From: Solicola gregarius
Lineage (GTDB): Bacteria > Actinomycetota > Actinomycetes > Propionibacteriales > Nocardioidaceae
Length of the DNA: 64,000 bases
Reading direction: 5' to 3'
Assembly (NCBI RefSeq): GCF_025790165.1
Contig: NZ_CP094970.1
Span: 1-64,000 of the forward strand
In this document: positions 1-64,000 of the stretch, in pieces
Numbering within the stretch: the first letter of the stretch is position 1
Layout: every line of letters starts with the position of its first letter
Made by a program: the position numbers and the translations under genes
The notes under the pieces: model-generated
Database searches by the model: none
What the model saw: the letters and a program-made list of their open reading frames with translations, nothing else
Told to the model about the DNA's origin: nothing

Positions 1-283
1 TGTTGGCGTCGAGCTTCTCTCGCCACCAGACCGCATTGTTCTTCGGAGCGGTCGCGTGTTCGGGACAACCGTGCCAGAAGCAACCGTCGACGAACACGAC
101 CACCATGCGCTTTGTGAAGACGATGTCTCCTCGAACCCGCAGCGATGGCTCCAACCGGTAGTCGACTCAGAATCGATAGCCGACGCATGGAACCCGGCGT
201 CTGATCGCCACCTCCAGCGCGGTGTCTCGGCGGCGTTGGCGTTCCATCCGCCGCCGGACGTCGTCGCTGAGCGGCTCGGGCAT
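1..283 (-). pseudogene. vsr: Vsr very-short-patch-repair endonuclease, in-frame stop, cut by window edge
   Basis: Vsr nicks DNA at T:G mismatches formed when 5-methylcytosine deaminates, and is normally encoded next to a cytosine methyltransferase, as here. The reading frame starts with ATG at 283 and begins MPEPLSDDVRRRMERQRRRD, a typical Vsr N-terminus. It continues to FVDGCFWHGCPEH, the conserved core with the metal-site residues, and APKNNAVWWREKL before the window ends. An in-frame TGA lies at 169-167, where the family normally has Arg in a RFRVDYR-like stretch; CGA to TGA would explain it. The start lies 1 bp beyond the methyltransferase stop. The family call is strong. Whether the stop is real or a base-calling error cannot be told from here. 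Confidence 0.85.
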
Positions 284-284
284 C

Positions 285-1419
285 TCAGCCCGCTGTCAAG
301 GCGGCGATATGCGCGTCGAGCGCTGCCACGAACCGATCGTCGCGTCGCAATGTGCTGGCCTTGAGCCGTTTGGTGAAGCCACTGGTCGCTCCCAGGCTCC
401 AGGGGCTCTGCGGTGTAGCGATCGAGCAGGTTCATCAATGACACGCCCGATCGCTTGTCGACTGGGCGCTCACCGATCGACCACGCCTCGCGATTCCCGG
501 CAACCGACGACGCGGCGAACGGCCAACGCCGACCCGGCGTCAACGCGCGACGATCGACATCGACGGGATGGCCCGGCGCCACCAGCCGACTACCTAACCA
601 TTTCGCAACCGGCACCGTCACGGCATTGCCGACCAGTTTCCATCGCTCCCCGAGCGTGCCGGATCCGTCCGTCCAACCTGCCCTGAATCCTGCAGCCCGC
701 TCGGCGATGCTCGGCCGACAAATCGCACGCCCATCCTCGGCAGAGGAATTACCCATGCAAAGGTGATGCGATTCGAGCTTCAATCCGCCCTTCAGCGTCG
801 GGACGACTCCCTCTCCCCACCACGATGCCCCCGATTGCCACTCGGTCCGAGTAAGCCGTACGCGGTGTGCCGCTTCTGGGCACTGGACCCGCCAGTCTCA
901 TCGGCGAACAGCACCGTACGCGGATCCTGCGTCTTCGACGCAACGAGGAACACTCGGCGGCGGCGCTGACGTACGCCGAAGTGGCGGGAGTCGACCGTTC
1001 GGTACGCCCAGTTCCAGCCGTTCTCATCGAGCCATTCAGTGACGTGCCGGATAGGTGATCCGCCTTGGAGCGTGAGCATGTTCGGTACGTTCTCGAGCAC
1101 AAACCACGTCGGTGGAGTGTCGGCAACTAGCCGGAAGACCTCACGGATCAAGCCAGACTCATCGCCACTGATACCAGCCGTCCGGCCAACCTGGCTGAGG
1201 TCGGTACAAGGAAAACCTGCGGCGACGATGTCGGCCGTCGGCAATGAGCGGAGCTCACGAATGTCCCCGACAACCGGCGCATCGAACCGTCTACGAAGTG
1301 TGTCGGCGGCAGGTTCCCAGTACTCGCAAAGCAACTCCGTCTCGATCCCGGCGTGCGCACAATCCGAGCTCGAGCCCGCCGATGCCGGAGAAGAGCCCCA
1401 CTGACCTCACTTCGAGCAT
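285..1419 (-). pseudogene. dcm: DNA (cytosine-5) methyltransferase, frameshifted (DrmMII/Dcm type)
   Basis: This enzyme transfers a methyl group from S-adenosylmethionine to C5 of cytosine. Reading across frames gives all the main motifs: GLFSGIGGLELGL (motif I) at 1395-1365, GFPCTDLSQVG with the catalytic Pro-Cys (motif IV), ENVPNM (motif VI), RQRRRRVFLVAS (motif VIII), GEGVVPTLKGG, and GERWKLVGNAVTVPVAKWLG (motifs IX/X). The tail is SGFTKRLKASTLRRDDRF, ending in TGA at 287-285. Three frame changes are needed: near 1352-1362, at the C-run 815-818, and at the C-run 391-393. ATG at 1419 is the likely start. It lies downstream of the DISARM genes and just upstream of vsr, so it is either the class 2 DISARM methylase DrmMII or a solitary Dcm. 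As assembled it makes no full protein. Confidence 0.87.
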
Positions 1420-1460
1420 CCTCGAGCGAAGTGGTCGAGTAGTCAAGTCGGCGCTCCGGC

Positions 1461-1700
1461 TCATCCGATACTGGGAAACGCCGCTCGGATGATCTCCAGG
1501 GGCTGACGCGCGTTCGACTCGTCCAGTTGCAGGGACTGGCTGCTCTTCGGACCACTACGGCGGTCGTCAGACCCGAACGTCGTGAGGTGTAGGAAGCGTG
1601 AGCCATCGACCCCGGTCACCACCTGATGGAAGCAATCCACTTCGGTCGGATGCACTCGGACGTGCTGGGTGCCTTCTTCGAAGCTTCTCAGTCGTGCCAC
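1461..1700 (-). CDS. Conserved 79-aa protein of the DISARM/methyltransferase island
   Basis: A small cytoplasmic protein of unknown function. It starts with GTG at 1700, placed by a strong GGAGGAG ribosome site six to seven bases upstream. It has no signal peptide or membrane segment. The stretches VHPTEVDCFHQV, RFLHLTTFGSD and KSSQSLQLD look like a conserved compact fold, and I recall similar small proteins beside methyltransferase genes in other defence loci. It lies 21 bp downstream of drmC and 41 bp upstream of the cytosine methyltransferase, all on one strand. Its place suggests an accessory role in the island; that is inference from context only. Confidence 0.7.
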   Translation of the reverse strand: MARLRSFEEGTQHVRVHPTEVDCFHQVVTGVDGSRFLHLTTFGSDDRRSGPKSSQSLQLDESNARQPLEIIRAAFPSIG

Positions 1701-1721
1701 GGGTCTCCTCCATCCTATCGT

Positions 1722-2429
1722 TCAGTTCAGGTCGATGAGTACGCCATGGCGATGCAACAGGTCGAGTCGTTCCCGCAGGCCCGTGGCAATGGTGGCGTCG
1801 ACGCTCAGCAAGCCACATTCGAGGCTGCGCTCGGCAGCGGCCAAAGAGAAGTTCGCGCTTGTCACCAACGCTTCGCGATCATCAACGGCGATCAGCTTCG
1901 CGTGTTGGATGGCGTACGCGTCATCCTCAGGCTCATCGAGAGTCCACACCCGAGCGCCGTCCAGCATCCCGGCGATCATCTCCGCGGTTTCAAGGCGCTG
2001 CGCGGTGTCTACGACGATCGTCACAGCGACACCGCGGGTTCGCGCGTTCTTCAACGCCACGAGATGCGGTGACCCCCAGCCGGCCGAGTAGGTCGCGGCA
2101 TAGACCACGCCCTCAGCTCGGTTGATCAGGTCGAGTGCGGCCTTCGTAGTGCGACCTTCGGCTCCAGGTACGTCGCGCGGGTTGGTCCAGACGAGATCGG
2201 GACGTGGCACACGCGGTACCGCCGCGATACCTTCCAGCGCGGCAACGCCCCGCTCCACACTCGTGTCAGATCCGATCAGCTCACGCAGCGGTGTCCGCAC
2301 CACGGCCTGATTGACCCCGTACGCCCGCTTGGCAGCGATGTTCGGCCGGCGGCTCTGCCGCAGGCTGGCGGCTACCCTGCTCGCCTCCTCCGGCGTAAGC
2401 AACGCTCCGAGACGCGCGATGGCAGACAT
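1722..2429 (-). CDS. drmC: DISARM protein DrmC, phospholipase D-like
   Basis: DrmC is the phospholipase-D/nuclease-superfamily member of the DISARM anti-phage system. The 235-aa protein has one clear HKD motif near its C-terminus: QHAKLIAVDDREALVTSANF, with His, Lys and Asp in register followed by the usual Ser-Ala-Asn. Upstream are an LTPEEASRVAASL helix and a segment YAATYSAGWG that fits the first PLD half. One HKD copy suggests a dimeric active site, as in other single-motif members. The ATG at 2429 is one base past the drmB stop, so the two are probably translationally coupled. The frame is intact, unlike its neighbours on both sides. Confidence 0.9.
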   Translation of the reverse strand: MSAIARLGALLTPEEASRVAASLRQSRRPNIAAKRAYGVNQAVVRTPLRELIGSDTSVERGVAALEGIAAVPRVPRPDLVWTNPRDVPGAEGRTTKAALDLINRAEGVVYAATYSAGWGSPHLVALKNARTRGVAVTIVVDTAQRLETAEMIAGMLDGARVWTLDEPEDDAYAIQHAKLIAVDDREALVTSANFSLAAAERSLECGLLSVDATIATGLRERLDLLHRHGVLIDLN

Positions 2430-2430
2430 G

Positions 2431-4496
2431 TCAATGCACCTCGACGAGGCTTTCGAGCAGACCCGGAGTACTCACCTTTGGGTCGTCGACCACGCCCAGT
2501 AGCATACGTCGGTCGAGAAAGCGGTTGGTACGTTCGCAACTCGTCTCACTCAGGAACAGGCAGAAGTGACACGCGGCGCCGTGGAGGAACTCCTCTTTGC
2601 CTTCCGGCACCCGGTGCCCGCAGATGGGGTCGGAGGAGCAGCGCTGTCCGCGTCGAAGCGCCTTCCTCACGAGATCCTCGAGCTTGTCCGGCTTGGCCAG
2701 CTCCACCAAGCCACCAGCGTACCTTCACTGTCGGAGGCAGTCGTACTGATCAGCAGACCCGCGGCCGGTGGGTGTTCGTCGTCGCCCTTCCATGCGTAGA
2801 TTCGCTCGGTGAGGCTGGCCGACCCGTAGCCGCTGGACATCGCAGCCTGACGGATGAGCAGATGCGAGAGGGTGTGGATCACCCAGTAGCGCGGCGGTGG
2901 GAACCGATCATCGGGTTCGAGATCGTCGGCCGTCTTACTCGTACGACGCTTGAAGTTGATGCGATGTGCGTCCTTGAACCGCTCCCACACCTCGAGATCT
3001 TCGACGGAGTCCTCCCACGGCGCTATGACAGCTTCATCGAACCGCAAGAACACGCCTTCACCACGGTCCTCCGTGGCAGGTACCAGGTCGGCCGGCCGTC
3101 GCGTGTCAATGGTGCGACCCGTTCCGCAGCGTCGTCCATCCGGTCCAGCGCATCGATCCGAGTAAAACCGATGAACGCGTTGACCTTCTTGAGCTTCTCG
3201 ACGGCCACCGTCGCGGCAACAACTCCTGAGAGCAGATCCGGCACGTCGCGACGCGCGGCGCGAAAGTCGGCCATACCGGAGTGGCGCATGTACTTCTGTT
3301 CATCGGTGAGCACTGTCCACTCGGGCGCGAGGATCGTCCGCGGATCCGTACGCTTCTCCGGCGCGGTCACCACGTTCGGGACGGAATCCCCGCGTGCGAG
3401 TTGCACGGCGCGCCACAACACCTCGTCGGGTAGGTCGTCGAACACATCCGTCTGTGCGATGTTCGACGCCATCATCCGGAACATGCCGATCGCCGACACG
3501 TCCTGCGGGCCGTCCAGGGCGCCGTTCGGTAGTGCTCTCAGGTCTGGCACCAACTCCTCAGGCGTCGCGGACTCTTCTCGGGGCAATGCCAAGAGGCTCA
3601 ACGTCGAGGGGAACCACTGATTTGCCGCGCCGAGCATCATCAGCTTGCCCTGGTGCTCACACGGGTAGAACGCGTCGAGGTGCGGGTGCCGGCCGCGGCA
3701 GTAGGGCAGCTTCTCTTCGGCATCTCGTGCCGTCGCCTCACGCATGCCGCGCGTGACGTTGCACGACTGGCAGGTGAGACGTACGTCCGGGCCGATGTTG
3801 CTCTTCCACTCGTCCATCTTCATTCGCGGGTACGCATCTCCGCTCGAGCACGGCTTCCCGCGGTGTACCCACTCGACGTACGGGAACTCGTCGAGGTGCC
3901 CGTCTACGCAGGCAAGGAGGTAGCGGGCCGGTATCGCAGCCTGGGTACTCGCCCTCGCTTTGCCGCGCCTGCCAGTACACCGCTTGTGCACGAACCTGGC
4001 CTGGTCGGGCCGATAGCGGTTGGTGTTCTCGTAGTCGAAGAGTTCGTGCGAGACTTTCGCGAGCAGGCCGCAGCCGGTGCAACGCAGCCATTGCGGGAAG
4101 ATCCTCCCGGGGATGCCGAGGTCGATCGCGTCCCCACCAGCGTGGCGCTTCTCGTCCGGCGCCCAAGGCGGCTTGCGGAGCTCGCTGACCTGGCTGCCGA
4201 GGTGGGAGCGGACGAGCTCGAGCAGGCGCGACTTCGAGGATGACATCGGTGGTGGGGCGCCGCGCGTAGATCCGCTCCCAATCATCGAGCCCGTGCGGCA
4301 TCACTGCGATGTGGGGCATGTCGACCGTGGCGCCGACGCCGTTGGTGTAGAGCATCGCCGACGGCCTGATCGACCCGACGCGGGCGCGGTTGCGTGGATT
4401 GTTGTGCTCGACGTCGCCGGCGGGATCCAAGGGCTCCGCGCCGGCTGCGACCGGCTCCGAAACCGTGACAAGACCGTCCTCGATGGATTCGCTCAC
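2431..4496 (-). pseudogene. drmB: DISARM protein DrmB (DUF1998), three frameshifts
   Basis: DrmB carries the DUF1998 domain and partners DrmA in the DISARM core. Starting at GTG 4496, which overlaps the drmA stop as GTGA, the reading gives RVGSIRPSAMLYTNGVGATV and MPHGLDDWERIY, the standard N-terminus. Then follow a zinc-type CTGCG segment, YLLACVDGHLDEFPYV, CQSCN and CRGRHPHLDAF. The DUF1998 part is YWVIHTLSHLLIRQ, GYGSASLTERIYAW and DSEGTL, then CSSDPIC, LHGAACHFCLFLSETSCERT and NRFLDRRML. The frame changes near 4229-4240, at 3083-3084 and at 2714-2715. The last two fit loss of one G from a GGG run. Every domain is present across frames, about 688 codons in all, so the gene is either newly broken or misread. 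Confidence 0.9.
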
Positions 4497-7400
4497 TTCG
4501 ACGCCCCCTCGCGGAAGGTCCATTGCGGTCCTTGGTGCGGCTCCTTGAAGGCGAGCTGGTCGGCGGTCGGACTTACGAGCAGGTTGATCTCCGGCTGGAC
4601 CTCACGCATCGAATTGGAGACGACGAACACGCGATCCGCCTGCTTCGGCACCTTGGCCTCCGGGCTGATCAGCAATGGTTGGCCAACTCTGTTCTGCGGG
4701 ACTCGTTCGTAGAACAGTGCACCCCTCTCCGCTTGGGCCTTGTCGTGCCAGCGGTCGAGACGCTGTAGCAGTTTCAGCCGCATCCGGTCGGCGGACTCCG
4801 GCGCGTCTGCGGCCGCTTGGGCACGCGCGACCATCTGGTCGATCAGCGCTGTGACAAGGGGCATCTCGCTTGGCAGTCGCCCGGCACCGCTCTCTGGCGA
4901 GAGCACGCGCTGGCTAACACGCGCAACGCTGGCGAGCACGCCCATCAGACCGCGTTCCATCGCCGTATCGGAGTACGGAGTGACGCTGAGCGCCTCCACC
5001 TGAGCGTAGAAGGTTTCATGGTAGTGCCGGAACTGTTCGAAGTGCGCCATATCCCGCGGGCGGGACCAGTTGGCGAGCGACAAAACGAGTCCTGGCCTGT
5101 CACGATCGCGACCGACGCGCGAGGATGCCTGGATGTACTCGGCCGTGTTCTTCGGTTGGCCGACGACGAGCATGAGCCCGAGCCGCGGCACGTCAACACC
5201 GACCTGGAGCATCGAGGTGGCGAGGACGACATCGTATGGCTTCTTGCCCCACGGCGGCGGCGTCCTGTCTGCCTCCTTGGCTTCCGCGACCGCGTTACGG
5301 TGTTCGTTTCGACCCTGGGTGCTCCAGCGTCGGGTGAATGGCAAGGACAGCTTGTCGAGAGTCTTGGAGATCTCTTCGGCCGATATCCGCGAGGTGAGTT
5401 CGCCGATCTGCAGACCCTCCCAGTCGGTCGTACGGCGTGGGAATGGTTCGGTTTTGCCGGTGACACGAGTTGTCACGTCGTCGTCGAGGTAGCGCCGCAT
5501 TCCAGCGAGCTCGCGGGTCGCGGAGAAATAGCCAACCGTCGTCAGGTACGGATCCGCTGCGTCCTCGTACTCGTCCAGCAGTTTCTGGCCGGCAAGCAAC
5601 AGCACTTCGGCGAGGCGGATCTCGGCGAGGGTGAGTCGGATGCCGTGCGCGCAGACGCCGAGGTACTTCCGGCCAGGGTCATCTGCAGAGACAGGCAATT
5701 CCCGAGAGAAGTAGGTGTCGCGGACGTCGAGCACTTGGGGTGGGAAAACGTCGACACCACGACCATACAGTGATTGGACCTGCCGCTCGGCGTTGGCGAC
5801 GGTGGCCGTAGACGCGACGATGAGGGGCCGAATCGTCTGCCCGTCTCTGGCGTATGACGACAGCAAGTCGACCGCGTTCTCGAATACCCCGACGGACGTG
5901 CCGAGCGCTCCAGTGATGAGGTGCAGTTCGTCTTGAATGATCAGGTCCGGCGGACGAAGTCGGTCGACCTTCTGCATTACCACCCTCGGGAGCTTTCCCT
6001 TGGTCTGGTGTGACTGTGCGGGCACACAAGCAGATCGACTGTCCGGGTGCCGGTAACCGTGGCGCGGACACCACTCGTCCACGTACCCGAAGAGGCTGGC
6101 AGCCTCGCCTTCTCGGGCAAGGCGAGCGAACTTGTCAACGGTGGCAAGCAGGAACGTCGGCGGATTGCGATAGATCTCGTCGTCGACGGTGATGATCGGC
6201 AAGGCGCCGTCGGCGTCGCCCTCGATGGAGAACTCGCAGTCGCCTCGCTTGTGGTCGCCGCAGTGGACACGTACGCGTTCGGCGTCTGGGTCGGCGACGA
6301 CGTCGCGCTTGGGGTCGATCTTCGTGCCGCACCATGGACAGCGTTGGAGTTGCAGAACGGTGAGGCCATGGGCTCGCTGGCTGTTGTCAGCACGTACTGC
6401 CTTCACCTGGGCTTCGGCATCCTTGTACCGTTTGGGACTGACCGCGGATCCGACCCAGAGCCCGATGCTGAACGGCTTCTCGCCCCAGGTTTCGGTGTCC
6501 TCCTGACGGATCAGCTCGGTAGCGCAGACGAGTGCCGCAGCGCGCTGGAACTGCTGCGAGGTCAGGAGCCGCAGCGTGTAGCGCATGAGTACGGCGACAC
6601 CGTCGCCTCCGTCGAGAGCACCGTCGTCGGTCTCGATCTTGCCTTGCAGCCGTCGGATGGCGAAAGTGAATGCCGCGAGCCCGAGATAGGCCTCGGTCTT
6701 GCCGCCGCCAGTCGGGAAGAACAGGAGCTCGACGTTGGCCGCGTCGCCGCTGCGGTACGGATGCACCGGATCGGTGAGCGACCGCAACTGAAGCAGAACG
6801 AAAGCGAGCTGAAACGGTCGCCACGACGCTACGGAAGGGTCATCCGATTCCCGATCTCTCAGGTCAGTCAGGACGTCACCGATCTTCTTGGATTCGTCAC
6901 TCGCCCGTGTTGCCGCGACCTGGCTGTGGATCCGCTGGTCTCGCATAGCGCGATTCATGAATCGGAACGCCTGCAACGCTTGAGGGTCGGACTTCAGCAG
7001 TTCGACACCGTCATGGAGCCGTTCCGCGACGACTTCTGCCTCGCCGATGGCGTCCTCCGCGGTCTCGCGAAGGTGCTCGGGCAAATCGGCGGCGATCTCG
7101 TGCTGGGCTCGTAACCACTGCTCATACCCGCTGATGAGTGGTCCGAGCGCGGCTTCGGCCTCGCCGGCTTCGAGCTCAGCGAGAGTCTTCATCGAGGTGA
7201 CGGCATCGGCGGCCCCGCCGGGCACTGTCTGCGCGACATCAGCGATCGGCAGCCACGTGGTCTCGACCGACGTCGCCCTCCGTGAGTCTTCCGCCACGTC
7301 CCAGGTGGCCGAGCAGGTTCGGCCGACCGTGAACTCCAGCCGATGTCTGTACTGAAGGTCGAGCCGGCGGCGCTCATCGTCGATCTCGTCGTATCCGCCT

Positions 7401-8152
7401 TCCACCACGTCTCGGGTCGGGAGAAAGACCGCCTCGCCGCCGTTGGCTTCGACCTTCAGCTTCGTCTGAAACAGCCAGTCCTTCGGCGGGGCGTCCATCC
7501 CTGTGACCCGGTCGTTCGACAGAGCCACCTCGACAATTGTGCGGTCGTCGAGCGGAAACAGCTCGACCCGGAGAGTGACGTCATCGTCGAGCTTCTGCGG
7601 ATCGAGCGTCGCGTGCCGATCATGGCGCCGCACATCGATCTCCGCCGACGTTTCGAACGGCCTCCTCTGCGAATAGAGAATCCTCCGACCTTCCTCGTTC
7701 TCGCGCCGCTCACCTTCGTAGCGACCCCACGAGGCAGTGACCACGAGCACGCCGCAGTCTCTCGGCACCTGGAACCGCAAACCCATCGACGACGGGTGCG
7801 TCAGTGCCCCCTTTGGGCCCTCATCCCGATCCTCGTCGTCGTCGGCAGCTCCTGTGTCCTCATCCGTGTTGACCGGAACGCCATGCTGCAGCAGATGCTC
7901 GCTGTCGACATCGGACAGCGCAGAGCCGGTGAGATTCGGGTCATCGCCACCGGAATCCACGGCATCGACAGTTGCCCGCTCAGGATCGACTGTGACGGGC
8001 GCCAGCGCGCCCACCGCATACCGGGCGCGCGGCGTGCCGACGATCTCCTCCTCCGCACCGGCCCGCGGACCGAGCAGCTCCTGCTCGATCAGGCCCACGA
8101 GTTCGCGACGTACAGCGGTCGAAGGGCCCGCCTTGTCACCCGGTTCGTTCAT
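4493..8152 (-). CDS. drmA: DISARM helicase-domain protein DrmA
   Basis: DrmA is the helicase-domain subunit of DISARM; with DrmB it forms the core that acts on incoming phage DNA. The intact 1219-aa protein has Walker A PTGGGKTEAY near residue 480, a Walker B-like IIQDELHLITG near 740, STATVANAERQ as motif III, and a second RecA-like domain with LATSMLQVGVDVPRLG and QASSRVGRDRDRPG near 1007. A zinc-type RCPWCGTKI insert lies between. The chosen start is ATG 8152 (MNEPGDKAG), 14 bp after the DUF4263 stop; an upstream in-frame start at 8233 would run into that gene. The stop overlaps the drmB GTG. The acidic N-terminal third has no motif I recognise. Confidence 0.93.
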   Translation of the reverse strand: MNEPGDKAGPSTAVRRELVGLIEQELLGPRAGAEEEIVGTPRARYAVGALAPVTVDPERATVDAVDSGGDDPNLTGSALSDVDSEHLLQHGVPVNTDEDTGAADDDEDRDEGPKGALTHPSSMGLRFQVPRDCGVLVVTASWGRYEGERRENEEGRRILYSQRRPFETSAEIDVRRHDRHATLDPQKLDDDVTLRVELFPLDDRTIVEVALSNDRVTGMDAPPKDWLFQTKLKVEANGGEAVFLPTRDVVEGGYDEIDDERRRLDLQYRHRLEFTVGRTCSATWDVAEDSRRATSVETTWLPIADVAQTVPGGAADAVTSMKTLAELEAGEAEAALGPLISGYEQWLRAQHEIAADLPEHLRETAEDAIGEAEVVAERLHDGVELLKSDPQALQAFRFMNRAMRDQRIHSQVAATRASDESKKIGDVLTDLRDRESDDPSVASWRPFQLAFVLLQLRSLTDPVHPYRSGDAANVELLFFPTGGGKTEAYLGLAAFTFAIRRLQGKIETDDGALDGGDGVAVLMRYTLRLLTSQQFQRAAALVCATELIRQEDTETWGEKPFSIGLWVGSAVSPKRYKDAEAQVKAVRADNSQRAHGLTVLQLQRCPWCGTKIDPKRDVVADPDAERVRVHCGDHKRGDCEFSIEGDADGALPIITVDDEIYRNPPTFLLATVDKFARLAREGEAASLFGYVDEWCPRHGYRHPDSRSACVPAQSHQTKGKLPRVVMQKVDRLRPPDLIIQDELHLITGALGTSVGVFENAVDLLSSYARDGQTIRPLIVASTATVANAERQVQSLYGRGVDVFPPQVLDVRDTYFSRELPVSADDPGRKYLGVCAHGIRLTLAEIRLAEVLLLAGQKLLDEYEDAADPYLTTVGYFSATRELAGMRRYLDDDVTTRVTGKTEPFPRRTTDWEGLQIGELTSRISAEEISKTLDKLSLPFTRRWSTQGRNEHRNAVAEAKEADRTPPPWGKKPYDVVLATSMLQVGVDVPRLGLMLVVGQPKNTAEYIQASSRVGRDRDRPGLVLSLANWSRPRDMAHFEQFRHYHETFYAQVEALSVTPYSDTAMERGLMGVLASVARVSQRVLSPESGAGRLPSEMPLVTALIDQMVARAQAAADAPESADRMRLKLLQRLDRWHDKAQAERGALFYERVPQNRVGQPLLISPEAKVPKQADRVFVVSNSMREVQPEINLLVSPTADQLAFKEPHQGPQWTFREGASK

Positions 8153-8166
8153 GGTTCCCCAATCTG

Positions 8167-9435
8167 TCACAGCGTCCCGACATTCGATGGCCGCCAACCC
8201 ACGTAGTAGATCAGGACACGAATGGACCAGCATCCGTCAGAACGGCGCGTCGCCCGGTTCATCCCGCCAGCCGGGCACGTCCACATCGGCAGGCGAATCA
8301 GCGACCTCGTCTCTTGAGCCACCGCCGTCGGGCTTCCCATCGGACGTTGAAGAGCGAGTGCATGTTCCGCGGTCTCGATGAGATCGGCGTAGTGTCGAAG
8401 CTGTATACGCGTGTGGTGGCTGTTGAAGATCCGAATCGCCTCGTCGATCTCGTCCCGGCTGTAGCCGTCGACGAACTTCGGGTGGCCTATGAGCACCGTG
8501 GCGGACGCCCGTCGTGTATCGATCTTGAATCGACTCAGAACCGTGTCGCGGGACTCATCGAGGTGCGTAAGGTAACTCATCACCTGGCCAACCGCCCGGT
8601 TTGCCTCCGCACCCACAACTAGGGGCACATCCTCCTGCAGACCCCCGACCCCGACGCTCCTGTCCTTCGCGCCCCTGTACTGCTCCACTAGCTTGGGGGC
8701 GTTCGCTGCCTTCAACTCGACAACGTGGAGCGAGCCATCGGGACGAAGAAGGGGCACGTCAAGCACATCGCCGGCTATCAACGACTTCCTACGCGCCTCG
8801 CCGACGTATTCTCCTCCGAAGACCCATGTCATCTCTCTGATCAATGGGTGGATGTCGTCACGCTCCGAGCTCTCAGATGCCTCGACCACGCAGCGCAACT
8901 CACGCAACTGTTGCCGACGTCGTTCGAGTTCGACAGCACCGGCAATGCTGACACCTTCGGGCGACGCGGCTAGGGCGGCTATCAGACCGGGGTTGGAACC
9001 CGCCAACTCCACGAGGCGCACAGCATCGGCACCGCCCAGGTCACCGTCGCTGAGTTGATCGAGGAGTTCTCCGGCGTCGCTTTCCGTATGCACGAGCCGA
9101 AACTCACCAGCCTGTGGGAACTCGTCGCTCAGCAGCATGCGAACGGCCTCGATCTCCTTCGAGCCGTCGCAATGCCAGTGATAGTCGGTCTTGTCGAAGT
9201 CGTACCCAGCACCTGCAGGTTTCGCCGCCCATGTCTGCGCGCGAAATTCCTGGCGCTTCACCTCGCCGGTTTGCTCGTCGCCGAACGCCAACAGACTGAC
9301 CGTTTTCCACGCCTGCGGTCCGGGATGAACTGTGACTACGCGCGCTCGCAGCACACCGCGCTCTGACTTGTAATGGTCAGCAACTCTGATCGGAAGCTCC
9401 TGCGCTATGCGCTCCGCATCACTTCGACTCGCCAT
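8167..9435 (-). CDS. DUF4263 (Shedu-type) putative nuclease inside the DISARM operon
   Basis: A 422-aa protein whose C-terminal half matches DUF4263, the domain of the Shedu anti-phage protein SduA, a PD-(D/E)xK-fold nuclease. Seen in the sequence: MTWVFGGEYVG opening the domain, then VPLLRPDGSLHVVELKAAN near residue 243, which supplies the Asp and the Glu-x-Lys of the active site, then QVMSYL and GHPKFVDGYSRDEIDEAIR. The first 150 residues are an N-terminal domain I do not recognise. ATG 9435 overlaps the drmMI stop as TGATG, and the stop is 14 bp before drmA, so it belongs to the DISARM transcript. It is not part of DISARM as usually defined. The predicted role is DNA cleavage; the target is unknown. 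Confidence 0.85.
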   Translation of the reverse strand: MASRSDAERIAQELPIRVADHYKSERGVLRARVVTVHPGPQAWKTVSLLAFGDEQTGEVKRQEFRAQTWAAKPAGAGYDFDKTDYHWHCDGSKEIEAVRMLLSDEFPQAGEFRLVHTESDAGELLDQLSDGDLGGADAVRLVELAGSNPGLIAALAASPEGVSIAGAVELERRRQQLRELRCVVEASESSERDDIHPLIREMTWVFGGEYVGEARRKSLIAGDVLDVPLLRPDGSLHVVELKAANAPKLVEQYRGAKDRSVGVGGLQEDVPLVVGAEANRAVGQVMSYLTHLDESRDTVLSRFKIDTRRASATVLIGHPKFVDGYSRDEIDEAIRIFNSHHTRIQLRHYADLIETAEHALALQRPMGSPTAVAQETRSLIRLPMWTCPAGGMNRATRRSDGCWSIRVLIYYVGWRPSNVGTL

Positions 9436-12400
9436 CAGAACAGTTCGCCCTGGTCGGGGACGTCTTGGCCTTCGGCGCGGGCACGTTCGTGGTTCAGTTC
9501 GAGGAGGCGGTCGAGGATCTCGACGCGGGCGTCGGGCGAGACGGTCCAACGCGTCACTTGGCGGTAGGTGTGAAAGCCGTGGTCGAGTTGGAGGTCGTCC
9601 CATCCGTACGCTTCTATCGTCGCTTCGTCGACCTCGACGTGGATCTCACGCAACCGGTCCACATATGCGTCCCCCCGCACGTCCGGATCATTAATCAGGT
9701 TGTAGAGCTTCGTCAGACCAAGTCCGCGGCGCAGCATGATCTCACGACGCTCCTCGTCCAGGGCCTTGCCGACCTTATGTAATCGAGCGTTCGATTCTGG
9801 CTGCGGGAAGGTTTCGAACACGTCGCTCGGCGTGTATCTCATTCGCGTCTCATGCGTCGAGCCGTAAGCGATTGCCCAGTAGAAGTGAGGCGCAGACGAA
9901 AGTAGCCCCTCGAGCGCAAACGTTGCGTCAACAAAGACAGTTACGCCATGGCTAAACACCAGGTTTGCACTCACGCGAACGGGCATCAGCGTCTTGCTTG
10001 TGGATACCAAAACAAGCACGTCATCCGCGTTGGAGAGGGCTTCTCGAAGTCTTACGCCGGAGCGCTCGTACAGCCACCAGTCGCGTTTGACCTTGGGCTT
10101 ATTGCTGAGTTTCTCCCTCACCGGACGTACGCGGGAATCGACCCAGTCGAATGCTACCCTATACTGACCGGCCTGTAGCTCGGTTAAGCCAGTGAAGTCC
10201 ACTATCCAACGGGTAGGCGACACCGATGCAGTGCCATTGATGTCGTCCTTCCCGCTAAGGAAAGGGCGAACGACGTGGCCGACCGAATCATCCGCCTAAC
10301 CCACGCGTTCGCTAATTCAAGCGGGACTGAGAATTCCTCGACTCCGTTGATAAACGAGCCGACGAACGACTTTCCTGCGTTGGCCCGAAGATGTAAGGGA
10401 CGACCCTTCACCCGACCTTCGGGCTCCAAGAACGCCGATATTTCGGTAGCAGGATGGCCATCACAGTATCTGACGACACTCGAGCCTATGCGTGGTCTAG
10501 ACGCGACCCCCCATATCGCGGCGTACTCGAGGCTCACCGACTTGGAGGGCCACGGAGCGCTACGAACTGCACGAACGATCTCAAGACCTCCGGTCAGTAA
10601 CTGATCCAAGCCAACTTCCCGGGTGTCTCCCTGCGCCAGCGTGTTCGTCGCAATCAATCCGAGCCAACCGTTGTGCGCGAGGATAGCCCTAGCACGGAGA
10701 AAGAAGTATGCAACTAGGTCGGCGTTACCTCGCGCGCCATGCGCGACGACATTGACTAGCCACTCTCTAGCGTTAGCGCCGATAGCGCCTGAGACCTTCT
10801 TCCCACCGAGGAATGGCGGGTTTCCCACCACCGCGTCAAAACCACCTCGATCGACGATAACATCGGGCGCCTCGATGACCCAGTGCAGCGGTTGCCAGCG
10901 GTCATAGTCGGTCTGCACCGCCGGGGTAAGGCCATCGGAGATGATTTCCTCAAGTTTTGCACCCGATCGGCCGCCCGCACCGAACGCCTCTGAACATGCC
11001 CCTTCCAAAGCCTTGTAGGCATCCTCGAGCTGAACGCCTGGCTTTCCGCCGAGGCGCAGGCCGGCGGCGACCACTCCGTCTGCCATCCTCCGAAGTTCCG
11101 CCGTGGCTGCCTGAGATTGGCGAAGCAACCGCGACTTCCCAGCTTGGCTTCGCATCGGATCGTTCGGATCGACGGGTGTGGCCAGTTGCTCTCGTAGCTG
11201 GGTAGCCGCATGTAGCTTCGCTCGAACGTCGATGTAGGGAACGACGAACTTGCGCTTACGGTCCGGATCGATGTGGAGATGTTCGAGCTGTGCGGCCGTC
11301 GTCAGCCCGAGCAGCGAGTTGCCGCAGAAGATCTTGTCGTCGACGAACGAGAACGGCTTCGTCGGATCGAGCGAGACCAACCAGAGCGAGAGCTTGCACA
11401 TCTCGACGGCCATCGGGTTGATATCGGCACCGTACAGGCAGCGAGCAACGACCTCGCGAATCGCCCGGTCGTACGCGTGATCCGGCTTCGCGACTTCCTC
11501 GGTCGAGATCGCATCCTCGGCTGTCCATGCTTCGACGACTCGTTCGGCGAGGAACCGCGCCGCCGCGACGAGGAACGCCCCTGAGCCGGCAGCGATGTCG
11601 GCGACCTTCAGGTCGAGAATCGCCGTACTCCCCTTGAGGTGCCACTGATCGCGATCGTTCTCCTGCAGAGGCCCGGGTTCGTAGACGAGTGGCTCCAGGG
11701 CGTGTTGAACGACCTCTTCCGCAAGCGAGCGCGGCGTGTAGTGAGCACCCGCGTTCTTCCGAGAGGAGTCTCCGCGACGACCAGCCCACCTACAGGGACA
11801 ATGAACGGAATGCCTCGTAGGTCACGACGAATCAGTGGACTCCAGTCGACGAGGAATGCAAGCAGTTGCTCGTCGCTACCGACGACCGGGTTGAGTTGGC
11901 GAGTGACCTCAGCACGCTCTTCATCGGTGATGTCGGCGTTGTACGCCTTCACGATCTGCTTCGGAGTCGCCGGTTTGGCCGATGCTTGCCGTTCCTTCAC
12001 CTCGGCGAGCAAGGCAAGACCGAAAGTCTTGCCGTCACTTGACTCGTCGTACAGCCGCCGAAGCGTGCGGGCGTCGATCTCCGGTTCCTCGCCGTCCCTG
12101 CCGATAAGGCCGACGATGGCGTCACCCTCCACGGTCTGGCAGGTGTAGCCCAGCAGGCCCTCGTAGATGTAGCCGATCTGCTCGACATCGATGTCGCGGA
12201 AGGAGATCCGACGGGCTTCGTTGCCGATGGTGGCGTACTGGACGGATCTCAAGACGTGCAGCATCACCCGATCGCGGACCTTGATCCGCAGACCCTTGTC
12301 GTCGGTGGCCGACAGCCACGGGAAGCGACCAGGATCGAGCAGGCTGCCGCCGTACGCGGGCATACGCATCTCGTCGTAGTTGACTCCGTTGTGCAGAGCG

Positions 12401-13449
12401 TCGCTCACGGCGAGCAGGCGATGCCAGGTGTCGTACGTTTCGTCGAGCAACTCCTCACCGTGTGCCGCACGCTTATGGAGATCATCCAGGACGTCGCGCA
12501 TCGCGTACGACTCCCAGTACAACCGTTCGGTCGGGAGCATGCCGCGTTCCTCGGCGAAGAGCAGGAAGACGACACGCATCATGATCGTGACGGCCGCCTG
12601 ATAGACCTCGTCATCGTCGTCGGGCAGTGGGTCAGAATCGCCTACCGATCGTGCCTCGAAGCGGGCACGAGAGAACGAGCTGACGAGGAGTTCAACTGCC
12701 TTGCGTACCTGGGTGCCGAGAGCTTCGGTGATTTCCTCGGCGGCAGCTTCACTGTCTGCGAGCAACTTCGGTAAGCGTTCGTCGACGTTCTTGGTGCGGA
12801 ATCGGCGTTGATCGATGAGGGTGAGAAAGGCGTCGCGAACGAGCGGCTCTTCGCCCCAGGTAGCGGCGTCCGTGACCGCAGAGCCTGTGGGTTTGTCTCG
12901 GTGTGCCCAGACAATCGCCCACCATCGACCGTCGGTCACGATGCCCACCTCGACATCGGCCTTGCGAAGGAGTCCGGCCATCCGGTCGACCTCCGTCGCC
13001 GACCAACCGTCGAGCCCTGGGCCGCGCAGGTCATCCCTCGGTTCGACGATCCGCAGCAGGGCTGCATAGTCAGCGCCTCTGCCCTCGAGGGCGCCATCCG
13101 GGCGGATCCTGATCTGTTCACCCGGAGAATGGATCTCGAGGTCAGCGGGCACGTGATCGCCGTCGATGCGTAGGTCGTCCCATTCAGCGAGCTGACCGAG
13201 AACGGTGTCGACCCACGCACGAGTGATCTCGGCGTACTCATCTCGGTTGTCGGGTGTGCGGGCGTCATAGGCACGCAACCAGTTCGCGTACGCCTGTTTG
13301 AAGACGACACCTCGCTCGTCCGTGTCGCCGAGCCGGTCGACGCCGCTGGGCCACGCCGATTTCACCACGGGAAGGCTCAGGAACGGCCCGTCGGTCTCGA
13401 ACTGGTCGAGCCAGGAGTAGTCGACGGGACTGCTCCTTCGCTCCCTCAT
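9435..13449 (-). pseudogene. drmMI: DISARM adenine methyltransferase DrmMI, two frameshifts
   Basis: DrmMI is the large N6-adenine methylase that marks host DNA in class 1 DISARM. Read across frames it is about 1338 codons. It has a long N-terminal region (13449-11770, including VVFLLFAEERGMLPTERLYW), then AGAHYTPRSLAEEVV and VADIAAGSGAFLVA (SAM motif I), MAVEMCKLSLWLVSLDP, DAVVGNPPFLGGKKV (catalytic NPPF), and a C-terminal target-recognition region ending VPDQGELF. The frame changes at 11765-11766 and again at 10295-10296, where one G missing from a run would restore it. The ATG overlaps the drmD stop as ATGA. Both methylases of the island are thus broken on paper while the helicases, DrmC and the DUF4263 gene are intact. 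If real, self-protection would be at risk, which argues for checking the reads. Confidence 0.9.
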
Positions 13450-16400
13450 CGGATGGTCACCTCCCCAGACGCGGCGTCCTCTGGGGACAGTGCGAAGACC
13501 ACCGCGGCGTGGAACGTACGTGCCTTGACATCGGCATACCGGGCATCGACTGCGGCGAGTTCGCGTTCACGCTCCTCGGCGAGGGCTTGGATGCGCTCGC
13601 GGATCTGCGCGAGATCGCGCTCCGACTGTCGGCGTTCGTCGGTGAACAGGGCGAGCTGGTCATCATCGGCGAGTTCCCTCGCTTCACGCAGAGCTTCCTC
13701 GAGTGTGTGGCCAAAACGATCGAAGATCGCGATGACGCGATCATGATCGGCCTCATGACGTGCGGTGAGTTGCTGCTCGATGTCACGCCGGCGCCGGGCG
13801 ACGCGATCCTCGACCGCGGCGGCAACGCGTGCTCGGAGGCCGTCGGCTGTGTCACTGCTCCAGGCCGACGCGATCTGGCGAATGACCACGTCGCTGGGGC
13901 GTTCGAGCTTGTCAGAGTCCAACGCACGTTCGAGCAGAGCCTCCGACTTCTCCTCGCCGAGGGCCTGACGTCTGGCCAGTCGGGTACCGGCCAAGAAGAC
14001 CTCCTCATGAACACGCAGACCAGCGTCGCCGATCAGCACCATGCGGGTGACCGCGGCGGCAAAGGACTCTCGGAGCTCCGGAACGACCACAGCGGTGACG
14101 CGTTCGAGCGAGCGCTCAGTACCCCAGATGGCTGCGCGAAGCCGTTTGGTGGCCCGCTGCAGCAGCGGGCTGCCTAGGTGCTGGTACACGACGTCGGGAT
14201 CACCGCCCTCGTCGCGTGGGGCAAGCACCCGAGGGTCAAACGCGATGGGGCGAAGGTTGTCTGGGTCGAGGCGCGTGCTCAGGCCACGGGTGACCTGCTC
14301 CCAGGACTGGTCGAGCGACGGCAACCGCAGCACCGGAACGTCCGTGTACTCCGAGCCGACTTCCTCGAGCTCCGGGATACGGTCGAGCTCGAAAGCTGTC
14401 TCGACCACCCGCTGGAGATTGGCTGGGCGAAGGTGGAGCGTCTTGCGACTGCTGGTCAACTCGTCGGCGAGCTTCGTGAGTTCGGTACCGAGGCCGCGCC
14501 CGCCGGACAGCATCTTGCCCATCGGGTCCTTCTCGGCCCGTACGCTGGGGGCAGCGACGTCGACGCCGCCGAGTTGACGTTGGATGTCCGGAGCGATGAT
14601 CTCATTGGCAGAGCCGAGGTCTCTCATGATCTGGGAGACCCTTCGCGCAACTCGCGCCAGCATTTCAACGTCTGCGGCAAGCTCGTCAGTGGCGTCTGTG
14701 CTCGCCGTGAAGTGGCGGATCTCTGGCGGAATCTGTTGGCCATAGCGGTCGACCCGACCAATGCGCTGTTCGAGTCGATTCGGATTGAACGGAATGTCGA
14801 AGTTGACCAGCCGGTGACAATAGTTCTGCAGGTCGATGCCCTCGCCCGCTGCGTCGGTGGCCCATAGGATCCGGATCGGCTCCTTTGCAGGATCCTCGTT
14901 GAAGCGATCGCGGATCAGTTCCCGCTCGTCAGAGTCTGTGCCGCCCGCGATCACGTCGATACGCTCGGATTCCCATCCCTTCTGGCGAAGGATGTCGCGA
15001 ATCCAGTCGAGCGTGTCTACGTACTCGGTGAACACGACGACCCGCTCGTTGTTCCACTGACCATCGGGGCGACAGGCAGCCTCCAGGTATGCGATGAGCG
15101 ACTCGAGGCGAGCGTCGGGACGCGCGTCGTAGCGATGACCCCACGTGCTCAGCCACTCCAGATCCTCGGTGTCTTCATCGGACAAGGGCGGCAGGGCGTT
15201 CTTAGTCTTCTGCAGGGTCTGCATCTCGGGTTGTTCGACCCGGCCTTCTTCGGCCCCGTCGGAGTCGGTTCCGACGACCTCGTCGTACAGGCTGTCGAAG
15301 TCCACCGGCAGGTCTCCGGCGCGGGTCTCGCGGTAGATGTCCACGGTGCGGGCGAACGCAACGGGCGAGGACAAGAACCGCTTCTTCAGCAAGAGCGTTG
15401 CCATGTCCTTCGCCGCCCGGCTGCCATCGGCCCTCGCAACGGCGTTGTCCCGACGTCTGGTGAATTCGAGCAGCCGCTCGTACGCCTCCGACTCCTTGTC
15501 CGTCGGCGCGTAGTCGAGGGCCTTGACCTCACGTTTGACGAAGCGCCCCGGGATGTCGTCCTTGAGTCGACGAACAGCAACCTGCTCGAGAGCCTTCTCA
15601 TCGAGCGCCGTGCCTCGAACGAACCTCTGCGGATCGATCATCTCCAGAAGCGCCGTGAACGACTCGGTGTAGCCGTTGTGTGGGGTCGCGGAGAGGAAGA
15701 GTCGGTGCTCGCATCGCTCGGCCAAGTCTCGGACGGCGCGGGTGCGGAGTGAGTCGACGGCGTACCCACGGGTGCGGCCGACCTTGTCGCGGCGGGTCGG
15801 GGCGCTCGGAGCCACATGGTGGGCCTCATCGACCACGAGGATGTCGTACGCGAACCGCGAGGCGTCGCGTTCATGGGCGTGGAACGCATCGCGGAGCTGC
15901 CGTTGGGCGCGGGCACCGGGGAGCCACGACATCGATACGATGATGCGCGGAAAGAGTGTGAACGGGTTCGCGTGAACACCATGGCTACGGCGTACCTCGC
16001 GCATGGTCTCGGAGTTCATGATGGTGAACTCGAGGCCGAACTTCTCGGCCATCTCCTCCTGCCATTTGATCCGCAGGCCCGCCGGGCACACGACGATCGC
16101 CGTCCGCGCGCGGTGGCGCAGGAAGAGCTCCTGCATCACCAAGCCGGCCTCGATGGTTTTCCCGAGGCCTACGTCGTCCGCGAGTAGCAGGTTGACTCGT
16201 GGCTCTCGGAGCGCCCGAACCAGCGGTTCGAGCTGGTAGTGCTCCACATTCGCACCGGAACGAAACGGCGCTTGGATCGTCTTGTCGTCGGCGCTGGTCA
16301 GTGCTCCCCAGCGGAGGGCATCGATGAAGGCCGCAAGCCGTGCAGGATCATCGAAGCGTTCGGGAACGAGATCGGTCGGGAGATCCTGCGGCGGTGTCAG

Positions 16401-16712
16401 GCTGCGGCCGGGTTCGAGCTCCCACACCACGCGAAGTTCCTCGCCGAGGCGGTCGTCTTCGACCGACTGGAGCGTCACGGCGTGTTGGAGCTGCTGGACA
16501 GCATCGTCCTGCGCGCTTCGCGGGAGACTCTGTTGCTGAACGTCCGCCACTGCCCAGTTGGCTCCCCGGACGCTGACGATCTGTCCTGGCTCCGGCACGG
16601 CCGTGGCTGTCGTGTGTTCCCTCGCTGTCACAGAACCGACCCTATCGATGGACACCGACATGTGCTCGACAATCAGTGAACCCAATAGCCGACTTGTTGT
16701 ACGCGGAGTCAC
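13446..16712 (-). CDS. drmD: DISARM SNF2-like helicase DrmD
   Basis: DrmD is the SNF2/RapA-like DEAD-box ATPase that marks class 1 DISARM. The 1088-aa frame is intact. Walker A DDVGLGKTIEAG lies near residue 182, VVDEAHHVAPSAPT near 296, FLSATPHNGYTES follows, and the second RecA domain has VVFTEYVDTLDW, ATDAAGEGIDLQ and QRIGRVDRYGQ near 650. The C-terminal third is helical and charged. GTG 16712 is preferred because GAGGTC stands six bases upstream; ATG 16661 is the alternative. It is first in the DISARM gene string, so the operon promoter should lie in 16713-16928, where I see no clear hexamer pair. Confidence 0.93.
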   Translation of the reverse strand: MTPRTTSRLLGSLIVEHMSVSIDRVGSVTAREHTTATAVPEPGQIVSVRGANWAVADVQQQSLPRSAQDDAVQQLQHAVTLQSVEDDRLGEELRVVWELEPGRSLTPPQDLPTDLVPERFDDPARLAAFIDALRWGALTSADDKTIQAPFRSGANVEHYQLEPLVRALREPRVNLLLADDVGLGKTIEAGLVMQELFLRHRARTAIVVCPAGLRIKWQEEMAEKFGLEFTIMNSETMREVRRSHGVHANPFTLFPRIIVSMSWLPGARAQRQLRDAFHAHERDASRFAYDILVVDEAHHVAPSAPTRRDKVGRTRGYAVDSLRTRAVRDLAERCEHRLFLSATPHNGYTESFTALLEMIDPQRFVRGTALDEKALEQVAVRRLKDDIPGRFVKREVKALDYAPTDKESEAYERLLEFTRRRDNAVARADGSRAAKDMATLLLKKRFLSSPVAFARTVDIYRETRAGDLPVDFDSLYDEVVGTDSDGAEEGRVEQPEMQTLQKTKNALPPLSDEDTEDLEWLSTWGHRYDARPDARLESLIAYLEAACRPDGQWNNERVVVFTEYVDTLDWIRDILRQKGWESERIDVIAGGTDSDERELIRDRFNEDPAKEPIRILWATDAAGEGIDLQNYCHRLVNFDIPFNPNRLEQRIGRVDRYGQQIPPEIRHFTASTDATDELAADVEMLARVARRVSQIMRDLGSANEIIAPDIQRQLGGVDVAAPSVRAEKDPMGKMLSGGRGLGTELTKLADELTSSRKTLHLRPANLQRVVETAFELDRIPELEEVGSEYTDVPVLRLPSLDQSWEQVTRGLSTRLDPDNLRPIAFDPRVLAPRDEGGDPDVVYQHLGSPLLQRATKRLRAAIWGTERSLERVTAVVVPELRESFAAAVTRMVLIGDAGLRVHEEVFLAGTRLARRQALGEEKSEALLERALDSDKLERPSDVVIRQIASAWSSDTADGLRARVAAAVEDRVARRRRDIEQQLTARHEADHDRVIAIFDRFGHTLEEALREARELADDDQLALFTDERRQSERDLAQIRERIQALAEERERELAAVDARYADVKARTFHAAVVFALSPEDAASGEVTIR

Positions 16713-16928
16713 GACTTTGACCTCGACGCAGGACTGCGCTCAGTGAGAATTGGCCTCGGAATGAGACGTTCGGGCCGTGGCGGAGGGAGCGGATCTACAG
16801 AGGTGACCGACCACCCGTCAGGTTCGAGGTCCGGCGAAGCGTCGTGACACGGAGGCAACATCTTCTGGGGGTGTCGGACCAAGAAGAGATCCAACATGCC
16901 CGCGCATCCGAGAGCCACATCCCAGGAG
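16713..16928. other. Intergenic region upstream of DISARM
   Basis: 216 bp between drmD and a same-strand membrane protein gene. No open frame here looks real, and I find no strong promoter hexamers or inverted repeats, although the DISARM promoter is expected here. Confidence 0.4.
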
Positions 16929-17525
16929 CTAGTTCGTTGCCGTTTTCGACGTCAGACCGGGCACGCGCATGTTGTCACGACCCTCAAGAGGGACTGCAGC
17001 GCTCGACGCATTGTGCGCCTCAACGGGGCGATCGGCGTCGGCAAGCCGCTGCACGGACAGCTTCTGGTCGATTCGTCGGCGGATCTGCCGACGAGCTCGT
17101 GGGACGGTTCCAACCCAGTACACAAGCCCCACGATTGCGACGAAACACGCGATGACCGCCGGGATCATGAGCAGCGGCAACAGTCGTCCAAGGAGTCCAA
17201 GGATGACGAAGAGTGCATACGCCACCATGACACCAGCCAGAAAGATGCTTCTGACCGGATGCTCGCGTGCAAACTCCATCTCGGCAAGTGGCCTGACTGC
17301 CGCGGAGCGGGCAGTTCGTCTCCACTCCTCGGCCCAAGCTGTCTCACCGTCTTTCGCGAGCTGATCTGCCATCATCAGAAGGCGCTTGCGTTCTCGATAC
17401 CCCTTCTCGATCCGGTCCTGCGGGAGCCACTCGGTTCGGAACCAGTGGCCGGTCAGTCTGCTCGCACCGACGATGGCGAGTGGGATCACCGCTGCAAGAA
17501 CTACTCCCATTAGCTGGTTGCTCAT
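16929..17525 (-). CDS. Small membrane protein of unknown function
   Basis: A 198-aa protein I cannot name. ATG 17525 has a very good GGGAGGA site six bases upstream, so the longer upstream frame is rejected. Residues 5-22 form one hydrophobic segment. A charged, Arg/Glu-rich cytoplasmic-looking stretch follows (QDRIEKGYRERKRLLMMADQ and on), then two more membrane segments around residues 95-145. The C-terminus is basic and then polar. It lies just upstream of the DISARM island on the same strand. A signalling or envelope role is possible, but there is no direct evidence for a link with defence. Confidence 0.6.
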   Translation of the reverse strand: MSNQLMGVVLAAVIPLAIVGASRLTGHWFRTEWLPQDRIEKGYRERKRLLMMADQLAKDGETAWAEEWRRTARSAAVRPLAEMEFAREHPVRSIFLAGVMVAYALFVILGLLGRLLPLLMIPAVIACFVAIVGLVYWVGTVPRARRQIRRRIDQKLSVQRLADADRPVEAHNASSAAVPLEGRDNMRVPGLTSKTATN

Positions 17526-17704
17526 GTCGTCCTCCCAACGTTGGATTCGAATGATCCCGCACGGCGCTGACAATAGCGCCGCAATAGGACCGGCGACCAC
17601 CAGTCCGTTCCCGAAGGGCATGGGTGAGGCCGCGCGCCGCGCAAGCTCAGCTCGTCGTGTTGTTTCCAGAACCTGGCACGGAAGCGCACACGGACGGTGT
17701 CGAA

Positions 17705-19281
17705 TCAGGACATCAGAACGCCGGGGTTCATCACGCCCGCCGGGTCGAGCCCGTCCTTGGCGGCGCGGAGTACGCGGCCGAACGCGTCGCTGCGTTGCTG
17801 TTCGTACCACGGGCGGTGGTCGCGGGCGATGGCGTGGTGATGGGTGATCGTGCAGCCGCTGTCGATGATCGCGGCGGAGACCGCCGCCTTGATCTCGTCC
17901 CACTGTGAGAGCAGACCGTCCCAGCGTCCGGGTGCGTACACGCCGTAGTACGGCGCGGGGCCGTCGGGATAGACGTGCGTGAACCGACACGTCACGAGGC
18001 CGATACCGCAGACCGCCTCGACCGCCCGCTGTGCCGCCGTACGGACCGCGTTATGGAAGGCTTCGAATCGGTCCCATGTGCACGCGGTTTCGAACGTCTC
18101 CACCACCATCGAACGCTGGGCCATGGCATCAAGCTGGTACGGCATCCGCAGAAACGACGACCGCCACGAACCGGCGGCGTCCCGCTCCGTCGCCGAGGCC
18201 GAACGGTCCTTGGTCTCCCCTGCGCGTCCGCCGTGGTCGGCGACCAGCTCGAGCGCACGGTTCATCCACGCCTCGACCGGATGGTCGGCCGACTCGAACG
18301 CGACCACCAGCACTCCTCCGCTCGTCGAGATGCCGGCGTTCAGGTACGCCTCCGCCGGATCCAGCAGACGGCAATTGGTCGGGTAGAGCCCAGACTGCGC
18401 GAGCGCACGCGTCGCCTCGACCGCCTGCGCGAAGGAGTCGAGCTCGACCGACGTCGTCAGTCCGTACGTCGGCCGGTCCTGCAGCCGCATCCACGCCTCG
18501 GTGATGATGCCGAGACTGCCCTCGGAGCCGAGGAAGAAGCGATCGTGCGACGGACCAGCACCTGACCCCGGCAGCCGTCGCGACTCGCTCACCCCCGACG
18601 GCGTGACCACACGCAGCGACTCGGTGAGATCGTCGATGTGGGTGTACAGCGTCGCGTAATGCCCGCCCGCGCGCGTGGCCAGCCAACCGCCGAGTGTCGA
18701 GAACTGGAACGACTGCGGGAAGTGCCGCAACGTCAAGCCATGTGGGCGAAGCTGATCCTCCAAGCTCGGGCCGTACACACCCGGCTGGATCCGCGCCGCC
18801 CTGCTCGTACGGTCGATCTCGACGACCCGGTCGAGACGCTCCAGGTCGATCGTGACGACCGGACCATCGACCCGTGCCTCGACTCCCCGACCACCGAGCT
18901 GCCGCCGCCGTACGGGACGACCGCGATGCCCGCGTCGGAGCACCAGTCGAGCAAGGCGACGACGTCGGCCTCCGTACGCGGCCGCGCGACCCAATCGGGT
19001 ACGTACTGCAGATCGCCGCGCAGGTTGCGTACGACGTCGCGAAACGCCTTGCCGTGCGCGTGACCAGCCCGATCCGCGGGCGCATCGGAGCATAGCTCGG
19101 CCAGCGCGGCGGGCGGGCGTACGCGCGGCCCCGGGATGTCGAGCGACTCCGGGCTCGGCGGCTCATGCATCGTGAAGTCGTGCTCGGGTACCAGCGCCGC
19201 GACGCGCTCCACCAAAGCGGCCGCTTCGGCCGCTTCGACGGCCTCATCGACGTCACCCCAACCCCACCATGAACGACTCAT
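17705..19281 (-). pseudogene. FAD-linked oxidase, alkyl-DHAP synthase-like, one frameshift
   Basis: A vanillyl-alcohol-oxidase-type flavoprotein of about 525 codons. The N-terminal frame (19281 down to about 18890) holds VPDWVARPRTEADVVALLDW and the FAD-binding VPYGGGSSVVG. The second frame continues with VVTIDLERLDRVVEID, TLGGWLATRAGGHYATLYTH, FLGSEGSLGIITEAWMRL and GCTITHHHAIARDHRPWY. The three adjacent histidines match the alkyldihydroxyacetonephosphate synthase signature, so that is the best family name; the bacterial substrate is uncertain. ATG 19281 follows a GAGGAGTC site. The break is at the C-run 18885-18888: one more base gives VVGGVEARVDG in frame. It stands alone, 64 bp downstream of the Fic gene. 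This is likely a working gene with a homopolymer miscount. Confidence 0.83.
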
Positions 19282-19345
19282 CAAGACTCCTCACGAAGGA
19301 CACACGACGCCGGCAGCCGCGCCGTCGGCGCTCGATGCGAGCGTC

Positions 19346-20639
19346 TCACTCCTGCGTACGAGCAGGCACGGCGCGCTGCGGCGGAGAGGCTTGCGTGTCG
19401 AACTTCGTGCTCGCGAGTTGTCGCTCCGCGAACGTCACGAGATCCAGCACCTCGCCTGCCACGTACGCCCGAGTACCACGTTCAATCGACTTGCCATGCA
19501 ATATCCCTGCCTGGCGTAGCTCATCGAGGGCGGCGTTGGCAGCCGGAAAAGAAACACCGAGAATCCGTCCCAGCGTCGTCGCCGTCAGGACGGGCGCTTC
19601 CGGTAGCTCAGCGAGCAGCCTCGCCACCGCTGAATCCGACCGTGGCGTTTCACGCAGACCTGCCGACGTTCGGTGCGCACGGAGGCGTTCCTCCCAAACC
19701 GAGCGCAAGTCGCTGATCTGCTGCATCAGACGCCGTGACTGCTCTGCTGCGACCGCAGATGCCTCGATGAACGAGTCGAGCCACGCATGAAGTGCGGAGT
19801 TGGCTTCCGAGCCGCCTGCCGGCCCGTCGTGGCGATAGGCCCCGAGCCCTTCCACATAGGCCGTACGCAGGGTTGCGAGGACGAGACTGATCGGAAGCAC
19901 TGCCTGCTCAGTCATCCCGCGCCTTGTCAGCACGGTATGGATGAGTGCGCGGCCGACTCGGCCGTTTCCGTCCGTGAATGGATGGATCGTCTCGAACTGC
20001 GCATGCACAATGGCCGCTTGGATCAGCGGTGAGTGTGCCGAGCCGTTCAGGTAGTCGACGAGATCGGACATCAACGCGCTCACTCTGCTCGGCGCGGGCG
20101 GTACGAAATCCGCTCCGACCGGACTCCAGTCCGAGCCACCGATCCAGTTCTGCACCGACCGTAAGCCATGGTGCCGTAGTTGATCGGGGAGCAAGGCTCG
20201 GTGAAGGTCGACGATCTGATCGACGCTCACTGTCTCGACTTCGGCGAGCTCTGTCGTCGACCTCCACACGACCGTCATGTTGTTGGCAACGAGTCTGGCC
20301 TGCTCCCCAATGCCGCGAACATCCTCGGACTGCCCCAACTCGGCGAGCGCCACCTGCTGCGCCGAAGGTGCTATGCCCTCGATCCGAGAGCTCGCGATTG
20401 CTTCCGACCTCAGCAAGAATCGAGCCACCCCAGCCAGACCGTCCGCACCTGGGCCGTTCACTGCCCGGATACTCCGCTCCACCGTCGCGATCCGTCGCGA
20501 CAGGCTCCCCCTCAACCGCGAGCGCAAGGCCATCGACCGGGTCGGGAACATAGCTCTGGTAGCGACCCGAGCGCCGCGCACGACGAGGCACGCCCGACTC
20601 GACACTGGATTCCCACTGCGCGCTCTCCCACGCGGCCAT
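19346..20639 (-). pseudogene. Fic family protein with winged-helix C-terminus, one frameshift
   Basis: Fic proteins usually transfer AMP from ATP to a hydroxyl of a target protein. The core motif HPFTDGNGRVGRALIHTVL is complete, including the catalytic His and the GNGR phosphate-binding part. SSRIEG near residue 80 fits the inhibitory [S/T]xxx[E/G] helix of class II Fic proteins, so activity should be self-restrained. The C-terminus ends in a winged-helix segment (TTLGRILGVSFPAANAALDE). The N-terminus MAAWESAQWESSVESGVP to YVPDPVDGLALAVEG is in one frame and LSRRIATVERS onward in another. The switch falls at a five-C run, 20507-20511; four would keep frame. No antitoxin-like partner is adjacent. 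The upstream region carries an inverted repeat (20673-20694). Confidence 0.87.
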
Positions 20640-20672
20640 CGGGTCTAACCTTTCGCGAGTCCATGAAGCATT

Positions 20673-20694
20673 AAAGGATACGTAGTGATCCTTT
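20673..20694. promoter_or_regulatory. Inverted repeat upstream of fic, candidate operator
   Basis: AAAGGAT and ATCCTTT face each other across 8 bp, centred about 45 bp upstream of the fic start at 20639. A further AAGGAT half-site follows at 20715-20720. The Fic protein itself has a winged-helix end, so self-binding is possible; this is inference. Confidence 0.5.
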
Positions 20695-20793
20695 CACAGG
20701 TGTCTCGTGAATGTAAGGATATGAGCCACGGTTCTCACCGGGCGGGCTCGTGGACCTCTTCGCATCGGCTCGCATTCGCCGACCACACGTTCG

Positions 20794-21975
20794 TTAAGCA
20801 GCAGCGACCAGGTGCGGGGTCCTCGTCCTCCATGCCAGGGGGATGACGGTTGCGAAGCCACCGATCGCCATCAGCATCATCCACATGGCCGGGTAGCCGA
20901 GACGTTCAACGACGAGCCCTGCTGAGGGCGGGCCGCACATGAAGCCCAAGAACAGGCCGAGCGACACCCGGCCCGTGGCGCGCCCGATCGAGTCGGCGGG
21001 AGTGACGTTGAGGACGGCGACCATCACGAGGACATTGGCGGCAAGGGCACTGAAGCCGAAGAGCCCGGCGGCCGGCCAGACCAACCAGGCACCGACCTGC
21101 TCAGTGAGCATGATCCCGACGAGCGCGATGACCGTGATCACAGACAGCCAGCTCATGGGCGTACGAAGGTCGCGAACATCCTGTACGCCCCTCCCCCACA
21201 GGAATCTCGCGACCACGCCGACGCCACCGAGAACGGCGACAACCAGCCCGGCCGTCGATGCAGACAGGTCGAGCTCCACGTGCGCGAACAAGGGAAGGTA
21301 GACGTTCGTCGCCTGGGCGACGGCACCGGCCGCGAAGGCGTAGACGAACAGCCACGCGACCTCCGGGCCATGCCTTATCGACCCTGACGATGTTGCGCTA
21401 CGACGAGGCCCAGGTCCGCCAGTCGCCGGGACGGTTGCAAGTATTCCGACGATGGCGACGGCACAGCACACGGCAAGGGCGTTCCGCCATCCCCACCACA
21501 TTGCGAGTGGGGGAAGCAGGAGTCCCGCCATCAGCTGACTCGCCTGCACGCCGGACTGCTTGATGCCCAAGATCGACCCGCGTCGACGTGGGTCCACCCG
21601 CTCGAGCAGGTAGCGGTTCGTCGCCGGGTTGGCCAGTGCTTGCGCGACTCCCGACAGCACGAGCGCCACTATCAAGACCAAAAACCCAGCAGCCGACGCC
21701 GCGCCTATGGTTGCGAGCCCCGACACCGCGAAGGTCGCGATGAACAGACCACGGAGGCCCATCCGGTCGGCAAGCCAACCGCCGGCGGTGGTTGCCACGC
21801 TCGCCGCCGCGAACACGACCAACCACAGCTGACCGTACTGTCCGACCGAGAGATCGAGGTCGTCTACGACGAACGGCCCTAGCGCCGCGAGAGCGTAGTG
21901 CGTCAAGGGGCCGACACCCATGGCCATGGCGAGGTACGGTGCCACGAACCACGGGGTCGGCCGTCTCGACTTCAA
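20794..21975 (-). CDS. MFS transporter
   Basis: A 393-aa major facilitator with about twelve hydrophobic segments. The loop GGWLADRMGLRGLF between segments 2 and 3 is the family A-motif, and LERVDPRRRGSILGIKQSG follows segment 4. It would move a small solute across the inner membrane by proton coupling; the substrate cannot be read from sequence. It is the last gene of the catabolic operon, 16 bp after the substrate-binding protein, so it probably imports the pathway substrate or exports a product. ATG 21975 begins MKSRRPTPWFVAPYLAMAMG, a normal MFS start. Confidence 0.88.
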   Translation of the reverse strand: MKSRRPTPWFVAPYLAMAMGVGPLTHYALAALGPFVVDDLDLSVGQYGQLWLVVFAAASVATTAGGWLADRMGLRGLFIATFAVSGLATIGAASAAGFLVLIVALVLSGVAQALANPATNRYLLERVDPRRRGSILGIKQSGVQASQLMAGLLLPPLAMWWGWRNALAVCCAVAIVGILATVPATGGPGPRRSATSSGSIRHGPEVAWLFVYAFAAGAVAQATNVYLPLFAHVELDLSASTAGLVVAVLGGVGVVARFLWGRGVQDVRDLRTPMSWLSVITVIALVGIMLTEQVGAWLVWPAAGLFGFSALAANVLVMVAVLNVTPADSIGRATGRVSLGLFLGFMCGPPSAGLVVERLGYPAMWMMLMAIGGFATVIPLAWRTRTPHLVAAA

Positions 21976-21991
21976 GACCGGCCTGGCCGGA

Positions 21992-23011
21992 TCACTTCAA
22001 GCCGTCGTAGATGACCGAGTCTGGCGGCGTCTTCGTCAGATAGCCGGTCTCCTGCCCGGCCTTGAACACCGATGCGATGCCGGCAGAGACGTCGCTTGCA
22101 GGCACGACGTTCATCCGCAGCCGTTCATCGTTGTTCTCGATCAGGTCCTGGATCACGCCGGCATCCCCTCCGGGGATCTCGGCGGCGATGATCTCCGCCG
22201 CGTCCTCCGGGTTCTCCATCGTCCAGTCGGCCGCGGCCTTGTACGTGTCGTACATCGCCTGGACCTCATCGGGATGATCGTCGGCCCAGTCAGACTGTGC
22301 CGCCACCCCGAGGTAGGGGATCTCGTCGGTTCCGAACTCGGCATTCCACTTCGCGGCGTCTAGATCGATCGTCTCGATGTCGGAGTTCTTCTCCACGAGC
22401 GTCGAGTACGCGGGCTCCCATAGTTGGGTCGCGTCGGTACGCCCGGTCTGCGCCATCGTCGACAGTCCCGCGGTCGTCTGGTTCTGCGTCTCGACATTGT
22501 CGAGGGACAGCCCCTCCTTCTCCGCGAACCACTGGAACATCGCGAAGTTCGTCGTACCCGTCGCGGCGGCGAGGGTCCTGCCGTCGAGGTCGGGCAGCGC
22601 CTTGATGTCGGACTCCTGGGTGACGACCGTCCCGTAGAAGTCGAACAGGTTGAACAGGTACGTCACGTCCGAGTCGCGTTCCGTACGAAGACCTTCCGAG
22701 AGCAGCGCCGCGCTCGCGCCGACGTCGTAGTGTCCGGCGCCGAACTCCGTGTTGTAGTTGTCCGGCGTCGCGTACGTGAAGGTCATGTTGATGTCGTTGT
22801 CCTCATCGAGCTTCTGATCCTCGATGACGGCGGGCAGGAATGCGCCGAGAGACGGCGCCTGGAAGGCGACGACCTTGACCTCGGTCGCGTCCGATCCAGA
22901 GCAGGCGGTCAGGCTCACCGCCGACACGAGCGCAAGCGCGCCCACGACGGCGGGGGCACGATGCTTGCGAAACTGGAGCCGGGCGATGTTGCTGAGTGGG
23001 TTGCGGGGCAC
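21992..23011 (-). CDS. ABC transporter substrate-binding lipoprotein (NitT/TauT/SsuA type)
   Basis: An extracytoplasmic solute receptor anchored by lipid. The preferred start is GTG 23011 with GAGGA just upstream. It gives a basic n-region (RLQFRKHRAP), a hydrophobic core, and the lipobox SLTAC, after which the mature protein begins at Cys. The body (VVAFQAPSLGAFLPAVIED, FNLFDFYGTVVTQ, ATGTTNFAMFQWFAEKEGL) is of the nitrate/sulfonate/taurine family. Its permease and ATPase partners are at the far upstream end of the same operon (30637-31512, 29819-30640), with the enzymes lying between. The ligand is probably the operon's substrate. Confidence 0.85.
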   Translation of the reverse strand: MPRNPLSNIARLQFRKHRAPAVVGALALVSAVSLTACSGSDATEVKVVAFQAPSLGAFLPAVIEDQKLDEDNDINMTFTYATPDNYNTEFGAGHYDVGASAALLSEGLRTERDSDVTYLFNLFDFYGTVVTQESDIKALPDLDGRTLAAATGTTNFAMFQWFAEKEGLSLDNVETQNQTTAGLSTMAQTGRTDATQLWEPAYSTLVEKNSDIETIDLDAAKWNAEFGTDEIPYLGVAAQSDWADDHPDEVQAMYDTYKAAADWTMENPEDAAEIIAAEIPGGDAGVIQDLIENNDERLRMNVVPASDVSAGIASVFKAGQETGYLTKTPPDSVIYDGLK

Positions 23012-23073
23012 GATGTCCTCACTTCTGTGCATGGTGGACGCCGGATTCGGCGCCCACCGGGTTACCAATGGAT

Positions 23074-23811
23074 TCAGCCCCCGATTGGTGTTGACCGTTC
23101 CGTCGGATACGGCAGTACGTAGGTCACTGGGATCCGGCCGATGCGGCTCCCACGTCCGCCTCGACTGCGCCGGCCGATGAGTACGCCGACGACGCCAGTG
23201 GCGAGCGCCAGAGCCGCCGGCGCAGCGGCACGGCGCAGGAGCGGCAACGCGACCGTGCGCATGACGTCGAGCTGCTCGCCCGACCCCATGTCAGTCGTGG
23301 GAGCCTGCGAAGCCCGGATCGGCTGCTGGCCAACAGAAGCCAGCGGCTCCCCAGCACCGCTCGCACCCTGCTCGATCATCGCCTCCAGGCGATTGACGAA
23401 CTCCTTGACGAGGGAGTCGCTCACCTCACTGAGCAGGCTTCGGCCGAACTGCGCCGCACGGCCGCTGATCGCCAGCTCGGTCGACACGTCGACCAGTGTC
23501 TGCGCGCCTTCGGGCTTGAGGGAGGCCGTGATCAGAGCACTGGCAGAGCCGCTGCCCTTCTCTTCGCTTCCCCTGGCCTCGATCACGGCGCGGCGGCCAA
23601 TCTCGTCGCGTTCGCTGAACGAGGCGACGCCGCGGTACTTGGCACTGATCGGGCCGATCCGCGTCGACAAGCCGCCGCGGTACTCGCCCTCGACCACATC
23701 GTTGAGGCTCGCGCCCGGCAAGCACTGTGCGACCTTCGGCAGATCGAGCAGGAGGTCCCAGGTGTCCTCGACCGGCAACGAGACGCGGAACTGGTGGTGG
23801 AGTTCGATCAT
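23074..23811 (-). CDS. CoxG-like SRPBCC protein
   Basis: A 245-aa protein with an N-terminal SRPBCC/CoxG domain (HQFRVSLPVEDTWDLLLDLP, CLPGASL, YRGVASFSERD) over roughly residues 1-150 and a C-terminal hydrophobic anchor (PAALALATGVVGVLIGRR) near 205-225. CoxG recruits CO dehydrogenase to the membrane in CO-oxidising bacteria. Here it sits with a xanthine-dehydrogenase-like hydroxylase, so the likely job is tethering that enzyme to the respiratory membrane. The start overlaps the stop of the NIPSNAP gene (ATGA). Confidence 0.85.
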   Translation of the reverse strand: MIELHHQFRVSLPVEDTWDLLLDLPKVAQCLPGASLNDVVEGEYRGGLSTRIGPISAKYRGVASFSERDEIGRRAVIEARGSEEKGSGSASALITASLKPEGAQTLVDVSTELAISGRAAQFGRSLLSEVSDSLVKEFVNRLEAMIEQGASGAGEPLASVGQQPIRASQAPTTDMGSGEQLDVMRTVALPLLRRAAAPAALALATGVVGVLIGRRSRGGRGSRIGRIPVTYVLPYPTERSTPIGG

Positions 23812-24146
23812 CGTGCTGCCTTCTGATCATCGGCCGTCCAGTACGAGACGGGCTGGAGGTTGCGGCTCGTCATCGATGCGACGATCGGGCCGTTCTTCTC
23901 CGAGTCGGCCTTCGCCGACTTCCACTCCTCGTCCTGCTGAAAGCCTTGCCAGGCTGACGCCTGCGCGTCGCTGTCGGTGAAGCTGAGCAGGTACAGGATC
24001 CGCGTCGGGTCGGCCTCATCGGTCCAGAATCCGACGACGTTCAGCCCATGCCGCTCGAACAACGGCAGCGTGGCGTCGCGGAACCGATCGTGTACCTGGG
24101 TCTCTGCGCCGTCGTTGGCGACGTACTCACGAAGTTCGTAGATCAT
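23808..24146 (-). CDS. NIPSNAP family protein
   Basis: A 112-aa single-domain protein of the dimeric alpha-beta barrel NIPSNAP family (MIYELREYVAN, FRDATLPLFERHGLNVVGFW, LYLLSFTDSDAQASAWQGF). NIPSNAP proteins commonly occur in bacterial catabolic operons. No catalytic activity is established for most of them, so binding or isomerisation of a pathway intermediate is conjecture. Start and stop both overlap neighbours by ATGA, so it is translated as part of the operon. Confidence 0.87.
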   Translation of the reverse strand: MIYELREYVANDGAETQVHDRFRDATLPLFERHGLNVVGFWTDEADPTRILYLLSFTDSDAQASAWQGFQQDEEWKSAKADSEKNGPIVASMTSRNLQPVSYWTADDQKAAR

Positions 24147-25045
24147 GCGGACTTCTCCTGAAGCGATGGGGACATGGTCTGGGCGGCGCGGTCGAGCGCC
24201 TCGGTCACGACTCGCTCGACGAGAGCGCCGGCGACATCGCGCCGATAGTCGGCGGTGGCGTGCAGGTCGCCCGTCGGCTCGACGCCGGCCTGGGCGCGGG
24301 CCGCCGCGGCCTCGATCGTGCGTACGTCGGGACGCGAGCCGACGAGCAGTGACTCGGCCTCTGTCGCACGGTGCGGCGTACGTTCGACGCCGGTGATGCA
24401 GATGCGTGCCTGCTCGACGGTTCCGTCGGCTGCGAGCGTGATCTGCGCGCCCGCGCCCACGAGGGCGAAGTCGCCGCGGCGACGGGCGACCTCATCGAAC
24501 GCGGCACCGGTACGAGCGGGAGCAGGCTTCAGGCGGATCTCCACCAGCAACTCGTCATCGCGGAGAACCGTGACCAGGTTGGCGAGGAAGAACTCAGAGG
24601 CGTCGATCTCACGCCGCCCCTGTGGTCCGGCGACGACGAGCACAGCATCGAGTGCCCGGGTCACCGCCGGCATCTCGGCAGCGGGATCCGCGTGCGCCAC
24701 ACTGCCGCCCACCGTGCCCCTCGCCCGGATCGCACGATGGGCGATGTGCGGCAGAGCCTCGGCCAGCAAGGGCGCTGCCTCGCGTACGGCCGTCGACTGA
24801 TGCGCACGGTCGTACGTGACCATCGCTCCGATCGACAGTTCATCGGCGGTGCGATGCACCGTCGTCAGGGATGCGATCCGGCCGAGGTCGATCAGGTGCT
24901 CGGGTCGCGCAAGTCGGAAGTTGAGCAGTGGGATCAGGCTCTGGCCCCCGGCCAGCACCTTGCTCTCGTCGCCGTACTTCGCAAGCAGAGCTGTAGCCTC
25001 CGCCACGGTCGTCGGCTGGTGCAAGTCGAAGTCGACGGGCTTCAT
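24143..25045 (-). CDS. Molybdenum hydroxylase FAD subunit (CoxM type)
   Basis: The medium, FAD-binding subunit that passes electrons from the iron-sulfur subunit to the acceptor. The 300-aa protein shows VLAGGQSLIPLLNFRL and TVGGSVAHADPAAE, the two FAD-contact motifs, and a C-terminal CO-dehydrogenase flavoprotein domain. It pairs with the large subunit (26049-28481) and the 2Fe-2S subunit (28478-28990); the amidohydrolase gene is inserted between it and them. Overlaps on both sides show co-translation. Confidence 0.92.
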   Translation of the reverse strand: MKPVDFDLHQPTTVAEATALLAKYGDESKVLAGGQSLIPLLNFRLARPEHLIDLGRIASLTTVHRTADELSIGAMVTYDRAHQSTAVREAAPLLAEALPHIAHRAIRARGTVGGSVAHADPAAEMPAVTRALDAVLVVAGPQGRREIDASEFFLANLVTVLRDDELLVEIRLKPAPARTGAAFDEVARRRGDFALVGAGAQITLAADGTVEQARICITGVERTPHRATEAESLLVGSRPDVRTIEAAAARAQAGVEPTGDLHATADYRRDVAGALVERVVTEALDRAAQTMSPSLQEKSA

Positions 25046-26052
25046 CGGCGCGCCCTTAGGAAAAGCTCCCGCGCGTTCCCGCCTTCGACCTGTACGCGGG
25101 CCTCTGCATCCAACTCCGCGGCCTCGATCACGTTGCGGGGCTTGAGATCGCCGATCGGGAACGGGTAGTCGGAACCGAGGAGCACCTTCTGCGCGCCGAC
25201 CTTGCCGAGCAGGAAACGCAGCGCATCGGAGTCGAAGACCACCGAGTCGAAGTAGAGTCGGGAGAACGACTCCAACGGATCCGCGGTCGAGTCCGGATTG
25301 ACGGCGTGGTTCTGCACCAGCCGGCCGAGTACGTACGGAAGTGCCGCACCGGCATGTGCCACCAGGATCCTCGCGTTCGCGTACCGAGCCGGGATTCCCG
25401 CGTACAGGAGTCGAGCGAGGGTCACGGTGGTGTCCTCGAGACGCGCCAAGCCGTTGACGAGGCCGAAGTCGTTGTACCGCTCCCCCGCACCACCGAAACC
25501 GGGGTGCAAGGAGATGACCGCCCCGGTCTCGTCGGCGGCTTCCCAGAACGGCGTGAACGCCGGGTCGTCGAGGTCGCGTCCCGCAGCACGCGTCGCCACC
25601 ATGACGCCGGGCAGCCCTGCCTTGTGGTGCAGGCGAAGCAGCTCGGCGGCCTGGTTCGGTGCCTGCAGCGGCACGGTCCCGAGTACGACGAGCCGCTCAT
25701 CACGTGCCGCTGCTGTACGCAGGCCGTCGGTCAGAACCGAGGACCACTCCGTACCCTCGTCGCTGGGAAGCTGGTAGCCGAAGATATCGAGCCACCCGCC
25801 GACGACCTGCACGTCGATGCCGTGCTCGTCGAGCCAGGCGGTGCGACGGACAGGATCCGAAAGCCCTGGCGCGATGGGACGTGTCGGTGCCCCACCGTTG
25901 AACGCCACCCGGTACGTGGCCTCGTGCGGCGTCACCTCGATGTTCGGGAAGCGGGTGTCGCCTCCGGCGATAGCGGTGAGCACGTCGATCGGCACCAGGT
26001 GGGCGTGCACGTCGATGACAGCATCGCTTGCGTACGTAGAAGAGTCAGTCAC
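25042..26052 (-). CDS. Amidohydrolase family 2 protein, ACMSD-like
   Basis: A 336-aa metal-dependent TIM-barrel enzyme of the aminocarboxymuconate-semialdehyde decarboxylase family, whose members decarboxylate aromatic or muconate-type acids or hydrolyse related substrates. Visible motifs are VIDVHAHLVPIDV (metal-binding HxH), ISLHPGFGG, ILVAHAGAALPYVLGRL and LLGSDYPFPIG (the metal Asp). GTG 26052 overlaps the large-subunit stop as GTGA and is the clear start; the open frame upstream is not coding. In this operon it would act after ring hydroxylation, removing a carboxyl group or opening a product. Decarboxylase is favoured over amidase, but the substrate is not determined. Confidence 0.85.
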   Translation of the reverse strand: MTDSSTYASDAVIDVHAHLVPIDVLTAIAGGDTRFPNIEVTPHEATYRVAFNGGAPTRPIAPGLSDPVRRTAWLDEHGIDVQVVGGWLDIFGYQLPSDEGTEWSSVLTDGLRTAAARDERLVVLGTVPLQAPNQAAELLRLHHKAGLPGVMVATRAAGRDLDDPAFTPFWEAADETGAVISLHPGFGGAGERYNDFGLVNGLARLEDTTVTLARLLYAGIPARYANARILVAHAGAALPYVLGRLVQNHAVNPDSTADPLESFSRLYFDSVVFDSDALRFLLGKVGAQKVLLGSDYPFPIGDLKPRNVIEAAELDAEARVQVEGGNARELFLRARR

Positions 26053-28481
26053 GAGCGGTCCTTCGAGTCGTGTCGGACCGGCTGAAGTACGGTCCAGATG
26101 TCGCTTGGCTTGATGGGCAGTGAGTGGATCGGCGCAGCTCCATGAGCGGTGAGCGCATCGTTGACCGCTCCGGCCACTGCCGCCGGAGCGCCCATGTAGC
26201 CGGCCTCCCCGACACCCTTCTGCCCATGCGATGTGAACGGCGACGGCGTGCACTGCTCGGCGTCGACGATGTCGGGGACCTCGTGTGCGCTGGGCAGCAG
26301 ATAGTCCATGAAGGACTGCGTGAGCGGCTGCCCGTCGTCATTGAACGCAAACTGCTCGTACAGCGCGACGCCGATGCCGTGCGCCGTGCCTCCGTACACC
26401 ATTCCGCGTACGACATCGGGGTTGACGACCGTGCCGCAGTCGTGGGCGATGAAGTAGCGCAGCAACTCCACCTTCGCCGTACGCGGGTCGATCTCCGCGA
26501 GTACGACGTGCACCTCGAACGAGTAACAGGGATAGAGCTGCACCGTGCCGTCCGGCGCGGTCAGCGTGCCGGACCGCGGCGTGTGTGCGACATGGACGAC
26601 CTCGAGCCCGGGCTGAACGCCGGGTGGCATCAGGTGCTGTTTGCGATGGGCGATCGCTACCAGGTCATCCCAGCCGAGCGAGCGATCCGGGTCAGCGACA
26701 GCAACCACCGATCGATCGCGGTACTCGACGTCGGATCGCTCGAGATCGAGTGCGCGTGCACCGATCTCGCACAGCTTGTCCTTGAGCTCGGTCGCCGCAC
26801 CGTTGATGGCGCGGCCCAGCACGATCGTCATGCGACTGCCGACCGGACTCTGCGAAGGGAAGCCGGACAACGAGTCGGCGCGTACGACCGCGATCTGCTC
26901 CGGCGGTACGCCGAGCTCCTCGGCCACGAGGGTGGAAACCATCGTCTCGTGCGCCTGACCGGCCGACGAGATCGAGATGATCGCCGTGACCGCGCCCGCT
27001 CCGTCGACACGGATCCGACAAGCTTCAGGGAACGTGGACTTGTCGTTCTTCGGGTTCATGATGTTCTCGAAGATCGCGTTGCCACCGCCCGGCTCGAGAC
27101 ATGCGGCAACGCCGATTCCGGCGAGGCGTCCGCTCGCACGCAGTGAGTCGCGCTCCTCGGCCAGGGCGGGGAGCTCCGAGATCTCGATGGCACGGTCGAG
27201 GACAGCGTCGTAGTCGCCCGAGTCGTACTCGGTCCCGCTGGGGATGCGGTACGGGAACTCGTCGGCCCGGATGAAGTTGCGGCGCCGCAGCTCCATCCGG
27301 TCCATGCTCAGCTCACGTGCCACGGCATCGACAGCGGCCTCGATCGCATAGTTGGTCGGCGACTGGCCGAACCCGCGCACCGCCACCTGGCCGGTCTTGT
27401 TGGTGGTGACGGCAGTCGCGTTGTACTCCGCGCTGGTGATGCTGTACGGCCCGACGATCGCGCCGATCGGCTTGGCCAGCTGCAGCGGCGAACGACCCGG
27501 GTACGCACCCTCGTCATCGAGTACGTCGAGCCGGATGTGGGTGAACTCCCCCTCGTCGGTGTACGCGAGCTCGACCTCGAACACCCGATCGGGGCCGTGG
27601 AAGTCACCGCCGTGCATGTTCTCGCTGCGGTCCTCGATCAGCTTCACCGGCACGCCGAGCTTGCGCGCAAGGAAGCCAGCGAGCACACCGTGTTTGATGC
27701 CACGCTTGACTCCGTAGCTGCCCCCGACGTCGACGTCGAAATGCACCCGTACCTGATTCGTCGGGATCCGGAGCGCATCGGCCAGCTGGTCGGGGAACTG
27801 CGGCATCTGGATCGACGCCCACACGTCCAGGACCTCGCGATGCGGGTCCCATGACGCAACAACACCGAAGGTTTCCAGCGGCACGGTCGAGTTGCGGTTC
27901 CATCGCGTACGTACCGAAACCGACGATGCGGCACGCGCGCGGTTCTCGTCGACCGGCCCCCACGCGAACTCGCGCTTCGCCATGACATTGGTGCCATGGG
28001 TCGGGTGGACGAGTGGCGCGTCTGGTTGCGCGGCACGCTCGGGGTCGAGGATGAATGGAAGCGGCTCGTAGTCGACGTCGACGAGCTCGGCACCGTCCTC
28101 CGCGACAGCCCGCGACGTCGCAACGACCGCGGCAACCCACTCCCCTGCGTATCGCGTCGACTCGACGGCCAGCGGCCGCCACTGGACCTCGGGTACGTCG
28201 AGGTACTGGCGCAGCGCCTCGGTCGACTTCGCCAGCTCGGCGCCGGTCAGAACCGTCACCACGCCAGGAAGCTCCAATGCCTGCTCGACATCGATGCTGA
28301 CGATGCGCGCGTGCGGGAACGGGCTCGTCACAAGGCCGACGTGCACGGTCTCCGGCGGCGTGATGTCCGCGACGTACCGGCCGTTGCCCGTGACGAACCG
28401 GCGATCCTCTCGCACTCGAGCCGGTTTCGACAGGTACACGTGGTCGGCCGGCTCGCTCGGAGTATCGGTGGGGGCGGTCAT
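26049..28481 (-). CDS. Molybdenum hydroxylase large subunit (xanthine dehydrogenase family)
   Basis: The 810-aa molybdopterin subunit that hydroxylates its substrate with water-derived oxygen. It has the small N-terminal domain (KPARVREDRRFVTGNGRYVA), the cofactor-binding segment GGSYGVKRGIKHGVLAGFLA, VAVRGFGQSPTNYAIEAAVD, and the catalytic-Glu loop QKGVGEAGYMGAP. The CSFR active-site loop of true CO dehydrogenase is absent, so CO is not the substrate. It lies between the 2Fe-2S gene (ATGA overlap) and the amidohydrolase gene (GTGA overlap). A carboxylated or N-heterocyclic aromatic is a reasonable guess. Confidence 0.92.
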   Translation of the reverse strand: MTAPTDTPSEPADHVYLSKPARVREDRRFVTGNGRYVADITPPETVHVGLVTSPFPHARIVSIDVEQALELPGVVTVLTGAELAKSTEALRQYLDVPEVQWRPLAVESTRYAGEWVAAVVATSRAVAEDGAELVDVDYEPLPFILDPERAAQPDAPLVHPTHGTNVMAKREFAWGPVDENRARAASSVSVRTRWNRNSTVPLETFGVVASWDPHREVLDVWASIQMPQFPDQLADALRIPTNQVRVHFDVDVGGSYGVKRGIKHGVLAGFLARKLGVPVKLIEDRSENMHGGDFHGPDRVFEVELAYTDEGEFTHIRLDVLDDEGAYPGRSPLQLAKPIGAIVGPYSITSAEYNATAVTTNKTGQVAVRGFGQSPTNYAIEAAVDAVARELSMDRMELRRRNFIRADEFPYRIPSGTEYDSGDYDAVLDRAIEISELPALAEERDSLRASGRLAGIGVAACLEPGGGNAIFENIMNPKNDKSTFPEACRIRVDGAGAVTAIISISSAGQAHETMVSTLVAEELGVPPEQIAVVRADSLSGFPSQSPVGSRMTIVLGRAINGAATELKDKLCEIGARALDLERSDVEYRDRSVVAVADPDRSLGWDDLVAIAHRKQHLMPPGVQPGLEVVHVAHTPRSGTLTAPDGTVQLYPCYSFEVHVVLAEIDPRTAKVELLRYFIAHDCGTVVNPDVVRGMVYGGTAHGIGVALYEQFAFNDDGQPLTQSFMDYLLPSAHEVPDIVDAEQCTPSPFTSHGQKGVGEAGYMGAPAAVAGAVNDALTAHGAAPIHSLPIKPSDIWTVLQPVRHDSKDRS

Positions 28482-28990
28482 CGGGCAGCACCGTCCGCCG
28501 TGAGTGCGGCTTTTCCGGCCTGGCCCGCGACCACCTGCTCCACGGCCTCGCGGATCTGCACGTAGCCCGTGCAGCGGCAGATGTTGCCACCGATGGCGTC
28601 GTCGATCTCCTCACGCGACGGTTGGTCGTTCCGGTCGACGAGCGCCTGGACCGCGAGCACCATGCCGGGCGTGCAGAAGCCGCATTGCAACGCGTGCGTA
28701 CGACAGAACGCATCCTGCACTTCGGTGAGCTCACCGTCCGGCCCGGACATACCCTCGATGGTGGTGACGGCCTGCCCGTCGGCCTGAGCCGCGAGCATGA
28801 TGCAGGAGCGAACGGGCTGGCCATTCAACAACACGGTGCACGCACCGCATACCCCGTGCTCACACCCGAGATGGGTGCCCGTCAGCCCGAGGTCGTCTCG
28901 GAGGAAGTCGGCGAGGCTCGTACGAGCGGGCACACGAGCGGGGCGCTGCTCACCGTTCACCTCGACGGCGATTTCACACTGGCGAGCCAT
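28478..28990 (-). CDS. Molybdenum hydroxylase 2Fe-2S subunit (CoxS type)
   Basis: A 170-aa iron-sulfur subunit with two clusters. The plant-type cluster uses GCEHGVCGACTVLLNG followed by SCIML. The second cluster, in the helical domain, uses QCGFCTPGM and NICRCTGY. It relays electrons from the molybdenum site to FAD. ATG 28990 has GAGGTC just upstream and lies one base after the hydrolase stop; the longer open frame to 29239 overlaps that gene and is not used. Its stop overlaps the large-subunit start. Confidence 0.94.
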   Translation of the reverse strand: MARQCEIAVEVNGEQRPARVPARTSLADFLRDDLGLTGTHLGCEHGVCGACTVLLNGQPVRSCIMLAAQADGQAVTTIEGMSGPDGELTEVQDAFCRTHALQCGFCTPGMVLAVQALVDRNDQPSREEIDDAIGGNICRCTGYVQIREAVEQVVAGQAGKAALTADGAAR

Positions 28991-28991
28991 A

Positions 28992-29822
28992 TCAGACCTC
29001 TTCTGCGGAGTTCGGTGGTTCTGATCGTGCTTCGCGGCGATCTCTGCTGAAGCTGGACACGAAGTGCGCGAAGGCCGTGGGGTTATCGACGTTCGACAGG
29101 TGCCCGGAGTCCGGTACGACCTGGAGTTCCGCCTGAGAGATCCCGTCGACGAGCCTCTCGGAGAGGGGCCGCGGTGTCTTGTTGTCCCTGTCGCCCCACA
29201 GCACGAGTGTCGGTGCTTGGACGCGAGCGAGTTCGTCATCGATGTCTACGCCGAAGCAGGCCCGGACCGCGGCGATGTAGCTTGCCGCGTCCATCTCGGC
29301 GATCGCGCGACGAACCGACTCGGCTCCGGCAGGAACCGGCGACTCGAAAGTGTCGGCGATGTACTCGTCGGCAACCACGTGCATCGGCGCCGAGGTCGCA
29401 CGCTCGACGAGCGTACGGATCTTTGCCTCGGAGATGTCGCGCGGAAGAGAAGCGAAACTGTCCGCGACGACGATTCCGGACACGAGCGCCGGGTGCATCG
29501 CGGCAAAGGCAATCGCCTGGATGCCGCCCAAGGAGACACCGACAAGCAGAACCGGGTAGCCATCGATCTTTTGGAGGAGCCCATGAAGGTCATTGACCCA
29601 GTGCTCCACCGATGCGTCTGGGGACGCGTCGGACAGGCCGTGTCCACGGCAATCAGGAACGACAACACGGTGCGCCTTCACGAAGGCATCAATACAGTCG
29701 TGCCACATTCGTCCGTCGGTGCCGAGGCTGTGCAGGAGCACCATCGTCGGCTGAGCGGGCTCTCCGTACTCTCGATAGGCGAGCGCGTACTCGGTCGAAC
29801 GGCCGGCTTCTTCCACCGTCAC
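28992..29822 (-). CDS. Alpha/beta hydrolase, 3-oxoadipate enol-lactonase-like
   Basis: A 276-aa alpha/beta hydrolase. The oxyanion segment LLHSLGTDGRMW, the nucleophile elbow VGVSLGG (Ser), the Asp region LWGDRDNKTP and the catalytic His in DSGHLSNVDNP are all present. Overall layout is like PcaD, which opens an enol-lactone, but other C-C or ester hydrolases look alike. In the operon it would cleave a ring-opened or lactone intermediate made downstream of the molybdenum hydroxylase. It overlaps the ATPase gene upstream by ATGA. Confidence 0.82.
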   Translation of the reverse strand: MTVEEAGRSTEYALAYREYGEPAQPTMVLLHSLGTDGRMWHDCIDAFVKAHRVVVPDCRGHGLSDASPDASVEHWVNDLHGLLQKIDGYPVLLVGVSLGGIQAIAFAAMHPALVSGIVVADSFASLPRDISEAKIRTLVERATSAPMHVVADEYIADTFESPVPAGAESVRRAIAEMDAASYIAAVRACFGVDIDDELARVQAPTLVLWGDRDNKTPRPLSERLVDGISQAELQVVPDSGHLSNVDNPTAFAHFVSSFSRDRREARSEPPNSAEEV

Positions 29823-30640
29823 GAGGCAGACCTACCGGCGGTGGTGAGCGCGCCGCTCGGCCCGACGTCGCCGCTCCCTGCTGGCTCCATCGCGGCCAGG
29901 ATCCTGGTACGCAGGGCCTCCCGATCGGCATCCGACGCATCAGCGGGGATACCGACGTCGTCCGAGAGGTGACCGGGAGCGCGAAGGACCAGCACCCGGT
30001 TGCCCAGGGAAAGTGCCTCGCCGATGTTGTGCGTGATCACGACACCGGTCTTCCCACCGCTGCGTACAAGCTCGACGAACTCGGCTCGTAGGTTCTTCGC
30101 CGTGATCTCGTCGAGCGCCGAGAACGACTCGTCACACAGGATCAGCTCGGGATCGACGGCGAACGCCCGCGCCAGCGATACGCGTTGACGCTGTCCTCCC
30201 GACAACTGGTGGGGGTACGAGTCCTCGCGTCCGGAAAGCCCGAGCCTGGCAAGCCAGTCGCGCGCCCGCGGCTCCCATTCCGACTTCTCGACTCCGGCGA
30301 ACTTCATCCCGACGCAGACGTTCTGTAGCGCCGTACGCCACGGGAGCAACCGTGCATCCTGGAACACCACGGCGACCTTGCGTCGGAACCAGTCGAACTC
30401 GGCGTACGGGTCGTGGCCCTGGACGCGAACCGTGCCTTGCGTGGGGGCGAACAGACCGAGCGTCAGGTTGAACATCGTCGACTTGCCACAGCCGGTGACG
30501 CCGACCACGGAGACGATCTCGTTGCGGGCGATGGTGAAGTCGAGGTCGCTGATCGCTTGATGACCGGGAAAGGACTTCTGGACGTGGTCGAACTGGATGA
30601 TGCTGTGTTCGGCGACTGGGTTGGCACTCATCTGACTCAC
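29819..30640 (-). CDS. ABC transporter ATP-binding protein (SsuB/TauB type)
   Basis: The 273-aa ATPase of the uptake system. Walker A is GVTGCGKST, the Q-loop lies in AVVFQDARLLPW, the signature is LSGGQRQRVSLARAF, Walker B is LILCDESFSALD, and the switch His is in VVITHNIGEAL. It pairs with the permease gene (ATGA overlap) and with the substrate-binding lipoprotein at the other end of the operon. Walker B reads DES rather than DEP, a minor variation. Confidence 0.93.
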   Translation of the reverse strand: MSQMSANPVAEHSIIQFDHVQKSFPGHQAISDLDFTIARNEIVSVVGVTGCGKSTMFNLTLGLFAPTQGTVRVQGHDPYAEFDWFRRKVAVVFQDARLLPWRTALQNVCVGMKFAGVEKSEWEPRARDWLARLGLSGREDSYPHQLSGGQRQRVSLARAFAVDPELILCDESFSALDEITAKNLRAEFVELVRSGGKTGVVITHNIGEALSLGNRVLVLRAPGHLSDDVGIPADASDADREALRTRILAAMEPAGSGDVGPSGALTTAGRSAS

Positions 30641-31512
30641 TTCACCTTCGCGGTCTCGGTGGCGGGCGCGATCTCGCTGACATTCGTCTGGCGAGTCGCC
30701 GCTGGCATCGGCACGGCGCGGTAGCGCAGGACGTACGCCTCAATCCCGTCGATCACCGCCTGCAGGATCAACATGCAGATCGCCAAGAGCAAGGTCCACG
30801 AGACGACGGCCGCCATGTCGAACAGCTGCTGGGCGGTGAGCAGCTGCGAGCCGACACCGACCGTGGCCCCGACGAGTTCGGCGATCAGGACCATGCGAAT
30901 ACCGAGGCCCAGGTTGACCTTCCACGCGGTGAACAGGCCGGGCGTGATCGAGGGGAAGGTGACCTCACGAAAGAGGGCCCAGCGTGACGGGCGGAACGAC
31001 CTCGCCATGTCGCGAAGCTCGGCGGGGATCGCGCGGTAGGAGTCGTACGTCTGGAGGACGAACCCGGGGAGCGTCACGAGCAGCATGACGAAGAAGACCC
31101 GGGTTTCGACGTCGATGAACCAGATCACCGCGATGATCACCCACGACAGCGACGGAACGCCCTGGATGAACCGGACGACGGGCAGCAGGTATCCGGCCGC
31201 GAGCCGGTTGGCGCCGGTGAGCAGCCCGATAGCGGTGCCGACGACGAAGGAGCAGGCGAGACCGAAGCCCACTCGCGCAAGCGTCGTGAAGAGGTTCGTC
31301 AAGCCGTCTTCGCTGGTGACGGTCTCCCACATATGCGAGGTGACCTCGGAGATCTGCGGGACGTTGTAGCCGCCGACGACTGTGGCGGCGATCTTCCACA
31401 CGATGAGGAAGACACCGATCAGGACGACGATCTTGAGGTCGGCGAAACGCTTCCAGACAGGCTCTTTAGCAGCCTTCGGGGCAGGGCTCGCCAAAGCTTC
31501 GAGTGCGGACAT
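30637..31512 (-). CDS. ABC transporter permease (SsuC/TauC type)
   Basis: A 291-aa inner-membrane permease with about six hydrophobic segments. The cytoplasmic EAA-type coupling loop is in the region LRDMARSFRPSRWALFREVT, followed by FPSITPGLFTAW. It is the second gene of the operon, 45 bp after iclR; a hairpin (31541-31563) lies between them. Its partner ATPase overlaps it, and its receptor lies 8 kb downstream in the same transcript. Confidence 0.92.
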   Translation of the reverse strand: MSALEALASPAPKAAKEPVWKRFADLKIVVLIGVFLIVWKIAATVVGGYNVPQISEVTSHMWETVTSEDGLTNLFTTLARVGFGLACSFVVGTAIGLLTGANRLAAGYLLPVVRFIQGVPSLSWVIIAVIWFIDVETRVFFVMLLVTLPGFVLQTYDSYRAIPAELRDMARSFRPSRWALFREVTFPSITPGLFTAWKVNLGLGIRMVLIAELVGATVGVGSQLLTAQQLFDMAAVVSWTLLLAICMLILQAVIDGIEAYVLRYRAVPMPAATRQTNVSEIAPATETAKVK

Positions 31513-31540
31513 ATCTGTTCCTCAGGGGTGGTCGTTGCAA

Positions 31541-31563
31541 GGTTCGAGACCGAGGTCTCAACC
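31541..31563 (-). promoter_or_regulatory. Inverted repeat between iclR and the ABC permease gene
   Basis: GAGACC-GA-GGTCTC, extended by GGTT/AACC with a one-base bulge, overlapping the last codons of iclR. It could be an IclR operator for the transport-catabolic genes or an attenuating hairpin. No T-tract follows. Confidence 0.5.
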
Positions 31564-32361
31564 AGTGGGCTGTGCGACGCGCGCGTCGGCGGTGACGACG
31601 TCGGCCGGGCCGCCCAGTGCTCGGGAGATCTCGACGGCTGCTTCCAGGGTCAGCTCGCGCAGGTGGTCGAACCGATCGGTGGAGAAGCGGTGGTCGGGCA
31701 TACAGAGCCCGACCGAGGCGACCACACTTCCGGTGTGGTCGCGTACAGGAGCTGCGATTCCGCTGACCTCGTCGCGGTAACTGCACCGGTTGACGCCATA
31801 GCCGTCGACGCGGATCTGCGCGAGTAGCTCGGCCAGCTCGTCGGGATCGACGATGGAGCGATCCGTGAAGCGTGGGAGCGGCTCGCCCAGGACTCGGGCG
31901 ACCTCGGAGTGATCGCTGTACGCGAGCAGCACCCGGCCCGTCGCCACACACGTAGCCGGGCAGCGGCGTCCGACGTACGACTTGGCGATGACCTGTTGTG
32001 GGCTCTCCAACCGATCGATGTACACCACGTCGCCGCTCTCGTAGACGCCGAGGTGCACCGTCTCCATCGACGCCGCGTTCAGCTTGGCCAGATGCGGGCT
32101 TGCGACGGAGCGTACGTCGAGGTTCTGCGCCCACATGCTTCCCAACTCGAAGCAGCGAACGCCGGCGGAATAGCGACTCGCGCTGTCGCGCGTGACATAC
32201 CCACGTTCCATGAGCGTCCGAAGGAGACGGTTGATCGTCGCCTTCGGAGTGTCGTCGACCTCGCACAGCTCCTTGAAGCTCAGCGATGAGCCGGACCGTG
32301 CCAACGCCTCGAGGATGTTGAGGGTTCGGTCGGTGACATTAACTTTGGATCGCTGTTCCAT
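31558..32361 (-). CDS. IclR family transcriptional regulator
   Basis: A 267-aa regulator with an N-terminal winged helix-turn-helix (NVTDRTLNILEALARSGSSL, FKELCEVDDTPKATINRLLR) and a C-terminal effector domain (GIAAPVRDHTGSVVASVGLC). IclR proteins bind small, often aromatic, acids. ATG 32361 is preferred over the ATG at 32397: it lies six bases after a TATGTT -10 box paired with a perfect TTGACA, so the message is probably leaderless. It heads the catabolic operon on the same strand and most likely controls it and itself. Confidence 0.9.
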   Translation of the reverse strand: MEQRSKVNVTDRTLNILEALARSGSSLSFKELCEVDDTPKATINRLLRTLMERGYVTRDSASRYSAGVRCFELGSMWAQNLDVRSVASPHLAKLNAASMETVHLGVYESGDVVYIDRLESPQQVIAKSYVGRRCPATCVATGRVLLAYSDHSEVARVLGEPLPRFTDRSIVDPDELAELLAQIRVDGYGVNRCSYRDEVSGIAAPVRDHTGSVVASVGLCMPDHRFSTDRFDHLRELTLEAAVEISRALGGPADVVTADARVAQPTG

Positions 32362-32367
32362 TTCGAG

Positions 32368-32397
32368 AACATAAATGGATCCTTGTTTCATTGTCAA
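32368..32397 (-). promoter_or_regulatory. Promoter of iclR and probably of the catabolic operon
   Basis: On the minus strand TTGACA (32397-32392) and TATGTT (32373-32368) are separated by 18 bp. The -10 box ends six bases before the iclR ATG, which predicts transcription starting at or next to the start codon, that is, a leaderless mRNA. Confidence 0.65.
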
Positions 32398-32609
32398 CGG
32401 AGGCAGACGAAATGTGAGACGGCGTCAGAGGAGCGCACCGACCCGGGCGCCGCGCGCCGCGCTCGACATTGGGCTCGTAAAGCCGCTCCGCCCGAAGGCC
32501 GTGTCGTGACGGACGAGCGCCGCCCCAGCTCTATGCCTGTCCGAACCTGGATCCGCGCTTCGTCCATCGCTGCACGTCCGGAACGCCCGATGCCGATGAG
32601 CTCCATGAC

Positions 32610-32903
32610 ATGACGGCACGGCCTCGCCGGCCATACATCTCGAATGGCCATGCCGGCCTCGAGAACGTCCTTGTCAGCAAGGGCACGCTCAAGGTCGGGC
32701 CGACAGACTGTGCGGTCGTGCTCGAAGCGGGTGACTTCGTATCGTTCGCGGCCGACGGTCCCCACGTGTATTCATGCGAAAGCGCGGGACCGGTACGAGC
32801 GATGCTCGCAATGCGTCACCCTGCGGGCTCGATCGCGGGCCCTGCTAACGACTCGGTCATTCTCGCCCTCACGGATCAGCAGTCCCCCGACCTCACGGAA
32901 TGA
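32610..32903 (+). pseudogene. Cupin-domain remnant of an XRE-cupin regulator
   Basis: A 97-codon frame whose middle, GHAGLENVLVSKGTLKVGP then VVLEAGDFVSFAADGPHVYSC, matches the C-terminal cupin half of regulators that join an XRE helix-turn-helix to a cupin barrel. In such proteins about 100 residues with the DNA-binding domain should precede it. I find no such sequence in any frame of 32400-32610. It is therefore a truncated remnant, or just possibly a free-standing half-cupin. No good ribosome site is visible at 32610. Confidence 0.55.
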
Positions 32904-32933
32904 ACCTGCGCGGATGGCTGGTCAGTTGGAAGG

Positions 32934-33422
32934 TCAACGGCGAGCGGCGAGGACCTGCTCGCGGAGGATGTCGGCGTGGCCGCAGTGTTGGGCGAGCTCG
33001 CGGAGCATGTGCGTGTAGATCGCCCACAGGGAACGAGGGCCGCGCCCGGTCACCTCGTCTTCGAGGGCGAAATCCGCGGCCAGGCGCCGCGACTCGGCGC
33101 AGGCGTCGGCGTACGCGGCTCGGATGCTCTCGATCGTGTCGATCTTGCGCAGGATGAACGAGCGGTCGGGGGTCGGCGGCGCGCCGATGTCCTTCAGGCT
33201 TCGGCCAGTGAGCGCCTGGTTGAACCAGACGTGCTCGACGTACGTGACGTGCTTGACGAGTCCGAGCAGCGTCGTACGAGACGGTACGAGCGAGCGGCGT
33301 GCCTCCTCCTCGGTGAGGCCGTCGAGGCTGTCGTGCAGCATCGCGCGATGCTCGTCGAGCAGCTCATCGAGTCGTGCTCGCAGGTCGGCTGTCCAGGGCG
33401 CTGTGCTGGGAACGCTCACCAC
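32934..33422 (-). CDS. DinB family protein (DUF664)
   Basis: A 162-aa four-helix-bundle protein of the DinB superfamily, many of which bind a metal through three His and some of which are mycothiol- or bacillithiol-dependent transferases. The candidate ligands are in TLLGLVKHVTYVEHVWF and ELAQHCGHADILREQ. It stands alone, convergent with the cupin remnant and divergent from the flavoprotein gene at 33476. Start is GTG 33422 or the adjacent GTG 33419. The substrate is unknown. Confidence 0.85.
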   Translation of the reverse strand: MVSVPSTAPWTADLRARLDELLDEHRAMLHDSLDGLTEEEARRSLVPSRTTLLGLVKHVTYVEHVWFNQALTGRSLKDIGAPPTPDRSFILRKIDTIESIRAAYADACAESRRLAADFALEDEVTGRGPRSLWAIYTHMLRELAQHCGHADILREQVLAARR

Positions 33423-33475
33423 GTGAGTATCAAGGATCGACCGCGTCCCTGGCGAAGGCGGGTACGTTGAAGGTC

Positions 33476-35152
33476 ATGAAATCAACCGCGCCCAAGCCGG
33501 CGATCGTGCTGGCATCGGAGCAGTACGCGCAGCAGCTGGTCGACGAGTTCGGCCGGTACGAGCGGGACTACGACCTGCGGCCAGCCAAGTCGAGTGCGCA
33601 GGTGCTGGAGATCACCGAGCAGCTGCAGTCCGACGGCATCCAGATCGCTTTGTACGCGACCGATTCCGTACTGCCCGACGAGCACATCTTGGGGGCTTTC
33701 GCGAAATGGAGAGCGGCTACGCCGACCGCCCGCCGTATCATCATCGCGCCCAGCGAACGCTTCACGCGCGACGCGCCCGGCCTCCGGCACGGCATGGCCA
33801 AGGGCAAGTACGACGCGTACCTGCTGATGCCGCGCGGGCCGCGCGACGAGGAGTTCCACAACGCCATCACCGACCTGCTGTCCGACTGGGGATCGACGGT
33901 TCCCGATCCCGAGGCGATCACGGCCAAGATCATCGGTGCGCCGCAGTCCCAGCTCACCAGCGAGATCCGTGACTTCTTCGACCGGATGGGAATGCCGACC
34001 CGGCTCTACGCCCCCGACAGTGAGGCCGGCCGTCGGGTACGCGAGAGGTTCCCGCCCGATGTCGACTTCCCGCTGGTGTGGTCGATGGTGCGCGATCCGA
34101 TCGCTCCTCGTACGGTCAGCGACGTCGCCCGGTCGATCTACGGCGCGCCCGACGAGGTGGACGTCGGCGACGCCGTCGACCTTGCGGTGGTTGGCGCCGG
34201 CCCGGCCGGACTCGCCGCCGCGGTGTATGGCGCGTCCGAAGGGCTGTCGACGGTGGTCCTGGAGACCGGAGCCATCGGCGGCCAGGCCGGTACGAGCTCC
34301 ATGATCCGCAACTACCTCGGCTTCCCGCGTGGCATCTCCGGGATGCGGCTCGCCCAGCGTGCTCGCAACCAGGCGATCCGGTTCGGCGCACAGTTCCTCA
34401 CCGGGTGGCCGGCACTGCAGTTGCGGCCCGGGTCGCCGCATGTGGTGAGCACGGACGGCGGCGAGATCCGCGCACGCTCCGTTGTCATCGCGAACGGCGT
34501 CACGTACCGCAAGCTCGGGGTCGAACCGCTCGAGGCGTTGGTGGGCGCAGGCGTCAACTACGGCGCTGCGCTGACGGCCGCTCGCGACCTGGAGGGCCAA
34601 GACGTCGTGGTCGTCGGCGGCGGAAACTCCGCCGGACAGGCGGCGATCCACCTGGCCCGCTTCGCTCGTTCGGTCCGGCTCGTCGTACGTCGGCAAGGCC
34701 TCGAAGAGACCATGTCGTCGTACCTGATCGGCGAGATCGCCTACACCCCGCGGATCACTGTGCAGACCAGCACCCAGGTCATCGACGGTGGCGGCGACCC
34801 CGGCCTGGAGTGGCTTTGCCTCGAAGACACCCGCACGAAGGAACGCGCCACCGTACGCGCGCAGGGACTGTTCCTGCTGCTCGGCGCGACTCCCGAGTGC
34901 GACTGGATGCCGGACGCGCTGGCCCTCGACGACCGCGGATTCGTCCTCACCGGCCGCGACGTGCCGCAGCACGCCTGGACGGACGGCCTGCCACCTGTCG
35001 ACCTGGCCACGACCGTGCCCGGAGTGTTCGCCGTCGGCGACATCCGCTCCGGCTCGATGAAACGCGTCGCCGCCGCGAGCGGTGAGGGATCGTCGGTCGT
35101 CCCGCAGGTGCACCGATGGCTGGCCAGCGCGGCCGACGTCACGACGCCTTGA
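33476..35152 (+). CDS. Thioredoxin-reductase-like flavoprotein with N-terminal receiver-like domain
   Basis: A 558-aa protein. Residues 1-220 are a receiver-like domain (AIVLASEQYAQQLVDEFGRY, IQIALYATDSVLPDEHILGA). From about 230 on it is a two-domain flavin oxidoreductase: VVGAGPAGLAAAVYGASEG binds FAD, VVVVGGGNSAGQAAIHLARF binds NAD(P)H, and VFAVGDIRSGSMKRVAAASG closes the FAD site. The redox CxxC of thioredoxin reductase is missing (VNYGAALTAARDLEG in its place), so ordinary thioredoxin reduction is unlikely. ATG 33476 is preferred because the family N-terminus begins there. It stands alone, 53 bp from the divergent DinB gene. Confidence 0.85.
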   Translation: MKSTAPKPAIVLASEQYAQQLVDEFGRYERDYDLRPAKSSAQVLEITEQLQSDGIQIALYATDSVLPDEHILGAFAKWRAATPTARRIIIAPSERFTRDAPGLRHGMAKGKYDAYLLMPRGPRDEEFHNAITDLLSDWGSTVPDPEAITAKIIGAPQSQLTSEIRDFFDRMGMPTRLYAPDSEAGRRVRERFPPDVDFPLVWSMVRDPIAPRTVSDVARSIYGAPDEVDVGDAVDLAVVGAGPAGLAAAVYGASEGLSTVVLETGAIGGQAGTSSMIRNYLGFPRGISGMRLAQRARNQAIRFGAQFLTGWPALQLRPGSPHVVSTDGGEIRARSVVIANGVTYRKLGVEPLEALVGAGVNYGAALTAARDLEGQDVVVVGGGNSAGQAAIHLARFARSVRLVVRRQGLEETMSSYLIGEIAYTPRITVQTSTQVIDGGGDPGLEWLCLEDTRTKERATVRAQGLFLLLGATPECDWMPDALALDDRGFVLTGRDVPQHAWTDGLPPVDLATTVPGVFAVGDIRSGSMKRVAAASGEGSSVVPQVHRWLASAADVTTP

Positions 35153-35174
35153 CGCGTATCGAGCGGATTCAGAA

Positions 35175-35257
35175 TGCAAACAGTCGATCGGGGCACCTGC
35201 AAAAGGTCGAACAAGATCTATGCAATCACTAGATCCTTGCGTATGCAAACACTAGAC
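35175..35257 (+). repeat. Three related repeats upstream of the DUF4143 ATPase gene
   Basis: TGCAAACAGTCGA at 35175, TATGCAATCACTAGA at 35219 and TATGCAAACACTAGA at 35242. The last two are direct repeats with a 23-bp period. The third contains a TAGACT box (35253-35258) six bases before the ATG at 35265, so the gene may be leaderless and the repeats may bind a regulator. Confidence 0.5.
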
Positions 35258-35264
35258 TTCTCGC

Positions 35265-36515
35265 ATGCCCAGATATGTCCCCCGAATCACCGACGGCGAG
35301 CTCGCCGCACATATGGAGGTCATGGGCGCGGTGCTGATCGAGGGTCCCAAGGCGTGCGGTAAGACAGCCACGGCGTCACAGTATGCGCACTCGATCATCC
35401 GCTTCGATGACGATCAAGCCGCACGGTCGCTCGTCGCACTCGATCCGGCCGCGCTCTTCGCCGGCGATCCCCCGATCCTTTTCGACGAGTGGCAACTGGA
35501 GCCGACGATCTGGAACCGAGCTCGTCGCCAGGTCGACGACCGTGGCGAGCCTGGCCTGTTCATCCTCACTGGGTCAGCAACGCCACGTGACAACGCCGAC
35601 ACGCATTCGGGTGCAGGCAGGTTTGCGGTTGTCCGAATGCGGCCCATGAGCTTGGTCGAGTCCGGTCACTCAACCGGCGACGTGTCGCTTACTGCCCTTC
35701 TCAATGGTGAGCGGCAGACCGGCGATGGGACGGCGCTCGAGTTCCGTGAGCTTCTCCGACGCATCGTGGTTGGTGGTTGGCCGCAGCTCATCGGCAAGGA
35801 CGAAGCCTTCGCGCGCACCTGGCTTCGTTCCTACCTCAAACAGGTAGTCGAGGTCGATATCCCCGGGATGGGTCACCGTCGCAGTCCAGGAAATCTCAAA
35901 CGGCTACTCGCGGCACTAGCACGCGGTGTCGGCCAGGCGGTCAAGCTCAGCGAGCTCGCAAAGGACGTCGGCGGCGAAGCCGGCGCGGTCGCCAACGAGA
36001 CGCTGTACGGCTATATGACGGCACTTGACCGGCTCATGCTGACCGACAACTCCGAGGCATGGCGCCCCCACATGCGCTCCCGTGCACGGCTGCGTACTGC
36101 ACCTGTGCGCTACTTCGTTGACCCATCGATCGGCGTGGCAGCGCTCGACGTGGGCACCGCTGACCTCCTCGCCGACCCTCGGGCGGCCGGCTTTCACTTC
36201 GAGGCCCTCGCGGTTCGCGATCTCAGGATCTACGCGCAGGTGTTGGGCGGTGTCGTCGATTCATGGCGTGATTCCAACGGTAACGAGATCGATGCGATCG
36301 TCCGCTTGCGCGGCGGCCAGTGGGGAGCCTTCGAGATCAAGCTCAACCCGCGCGATGTCGATGTTGCGGCGGCGTCACTGTTGCGATTCGCTTCGATCAT
36401 CGATGGCAGCAAGCATGGCGAGCCCGCTGTACTGGGCGTCATCACCGGCACGGGGTACGCGGGCCGCCGCGAAGACGGCGTCCACGTGATCCCGATCTCA
36501 ACGCTCGGTCCCTGA
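35265..36515 (+). CDS. AAA ATPase with DUF4143 domain
   Basis: A 416-aa protein of the AAA_14/DUF4143 family. Walker A is EGPKACGKTATASQ near residue 27, Walker B lies in ILFDEWQLEP, and sensor-like FILTGSATPR follows. The C-terminal DUF4143 domain includes FHFEALAVRDLRIYAQVLGG and a nuclease-like WRDSNGNEIDAIV with AFEIKLNP, which resembles a PD-(D/E)xK core. Members are widespread in bacteria; function is not well defined, and some look like mobile or defence-linked ATPases. It is a single gene with its own upstream repeats and a possible leaderless start. Confidence 0.88.
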   Translation: MPRYVPRITDGELAAHMEVMGAVLIEGPKACGKTATASQYAHSIIRFDDDQAARSLVALDPAALFAGDPPILFDEWQLEPTIWNRARRQVDDRGEPGLFILTGSATPRDNADTHSGAGRFAVVRMRPMSLVESGHSTGDVSLTALLNGERQTGDGTALEFRELLRRIVVGGWPQLIGKDEAFARTWLRSYLKQVVEVDIPGMGHRRSPGNLKRLLAALARGVGQAVKLSELAKDVGGEAGAVANETLYGYMTALDRLMLTDNSEAWRPHMRSRARLRTAPVRYFVDPSIGVAALDVGTADLLADPRAAGFHFEALAVRDLRIYAQVLGGVVDSWRDSNGNEIDAIVRLRGGQWGAFEIKLNPRDVDVAAASLLRFASIIDGSKHGEPAVLGVITGTGYAGRREDGVHVIPISTLGP

Positions 36516-36549
36516 AACTGCCGATCGATGATGGTCGAGACTGTGGGGC

Positions 36550-37098
36550 ATGGAGTTCTTCTGCTACCACCGTGATCGTCCCGGCTCGGCGTCCCTGCGC
36601 GAGGAGCTGGTCGAGGAGCATTGGGCGTACATGGACCGGTACGCCGCGCAGCTGATCGCCCGCGGACCCACCTTCATCGACGAGACCCCCACCGGCAGCG
36701 TGCACATCGTCGACGTGCCCGATCCCGCCGCGGCCAGGGCATTCGCGTTCGACGAGCCCGGCTACCAGGCCGGCACGTACCGGGACGTGTTGGTGCGTCG
36801 ATGGCACAACACGCTCGGCCGCACGATGTGGGACTTCCACGGCGGCCGCGAGGGCGGCAATCGCTACCTGGTGCTCGGCCTCGGCGCACCGCAGCCCGAC
36901 GCGCCCGACGTACCGCAGGACACCGACGAACTGATCGCGGCCGGTCCGCTGCTGTCCGACGACGGCGACACCTGGCTGGGTACGGCCGTGCTGGTACGTG
37001 CACCGGACGCGGACGCCGCACGGTCGACGCTGTCGGCCGATCGGTACGCAGACGTCGAGGTGCACAACTGGCAGTTCGGCGGCAGGCCGACAGACTAG
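36550..37098 (+). CDS. YciI-type protein, two tandem domains
   Basis: A 182-aa protein made of two YciI/YCII-like units. The first (MEFFCYHRDRPGSASLREEL, FAFDEPGYQAGTYRDVLVRR) is complete with the usual His and Asp, and the second runs over residues 100-182 (GAPQPDAPDVPQDTDELIAA, YADVEVHNWQFGG). YciI-fold proteins are small ferredoxin-like proteins with few known activities. It begins 34 bp after the ATPase gene and ends 2 bp before the convergent 2H phosphoesterase gene, so there is no room for a simple terminator. Confidence 0.8.
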   Translation: MEFFCYHRDRPGSASLREELVEEHWAYMDRYAAQLIARGPTFIDETPTGSVHIVDVPDPAAARAFAFDEPGYQAGTYRDVLVRRWHNTLGRTMWDFHGGREGGNRYLVLGLGAPQPDAPDVPQDTDELIAAGPLLSDDGDTWLGTAVLVRAPDADAARSTLSADRYADVEVHNWQFGGRPTD

Positions 37099-37100
37099 CT

Positions 37101-37622
37101 TCAGGCGAGTCGAAACCGACCCAGCTCGGACCAGCGTCCCCCGCGGGTGGTCTGCGCGATCAGGGTCACCGACCGAGCAGCTGCGCGGATCGGCAGCGAC
37201 TCGGCCACCGCACGCTCGGCGGCTCGCATCCGCTCCGGTTCGACATCATGCGCGATCGTCAAGTGGGGTACGACGTCGTCGAACGCCCCGTCGTACGGCG
37301 GGTGGTCCGGATACGCGGAATGAACGTGCTCCGTGAGCACCCGGAACGGCGTCGAGTCCTCAGATCCCAACCACAGCACGTCGTTGCCGAACCAATCGGT
37401 GCGCGTCAGAGTGAAGTCGAAGGAGCTGAACCTCGCGAAGAGCTCCCCGAGATCATCGAGAGTCGCCGAGTCGATCCGGGCCGGGTCCACGAACGGGACC
37501 AACACGGTGAGATGCGCGGGCACGCCGAGCGCCGCGGAGTCGTCGAGCGCGGCACGGTGCGAGCCGACCGCCGCCTCCGCCTCGGGCACCTCGACGATCA
37601 GCGCGCTCTGACCCCCGCTCAC
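37101..37622 (-). CDS. 2'-5' RNA ligase / 2H phosphoesterase family protein
   Basis: A 173-aa 2H phosphoesterase with both His-x-Thr signatures, HLTVLVPF near residue 36 and HLTIAHD near 123. Members cleave or join 2',5' or cyclic phosphodiester bonds in RNA or small nucleotides. GTG 37622 overlaps the stop of the upstream secreted-protein gene (GTGA), which fixes the start; the longer frame to 37760 runs through that gene. A link to the secreted protein beyond co-transcription is not evident. Confidence 0.87.
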   Translation of the reverse strand: MSGGQSALIVEVPEAEAAVGSHRAALDDSAALGVPAHLTVLVPFVDPARIDSATLDDLGELFARFSSFDFTLTRTDWFGNDVLWLGSEDSTPFRVLTEHVHSAYPDHPPYDGAFDDVVPHLTIAHDVEPERMRAAERAVAESLPIRAAARSVTLIAQTTRGGRWSELGRFRLA

Positions 37623-39979
37623 GGTGCGAAGTCCCACACGGCGACGCCCGATGAGCCGAGGTACGGGACGTCGTTCACCGTTGTGGCGAACCGGCGGTCG
37701 CCGATCGGAGCAGTTTCGGTGTCGAACGCCGTCTCGTCCATCGCGTACGCGTCGGACCACTGCGCATCCGCGGACGACAGGTAGTACGCCGAGTCGTAGC
37801 GGTAGAGCGCCGAGTGCGCCGTCGCGAGTACGTCACCGTCGTCGCCGAGCAGCAGCGACCGATACGACAGCTGCCCACACGACGTCCGGGTCGCACCCGG
37901 CTGCAGCTTGCCGGTGTCGCGATCGAACTCCCGCAACGAGATTCGGCTCCCGCCATCGCACGACTCGTCCTGCACCTGGACGACTCGACCGTCCGAGAGC
38001 ACCGTGACGTCGGGGAATCCCTTGGTCTTGCGGCGCGGAGTCCACGTACCGTCGTCGCGGCGGATGCGGTACGCGCCGACGTCGTACGCGACCAGCGTTC
38101 CGCCGTTGTAGTACCAGTCGGTCGAGTAGTCCATCGAGCCGTTCAGCGGCGTGCGCTTCTTCTTCGACCACTTGCCGTCGTAGATCGCGTAGTGGTTGCC
38201 GTCGTCGAACGCGAGAACGGTGCCGTCGTCCCCCAGGCGTACGCCCACCCGCACGTTCAGCGCGACCGGCGGCGCCGGGAAGCTCCGGATCTTCCCCGTC
38301 GCGGGATCGTACAGCCCGAACCGTTTCGTACTGCGGCGCACGAGCAGCTTCCCGTCGAGATCGCCGTACGCCTTGCTGAACGTCGCGGCCACCGGCTTCG
38401 ACCAGCCCTTGCCCGGGTTCCAGCTCGCCATGTATGACCGGTGCTTCCCGAACTCCTTACCGCAGCTGTACCTGGCGACCGCCGACGAGCCGGTCGGCTC
38501 CAGGGCCGTGAACCAACACGATTTGTACGTACCCGTCGGATCCTTCACGCGATGCAGGGCGGTGTTCGTGCCGTCGGTCTTGCGCTTGGTCAGGTAGAGG
38601 TGCTTACGGCCCGGATAGCCGGGCATCTGCACCGTGACGCCGGCGTGCAGCGTACTGCCCTGGGTCTGCGCGGCCCGCACATCGACCACGTCGCCCTTGG
38701 ACACTCCCGTGATCGGCGTCGGTGCCGGCAGCAGCGTCCGGTCGTCGGTTACGGGATCCGCGACGGAGCAACTCGGTCCCGCGATCGCCTCGGGGGCCTC
38801 CTCGATGTCCGCCAGGCCGACGACGCAGCCACCGTCGTCGATGCCTACAGAGGCGTTCTTGGCCAGGTCGTGCGACATGGTGATCGGCTCCGACCAGTCG
38901 CCGTCCTCGCGTACGACGAGCGCTGCCTCGTCGACGCGCTTTCCCTTGGCGACGTAGCCGAGCGCGATATCGCCGGCATGGTTGACATCTGCGCGAAGCC
39001 ACGGGTAAACATCACCGCCCAGCGACCTCAAGGTATCGACGTCGGCAATCGGCCCTGCCTTGCCGGCAGCCCCGATGTTCCTGGAGCGGATCCACCAGCG
39101 ACGCTTGCCGTCTGCGTTCTTTCCGCTCTCGGACCAGTTCGCGGTGAAGCGGCGCTTCCCGGAAGCGACCACGACCGACTCGTCGAAGGAGCGGCGGCCC
39201 CGCGGTCGGATGACGGTGGTCGACCACTTCTTCTTGCCCGCCTTGCGGGTCAGGACCCGCGTCGACGACACGACCGCCACGTCGCCGCTACGAGTCGCGA
39301 CCAGCCTGGCCTGCTTCGCCTGATAGTGGTCCTTCGCCCTCCTGACCAGGTGCGGCTTCGACCATCGCGCGCCACCCTTCGAGCGGGTGATGACGATTCG
39401 CTTCTTCACCGCGCCCAGCGCGTACACCACACCCTTGTTCGCTCCCGCCATCGCGATCGGCTTGACGGGCGCCTTCGGCAGCCGCACACGCTTGCCGTTG
39501 CGCATCGCGACGGAGCGACCGAAGCCGAGGCGGCCGTCAGCTGCGCTCCAGATCGGCCCGGCATCGGGAACCTTGTGCTTCGACCAACCGTCGCCCGGAC
39601 TCCACAGGTCCGCACGGTTCCACGAGTCGAACTTGTCCCAGCAGTTCGAGACGACGAGCACTCTTCGACCGTCCGAAACCGATGACCGGTTGGTGCATCG
39701 CCCACCCGGGCCTTCGCGCTTCCACTTCCGGGCGTTCGGCGTACGTACGAAGATCGTCGTACGCGATTGGTCGCTGCTACCGGCGGCGACGACGGTGCCG
39801 TTGTCCAGCACATGCACCCGGGCGATGCCGGTCTCCACGTTCGAGCCGATCGGCACCCACCCGTCCGGCAGATCGGCTGATCCGGCCGAGTCGTCGGCGT
39901 GTGCCGGGCTGAGGGTCGTCGCACAGACGGCTCCGGCGGCGATGGCAGTGAACAGCGCATGCTTGCGTGTCGGTCTCAT
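37619..39979 (-). CDS. Large secreted protein, probable beta-propeller
   Basis: A 786-aa exported protein. ATG 39979 gives a signal peptide (MRPTRKHALFTAIAAGAV, then cleavage after SPAHA). The mature part is made of repeating short units rich in Gly-Asp, Trp and Lys (such as GTVVAAGSSDQSRTTIFVR and GGARWSKPHLVR) that resemble sialidase or WD-type propeller blades, but without clear Asp-box catalytic residues. No cell-wall anchor or transmembrane segment is seen at the C-terminus. I do not recognise a named family. It may bind extracellular polymers or act as an envelope factor. Confidence 0.7.
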   Translation of the reverse strand: MRPTRKHALFTAIAAGAVCATTLSPAHADDSAGSADLPDGWVPIGSNVETGIARVHVLDNGTVVAAGSSDQSRTTIFVRTPNARKWKREGPGGRCTNRSSVSDGRRVLVVSNCWDKFDSWNRADLWSPGDGWSKHKVPDAGPIWSAADGRLGFGRSVAMRNGKRVRLPKAPVKPIAMAGANKGVVYALGAVKKRIVITRSKGGARWSKPHLVRRAKDHYQAKQARLVATRSGDVAVVSSTRVLTRKAGKKKWSTTVIRPRGRRSFDESVVVASGKRRFTANWSESGKNADGKRRWWIRSRNIGAAGKAGPIADVDTLRSLGGDVYPWLRADVNHAGDIALGYVAKGKRVDEAALVVREDGDWSEPITMSHDLAKNASVGIDDGGCVVGLADIEEAPEAIAGPSCSVADPVTDDRTLLPAPTPITGVSKGDVVDVRAAQTQGSTLHAGVTVQMPGYPGRKHLYLTKRKTDGTNTALHRVKDPTGTYKSCWFTALEPTGSSAVARYSCGKEFGKHRSYMASWNPGKGWSKPVAATFSKAYGDLDGKLLVRRSTKRFGLYDPATGKIRSFPAPPVALNVRVGVRLGDDGTVLAFDDGNHYAIYDGKWSKKKRTPLNGSMDYSTDWYYNGGTLVAYDVGAYRIRRDDGTWTPRRKTKGFPDVTVLSDGRVVQVQDESCDGGSRISLREFDRDTGKLQPGATRTSCGQLSYRSLLLGDDGDVLATAHSALYRYDSAYYLSSADAQWSDAYAMDETAFDTETAPIGDRRFATTVNDVPYLGSSGVAVWDFAP

Positions 39980-40093
39980 GGCTCCCCGATCATTGCCCCG
40001 ATCCGGACCGACCAGGCCCGGCAACGTCCGCAGCGTACGACCTTTGGGTGCGCCCCGCTACCAATTCGCCAAAACCGGACGATCCCGACCCGG

Positions 40094-40999
40094 TCAGCAG
40101 AATCCAGGTGTCGAGTGCCAGGCGCTTCCGGGCGCGGGCGCGTCGTCGCGCAGCACCGTCGCCTCGATCAGGCCGTACGGGCGGTCGGCGGCGATGAACA
40201 CCTCACCGGGGTTCTCCTGGCCGAACGGTGCAAGGTCGACGAGGAAATGGTGCTTGTTGGGTGCGGAGAAGCGGATCTCGGCGATCTCGGGATGCCGCTC
40301 GAGAACGGCCTCCCCCATGTCGTACAGGCTCTGCTGCAGCGCGCGGCTGTGCCGCTCGGCGAACACGGCCAGCAGGTCGCGTACGACCGCCGCATGCGTC
40401 GCATCCCAGTCGACGTTGGTGTCTGCGTACCGCCAGCGGGCGACGAGGGATGTCGCGAGTACGCGGTCGTCGGTCTCGGCGAGCGTCGTGTACTCGTCTT
40501 GCAGGAAGCCCTTGAACTCCGAGCCGGTCGTCTTCGCGATCACCAGATCGCTGACACCGGACACGACCCAGGTACGCCGATCCGCCGTCGTGCCTTCGAC
40601 GTTCACGACCGTGTTGCGCACCGCCTCGCCGGAGCGTACGAACGCGTGGTCGTGCCCGCGGCCGTCGACGTCGATGCGCCGCCACGCGTACTCCTCGACC
40701 TCGACACGCGCTCCGGTGACCTTCGGCACCCGGTCGACGAAGTGCTCGGCGAGCGCTTGCGCGTACTCCTCGATCGCGCCGACACCCTTGGACTTCGCGA
40801 AGGCGAAGGCGGTGTTCTTCTGCGTGTCGGTCGGCAGCACGTCGGCCTGGTCGCCGCCGACGTGTGCCGCGGTGAAGTCGCCGCGCAGGGAGGTCGAGAC
40901 GTTCAGGTCGCGGATCTCGTGCCGGTCGCCGTCGCGGTAGACGCGGACGACGCGGCACTCCGCCTTCCCGTACTGGTTGCGCCCGAGCACGATCGCCAT
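40094..40999 (-). CDS. pucL: Urate oxidase (uricase)
   Basis: A factor-independent urate hydroxylase that oxidises urate to 5-hydroxyisourate. The 301-aa protein carries the T-fold tunnel motifs VLPTDTQKNTAFAFAKSKG with the catalytic Thr, the Lys-containing NQYGKAECRVVRV near the start, and SAPNKHHFLVDL near the C-terminus. Its length is normal. It is the last gene of the aldolase-like / HIU hydrolase / uricase string, and starts one base after the HIU hydrolase stop, so the two are co-translated, which suits the short-lived product. Confidence 0.95.
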   Translation of the reverse strand: MAIVLGRNQYGKAECRVVRVYRDGDRHEIRDLNVSTSLRGDFTAAHVGGDQADVLPTDTQKNTAFAFAKSKGVGAIEEYAQALAEHFVDRVPKVTGARVEVEEYAWRRIDVDGRGHDHAFVRSGEAVRNTVVNVEGTTADRRTWVVSGVSDLVIAKTTGSEFKGFLQDEYTTLAETDDRVLATSLVARWRYADTNVDWDATHAAVVRDLLAVFAERHSRALQQSLYDMGEAVLERHPEIAEIRFSAPNKHHFLVDLAPFGQENPGEVFIAADRPYGLIEATVLRDDAPAPGSAWHSTPGFC

Positions 41000-41000
41000 C

Positions 41001-41336
41001 TCAGGACCCCCGGTACGTCGAGTAGCCGAACGGACTCAAGAGCAGGGGTACGTGGTAGTGCTGATCGGGATCACGCACCGCGAAGGAGATGACCACCTCC
41101 GGGTAGAAACCGTCGCTTCCGGTCGACGCGAAGTAGGCCGCCGTGTCGAACCGCAGCCGGTACGTACCGGTCTCGGCGCGATCCGGCCCGAGGTCGGCGA
41201 TGCGGCCGTCCACGTCGGTACGCCCGTCGCCGAGAATCGTCGGCGGCTCTCCGTCGAGCAGCTCGAGGCGAACGGGCACACCGGAGGCGGGCGAACCCGC
41301 TGCGGTGTCGAGGACATGGGTGGTGATGGCGCTCAT
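41001..41336 (-). CDS. uraH: 5-hydroxyisourate hydrolase (transthyretin-like)
   Basis: Hydrolyses 5-hydroxyisourate to OHCU. The 111-aa protein has the family N-terminus ITTHVLDTAAGSPASGVPVR, the substrate-site segment YHVPLLLSPFGYSTYRGS, and the invariant YRGS C-terminal tetrapeptide. It sits directly upstream of urate oxidase. A long hairpin (41365-41421) lies between it and the aldolase-like gene upstream and may separate or modulate transcription. Confidence 0.95.
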   Translation of the reverse strand: MSAITTHVLDTAAGSPASGVPVRLELLDGEPPTILGDGRTDVDGRIADLGPDRAETGTYRLRFDTAAYFASTGSDGFYPEVVISFAVRDPDQHYHVPLLLSPFGYSTYRGS

Positions 41337-41364
41337 GGCCGTCAGGCTACGCCTCGACTCGTCA

Positions 41365-41421
41365 CGAGTGGCGCAACCTCGTTACTCAGACGCCCTGGGC
41401 GTAACGGATCTGCGCCACTCG
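41365..41421. terminator. Long imperfect hairpin between the aldolase-like gene and uraH
   Basis: Two 21-bp arms (41365-41385 and 41401-41421) match at 17 positions: CGAGTGGCGCA and CGTTAC pair perfectly around a 4-bp mismatch. The 15-bp centre holds a second palindrome, ACGCCCTGGGCGT. It starts 16 bp after the aldolase-like stop. It may be a terminator or attenuator; no T-tract is present. Confidence 0.6.
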
Positions 41422-41437
41422 CGGGGTCGGAAAGGCC

Positions 41438-42676
41438 TCACCGTCGGGCGAGCGATTCCAGCCGGGCACGCTCCATCCCCGATCCGTGCCGTACGTCGTC
41501 CGCCGAGGTCGCACCGCAGTCGAGCGCGCGCAGCACGTACCCCGCGAGCGCCGCGGCGGTCGCCGGCTCGTCGAGGTAGCCGGCATCGCCCGCGCCCGCG
41601 TACGCGCGCAGCCGGCGCAGTGACTCGGGCAGGTCGGCGGCGAAGAACGCGTATACGGCGGCGTACCTGCTGGGCAGCTGACTGGGGTCGAGGTCCCAGC
41701 CCTGGTAGATGCCGCGTTCGAGCGAGCGTCGTACCAACCGAGCGTGCAGGCGCCAGGCGGCGTGGATCGCCTCGGTGTCGCCGACCGGCAGGATGTTCGT
41801 CGAGCCGTCCGAGACGACGACGCCGGTCTCCGCGGCCGCGACCTGCATGACGTCCTTCGCGAAGTCGGCGGCCGGATGCTCCATGCTCTGCTGTGCCGCG
41901 GCGATGCCGAGGGCCGCCGAGTAGTCGTACGTCCCGTAGTGCAGGCCGACGCACCGCCCGCGGGACGCGTGGATCATCGGCGCGACGAGCGCGCGGCCGT
42001 CGGGACCCACCACGGCCTGCGGTGTCTCGACCTGGATCTCGAACGCGAGTGCGCCGTCGGCGAGGCCGTGCTCCTGCTCGATCCACGCGCATGCGGTCGT
42101 CATCGCCTCGACCTGCGCGACCGAGGTGACCTTCGGCAACGTCACCCGGAGGCCGTTGGGCAGGCCGGACGACGCGAGCTCGCGTACGAACAGGTCGAGC
42201 GTTCGCAGGCCCCGGTGGCGGGTCGCGGCGTCGAAGCTCTTGAACCGGATCCCGACGCACGGCGGTGCAGTCCCCGCCTCCAGCATCGCCGCCACCGCAG
42301 CCACGGCCGCGCGTACGTCGGCGTCCTCGGTGTCATCCGGTCGCGCGCCGTAGCCGTCCTCGAAGTCGATCCGTAGGTCCTCGATCGGCTCCCGCGACAG
42401 CTTCTCGACGATCCGGTCGTACCCGACCAGCTCCGGATCGAGGTCGAGCGCGGACGCGAGCGCGTCTCGGTCGGGTGCATGCTGGGCCAGCTTCGCGGAG
42501 GCGCGCTCGCCCCACTCGGCCACGGATCCGGCATGGACGCGGTCGCCGGGAACGTACACGGTATGCACCGGCTGCCGCTCCCGGCGCCCACCCGGGTAGC
42601 GCACGACGTGGTCACGGTCGTCGGTCGCGAGGCGCGAGTCGAGCTCGGCGGCAAGCCGGTCGAGATGATCGGTCAC
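41438..42676 (-). CDS. DUF6986 aldolase/citrate-lyase-like protein of the urate cluster
   Basis: A 412-aa protein that looks like a HpcH/HpaI or citrate-lyase-type TIM barrel. Seen: EPIEDLRIDFEDGYG (acidic metal-site strand), GIRFKSFDAAT, LPKVTSVAQVEAM, LAFEIQVETPQAV with the Glu expected to bind the metal, and RCVGLHYGTYDYSAAL. Proteins of this type recur in actinobacterial urate-degradation clusters, but I know of no proven reaction. GTG 42676 is the likely start: the frame upstream overlaps the divergent uraD gene. A retro-aldol step on an allantoin-derived or glyoxylate-type compound is speculation. Confidence 0.8.
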   Translation of the reverse strand: MTDHLDRLAAELDSRLATDDRDHVVRYPGGRRERQPVHTVYVPGDRVHAGSVAEWGERASAKLAQHAPDRDALASALDLDPELVGYDRIVEKLSREPIEDLRIDFEDGYGARPDDTEDADVRAAVAAVAAMLEAGTAPPCVGIRFKSFDAATRHRGLRTLDLFVRELASSGLPNGLRVTLPKVTSVAQVEAMTTACAWIEQEHGLADGALAFEIQVETPQAVVGPDGRALVAPMIHASRGRCVGLHYGTYDYSAALGIAAAQQSMEHPAADFAKDVMQVAAAETGVVVSDGSTNILPVGDTEAIHAAWRLHARLVRRSLERGIYQGWDLDPSQLPSRYAAVYAFFAADLPESLRRLRAYAGAGDAGYLDEPATAAALAGYVLRALDCGATSADDVRHGSGMERARLESLARR

Positions 42677-42694
42677 ATCGGGGAGACTAGTCCG

Positions 42695-43198
42695 ATGCCC
42701 GCCGACGGACTCAGTTTGGACCAGTTCAACGCGCTGCCCGCCGCCGACGCACGGCTCGCGGCGAACGGCGTATGCGCGAGCGCCGCATGGGCCGAGGACG
42801 TGATTGCCCACCGCCCGTACGCCGACGTCGCTGCCGTGCTCGCCCGATCGGACGACGCGGTGTTCGCGCTCGATGACATTGAACTCGGCGCAGCACTTGC
42901 CGGCCATCCGCGCATCGGCGACCGCCCGACGGGTGCGCACGCCGCCTGGTCACGCCGCGAGCAGGCGTCGATGTCGAACGCGGATGCCGACGTCGCGGAG
43001 CGGATACGCGCGGGCAACCTGGCGTACGAGGAGCGCTTCGGCCACGTCTACCTGGTGTGCGCGAGCGGCCGGAGTCCCGAGGAACTGTTGTCGATCCTGG
43101 AGAGCCGGCTCGACAATGCGCCGGCCGAGGAGCGCGCGGTCGTACTGAGCGAGCTCGCCGCGATCAACCGGCTGCGGCTGGGGCGTCTCGTGGCGTGA
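42695..43198 (+). CDS. uraD: OHCU decarboxylase
   Basis: Decarboxylates OHCU to S-allantoin, the third step of urate breakdown. The 167-aa protein has LDQFNALPAADARL, LAGHPRIGDRPTG with the catalytic His of the HPRIG motif, and SREQASMSNAD-like spacing (here SRREQASMSNADADVAERI), then NLAYEERFGHVYLVCASGRS. ATG 42695 leaves only 18 bp to the divergent aldolase-like start, so the two promoters must overlap each other's coding region. It ends near a hairpin shared with convergent pucR. Confidence 0.93.
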   Translation: MPADGLSLDQFNALPAADARLAANGVCASAAWAEDVIAHRPYADVAAVLARSDDAVFALDDIELGAALAGHPRIGDRPTGAHAAWSRREQASMSNADADVAERIRAGNLAYEERFGHVYLVCASGRSPEELLSILESRLDNAPAEERAVVLSELAAINRLRLGRLVA

Positions 43199-43247
43199 CT
43201 TCCCACGGCGGCTTGGCACTGCCCACGGCACGCGTGCCTTGGGAAGT
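43198..43247. terminator. Hairpin between convergent uraD and pucR
   Basis: ACTTCCCA (43198-43205) pairs with TGGGAAGT (43240-43247), and the interior contains the palindrome GGCACGCGTGCC. It sits between the two stop codons and could stop transcription from both sides. Confidence 0.55.
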
Positions 43248-43255
43248 GCGGGCGG

Positions 43256-44794
43256 TCACGAGCGCAGCGACCTGAGCGCAAGGAACACGTCGACGCGATC
43301 CGGCAGGCGCGACAGGTCTCGGCCGGTCAGTGACTCGACGCGCGCCATCCGGTAGCGGACCGTGTTGACGTGCAGGTGAAGACGGTCCGCGGTGCGGCTC
43401 CACGAGCCGGAGCAGTCGAGGAACGCCTCCAGCGTCGCGAGCAGACCGCCGTCATGTTCGGCGTCGTACGCGAGCACGGAGCCGAGCACGCGCTGCGCGA
43501 ACAGCCGTCGTACCTCATCCGGCACGGTCGCGAGCAGCAGTACGTGCGAGTCGACCTCGCGGCCCGACACTATGCTCACCGGATCGTCGCCGGTCAGCGC
43601 GAGCCGAAACGCATGCTGCGACTCCTCGAGCATCCCGGACAGCCCCGCGAGGGCCGCTGCATCGCTGATGCCCGCCGCCAACCGGCGCGCCGTCAGGCCG
43701 GGCGCCAGCCGGGTGAGCGTCGACCGGATCGTGCCGACCCGCTCCTGGTCGCCTGCGGGCACCACGACGACCGTCTCGCCGGCGGGTGTCTGCCCGACGA
43801 CCGTCCCGTCGATCGCGTCGAACACGTCCTCGGCGATCAGCCGCGCCTCTGCGGCGTCGCCGACCGGCTCGAGCCCGAGCACCACGACGACGTACGCCGG
43901 CGCGCCGAGGTCGAGGCCGGCCTGCTCGAGCCGCACGCTGGTCTCTGCCCTGTCCGCCGCCCCGGTCGCGACCATGCGTACTGCCTCGTCGGCGAGCGGT
44001 CGAGCGGCCGCACGCCGCTCCTCCACGCGGGTCCGCTCGACCTGGACGATCGTCGAGAGCTCCACCAGGGCGTCGTCGACGACATCGCGGTCGGCATCGG
44101 CATCGACGTCCGCAACGAGCATCCACGACGTGAGCCGGGATCCGTACGCACCGCCGACCGGATGCACGACGTACGCAGGCCCGATGGCGACCGGGAGCGA
44201 CTCCGCCGCCAGGTAGCCCGCGACGACCGCGGCGACGACCGCGTCCGGCAGCGGCTCGGAGCGCGTGCCGACGGCTCGCCCCGAGGCTGTCAGGACCCGC
44301 AGCCGCGCGCCGACATCGGCGCCGACGCGCGCGAGGAGCTCGTCGAGGCGCTCGCCGCGCGCCAGCGCCGACAGCAGCTCGCGGTTGCGACCGAGTCGCG
44401 CCTCCAGACGGGCGCCGCGCTCGGCCGCCGCCGCTCCGATCACGTACTCCGACAACGAGCTGAACGACACCTGCTCGGGTACCGCCAGCAGCGCGACGCC
44501 GTGCCGCCGGCACGCCTCGACGACGTCCTGCGGCACCTCGCCGAACTGTGCCGTGCCCGCGGCGATGGCCAATGCACCCGCGCGGGCGACGTTCGCGACG
44601 AACGTCTCGCTGTCGGCGGGGGTCCGGCGCCAGACGAGCCCGGTGATCACCAGCTCGCCGCCGCTGAGGTATCGGCCGGGGTCCATCAGGTCCGACGAGT
44701 ACGTCCAGCGGACCGGCCGGTCGAGCGACGCGTCGTCGCCGACCAGCATGCGCAGCGCGAGCTGTGGCGCATCGAGGAGTTCGCGGAGCCGCAT
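43256..44794 (-). CDS. PucR family transcriptional regulator of purine catabolism
   Basis: A 512-aa regulator with the N-terminal PucR sensory domain (SSDLMDPGRYLSGGELVITG, VPEQVSFSSLSEYVIG) and the C-terminal PucR helix-turn-helix (ATLEAFLDCSGSWSRTADRL, HLHVNTVRYRMARVESLTGR). The middle is a GGDEF-like degenerate region. It is divergent from the xanthine dehydrogenase operon (111 bp apart) and convergent with uraD, so it is well placed to control both. Purine-pathway metabolites are the likely effectors. Confidence 0.92.
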   Translation of the reverse strand: MRLRELLDAPQLALRMLVGDDASLDRPVRWTYSSDLMDPGRYLSGGELVITGLVWRRTPADSETFVANVARAGALAIAAGTAQFGEVPQDVVEACRRHGVALLAVPEQVSFSSLSEYVIGAAAAERGARLEARLGRNRELLSALARGERLDELLARVGADVGARLRVLTASGRAVGTRSEPLPDAVVAAVVAGYLAAESLPVAIGPAYVVHPVGGAYGSRLTSWMLVADVDADADRDVVDDALVELSTIVQVERTRVEERRAAARPLADEAVRMVATGAADRAETSVRLEQAGLDLGAPAYVVVVLGLEPVGDAAEARLIAEDVFDAIDGTVVGQTPAGETVVVVPAGDQERVGTIRSTLTRLAPGLTARRLAAGISDAAALAGLSGMLEESQHAFRLALTGDDPVSIVSGREVDSHVLLLATVPDEVRRLFAQRVLGSVLAYDAEHDGGLLATLEAFLDCSGSWSRTADRLHLHVNTVRYRMARVESLTGRDLSRLPDRVDVFLALRSLRS

Positions 44795-44905
44795 TGGAGA
44801 AACCTACAACCCGATGCTGCGCGGCGCCCTCGTTTTCGTCGCTCCGCCCCTGTCGCCGCTCCGGCCCGCGACGGTGTACTTGCCCCACGACGAGGAGGTC
44901 GCGAA

Positions 44906-45778
44906 ATGGACTTCGCATGCCCGCGTACGTGGGCCGAAGCCCTCGAAGTGCAGGCGCAAGAACCCGACACGGTGCCGATCTGCGGGGGCACCGACGTCAT
45001 GGTCGACGTCAACTTCGACCGGCGACGTCCCGCCGCGCTCCTCGACCTCACGCGCGTACGCGACCTGCAGGGCTGGAGCCATCGCGACGGACGCATCGTC
45101 CTCGGCGCCGGCGTCACGTACGCCCGGGTGATCGACGAGCTCGGCGACCGGTTGCCCGGCCTCGCGATGGCCGCGCGCACCGTCGGCTCGCCGCAGATCC
45201 GCAACCGCGGCACGGTCGGCGGCAATCTCGGCGCGGCCTCCCCTGCCGGCGACTCGCATCCGCCGCTGCTCGCGACCGAAACGGTCGTCGTCGCCGAGTC
45301 GGTGCGCGGCGCCCGCCGGATCGAGATCGCCGACTTCTACACCGGCGTGAAGCGCAACGCACTCGAGCCCGATGAGCTGATCCGCGAGATCGAGGTCGAG
45401 GTCGCCGGCGGTCCGCAGCAGTTCAGCAAGATCGGGCCCCGCAACGCGATGGTGATCGCCGTCGCCGGCTTCGCGCTCGCGTTGCACCCCGACGTACGCC
45501 GGGTCGGCACCGGCCTCGGCTCGGCGTCCCCGACGCCTCGGCGGGCCGCCGAAGCCGAGGTCTTCGTGGCGGCCGAGTTCGACGAGCGCGGCCTGTGGGA
45601 GTCGCGATCCGAGCTCCCGGAGTCGGTGGCAGAGGAGTTCGGCCGCCGGGTCGGGCTGGCCACTGAGCCCATCGACGACGTACGCGGCAGCGCGGCGTAC
45701 CGCAAGCATGCGATCTCGGTGCTTGCCCGGCGTGCCCTGACCTGGGCGTGGAGCGACTACCGGAGGCACCGCCTATGA
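44906..45778 (+). CDS. Xanthine dehydrogenase FAD subunit
   Basis: The 290-aa FAD-binding subunit of a xanthine dehydrogenase-type enzyme. VPICGGTDVMVDVNF and RNRGTVGGNLGAASPAGDS are the two flavin motifs, and the C-terminal domain ends at DYRRHRL. ATG 44906 has GAGGAGGT eight bases upstream; the open frame to 43370 is an antisense shadow of pucR. It is first in the four-gene operon and overlaps the 2Fe-2S gene by ATGA. PucR is the divergent neighbour. Confidence 0.93.
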   Translation: MDFACPRTWAEALEVQAQEPDTVPICGGTDVMVDVNFDRRRPAALLDLTRVRDLQGWSHRDGRIVLGAGVTYARVIDELGDRLPGLAMAARTVGSPQIRNRGTVGGNLGAASPAGDSHPPLLATETVVVAESVRGARRIEIADFYTGVKRNALEPDELIREIEVEVAGGPQQFSKIGPRNAMVIAVAGFALALHPDVRRVGTGLGSASPTPRRAAEAEVFVAAEFDERGLWESRSELPESVAEEFGRRVGLATEPIDDVRGSAAYRKHAISVLARRALTWAWSDYRRHRL

Positions 45779-46248
45779 GGGTCACGACAACCGTCAACGG
45801 CCAGCGCGTCGAGCTCGACGACGTGTGGGAGGGCGAGAGCCTGATGTACGCGCTGCGCGAGCGTGCCGGTCTCCCAGGGTCGAAGAACGCCTGTGAGCAA
45901 GGCGAGTGCGGCTCGTGCACTGTCTACCTCGACGGCGTACCCGTCTGCTCGTGCCTTGTCGCGGCGGGCCAGTCCGAGGGCCGCGACATCACGACGGTCG
46001 AAGGTCTCGCGAGCAAGACCGACCTGCATGGCGTGCAGCAGGCGTTTCTCGACGCCGGCGCCGTCCAGTGTGGCTTCTGTACGCCCGGGCTGCTGATCGC
46101 AGCGCACGACCTGATCGCCCGCGTCCCGGAGCCGAGCGATCCCGACATCCGCGAGGCGCTCGCGGGCAACCTGTGCCGCTGCACCGGGTACGAGAAGATC
46201 ATGGACGCCGTGCATCTGGCGGCCGACCGCGCAGGTGCCCGGCCATGA
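45775..46248 (+). CDS. Xanthine dehydrogenase 2Fe-2S subunit
   Basis: A 157-aa subunit with [15 protein letters not shown] plus CSCLVA for the first cluster and QCGFCTPGL plus NLCRCTGY for the second. It carries electrons from the molybdenum site to FAD. ATG 45775 and the TGA of the FAD gene overlap, and its own stop overlaps the deaminase ATG at 46245, showing tight coupling. Confidence 0.95.
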
Positions 46249-47604
46249 CGCTGGTCATCGAGGGCGCGTACATCGCGACGGTCGACTCCGACAGCACCGA
46301 GCACCCGACCGGCCACGTCGTCGTCGACGGCAACCGGATCACGGCCGTCGGATCGGGCCCGGCGCCCGCCGACGTACGTGCGGAATCACAGATCTTCGAC
46401 GGAACGGGTTGCCTCGTCACGCCCGGTTTCGTCAACACTCATCACCATCTGTACCAGTGGGTCACGCGTGGCCATGCCGTCGACGACCCGTTGTTCGAGT
46501 GGCTCACCGAGCTCTACCCCGTGTGGGCGGGCATCGACGAGCGCGCCGTCAACGTCGCCGCGTCCGCCGGCCTTGCCTGGCTCGCGCGTACCGGCTGCAC
46601 GACGAGCACCGATCACCACTACGTGTTCCCGCGCGAGGGCGGTGACGTCTTCGCGGCCGAGGTCGCGGCCGCGCGTACGGTCGGCCTGCGGTTCCACCCG
46701 ACCCGCGGCTCGATGGACCTCGGCAGGAGCCGTGGCGGACTCCCGCCCGACGACGTCGTCGAGGGCCGCGACGCGATCCTGCAGGCGACCAGCGCGACCA
46801 TCGACCGGTGGCACGACCCGTCGGCCGACTCGATGCTCCGGGTCGCGGTCGCGCCGTGCTCGCCGTTCTCCGTGACCGCCGTGCTGATGAAGGAGTCGGC
46901 CACGCTGGCGCGCGACAAGGGCGTACTCCTGCACACCCACCTCGCCGAGACGGCCGACGAGGACGCCTACTGTCGCGAGCGATTCGACTGCTCGCCGCTC
47001 GAGTACGTCGAGGACCTCGGCTGGTCGGGCGAGGACGTCTGGTACGCGCACGGCATCTGGTTCGACGATGCGGAGATCGCGCGCATCGGGCGCTCGCGTA
47101 CCGGTATCGCACACTGTCCGTCCTCCAACGCACGGCTCGGGGCCGGAATCGCCCGCGCGCGCGACCTGCGCGACGCGGGGGCTCGGGTGGGGCTCGGGGT
47201 CGACGGTGCGGCAAGTAACGAGGCGAGCAGCCTCGTAGAGGAGCTGCGGCATGCCGTGCTCTTCGCTCGCGCTCGCGGTGGGCCCCAGGCGCTCGCCGTA
47301 CGCGAGGCCCTCGAGATGGCGACCAACGGGGGGGGCCGCCATTCTCGGACGCACCGACGACCTCGGCTCGATCGAGGCAGGCAAGCTCGCCGACCTCGCC
47401 GTGTGGCGGCTGGACACGATCGCCCATGCCGACATCGATGATCCGATCGCCGCCCTGGTGCTCGGTGCCGCGCCGCCGCTGGAGCTGCTCCTCGTCGACG
47501 GGCGCCCGGTCGTCGAGCGCGATCGCGTGGTCACGGCCGATGAGGAGACTCTCGCGCGGGAGGCCGATGCCGTACATCGCGAGCTCTTGAGGAAGGCGCC
47601 ATGA
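46245..47604 (+). pseudogene. 8-oxoguanine deaminase-like amidohydrolase, frameshift in a G run
   Basis: An amidohydrolase of about 453 codons close to 8-oxoguanine deaminase (8-oxoguanine to urate) and AtzB-type enzymes. Motifs: TPGFVNTHHHLYQW (metal His pair), SSTDHHY-like TGCTTSTDHHYVFPR, LLHTHLAETADEDAYC, WYAHGIWFDD, IAHCPSSNARLG and LGVDGAASNEASS. The frame breaks in the eight-G run 47328-47335; seven G would continue into GAAILGRTDDLGSIEAGKLA. It lies between the xanthine dehydrogenase subunit genes, overlapping both, so urate supply fits. Guanine deaminase is the alternative. A homopolymer miscount is likely. Confidence 0.87.
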
Positions 47605-49895
47605 CAGCCACGCCGACCGCATCGCCGCCGCGCTCGCGTACCGAGGGCGGTGTCGGCGACAGCGCCGTACGCCCGGACGGCACCCTCAAGGTCACCGGCG
47701 AGTTCGCATACGGCTCCGACCTCTGGATGGACGGCATGCTGTGGGGCGTCACGCTGCGCAGCCCCCACCCGTACGCTCGGATCGTCTCGCTCGACATCGC
47801 CCCGGCGCTCGCGATGCCCGGTGTGTACGCCGTGCTGACCCACGAGGACGTGCCGGGGCGCAACCGCGTCGGTCTCGAGTTCGACGACCAGCCGGTGTTG
47901 GCCGACGACGTCGTGCGCTACCAGGGCGAGCCGGTCGCCCTCGTCGCCGCCGATCACCCGGAGACCGCCCGCCGGGCGGCAGACCGGATCGCCGTCACGT
48001 ACGACGTGCTCGACCCGGTAACCGACGCCGAGGCGGCGCTCGATCCCGCCTCCCCCGCGCTGCGTCCCGACGGCAACGTCGTACGCCATCTCAAGCTCCG
48101 TAAAGGCGAACCCGATCCGACTGCGCCGATCGTCGTGAGCGTCGACTTCGAGGTCGGCATGCAGGACCAGGCCTTCCTCGGTCCCGAGTCGGGGCTCGCG
48201 ATGCCCGCCGAGGACGGCGGAGTCGAGCTCTACGTCGCCACCCAGTGGCTGCACGTCGACCAGCGCCAGATCTGCGCCGCGCTGGGTCTGCCCGCCGACA
48301 AGGTACGCCTGAGCCTGGCCGGTGTCGGCGGCGCGTTCGGCGGGCGCGAGGACCTCTCGATGCATGTGCACGCGTGCCTGCTGGCGATGCACACCGGCAA
48401 GCCGGTGAAGATGGTCTACAACCGCGAGGAGTCGTTCTTCGGCCACGTGCACCGGCACCCGGCGACGATGTCGTACGAGTTCGGCGCCGACCGCGACGGG
48501 CGGCTGGTCTACGGTCGCTCGCGCATCCTCCTCGACGGCGGCGCGTACGCCTCGTCGACCGCCGCGGTCGTCGGCAACGCGGGCACTCTCGGGATGGGGC
48601 CGTACCGCTTCCCGAGCGTGCACGTCGACTGCTACGGCGTCTACACCAACAACCCGCCGTGCGGGGCGATGCGCGGTTTCGGGTGCGTGCAGGCGGCGTT
48701 CGCGCACGAGGCGTTGATGGACGAGCTCGCGGCAAAGGTGGGCCTGTCGCCGGTCGAGATCAGGACGCTCAACGGCATGCGCGAAGGCGACGAGAACATC
48801 ACCGGCCAGCTCATCGACTCGGCGGCACCGTGCGAGGAGCTCATCGGCCGAGTGGCGGCGATGCCGATGCCGGAGGCGATCGGCGCGACTCCCGACCTGA
48901 GGTCGCTTCCGGGCGGCGTCGCGAACACCACGCACGGCGAGGGCGTGGTCCGCGGTGTCGGGTACGCGCTGACGTACAAGAATGTCGGGTTCTCGGAGGG
49001 GTTCGACGACTATTCGACGGCACGGGTCCGGCTCGAGGCGGTCGCGGGCGAGCCCGTCGCGACCGTGCACACGGCCGCCGCAGAGGTGGGCCAGGGGCTG
49101 GTCACCGTGCAGCAGCAGATCTGTCGTACCGAGCTCGGCGTCGAACGGGTCGTCGTACAGGCGCAGGACACCAGCGTCGGCTCGGCCGGCTCGACCTCGG
49201 CGTCGCGGCAGACGTACGTCACGGGCGGAGCGGTCAAGGCGGCGTCCGAGGCGGTACGCGCGCGGGTGCTCGAGCGGGCCGCGCAGTCGACCGGTGAGCC
49301 TGCCGACAGTCTTCGGTTGGAGGGCGGCAAGGTCGTCGGCGCGCACCTCGTCACCGATCTCGTCGACCTGCTCGATACCGCCGTCGAGGAGACCGTCGAG
49401 TGGCGGCACCGCGCGACGTACCCGATCGACCCGGAGACCGGGCAGGGAGATGCCCACGTGCAGTATGCGTTCTCGGCACACCGCGCCGTCGTCGACGTCG
49501 ATACCGACCTCGGCCTGGTCAAGGTGGTCGCGCTCGACACGGCACAGGACGTCGGCACCGCCGTCAATCCCGATGCGGTGATCGGGCAGATCCAGGGCGG
49601 CGCGACGCAGGGCATGGGGCTCGCGCTGATGGAGGAGATCGTCGTACGCGACGGGCTGATCGCGAACCCGTCGTTCACGGACTACCTGATCCCCACCATC
49701 CTCGACACCCCGCCGATGCGCATCGAGCTACTGGAGAACCCCGATCCGCACGCTCCGTACGGCGTGCGCGGCGTCGGCGAACCGCCGACGATCTCCTCGG
49801 GCCCCGCGGTCGCCGCGGCGATCCGGGCTGCCACCGGGTTGCCGGTGCACCGCGTACCGATCAGGCCGGAGCACCTCGCCCTCCCCTCGACCTAA
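47601..49895 (+). CDS. Xanthine dehydrogenase molybdenum-binding subunit
   Basis: The 764-aa catalytic subunit, oxidising hypoxanthine or xanthine to urate. GVGGAFGGREDLSMHVHA binds the cofactor, CGAMRGFGCVQAAFAHEAL is the substrate-site segment with an Arg, QDVGTAVNPDAVIGQIQGG follows, and YGVRGVGEPPTISSG supplies the catalytic Glu. It overlaps the deaminase gene by ATGA. No XdhC-like cofactor-insertion gene is in the window. The call of xanthine as substrate rests on the neighbouring urate pathway and PucR. Confidence 0.92.
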   Translation: MTATPTASPPRSRTEGGVGDSAVRPDGTLKVTGEFAYGSDLWMDGMLWGVTLRSPHPYARIVSLDIAPALAMPGVYAVLTHEDVPGRNRVGLEFDDQPVLADDVVRYQGEPVALVAADHPETARRAADRIAVTYDVLDPVTDAEAALDPASPALRPDGNVVRHLKLRKGEPDPTAPIVVSVDFEVGMQDQAFLGPESGLAMPAEDGGVELYVATQWLHVDQRQICAALGLPADKVRLSLAGVGGAFGGREDLSMHVHACLLAMHTGKPVKMVYNREESFFGHVHRHPATMSYEFGADRDGRLVYGRSRILLDGGAYASSTAAVVGNAGTLGMGPYRFPSVHVDCYGVYTNNPPCGAMRGFGCVQAAFAHEALMDELAAKVGLSPVEIRTLNGMREGDENITGQLIDSAAPCEELIGRVAAMPMPEAIGATPDLRSLPGGVANTTHGEGVVRGVGYALTYKNVGFSEGFDDYSTARVRLEAVAGEPVATVHTAAAEVGQGLVTVQQQICRTELGVERVVVQAQDTSVGSAGSTSASRQTYVTGGAVKAASEAVRARVLERAAQSTGEPADSLRLEGGKVVGAHLVTDLVDLLDTAVEETVEWRHRATYPIDPETGQGDAHVQYAFSAHRAVVDVDTDLGLVKVVALDTAQDVGTAVNPDAVIGQIQGGATQGMGLALMEEIVVRDGLIANPSFTDYLIPTILDTPPMRIELLENPDPHAPYGVRGVGEPPTISSGPAVAAAIRAATGLPVHRVPIRPEHLALPST

Positions 49896-49953
49896 GAGGC
49901 CGCGGCTCGCTGGTGGAACGAATCGACCTTTGACCGTCCGCGGCGCGACTCGG

Positions 49954-50496
49954 TCACCACTGACCGAAGCGCTCCTGGCCGCCGGTTCGGTACCGCGTGC
50001 TGCGGTCGGTGCCCACCCAGGTCCAGTACTTGCGTCTGCCGGGGCCGACGAGCCGGCTGCGGGCGCGCTTGCGCGCGGCGGTCTCGCCGTAGCGAACACC
50101 GCTGGCCCAGTCCCTGGCGCGGCCGTTGACCATCCGGTACGCGACGGCGAGCCAGCCGTTCCGTACCCAGCCCGCCTTCGTACACCCGGCCGCGCTGCCC
50201 TTGCTCTCGCACCGCCGTTGAGCCGTGCGGACGGCCCGCTTCTTCGTCATCTTGTTGATCGCCAACGCCGATTTGCCATTGATCGTGTCGATCGAGGCCG
50301 CGCTGAAGCAGCGTCGGTGCTTCCGCCAGCACTTCGCGTGACCGGCCCGATCCGGCCCGCCGTCGCTGGCGGCGGTGGTTGTCGGTGTTCCGGCAGGCCT
50401 CGCGGCCGCGGGCCCGGCGGAAAGGAGGCCGACGGTGAGCAGCGCCGCGACAGCGGTAGTGGTCAGCATGCGCAACATGGGTCCGAGAGACGGCAT
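49954..50496 (-). CDS. Secreted DUF4189-like protein
   Basis: A 180-aa exported protein. ATG 50496 with GAGGAGAG upstream gives a signal peptide (TTTAVAALLTVGLLSAGPAA). The mature part is Cys-containing and strongly basic. The SAASIDTINGKSALAINKMT and AVRTAQRRCESKG stretch resembles DUF4189, where tandem small repeats track Ala-Ala-x-x-A-L residues. The role is unknown. It is convergent with the xanthine dehydrogenase operon. Confidence 0.68.
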   Translation of the reverse strand: MPSLGPMLRMLTTTAVAALLTVGLLSAGPAAARPAGTPTTTAASDGGPDRAGHAKCWRKHRRCFSAASIDTINGKSALAINKMTKKRAVRTAQRRCESKGSAAGCTKAGWVRNGWLAVAYRMVNGRARDWASGVRYGETAARKRARSRLVGPGRRKYWTWVGTDRSTRYRTGGQERFGQW

Positions 50497-50581
50497 GGAC
50501 TCTCCTCGAGATCGGACGGGTCTGGCTTTGGACGGTCCGACCATAGCCTCAGGGAGGGCCGCGCCCAGCGGGTCTGCTCGC

Positions 50582-51154
50582 TCAGCCGCCGAACCGCAGC
50601 GGGTAGCCGACCCGCACGCGTCCGCCCGTATGTGACCCGGTGATCCGGAACCGCGGTGCGTTCTTCTGCGGGACCGACGCGGCACTGTTGCTCAATGACC
50701 CGACCGACATCGTGAGCTGCTCGGTGTCGACCGATGCGCCTTTCGGCACGATGATCCGGATCGACGTCCACGACGTGTCGAGCGCGATCTCGACGTCGGG
50801 ATGCACGATGAGCGCGTGCGAGAAGTCGAGCCGGGTCGCACCGAACTTGCCGGTGACGACGACGCGCCGGGGCACCTTCCATCGCCCCCGGCGAACGATG
50901 CGCACGCCGGTCTGGCGGATCTCCATCGTCTCCGCGTACGAGACCGCCTCACCGACCTGGTCGAGCGGCAGGTCTTTGACGAGTGGTTCGATCTCGCCAT
51001 ACGTACGAGCGACGTAGACCGCGTCGAGCCGGCGCTCCAGCTCCTGGATGTCGAGGCGGCCGTGTCCGGCGGCGAGTCGCAGCCGCTCGGCGGCGTGGTC
51101 ACGGTCCGCGTCGGTGACCCGCGTACTTCGATACCGATCCCTCGACTCGCTCAT
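50582..51154 (-). CDS. DUF1707 domain protein with LiaF-like C-terminus
   Basis: A 190-aa protein. Residues 8-62 are DUF1707 (RVTDADRDHAAERLRLAAGH, GRLDIQELERRLDAVYVART), common in actinobacteria. The C-terminal half (VTGKFGATRLDFSHAL, VEIALDTSWTSIRIIVPKG) resembles the beta-helical DUF2154/LiaF domain. There is no membrane segment. It overlaps the upstream gene by ATGA. A role in envelope-stress sensing is inferred from the LiaF likeness only. Confidence 0.87.
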   Translation of the reverse strand: MSESRDRYRSTRVTDADRDHAAERLRLAAGHGRLDIQELERRLDAVYVARTYGEIEPLVKDLPLDQVGEAVSYAETMEIRQTGVRIVRRGRWKVPRRVVVTGKFGATRLDFSHALIVHPDVEIALDTSWTSIRIIVPKGASVDTEQLTMSVGSLSNSAASVPQKNAPRFRITGSHTGGRVRVGYPLRFGG

Positions 51155-51825
51155 TCGTCGAGGCTACCGGGCACGGGCGAGCGGGTCGCAGGTCCGGCGG
51201 CGCTCGGATGCCACCCCGGCTCGTACCCCTGCGCCAGCGCCGCGACCGAGGTAGGCGGGGTGAGTACGTCGACCTGGCCCGTCGGCCGCTCCCCCGGGCG
51301 CTGCCAGCCGGAGAACCCGAACGCCAGCGAGCGTCCGCCGCGGACCACCCGCGCAACCCCCTCGTCGACGTAGACGACTCCGTCGGGTAGCCCGGCCGCA
51401 TCGGCGCGCCAGAGTCTGCGATCTCCCGCGCGATCGAGCCCCCGCCCGCGGCGCAGGCGCTCGTCGGCGAGCAGGCCGTTGAGCACGCCGGCGGTGCACG
51501 TCCGTGCGTACGCCGTGCCGACCGCCTCGCGGTAGCTCTCGTACGCCGCGCGGCGGCACAACCCGCATGGTCGATGACCGGCGGCGAGTGCCACAACCTC
51601 GTCCAAGAAGAAGATCGGCGTCCATCGGCTCGGTCGCGCGAGGTCGACGCGCCATCCGCGGTAGCTGGTCAGGCAGGTGATCCAGAGGTTGCCGCGATGG
51701 TGTCGTACGACCTGCTCGGTGTCGTCGACGAGGCAGCCGCGGTTGCCGGTGAACATGCCTCGCTCCGGCGTTGCGTGGAGGTCGCCCCAGGGGTCGACTC
51801 GGTTGCGGCGCGGCATGGCGCCCAT
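51151..51825 (-). CDS. Conserved actinobacterial protein with a CxxC motif, function unknown
   Basis: A 224-aa cytoplasmic protein I cannot assign. It opens with NRVDPWGDLHATPERGMFTG and NRGCLVDDTEQVVRHHRGNL, and has HRPCGLCRRAAYESYREAVG near residue 95, a Cys-x-x-Cys with neighbouring His and Arg that could bind zinc. ATG 51825 is two bases after the MpaB-type gene stop; ATG 51816 is three codons further on. Its stop overlaps DUF1707. It may act with the MpaB-type oxygenase, but no reaction can be read. Confidence 0.65.
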   Translation of the reverse strand: MGAMPRRNRVDPWGDLHATPERGMFTGNRGCLVDDTEQVVRHHRGNLWITCLTSYRGWRVDLARPSRWTPIFFLDEVVALAAGHRPCGLCRRAAYESYREAVGTAYARTCTAGVLNGLLADERLRRGRGLDRAGDRRLWRADAAGLPDGVVYVDEGVARVVRGGRSLAFGFSGWQRPGERPTGQVDVLTPPTSVAALAQGYEPGWHPSAAGPATRSPVPGSLDE

Positions 51826-51827
51826 CG

Positions 51828-52784
51828 TCACACGTCGGGGCTGTAGTGGCGCGGGTCGTCGCGGTGCTCGGGCGGCGGCAGGTTGCGCTGCGGCGTGTGT
51901 ACGAGCGGCGCATCGGCCGCGCGGCGGCCCGTCGACATGTCCAGGCCCGCGCGGGCGCGCGGATGCTTCCGGTACCGCCGCGGCACGAGCGCGAAGACCG
52001 CGTTGACGGCCTGGCCGACGCGTCGGTGACGACGGGCGTCGCGCTCGGTCCAGGTGTACCCGAGCAGCTCGCGTACCGGTTCGTCGTACATGCCGATCGT
52101 CAACCATACAAAGGATCTCTCGATCAGCGGGCGTACGCGCAGCCACACGGACCGCGGCAGCCACGGCGCAAAAGGCGGTACGTCGAGCGTCGACAGGTCG
52201 AGCACGTCGCGGGTCGCCACGTTGTCCTCGAGCACGTCGGTGCACATGCGCTTCCAGTACGCCTGGAACTCCTCCCACGACTCGGGCACCGGCCGCATGC
52301 TCATGCCGTAGCGCCGGTACCACTCGATGTGCTCGTCGAAGAGCCCGCGCTTCTCGTCCTCGGTGAGCCCGCCCATGAAGTGGTCCGCGGTCAGGATCGT
52401 GCCCATGAAGAACGTCGCATGCGCCCAGTAGAACGTCTCCGGGTCGAGCGCGTGGTAGCGCCGACCACGCTTGTCGACGCCCTTGATCTGGTTGTGATAG
52501 CCGCGCACCTCCGCCGCGGTCTGGGCCGACCGCTCACCGTCGAAGACCACGCCGCCGATCGGGTACAGCGAGCGCAGCAGCCGCTCCCAGCGTTCCTCGA
52601 AGAACCGCGAGTGCTCCTCGACGGCCGCGCCGAGGCCGGGATGCATGTTCTGCATCGACCCTGCCCACAGGCCCTGCAGCAGACCGCGCCAGTCTCCGAA
52701 GTACCGCCAGGTCAGCGATTCGGGACCGAGCCGAGGTGGCCCACCTTGCTCTCGCGCACCGGTGCTGGCAGAGTGACAACGCAC
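51828..52784 (-). CDS. MpaB-type oxygenase (DUF2236)
   Basis: A 318-aa member of the DUF2236/MpaB family, heme-containing oxygenases related to latex-clearing protein. Motifs include LTWRYFGDWRGLLQGLWAGS, MQNMHPGLGAAVEEHSRFFE with candidate heme His, and WAHATFFMGTILTADHF. It starts at GTG 52784 inside a perfect palindrome (52770-52795). TTGACC and TAGAGT at 17-bp spacing end six bases before the GTG, so the gene seems leaderless and directly blocked by the TetR protein encoded divergently. The substrate is unknown. Confidence 0.85.
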   Translation of the reverse strand: MRCHSASTGAREQGGPPRLGPESLTWRYFGDWRGLLQGLWAGSMQNMHPGLGAAVEEHSRFFEERWERLLRSLYPIGGVVFDGERSAQTAAEVRGYHNQIKGVDKRGRRYHALDPETFYWAHATFFMGTILTADHFMGGLTEDEKRGLFDEHIEWYRRYGMSMRPVPESWEEFQAYWKRMCTDVLEDNVATRDVLDLSTLDVPPFAPWLPRSVWLRVRPLIERSFVWLTIGMYDEPVRELLGYTWTERDARRHRRVGQAVNAVFALVPRRYRKHPRARAGLDMSTGRRAADAPLVHTPQRNLPPPEHRDDPRHYSPDV

Positions 52785-52795
52785 GTTGTCACTCT
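52770..52795. promoter_or_regulatory. Perfect 12+12 palindrome, TetR operator for the MpaB/TetR pair
   Basis: AGAGTGACAACG and CGTTGTCACTCT pair perfectly around CA. The palindrome covers the -10 box and the start codon of the MpaB-type gene and lies 37 bp before the TetR ATG, so one bound regulator could shut off both genes. Confidence 0.8.
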
Positions 52796-52818
52796 AGGCG
52801 GCGCACACCAGCGGGTCA
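52785..52818 (-). promoter_or_regulatory. Promoter of the MpaB-type gene, leaderless
   Basis: On the minus strand TTGACC, 17 bp, then TAGAGT, then six bases to the GTG start at 52784. The -10 box overlaps the palindrome at 52770-52795. Confidence 0.5.
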
Positions 52819-52831
52819 ACGAAGGGACGTC

Positions 52832-53428
52832 ATGGCCGACCGCCCCGGCACCTGGGCCGGCACCGCACTCACCGATCGACGTACGGCCCGACGCGAGGTC
52901 CTGCTCGAGGCCGGCGTCGTGGCGCTCGGAGCCGCCGACGCCCGGCCACTGACCGTACGAGGCGTGTGCCGCGACGCCGGGTTGACCGAGCGACACTTCT
53001 ACGACGCGTTCGGCGACCGCGACTCGTTCGTACGCGCGGTGTACGACAACGTCTCGGCCCGGGCCGGTGGGGTTCTCGCCGCGGCATCGGAGGCGTCTCC
53101 TTCGGGTACGCGCGCCGCACGCGCACCGGTCGAGGCGTTCGTCGACCTGATGCTCGACGAGCCGGCCGTCGGCCGCGTACTGCTGCTGTCGCCGACGACC
53201 GAGCCGGCGCTCGGTGCTCGGGGCACGGCCCGCGCGCTCGAGTTCGTCGCCCTCGTACGTTCCCGTCTACCGCCGAACGCGCGGGCGAGCGATGCCGAGC
53301 TCGCGGCACTCGCCATCGTCGGAGCACTGTCCGGGCTGCTGATGGCGTACCTGTCGGGTGCCGTCGACGTCGACCGCGCGGCGTTCACCGAGCACTGTGT
53401 CGACGTCGTGCTCTCGCTCGGTGCCTGA
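52832..53428 (+). CDS. TetR family transcriptional regulator
   Basis: A 198-aa regulator. The N-terminal helix-turn-helix is RREVLLEAGVVALGAADARP, TVRGVCRDAGLTERHFYDAF; the rest is a helical ligand domain. ATG 52832 has GAAGGGA upstream. It is divergent from the MpaB-type gene, with the palindrome 52770-52795 between them, so it most likely represses that gene and itself. It ends 3 bp before the convergent DUF6318 gene. Confidence 0.9.
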   Translation: MADRPGTWAGTALTDRRTARREVLLEAGVVALGAADARPLTVRGVCRDAGLTERHFYDAFGDRDSFVRAVYDNVSARAGGVLAAASEASPSGTRAARAPVEAFVDLMLDEPAVGRVLLLSPTTEPALGARGTARALEFVALVRSRLPPNARASDAELAALAIVGALSGLLMAYLSGAVDVDRAAFTEHCVDVVLSLGA

Positions 53429-53431
53429 CCG

Positions 53432-54028
53432 CTAGAACTTCTCTTTCATCCCGGTGATCTGCCAGCCGTCGTCGGTGGGTTCGAGATCGATCGTCCAGGT
53501 GTACGAGACGGGCTCGATATGCTGCGTCTTCTTGTCCTTGGCGATCTTGAAGGTGGTCGACGTGTCGGCCTTCAGCTTGGCGACGGCCTGCGTCGTGTCG
53601 CCCTCACCGGTCGCGTTCACGTCGAGGAGCCGGAAGAAGTCGCCGTCGAATGACCCACCGTTGCTGTACACGTCGTCGTACACGGCGGGGAACTGCTGGC
53701 AGTAGTCGCACTCGACCGCCGCGTCGTGCAGCGGTTTGGTGTCGCCGGATTCTGCCGCGTAGTTGACCAGGTCGACGAAGTAGCCGACGTACGCCTCCGC
53801 ACCCGCCGCATCGTCCTTCTCCGCCGCAGCGGGCGGCTTGGGCGCGTTCGACGCCTTCGAAGCACCGGGTGCGGTCGAACCCGTTGCCGGCGAGTCGGAC
53901 GTCGGCGAGTCACTCGTCGGCCCCGACGCGCCCGAGCCGGACTCGTCGTCGGAGCCCGAGTCGCATCCCGCGACGGCGGCCGCGGCGACCAGAATCCACG
54001 CGGCCGTGCTGAGAAGGTGACGGCGCAT
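53432..54028 (-). CDS. DUF6318 family lipoprotein
   Basis: A 198-aa secreted lipoprotein. ATG 54028 gives a signal sequence and lipobox AAAAVAGC, then a low-complexity Ser/Asp/Ala linker (residues 22-60), then the DUF6318 domain (AEAYVGYFVDLVNYAAESGD, CDYCQQFPAVYDDVYSNGG) to the C-terminus. The CxxC (ECDYCQQ) may form a disulfide. These proteins are anchored to the outer face of the membrane; the function is unknown. Confidence 0.83.
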   Translation of the reverse strand: MRRHLLSTAAWILVAAAAVAGCDSGSDDESGSGASGPTSDSPTSDSPATGSTAPGASKASNAPKPPAAAEKDDAAGAEAYVGYFVDLVNYAAESGDTKPLHDAAVECDYCQQFPAVYDDVYSNGGSFDGDFFRLLDVNATGEGDTTQAVAKLKADTSTTFKIAKDKKTQHIEPVSYTWTIDLEPTDDGWQITGMKEKF

Positions 54029-54148
54029 GCCCGAGGAGCCTCCAGAATCGGTTGGTTGTCCACCGTAACGCCGGTGGTCGACCTCGATCACGACCGGGGA
54101 TCGCGCGGCGCGCCGGTCGCCCGGGCAGCGTACGTGCAAGAGTTACCT

Positions 54149-55030
54149 ATGCCCAGCGGTAGCAACCACCTCGAGCTGGACGGCAAGCAGGTCCGGCTCA
54201 GCAACCTCGACAAGGTGCTGTATCCCGACGACGGCACCACGAAGTTCGACGTGATCCAGCACTACCTCACCGTCGCCGACGTGATCCTGCCGCAGCTGGC
54301 GGGCCGCCCGGCGACCCGCAAGCGTTGGCCGGACGGCGTGGAGAGCAAGCCGTTCTTCGAGAAGAACCTCCCGCGCGGCACCCCCGATTGGGTACGCCGG
54401 GTCGAGATCGCGTCACCGGGCAGCAGCAAGGACCGTACGCACGTCACGTACCCGGTCATCGAGAACCGCGCCGGCCTCGCGTGGGTGGCGAACCTCGCGG
54501 CGCTCGAGCTGCACACCCCGCAATGGTCGGTCGGGCCGCGCGACGGCATCCACGACGCGGACCGGCTGGTGATCGACCTCGACCCGGGCGCGCCGGCGGG
54601 TCTGCCGGAGTGCGTTGAGGTGGCGCGACTGATCCGCGAGCGGCTCGGCGACGACGATCTCGACGCGATACCGGTGACGAGCGGCAGCAAGGGCATGCAG
54701 CTGTACGCTCCGCTCCCGACGTCGCGGCCGCCGATGGAGCTGCGGGAGTACGCGTACGAGCTCGCGACGTCGCTGGAGAGCGACCACCCCGAGCTGGTCG
54801 TCTCCAACATGAAGAAGGCGCAGCGCGGCGGCAAGATCCTGCTCGACTGGAGTCAGAACAACCCCGCGAAGACCACCATCACGCCGTACTCGCTGCGCGG
54901 CCGGCAGCGGGCCTGGGTGGCGACCCCGCGATCGTGGGACGAGCTCGACGACCCCGAGTCGCTGCGCCAGGTGCACCACACCGAGATCCCCGATCGCCTC
55001 GAGACGTACGGCGACCTGATGACCACCTAG
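54149..55030 (+). CDS. LigD-type polymerase domain protein (stand-alone)
   Basis: A 293-aa archaeo-eukaryotic-primase-type polymerase, the PolDom used in bacterial non-homologous end joining. It has LSNLDKVLYPDDGTTKFDVI, RPATRKRWPDGVESKPFFEK, LVIDLDPGAPAGLPE (metal Asp pair), TSGSKGMQLYAPL, and LLDWSQNNPAKTTITPYSLR, all standard. The ligase and phosphoesterase domains are absent and no ku or ligase gene lies nearby, so it must act with partners elsewhere. ATG 54149 is divergent from the lipoprotein gene. It ends 2 bp before a hairpin shared with the convergent TetR gene. Confidence 0.92.
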   Translation: MPSGSNHLELDGKQVRLSNLDKVLYPDDGTTKFDVIQHYLTVADVILPQLAGRPATRKRWPDGVESKPFFEKNLPRGTPDWVRRVEIASPGSSKDRTHVTYPVIENRAGLAWVANLAALELHTPQWSVGPRDGIHDADRLVIDLDPGAPAGLPECVEVARLIRERLGDDDLDAIPVTSGSKGMQLYAPLPTSRPPMELREYAYELATSLESDHPELVVSNMKKAQRGGKILLDWSQNNPAKTTITPYSLRGRQRAWVATPRSWDELDDPESLRQVHHTEIPDRLETYGDLMTT

Positions 55031-55031
55031 A

Positions 55032-55100
55032 CCCCGCTGGGCCGCACGTTTCAGTCCCGAAATCGCCGAAACCGGGGCCGATGTGTGCGGCCCAGCGGGG
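55032..55100. terminator. 16-bp perfect inverted repeat between convergent genes
   Basis: CCCCGCTGGGCCGCAC (55032-55047) pairs exactly with GTGCGGCCCAGCGGGG (55085-55100). The 37-bp centre holds a smaller GTTTC/GAAAC pair. It lies between the stops of the LigD-type and TetR genes, a likely two-way terminator. Confidence 0.65.
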
Positions 55101-55111
55101 CGACGGGGCGG

Positions 55112-55729
55112 CTACTGGGACTTCCAGTCCTTGAAGCCGATCGCGATCAGGCGCATCTGCCGTTTCGCCTGCTCGGCCACCTTCTGCTCGAGGTCCGGGC
55201 GCCCGGGCGGCACCTCGACGATGTCCTCGGCGGTGCCCACCATGTTGTTCACGAACAGCTTCGCCACCATCTGCACGTCGGCCGGAGTCCAGTCCTCGAT
55301 GTACGGGAAGCGCGCCAGGTCGACCGCCAGCTCGCTGACGAACAGCTCGAGCTCATGCCGAATGGCGTCGCGTACCTCGGCGACACCCCCGAACCGCTCG
55401 CGGGCGATGAACGCGAAGTGTTCGGGTCGCTCCTTGACCACCCGCACCAGGATCTCCGCAGAGGTCGCGATCACGTCGTCGAACGTACGCGGGTCGCGCC
55501 TCGCCTCGCGGGTCATCGCGCGCAGGGTCTCGAACGACTCGCCGACGAGCGCCAACCCCAGCTCGTGCATGCTCGCGAAGTGCCGATAGAAGGCGGTCGG
55601 CACGATGCCCGACGCGCGCGTCACCTGGCGCAGGCTGAGCCCGCCGAAGCCGTATTCGCCGGTGAGCTGGAGCGCAGCGTCCAGAATCACCCGACGGGTG
55701 CGCTCCTTCTGCTCCTGGCGGGTACGCAT
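55112..55729 (-). CDS. TetR family regulator, DesT-like
   Basis: A 205-aa TetR protein. The helix-turn-helix is ERTRRVILDAALQLTGEYGF, GLSLRQVTRASGIVPTAFYR, and the ligand domain has FAFIARERFGGVAEVRDAIR. Its layout, divergent from an oxidoreductase-desaturase gene pair, mirrors DesT of Pseudomonas, an acyl-CoA-sensing repressor of desaturase genes, and related mycobacterial regulators. ATG 55729 is used; the open frame to 55831 crosses the operator region. Two similar sites (55762-55775, 55845-55864) lie between it and the reductase gene. DesT-like function is inference from context. Confidence 0.87.
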   Translation of the reverse strand: MRTRQEQKERTRRVILDAALQLTGEYGFGGLSLRQVTRASGIVPTAFYRHFASMHELGLALVGESFETLRAMTREARRDPRTFDDVIATSAEILVRVVKERPEHFAFIARERFGGVAEVRDAIRHELELFVSELAVDLARFPYIEDWTPADVQMVAKLFVNNMVGTAEDIVEVPPGRPDLEQKVAEQAKRQMRLIAIGFKDWKSQ

Positions 55730-55761
55730 GGCCGACACCCTATCGATCCCCCAATTCTCGC

Positions 55762-55775
55762 TACACTTGTTCACT
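55762..55775. promoter_or_regulatory. Second DesT-like half-palindrome upstream of the TetR gene
   Basis: On the minus strand AGTGAACAAGTGTA, which agrees with 11 of 14 positions of the site at 55846. It lies 33-46 bp upstream of the regulator start, suiting self-control. Confidence 0.5.
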
Positions 55776-55844
55776 CGACGACGTGATGCGGGTCGCACTG
55801 CCCCACGTACGTTTGACCGCAGCCCGATCACTCGGCAGTATTCT

Positions 55845-55864
55845 CAGTGTACAAATGTTCACTG
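55845..55864. promoter_or_regulatory. DesT-like operator upstream of the reductase-desaturase operon
   Basis: CAGTGTACAAATGTTCACTG, a near-perfect palindrome (8 of 10 positions in each arm), 14 bp before the reductase GTG. It resembles the AGTGAAC...GTTnACT operator I recall for DesT, and it must overlap the promoter. Confidence 0.7.
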
Positions 55865-55877
55865 TCGGAGGTGCGAA

Positions 55878-56987
55878 GTGGCGCGGACCCGCTCCACGCG
55901 CGGACTAGCGCGTCGGCTGCTCGCGTCGTCGTTCGTCGATTCGCTGACGACTCCGCACAGCATCGACCGGTTCCTCGAGCATGTCCACCCCATGCTCACC
56001 GTCCACGACGTACGCGCGCGCGTCGTCGAGGTCACCCACGAGACCGGCCTCGCCAGCACGGTGGTGCTCGAGCCGAACGACGCCTGGGACCACTTCACCC
56101 CCGGCCAACACGTGCAGTTCGGCGTCGAGGTCGACGGCAAGCGCCGGATCCGCTGCTTCTCGGTCTCGAGCTCGGCGTACCGCGACGACGGCCGGTTCAG
56201 CGTGACGGTCAAGGTCCACCCCGACGGCTACGTCTCCCAGTTCCTCCGCCACGAGCTGCGCGCCGGGACACTCGTGCACCTGTCCCGCGCGGAGGGCGAG
56301 TTCGTCCTGCCCGCGACCGTGCCGGACGACCTGCTGCTGATCAGCGGCGGCAGCGGCGTCACGCCGGTCATGTCGATGCTGCGCAGCCTCCGCGACGGCG
56401 GCCACTCGCGGCCGGTGACCTTCCTGCACTACGCGCGTACGCGCGACGACGAGATCTTCGCGGCCGAGCTGGACGAGATCGAGGCGAGCTGCCCGTGGGT
56501 CACGATGGTGCGCGTCTACACCCGGACACCGCGCGGCCAAGACATCGAGGGACGCTTCAATGTCGACCACCTCAAGCACCTCGGCCACGATCCGGCCGAC
56601 ACACCGACGTACGTCTGCGGACCGGCCGGCCTGATTGCGGTCGTCCGCGACGCGTACGACGAGGCCGGCGCGGCCGAGCGCCTGCAGCTCGAGTACTTCA
56701 AGGTACCGACGATCGACCTCGACGCCGCAGACGCGACCGGCACGCTCACCCTGGACGACAGCAACCAGGAGGTCGACAACAGCGGCAACACCATCCTCGA
56801 GCAGGCCGAGGCGGCCGGCCTCACCCCGGAGTTCGGATGCCGCATGGGCATCTGTCACAAGTGCACTACCCGCAAGAAGTTCGGCGCCGTCCGCAATGTG
56901 ATCTCGGGAGAGGTACGCGCCGACACCGATGAGGAGATCACCATCTGCAACAACGTCCCCGTCGGCGACGTCTCCGTGGCGCTCTGA
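55878..56987 (+). CDS. Ferredoxin reductase with C-terminal 2Fe-2S domain, desaturase partner
   Basis: A 369-aa electron-transfer protein. The FAD domain (RIRCFSVSSSAYRDDGRFSV), the NAD(P)H domain (LLLISGGSGVTPVMSMLRSL, TYVCGPAGL) and a plant-type ferredoxin domain (FGCRMGICHKC, then ITICNN with the last Cys) follow one another. It should feed electrons to the desaturase encoded 43 bp downstream, as Rv3230c does for DesA3 in mycobacteria. GTG 55878 has GGAGG seven bases upstream. The operator at 55845-55864 precedes it. Confidence 0.92.
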   Translation: MARTRSTRGLARRLLASSFVDSLTTPHSIDRFLEHVHPMLTVHDVRARVVEVTHETGLASTVVLEPNDAWDHFTPGQHVQFGVEVDGKRRIRCFSVSSSAYRDDGRFSVTVKVHPDGYVSQFLRHELRAGTLVHLSRAEGEFVLPATVPDDLLLISGGSGVTPVMSMLRSLRDGGHSRPVTFLHYARTRDDEIFAAELDEIEASCPWVTMVRVYTRTPRGQDIEGRFNVDHLKHLGHDPADTPTYVCGPAGLIAVVRDAYDEAGAAERLQLEYFKVPTIDLDAADATGTLTLDDSNQEVDNSGNTILEQAEAAGLTPEFGCRMGICHKCTTRKKFGAVRNVISGEVRADTDEEITICNNVPVGDVSVAL

Positions 56988-57030
56988 CTCCCCGGCACCG
57001 CCACCGCCCACCACCATCAGGAGCCGAAGA

Positions 57031-58158
57031 ATGAGCCTCGCCACCGACCACAACATGGCCCCCGCGCCCCTCGTCGCCGAAGACGACCGCCGCGCGACGA
57101 TCGGCCTCGAGTACATGACGTACGAGGACCTCGAGGAGTTCGGCCGCGAGCTCGACGAGCTCCGCCAGGAGATCCTCGACGACCTCGGCCAGGAGGACGC
57201 CGACTACATCCGCCGGGTGATCAAGGTGCAGCGTGGCCTCGAGGTCGCGGGCCGCGGGCTGCTGTACTTCCCGTTCATCCCGCCCCTGTGGCTGCTCGGC
57301 GTCGGATCCCTGTCGTTGTCGAAGATCCTCGACAACATGGAGATCGGCCACAACGTCATGCACGGCCAGTACGACTGGATGAACGACCCGTCGCTGAACT
57401 CCAAGAGGTACGAGTGGGACATCGTCGACCCCGCCTCGAACTGGCAGTACCAGCACAACTTCCTGCACCACACGTACACGAACATCCACGGCAAGGACCG
57501 CGACATCGGGTACGGCCTGCTGCGCATCGACGAGGACCAGGAGTGGTCGCCGTACTACCTCGGCAACCCGCTGTACGCGTTCGTGCTGATGTTCATCTTC
57601 GAGTACGGCGTGATGTTGCACGACCTGGACGTCGACCGCGCGAAGGAGGGCCACGAGACCTGGGCCGAGTTCCGTGAGCGCAACCGCCCGGCGCTCCGCA
57701 AGGCCGGGCGCCAGCTCGCCAAGGACTACCTGATCTTCCCGGCGCTGTCCGGTCCGTTCTTCCTGTCGACGCTCGCCGGGAACGCGATCGCCAACGTCAC
57801 CCGCAACGTCTGGGCGTTCTGCGTGATCTTCTGCGGTCACTTCCCGGCCGACGTCGAGACGTTCCAGCAGCAGGACGCCGAGAACGAGACCCGCGGCCAG
57901 TGGTACCTGCGCCAGCTCCTCGGCTCGGCGAACATCTCCGGCTCGAAGCTGTTCCATCTGATGACCGGCAACCTGAGCCACCAGATCGAGCACCACATCT
58001 TCCCCGACATCCCGTCGCGCCGTTACCCGCAGGTCGCGGAGAAGGTGCGCGACATGTGCGAGCGGTACGGCCTGAAGTACAACACCGGGCCGTTGAGCAG
58101 GCAGCTCGGCAGCGTCGCGAAGAAGATCGTGAAGCTCGCGCTCCCGCCGCGCAAGTAG
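57031..58158 (+). CDS. Membrane fatty-acid desaturase
   Basis: A 375-aa acyl desaturase with the three His boxes of the di-iron membrane family: HNVMHGQYDW, HNFLHHTYTN and HQIEHHIFPD. Hydrophobic stretches (LLYFPFIPPLWLLGVGSLSL, YAFVLMFIFEYGVML) supply the membrane spans. It would introduce a cis double bond into an acyl chain, probably as the DesA3-like delta-9 enzyme, using the upstream reductase. ATG 57031 has AGGAG eight bases before it. A 26-bp hairpin follows 35 bp after the stop. Confidence 0.94.
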   Translation: MSLATDHNMAPAPLVAEDDRRATIGLEYMTYEDLEEFGRELDELRQEILDDLGQEDADYIRRVIKVQRGLEVAGRGLLYFPFIPPLWLLGVGSLSLSKILDNMEIGHNVMHGQYDWMNDPSLNSKRYEWDIVDPASNWQYQHNFLHHTYTNIHGKDRDIGYGLLRIDEDQEWSPYYLGNPLYAFVLMFIFEYGVMLHDLDVDRAKEGHETWAEFRERNRPALRKAGRQLAKDYLIFPALSGPFFLSTLAGNAIANVTRNVWAFCVIFCGHFPADVETFQQQDAENETRGQWYLRQLLGSANISGSKLFHLMTGNLSHQIEHHIFPDIPSRRYPQVAEKVRDMCERYGLKYNTGPLSRQLGSVAKKIVKLALPPRK

Positions 58159-58193
58159 ACGGCGTAGGGCTCCGCCGGCGCCGGATTTCGGCG

Positions 58194-58258
58194 CGCGTTC
58201 GGGTCTATGTGGCATCGGTTGACACCTATTGGACCGATGCCACATAGACCCGAACGCG
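58194..58258. terminator. 26-bp perfect inverted repeat after the desaturase gene
   Basis: Arms 58194-58219 and 58233-58258 are exactly complementary over 26 bp with a 13-bp loop. The arm contains GGTCTATGTGGCATCGGT. It stands between two same-strand genes, so it would end the desaturase transcript; no T-run is present. The length and perfection are unusual for a terminator. Confidence 0.6.
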
Positions 58259-58269
58259 GCGCACCTGCC

Positions 58270-58285
58270 GTTACCTTCTGGTAAC
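58270..58285. promoter_or_regulatory. Short palindrome upstream of the IorB-like gene
   Basis: GTTACC-TTCT-GGTAAC, 19 bp before the start at 58304. It is a candidate regulator site; no regulator gene is next to it. Confidence 0.4.
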
Positions 58286-58303
58286 CGTGTCGTTGAACCC
58301 TCT

Positions 58304-60583
58304 ATGACGCTCCCCCGGCGAACGTTCCTCGGGTACGTGCTCGGCGCGTCGACCCTCGTGGCCGCCGCCGACCTCGGACTCGCATCCACCGCCCGCGCGG
58401 AGATCCCCTCCGCGCCGCAACCGCCCGAGCTGTACGACCTCAACGACCTGCTGACGGACGCGGCGACGCCGACCGCCAACCTGATCACGGTCCGGATCAA
58501 CACCGACGGCACGGCGTCGTTCGCGCTGCCCCGCGCGGAGGTCGGCCAAGGCATCACCACGTCGACGGCGATGTTGATCGCCGAGGAGCTCGAGCTACCG
58601 GTCGACAAGGTGCGGGTCACCCTCGCCGATGCCAGGCCCGAGCTGCTGTTCAACCAGCTGACCGGCGGGTCGAACACCACGATCTCGACGTTCACGCCGA
58701 TCCGGGTCGCCGCGGCGATCGCCCGGCACGCCCTCCTCGAGGCGGCCGCGATCGTGCTCGGTGACACCGTCGACCGCCTGACCACCAAGTTGGGCGTGAT
58801 CGAGGCGCCCAACGGCACCAGCATCACGTACGGCGAGCTCGCGAATGCCGCGGCATCCGGCAAGACCCGACGCGTCGAGGTCGAGCTCAAGCCCCGCGAC
58901 GAGTTCAGCGTCATCGGCACCAGCCAGAATCGCCTCGACGCACGCGACGCCGTGACCGGGCGTAAGCGGTTCACCATGGACCTCGATGTACCCGATGCGC
59001 TGCCCGCGATGATCTGCCGTGCCCCGACGCTCAACGGCACGCCCAGCTATGTCCACAACCAGCGCGAGGTCGAGGCGATGCCGGGCGTCACCGACGTCGC
59101 GGTCGTACCCACCGGCGTCGCAGTACGCGCGCGCACGTTCGGCCAGTGCATCGACGCCGTACGCGCGCTGCGGGTCGACTGGCGTGGAGGCACCGCCGTC
59201 GGCAAGTCCGACCGTACGGTTCACCGCGAGCTCAAGGCGGCCGAGCTTCCGCTCGTCGTACCCGACGTCGACCCGCTCGCGCGAACCGTCGACGCGGAGT
59301 TCACGTTCTACTTCCGCAGCAACAGTGCGCTCGAGACGAACTGCGCCATCGCCGACGTACGTCCCGGAAGCGCGGAGATCTGGTCGGGGATGAAGTCGCC
59401 GATCGTCGCGCAGGAGGAGATCGCGGCGATGCTCGGGCTGCTCCCCACGGCCGTGACCGCACACGTCGTCGAGGGCGGCGGCTCGTTCGGGCGCAAGCTG
59501 TTCCACGACGCCGCGATCGAGGCCGCGCAGGTGTCGAAGGCGATGGGCAAGCCCGTCAAGCTGATGTGGCATCGCACCGACGACTCGCGGGCCGGCCGCG
59601 CGCACCCGATGGCCACGTCGCGCATCCGGGCAACGCATCTGCTCGGCAACGTCCTCACCTTCGAGCAGCGCCACACCAGCGTGAAGACCGATTTCGGCCA
59701 CGGCGTCGGCGAGATCATCACCGCGCTGGCGGCGCGGCTGCCGGTCGGCGATCTCGGGTTCAGCGAGACGATCTTCACCCTGACCCAGGAGGTGCCGTAC
59801 AACTTCGGCGTGGTCGATCAGCTGCTGAGCGAGGTCGACGGCGGCTTCAACACCGGCAGCATGCGCAACATCTACTCCCCCGACGTGTGCACGGCGCGCG
59901 AGCTCACCGTCGACCTGCTCGCCCGCAAACTCCGCAAGGACGCGTACGAGTTCCGCCGCGAGTTCGCCAAGAACAAGCGGCTGCGCACGGTGCTCGACAC
60001 GGCCGCCGAGGCCGGCGACTGGGGCCGCTCGATGCCGGCGAACACCGCACAGGGCATCGCGGTGCACAAGGAGTACAAGGGCCTCAACGCCGCGCTCGTC
60101 GAGATCGACTGCCGCCCGGAGACCGTCGACCGCGACATCCGGGACGGCGTCGGCGGACCCCGGGTGACCAAGGTCGTGATGGCCGTCGACGTCGGCCTCG
60201 CGATCAACCCGCGCGGGCTCGAGGCGCAGATGCAGGGCGGCATCATGGACGGCATCGCGCTGGCCCTGACGTCGAGTCTGCACCTCGACACCGGACACTT
60301 CCTCGAGGGCAGCTGGGACGACTACTTCTACACCCGGCAGTGGAACGTGCCGCCCGAGGTCGAGGTGATCGTGGTCGACTCCGGCGTCGAGCAGCCGGGC
60401 GGCGCCGGAGAGTTCGGCGTCGCGTCGACCTTCGCGGCGGTTGCCTGTGCGTACGCCCGGGCGACCGGCCGGGTGCCGTCCCATTTCCCGATCAACCACC
60501 GCGACCCGCTCGCGTTCGAGCCCAAGCCGACGATGCCGCCGATCCCGCAGTCGCCGACCGACGGCCTCGAGCACACGTACTGA
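58304..60583 (+). CDS. IorB-type molybdenum hydroxylase large subunit with Tat signal
   Basis: A 759-aa member of the isoquinoline 1-oxidoreductase beta-subunit family. The N-terminus MTLPRRTFLGYVLGASTL is a twin-arginine signal. Then come ALPRAEVGQGITTSTAMLIA, GGGSFGRKLFHDAAIEAAQV (cofactor), NTGSMRNIYSP, and QPGGAGEFGVASTFAAV with the catalytic Glu. It would oxidise an aldehyde or N-heterocycle outside the cytoplasm, carrying its iron-sulfur partner with it. ATG 58304 is supported by the Tat motif. The 2Fe-2S gene follows after 10 bp. No cytochrome or Tat-specific chaperone gene is next to it. Confidence 0.92.
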   Translation: MTLPRRTFLGYVLGASTLVAAADLGLASTARAEIPSAPQPPELYDLNDLLTDAATPTANLITVRINTDGTASFALPRAEVGQGITTSTAMLIAEELELPVDKVRVTLADARPELLFNQLTGGSNTTISTFTPIRVAAAIARHALLEAAAIVLGDTVDRLTTKLGVIEAPNGTSITYGELANAAASGKTRRVEVELKPRDEFSVIGTSQNRLDARDAVTGRKRFTMDLDVPDALPAMICRAPTLNGTPSYVHNQREVEAMPGVTDVAVVPTGVAVRARTFGQCIDAVRALRVDWRGGTAVGKSDRTVHRELKAAELPLVVPDVDPLARTVDAEFTFYFRSNSALETNCAIADVRPGSAEIWSGMKSPIVAQEEIAAMLGLLPTAVTAHVVEGGGSFGRKLFHDAAIEAAQVSKAMGKPVKLMWHRTDDSRAGRAHPMATSRIRATHLLGNVLTFEQRHTSVKTDFGHGVGEIITALAARLPVGDLGFSETIFTLTQEVPYNFGVVDQLLSEVDGGFNTGSMRNIYSPDVCTARELTVDLLARKLRKDAYEFRREFAKNKRLRTVLDTAAEAGDWGRSMPANTAQGIAVHKEYKGLNAALVEIDCRPETVDRDIRDGVGGPRVTKVVMAVDVGLAINPRGLEAQMQGGIMDGIALALTSSLHLDTGHFLEGSWDDYFYTRQWNVPPEVEVIVVDSGVEQPGGAGEFGVASTFAAVACAYARATGRVPSHFPINHRDPLAFEPKPTMPPIPQSPTDGLEHTY

Positions 60584-60593
60584 GGAGGGGCAG

Positions 60594-61070
60594 ATGCCTA
60601 CCCAGACCTTCCGGCTCAACGGCGAAGACGTATCGGTCGACGTCGAGGACGACGTCCGCCTGCTCTGGGTGCTGCGCGACATCCTTGGTGTCACCGGCCC
60701 GAAGTACGGCTGCGGCATCAACGTCTGCAAGGCGTGCACGTCCCACATCAACGGCAAGGCGTTCAACCCGTGCTCGGTACGCGTCGGCGACATCGCCGAT
60801 GACGACGAGGTGACGACGATCGAGGGCCTCGCCGACACCGTCGACGGCGACCTGCATCCGATGCAGGAGGCCTGGCTCGACATCGATGTCGCGCAATGCG
60901 GCTACTGCCAGCCCGGGCAGATCATGGCGGCGGTCGCCAAGGTACGGCAGGCGCAGTCCGAGGGGCGCGCGATCGCCGACACCGACCTCGACGAGATCCG
61001 CAACATCTGCCGATGCGGCACCTACCACCGCATTCGGGAGGCGATCAAGGCCGGCGCCGAGCGGATGTGA
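60594..61070 (+). CDS. IorA-type 2Fe-2S subunit
   Basis: A 158-aa subunit with YGCGINVCKACTSHING and CSVRVG for the first cluster and QCGYCQPGQ plus NICRCGTY for the second. The CQPGQ variant is typical of the IorA branch rather than of xanthine dehydrogenase. It has no signal of its own, so export would be by piggyback on the Tat-targeted large subunit. ATG 60594 follows GAGGAGGGG. Confidence 0.94.
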   Translation: MPTQTFRLNGEDVSVDVEDDVRLLWVLRDILGVTGPKYGCGINVCKACTSHINGKAFNPCSVRVGDIADDDEVTTIEGLADTVDGDLHPMQEAWLDIDVAQCGYCQPGQIMAAVAKVRQAQSEGRAIADTDLDEIRNICRCGTYHRIREAIKAGAERM

Positions 61071-61132
61071 GGCGCGCTCAGCCTTCTGGTCGCGCTCGTC
61101 GAGCCGCTCGTCCCTCGCTCTCTCCTCGCAGC

Positions 61133-62053
61133 TCAGCCGGCCGCGGTACGCCGGCACACCTCGTCCCACGGCGTCGGTTCGAGCCCGTACCTCTCCTCGG
61201 CCGCCGACGAGTCGAGTACGTACGGCCGGGTGAACATGTAGCTCATATCCATCAGCTCGCGCACCATCGGGTTGAACCGGCCGATGAGGCGCATCGTGCG
61301 CATCGGGAACGGCTTCACCGGTACGGGGCGCTTGCCGACGGCAGCCAAGACGTCGCCGAGGGCCTCGCTCTGGGTACGCGGCGCATTCGTCGGCGCATGC
61401 CAGACCCGACCCCAGGCATCGGCGTCGTCGGCGACCGCGGCGAGCGTACGCGCCATGTCGAGCACGTCGGTCCAGGAATGCGGCAGGTCCGGGTCGCCGA
61501 TCACCCGAACGCCCTTACCCGCCAGCGCCCGCGGGAGGTTGCGTGAGACATGTCCGTTCTTGCCGACACCCGTACCTACGTAGTCCGAGCCCCGCACCTC
61601 GACGACGCGCGCCTCACCCGCACGATGGGCGTCGAGCGCATCTGCCCACATCCCCGCGCGGATCAGGCCCTTCTTGTCCGTCGCGGCATCCGGGAGGTCC
61701 TCGACCATCGGCACGTCGACCGGTCCGTACGGATACAGGCTCGCGGCCGTCACCAGTACCGCTCCGGTCTTGCGCGCGGCACCCAGCAACGACGCCGCCA
61801 GCGGCGGCCACACGGCCTGCCAGGTCGTGTAGTCGCCGGGATTTGCGCAGTTGTAGAGGGCGACCGCGCCGTCGGTCAGCCGCGCCAGGCCGTCGCCGTC
61901 GGATGCGTCGGCGGCCACCCGGCTCACGTTCCGCGCTTCGACCCCGCGCCCCGAACGGGTTACGACGGTGACCTGCTTGTCCGCCGCCGCCAGCACGGTC
62001 GCGAGCTCGGTTCCCACCGGTCCCGCTCCGACGATCACGTGTTTGTCGCTCAT
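61133..62053 (-). CDS. NmrA/SDR-like NAD(P)-binding protein
   Basis: A 306-aa atypical short-chain dehydrogenase/epimerase. The dinucleotide motif is HVIVGAGPVGTELATVLAAA (GxxGxxG), then LYNCANP and AASLYPYGP-like segments as in extended SDRs. The strict Tyr-x-x-x-Lys is not evident, so it may be a sensor or weak reductase of the NmrA type. It is divergent from a TetR gene with a shared 127-bp control region and convergent with the IorA gene. The substrate is unknown. Confidence 0.85.
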   Translation of the reverse strand: MSDKHVIVGAGPVGTELATVLAAADKQVTVVTRSGRGVEARNVSRVAADASDGDGLARLTDGAVALYNCANPGDYTTWQAVWPPLAASLLGAARKTGAVLVTAASLYPYGPVDVPMVEDLPDAATDKKGLIRAGMWADALDAHRAGEARVVEVRGSDYVGTGVGKNGHVSRNLPRALAGKGVRVIGDPDLPHSWTDVLDMARTLAAVADDADAWGRVWHAPTNAPRTQSEALGDVLAAVGKRPVPVKPFPMRTMRLIGRFNPMVRELMDMSYMFTRPYVLDSSAAEERYGLEPTPWDEVCRRTAAG

Positions 62054-62068
62054 TTCCGCTCCTCAGGG

Positions 62069-62146
62069 TTTCGATGTTCAATACGAGAGCACTGATCTTG
62101 GTTGAGAGCATGGCACACGTTTCGACATTGAACAAGAGCACTGCTC
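62069..62146. promoter_or_regulatory. Two imperfect direct repeats in the reductase/TetR control region
   Basis: TTTCGA...GAGCACTGATC (62069-62097) and TTTCGA...GAGCACTGCTC (62120-62146), about 51 bp apart. CAAGAG and CTCTTG also face each other across 12 bp in the second. They are candidate operators for the adjacent TetR. Confidence 0.5.
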
Positions 62147-62180
62147 GCAACTCTTGCCGCTGCTCTCATCTTGGGGCACC

Positions 62181-62900
62181 ATGGCACGCATGACTACTGC
62201 TCCGTCCGCGCCTCGTACGGCTCGCGCGATCGCCCGCGAGCAGCTCACCCGCGCGATCCTCGATAGCGCCCGGCAGCAGCTTGCGAAGGTCGGTCCCGGC
62301 CAGCTCTCCCTGCGCGCCGTGGCCCGCGAGCTCGGCATGGCGTCGTCCGCGGTGTACCGGTACTTCGCGTCCCGCGACGAACTGCTCACCGCGCTCATCA
62401 TCGAGGCCTACGACGAGCTCGGTACCGCGACAGAACGTGCCGACGCGGGCGTGACCCGACGCTCGTCGTACGCGCTGCGCTGGGAGGAGGCGTGTCACGC
62501 CATCCGCGCCTGGGCAGTCGCGCATCCGCACGACTATGCGCTTCTCTACGGCTCACCCGTGCCCGGCTACGCGGCGCCGACCGACACCATCACTCCGGCC
62601 TTTCGCGTCACCCGCGTCATCACCGGCATCATGATCGACGCCTCTGCGGCCGGCGTACGCCCTGCGGCACCGCAGGTCCCGGTGTCGCGCCGGGCGCACA
62701 GCACGATCGCCGGGCTTCGGGAGCTCGCCGAGGGCGCCCTCGACGACGCGGCGGCACTCGCAATCCTGCGGGCCTGGTCCGTCGTGATCGGCACGTTGAC
62801 TCTCGAGCTGTTCGGACACATCGTCGGCGCCGTCGACGACTACGACGCGTACTTCGAGCACGTCGTCAAGCAGCTCGGGGTCGACCTGGGACTCCGCTGA
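62181..62900 (+). CDS. TetR family transcriptional regulator
   Basis: A 239-aa TetR protein with helix-turn-helix REQLTRAILDSARQQLAKVG, LSLRAVARELGMASSAVYRY and a TetR_C_33-like ligand domain (WAVAHPHDYALLYGSPVPGY). Start is ATG 62181 (MARMTTAPSAP) or ATG 62190. It is divergent from the NmrA-like reductase gene and the repeats between suggest it controls that gene and itself. Confidence 0.9.
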   Translation: MARMTTAPSAPRTARAIAREQLTRAILDSARQQLAKVGPGQLSLRAVARELGMASSAVYRYFASRDELLTALIIEAYDELGTATERADAGVTRRSSYALRWEEACHAIRAWAVAHPHDYALLYGSPVPGYAAPTDTITPAFRVTRVITGIMIDASAAGVRPAAPQVPVSRRAHSTIAGLRELAEGALDDAAALAILRAWSVVIGTLTLELFGHIVGAVDDYDAYFEHVVKQLGVDLGLR

Positions 62901-62976
62901 GCCCATTCGCTCGGGTACCAACAGGTAGGGCGCGAACGTGCTCAGCGGTGCGACCCGCTACCTCCGGCTCGATTGG

Positions 62977-62982
62977 TATCGT
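62977..62982 (+). promoter_or_regulatory. Extended -10 box of the 70-aa gene
   Basis: TGGTATCGT carries an extended TGn before TATCGT, which ends seven bases before the ATG at 62990. That spacing predicts a leaderless message. No -35 match is evident. Confidence 0.4.
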
Positions 62983-62989
62983 TGGCGCC

Positions 62990-63202
62990 ATGGCGATCAG
63001 TCGACATGAGATCAACAAGGACGTGCTGCAGCAGTCCGCCGAGGCGGCGACCCACACGGCCGCCGAGGTCGGGTCGATTCTGGTCAATGCCGTCCGCGAC
63101 ATCACCAGCTCCGTTGGCGATCTGGCCACCGAACTTTTCGAGATCCGCGAAGCAGCGGCGCGCGCCGAAAACGACAACCCTCCCGAAAACAGAAACGACT
63201 AG
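62990..63202 (+). CDS. Small helical protein of unknown function
   Basis: A 70-aa acidic, mostly helical protein (ISRHEINKDVLQQSAEAATH, EVGSILVNAVRDITSSVGDL). No signal or membrane segment. Its probable promoter has no leader. The stop TAG is part of the CTAG that flanks the mobile element at 63203-63396, so the insertion left the reading frame intact. The role is unknown. The longer open frame to 62492 is antisense to nothing conserved and is not used. Confidence 0.6.
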   Translation: MAISRHEINKDVLQQSAEAATHTAAEVGSILVNAVRDITSSVGDLATELFEIREAAARAENDNPPENRND

Positions 63203-63396
63203 GTCGTGTCTGCTTATGCCACGTCGATCAGTGAGCGGGTCTCCGCGCCCGATCGGTCCCCCAGCCGCAAGGCGGCCGGGAGGTGCCCCCATTCGCGCGG
63301 GAGCGACGTTGTAGTCGATTCTCCTTCGAGCGACCGTAACGGAGCCGGGCGGGATGCGGAGGCACGCGAGCCGGCGGGGCATAGGCAGACACGGCC
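63203..63396. mobile_element. MITE-like element, 194 bp, with CTAG target duplication
   Basis: The ends are 18-bp inverted repeats matching at 16 positions: GTCGTGTCTGCTTATGCC on the left and, read from the other strand, GCCGTGTCTGCCTATGCC on the right. CTAG flanks it at 63199-63202 and 63397-63400. It encodes no protein. The interior CCCCCAGCCGCAAGG / GGGAGGTGCCCCC resembles non-coding repeats I recall from actinobacterial genomes. GTCGTGTC-type ends resemble IS5-group termini. A full-length parent IS is not in the window. Confidence 0.7.
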
Positions 63397-63424
63397 TAGT
63401 TAAAAGTCATTCTCCCGTAGGGTC

Positions 63425-63453
63425 TTGCACCTTGCTTGAGGTCTGAGTAAGTT
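63425..63453 (+). promoter_or_regulatory. Promoter of the WhiB-family gene
   Basis: TTGCAC (63425-63430), 17 bp, TAAGTT (63448-63453). It lies just beyond the MITE-like element and about 38 bp before the ATG at 63491. Confidence 0.5.
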
Positions 63454-63490
63454 CATGGTTACCTCAACACGCGGGGAGGAGGCCATTCTC

Positions 63491-63775
63491 ATGGCCAGCA
63501 TTGCGCGATTGCCGATGCCACTCATTGAGGTGTACGAGTGGCAGTACGAAGGCGCTTGCACAGAAGCCGATCCGGAGACGTTCTTTTCTCCCGAATCCGA
63601 GCGAGGTCCGCGAAGACACTCTCGGGAAGCCGTCGCGAAGAGCTTTTGTGCGCGATGTCCGGTGGTCAATGAATGTCTCGAGCACGCGCTTTCAGTACGC
63701 GAGCCGTACGGCGTATGGGGAGGGCTAACGATCGGAGAACGCAACAACCTGCTGACGCGTCGTCAGGCCGTTTAG
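63491..63775 (+). CDS. WhiB-family 4Fe-4S transcriptional regulator (WhiB3/WhiD-like)
   Basis: A 94-aa actinobacterial regulator that holds an iron-sulfur cluster and acts with the sigma factor. The four Cys are in EGACTEAD and FCARCPVVNEC. REPYGVWGG is the WhiB3/WhiD-type turn, followed by a basic C-terminus. ATG 63491 has GGAGGAGG nine bases upstream; ATG 63455 lies too close to the -10 box to be used. It is convergent with glnE, 10 bp apart. Subfamily assignment is moderately sure. Confidence 0.9.
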   Translation: MASIARLPMPLIEVYEWQYEGACTEADPETFFSPESERGPRRHSREAVAKSFCARCPVVNECLEHALSVREPYGVWGGLTIGERNNLLTRRQAV

Positions 63776-63785
63776 CGTTCGCCGA

Positions 63786-64000
63786 TTAACCCCAGAAGAT
63801 TCGCTCGACGACGGCCCGGGCGTGTCGAGTGACGCGACGGTAGTCGTCGATCATCGGCTCGCTCTCGTCGCCATAGCCGAGCATAAACGCGACGCCGGCC
63901 CGGTCGTCGGCGTGCGTCGGCAGCGAGTCCGACGCCTTCGAGCGCACCAGCACGATGGCGTTGCGCGCGCGGCTGGCGAGGCGCCAGGCGGCCTCGAGCG
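63786..64000 (-). CDS. glnE: GlnE C-terminus (glutamine synthetase adenylyltransferase), cut by window edge
   Basis: The last 71 codons of the bifunctional enzyme that adenylylates and deadenylylates glutamine synthetase. LEAAWRLASRARNAIVLVRS, SDSLPTHADD, RAGVAFMLGY, and DDYRRVTRHARAVVERIFWG before TAA at 63788-63786 match the C-terminal helical domain of GlnE. The rest of the gene lies beyond 64000. Confidence 0.88.
   Translation of the reverse strand, partial: LEAAWRLASRARNAIVLVRSKASDSLPTHADDRAGVAFMLGYGDESEPMIDDYRRVTRHARAVVERIFWG

Follow-up and report, generated by a model that had tools for sequence, protein, structure and literature searches.

This study indicates that a self-sufficient Shedu-type nuclease has probably entered a cargo slot, between drmMI and drmA, of the class 1 DISARM operon of Solicola gregarius, where it would work independently as a second layer of defense. 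The operon lies in the window, namely the whole stretch of 64,000 nucleotides that was analyzed, and the coordinates of its genes are given together with the slot cargo of other loci in Table 1.

The DISARM Operon and the Contig-End Overlap

The class 1 DISARM system is complete, with all five of its genes identified by PADLOC in the usual order, and departs from the known system in that an additional gene separates drmMI from drmA. Positions 1-40007 of the window recur as a direct repeat with 99.85% identity at 4875746-4915757, the far end of the 4,915,757-bp contig. This 40-kb repeat is best read as the untrimmed overlap of a circular chromosome, i.e., as a second consensus of one locus. A second DISARM copy in the genome was therefore ruled out, as the second of two matches of identical score obtained in the family search lies in this overlap.

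Across the DISARM genes, six single-base indels and a single substitution separate the window copy from the end copy. Every DISARM gene has an uninterrupted frame in the end copy, whereas in the window copy the indels at 2715, 3082, and 4233 break drmB into at least two ORFs, and those at 10294 and 11764 make drmMI read as three. Since neither frame is interrupted in the end copy, drmB and drmMI were ruled out as genuine pseudogenes. In the DUF4263 gene, one base missing near 8349 of the window copy shifts the frame, which alters the last ~38 codons and creates a spurious stop at 8167, whereas the true reading frame ends with the stop at 8237-8239. The first-pass annotation had described an intact gene at 8167-9435; the gene and its start at 9435 were confirmed, but not the end or the product of 422 amino acids (aa), whose C-terminus differs from the real one. 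Because of the same frameshift, the 14-bp spacing to drmA that had been reported is also an artefact, and the real gap is 3 or 85 bp, according to whether drmA begins at the candidate ATG at 8233 or at the one at 8151, which has GGGGA just upstream. Given single-base indels in several genes, frameshifts reported anywhere in window 1-40007 need comparison with the end copy.

The TGATG overlap between drmMI and the DUF4263 gene is real. The gene had been called fused into the operon but is a separate one. Its position within the operon is suited to the co-transcription with the DISARM core that had been proposed, and no promoter-like or terminator-like sites were found around it; this much of the proposal stands, while co-expression itself may be inferred from it. 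The GC and GC3 values of the gene are similar to those of the adjoining genes.

Table 1. Features of the DISARM operon in the window, and cargo found at the drmMI/drmA junction of other loci.
Feature	Window coordinates or locus	Strand	Description	Evidence
drmC	1722..2429	-	PLD nuclease, intact, 235 aa	PADLOC DrmC, E=4.6e-91
drmB	2431..4523	-	697 aa in end copy; broken in window	PADLOC, end-copy comparison
drmA	4493..8151	-	DISARM helicase; probable start 8151, frame open from 8233; 1246 aa in end copy	PADLOC DrmA, E=0
DUF4263/SduA-type nuclease gene	8237..9435	-	399 aa (end copy); cargo in drmMI/drmA slot	Pfam SduA_C, PADLOC SduA
Catalytic stretch L225-K242	8710..8763	-	LDVPLLRPDGSLHVVELK (D226, E240, K242); PD-(D/E)xK domain	Homologue alignment; profile vs 8ps4
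N-terminal domain, residues 1-150	8986..9435	-		Common to relatives L161 and L171, outside DISARM
drmMI stop/DUF4263 start overlap	9433..9437	-	TGATG	Sequence
drmMI	9435..13449	-	1338 aa in end copy; three ORFs in window	PADLOC, end-copy comparison
drmD	13446..16712	-	SNF2-like helicase, 1088 aa	PADLOC DrmD, E=0
Slot cargo	L055, L106, L114		AspBHI/Mrr-type	
Slot cargo	L087, L107		GmrSD	
Slot cargo	L130		YhcG PDDEXK and KAP NTPase	
Slot cargo	L054		Schlafen AlbA_2	
Slot cargo	L063		DUF6119	
Slot cargo	L050		HATPase and methyltransferase pair (HATPase member also in L108, L114)	
Slot cargo	L118, L125		UvrD	
Slot cargo	L087, L113		HipA	
Slot cargo	L072, L109		HTH and M78 peptidase	
Slot cargo	L092		Hsp70-NYN	
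Slot cargo	L118		HNH	

Identity of the Nuclease

The Pfam family SduA_C (PF14082, DUF4263) matches residues 189-352 of the 399-aa protein (E=5e-7; 30.5 bits, above the curated cut-off of 27), and the best SduA model of PADLOC, PDLC00401, matches with E=1.9e-64 and 216.6 bits. These data uphold the DUF4263, Shedu-type identity assigned in the first-pass annotation. The likeness to the PADLOC model lies in the nuclease half, with only model positions 199-400 of 404 being matched, whereas the N-terminal half is another domain, which is also found in the relatives at loci L161 and L171.

In an alignment of ten homologues, residues E191, D226, E240, K242, and Q284 are invariant, an arrangement typical of PD-(D/E)xK nucleases. 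A profile built from the ten finds the solved Shedu effector (8ps4/8ps5) at E=5.5e-7, with the D...E-x-K stretch aligned. The PD-(D/E)xK prediction thus passed its test at the level of sequence, and the fold is a predicted one, as a single-sequence AlphaFold model of the protein had a mean pLDDT of 38, too low to judge it. The protein resembles this effector and E. coli SduA in its C-terminal nuclease with D-x13-E-x-K and in the presence of an N-terminal domain ahead of the nuclease, but differs in that this domain matches no solved structure and the gene resides within another defense operon. Judged by these sequence comparisons, the 399-aa product is a Shedu-type (DUF4263/SduA) PD-(D/E)xK nuclease.

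The N-terminal 150 residues gave nothing significant in Pfam or the PDB. Their relatives are found at L161 (35% identity, E=9e-22) and L171 (37%, E=4e-20), and no DISARM genes were found within ~9 kb of either. As the domain is common to these loci, the protein is a Shedu protein with an N-terminal type of its own that also occurs free of DISARM, and the two neighborhoods would fit a single-gene Shedu system. Further, no drmA was found close to relatives of the nuclease on plasmids of Corynebacterium and Halobaculum, and no relative was confirmed among the viral contigs searched.

The true C-terminus of the protein (L004:3987-4110), ...GWRDEPGDAPF, resembles the tail of the host SSB, ...DPWASGSAPAGSSDEPPF, and the L171 relative carries C-terminal DPWA repeats like those of SSB. 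The tail possibly mimics SSB, and the resemblance may also be due to chance.

The drmMI/drmA Junction as a Cargo Slot

The comparison covered 98 other drmA loci, of which 12 came from genomes of the phylum, 6 were plasmid-borne, and 80 were obtained by scanning ~85,000 species genomes. A slot was regarded as filled when at least 700 bp of extra sequence lay between neighboring DISARM genes. Before filtering, this was observed at drmMI-drmA in 34/73 loci, compared with 2/61 at drmD-drmMI, 0/94 at drmA-drmB, and 0/78 at drmB-drmC. After L126 (drmD inside the gap) and L069 and L079 (an inverted drmMI fragment plus a recombinase) were dropped, drmMI-drmA was filled in 31/70 loci and under 700 bp in 39/70; among loci with complete gene order, 22/55 were filled. 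Fisher tests against the other junctions all gave p<1e-8 (unfiltered 34/73 versus drmD-drmMI and drmB-drmC; filtered 22/55 versus drmA-drmB), values that overstate independence because the loci are related. The count on the DrmA tree is a safer measure, and it gave 17 switches between cargo and empty, at least 13 of which are forced by well-supported branches.

In loci without cargo, the overlap between drmMI and drmA is typically 1-4 bp, whereas some cargo, in L055, L063, L121, L138, and L142, has a -4 overlap with drmMI instead. In L046, L072, and L115, the cargo lies on the opposite strand. Both nucleases and other defense genes are represented among the cargo (Table 1). Class 1 DISARM thus has a cargo slot at the drmMI/drmA junction, placed between the class-specific drmD-drmMI and the shared core drmA-drmB-drmC.

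The operons closest to the one studied here differ in what this slot holds. The closest, L064 (Saccharomonospora sp. CUA-673; DrmA, DrmB, and DrmD 82% identical), has its drmMI/drmA junction occupied by DUF5343 and Hypoth_Ymh genes, and in the next-closest operons, L065-L067, the junction is empty. Since the extra gene differs among related operons at one junction, the nuclease looks like interchangeable cargo rather than a built-in part of a subtype. Relatives of the DUF4263 nuclease were found by tblastn in 0/98 of the other drmA loci, a sample beyond which several hundred further drmA loci lie, and the SduA_C family was present in 2/50 DISARM-bearing genomes, on other contigs in both.

Proposed Function and Alternative Explanations

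Based on this evidence, we consider it likely that the nuclease is independent cargo. The gene appears translationally coupled to drmMI, and because of this coupling the nuclease would be made together with DISARM. Its N-terminal domain may sense some feature of invading DNA, and this sensing might release the C-terminal PD-(D/E)xK nuclease, which would then nick or cut that DNA, probably on its own and beside DISARM. The proposal follows E. coli SduA, an oligomer whose N-terminal clamp senses DNA ends and which nicks at a fixed distance nearby; the diversity of Shedu N-termini is thought to set specificity (PMC12904381). As the N-terminal domain in this study matches nothing in Pfam or the PDB, the sensing of DNA ends would be an analogy with a protein whose N-terminal region is of another kind.

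Two points count against independent cargo: a true subunit should be just as tightly coupled within the operon, and the slot contains nucleases in several loci, as would suit a slot for effectors. They agree with an alternative in which DrmAB recruits the nuclease as an effector subunit, so that interchangeable slot nucleases destroy DNA after DrmAB has loaded on unmethylated phage DNA. DrmC is dispensable, and mix-and-match recruitment of other nucleases by DrmAB has been proposed (PMC9142583); the AspBHI/Mrr-type, GmrSD, YhcG, and HNH cargoes, together with the Shedu-type protein described here, would suit such recruitment, as would the tight coupling of cargo to drmMI in a subset of loci. 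Nevertheless, the slot is without cargo in more than half of the loci (39/70), much of the cargo is not nuclease-like (HipA, HATPase with methyltransferase, HTH/M78, UvrD), and some of it is on the opposite strand, which speaks against an effector reading as a general rule. Moreover, the same Shedu type is found without DISARM neighbors, and drmC is intact in the present operon. We therefore regard a DrmAB-recruited subunit as unlikely, although it is the main alternative. It is similarly doubtful that the junction is a dedicated effector slot, holding swappable and often nuclease-type proteins that are co-expressed with DrmAB and activated through it; if this were true, the dispensability of DrmC would be explained and the Shedu-type protein would be one swappable effector.

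The first-pass annotation had proposed a distinct DISARM subtype whose nuclease would take over from DrmC or add to its activity, and had named the absence of the gene from all other DISARM loci as the result that would refute it. The gene was absent from all the others in the sample of 98, and drmC is present and intact, so neither part of the proposal is supported. A stable subtype defined by DUF4263 would account for the position in the operon and the coupling; with no second case in 98 loci and 50 whole genomes, and with unrelated cargo in the sister operon L064, such a subtype is highly improbable. A functionless passenger, i.e., a chance insertion heading for decay, would agree with the finding of the gene in one locus only. 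We consider this very unlikely, since the end copy has an uninterrupted frame of 399 codons, all catalytic residues are kept, and the base composition resembles that of the neighboring genes.

Precedents and Significance

Several findings in the literature are comparable with independent cargo in a defense operon. ShdA (RmuC) genes are embedded in DISARM-like operons of Pseudomonas, with about 70 cases, all in this genus (PMC10270631); here too another defense gene is carried in a DISARM operon, although the protein is unrelated. GmrSD/BrxU is embedded in BREX operons, where it adds complementary protection (PMC8565348, PMC12373910). This likewise represents a nuclease nested in a methylation-based defense operon, with the difference that BREX is the host system and a type IV enzyme the cargo. 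DISARM operons with additional auxiliary genes have also been described (PMC9142583). No report of DUF4263 in DISARM or of a preferred drmMI/drmA slot was found in the literature searched, which did not include the original paper by Ofir et al. (2018), where the slot may be mentioned.

DrmC is dispensable and has no other nuclease assigned beside it for the destruction of phage DNA by DISARM. One preferred slot that has been repeatedly filled with different defense genes and emptied offers a defined set of constructs for distinguishing independent second layers from swappable effectors. In addition, the sequence between drmMI and drmA is a cheap source of new defense genes.

Observations on Neighboring Genes and Related Loci

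A C5-cytosine methyltransferase gene adjoins drmC (window ~285-1606; L003:16030-17355) and is broken by indels in the window copy. A cytosine methylase gene is also found beside or near DISARM in L046, L048, and L050.

In two of the loci dropped from the slot count, L069:7097-8352 (Phytohabitans suffuscus) and L079:5971-8503 (Cellulosimicrobium cellulans), a serine recombinase occupies the slot together with part of the drmMI target-recognition region in inverted orientation, and L069 contains a 154-nt perfect inverted repeat. This arrangement resembles an inversion switch for the specificity of the DISARM methylase; the literature searched yielded no paper on phase variation in DISARM. On plasmid pNOCA01 of Nocardioides sp. 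JS614 (L046:446-5251), an IS1380-family transposase gene interrupts drmD, and the DISARM locus of genome G137 (L059:8423-16664) carries two drmMI-like genes in tandem.
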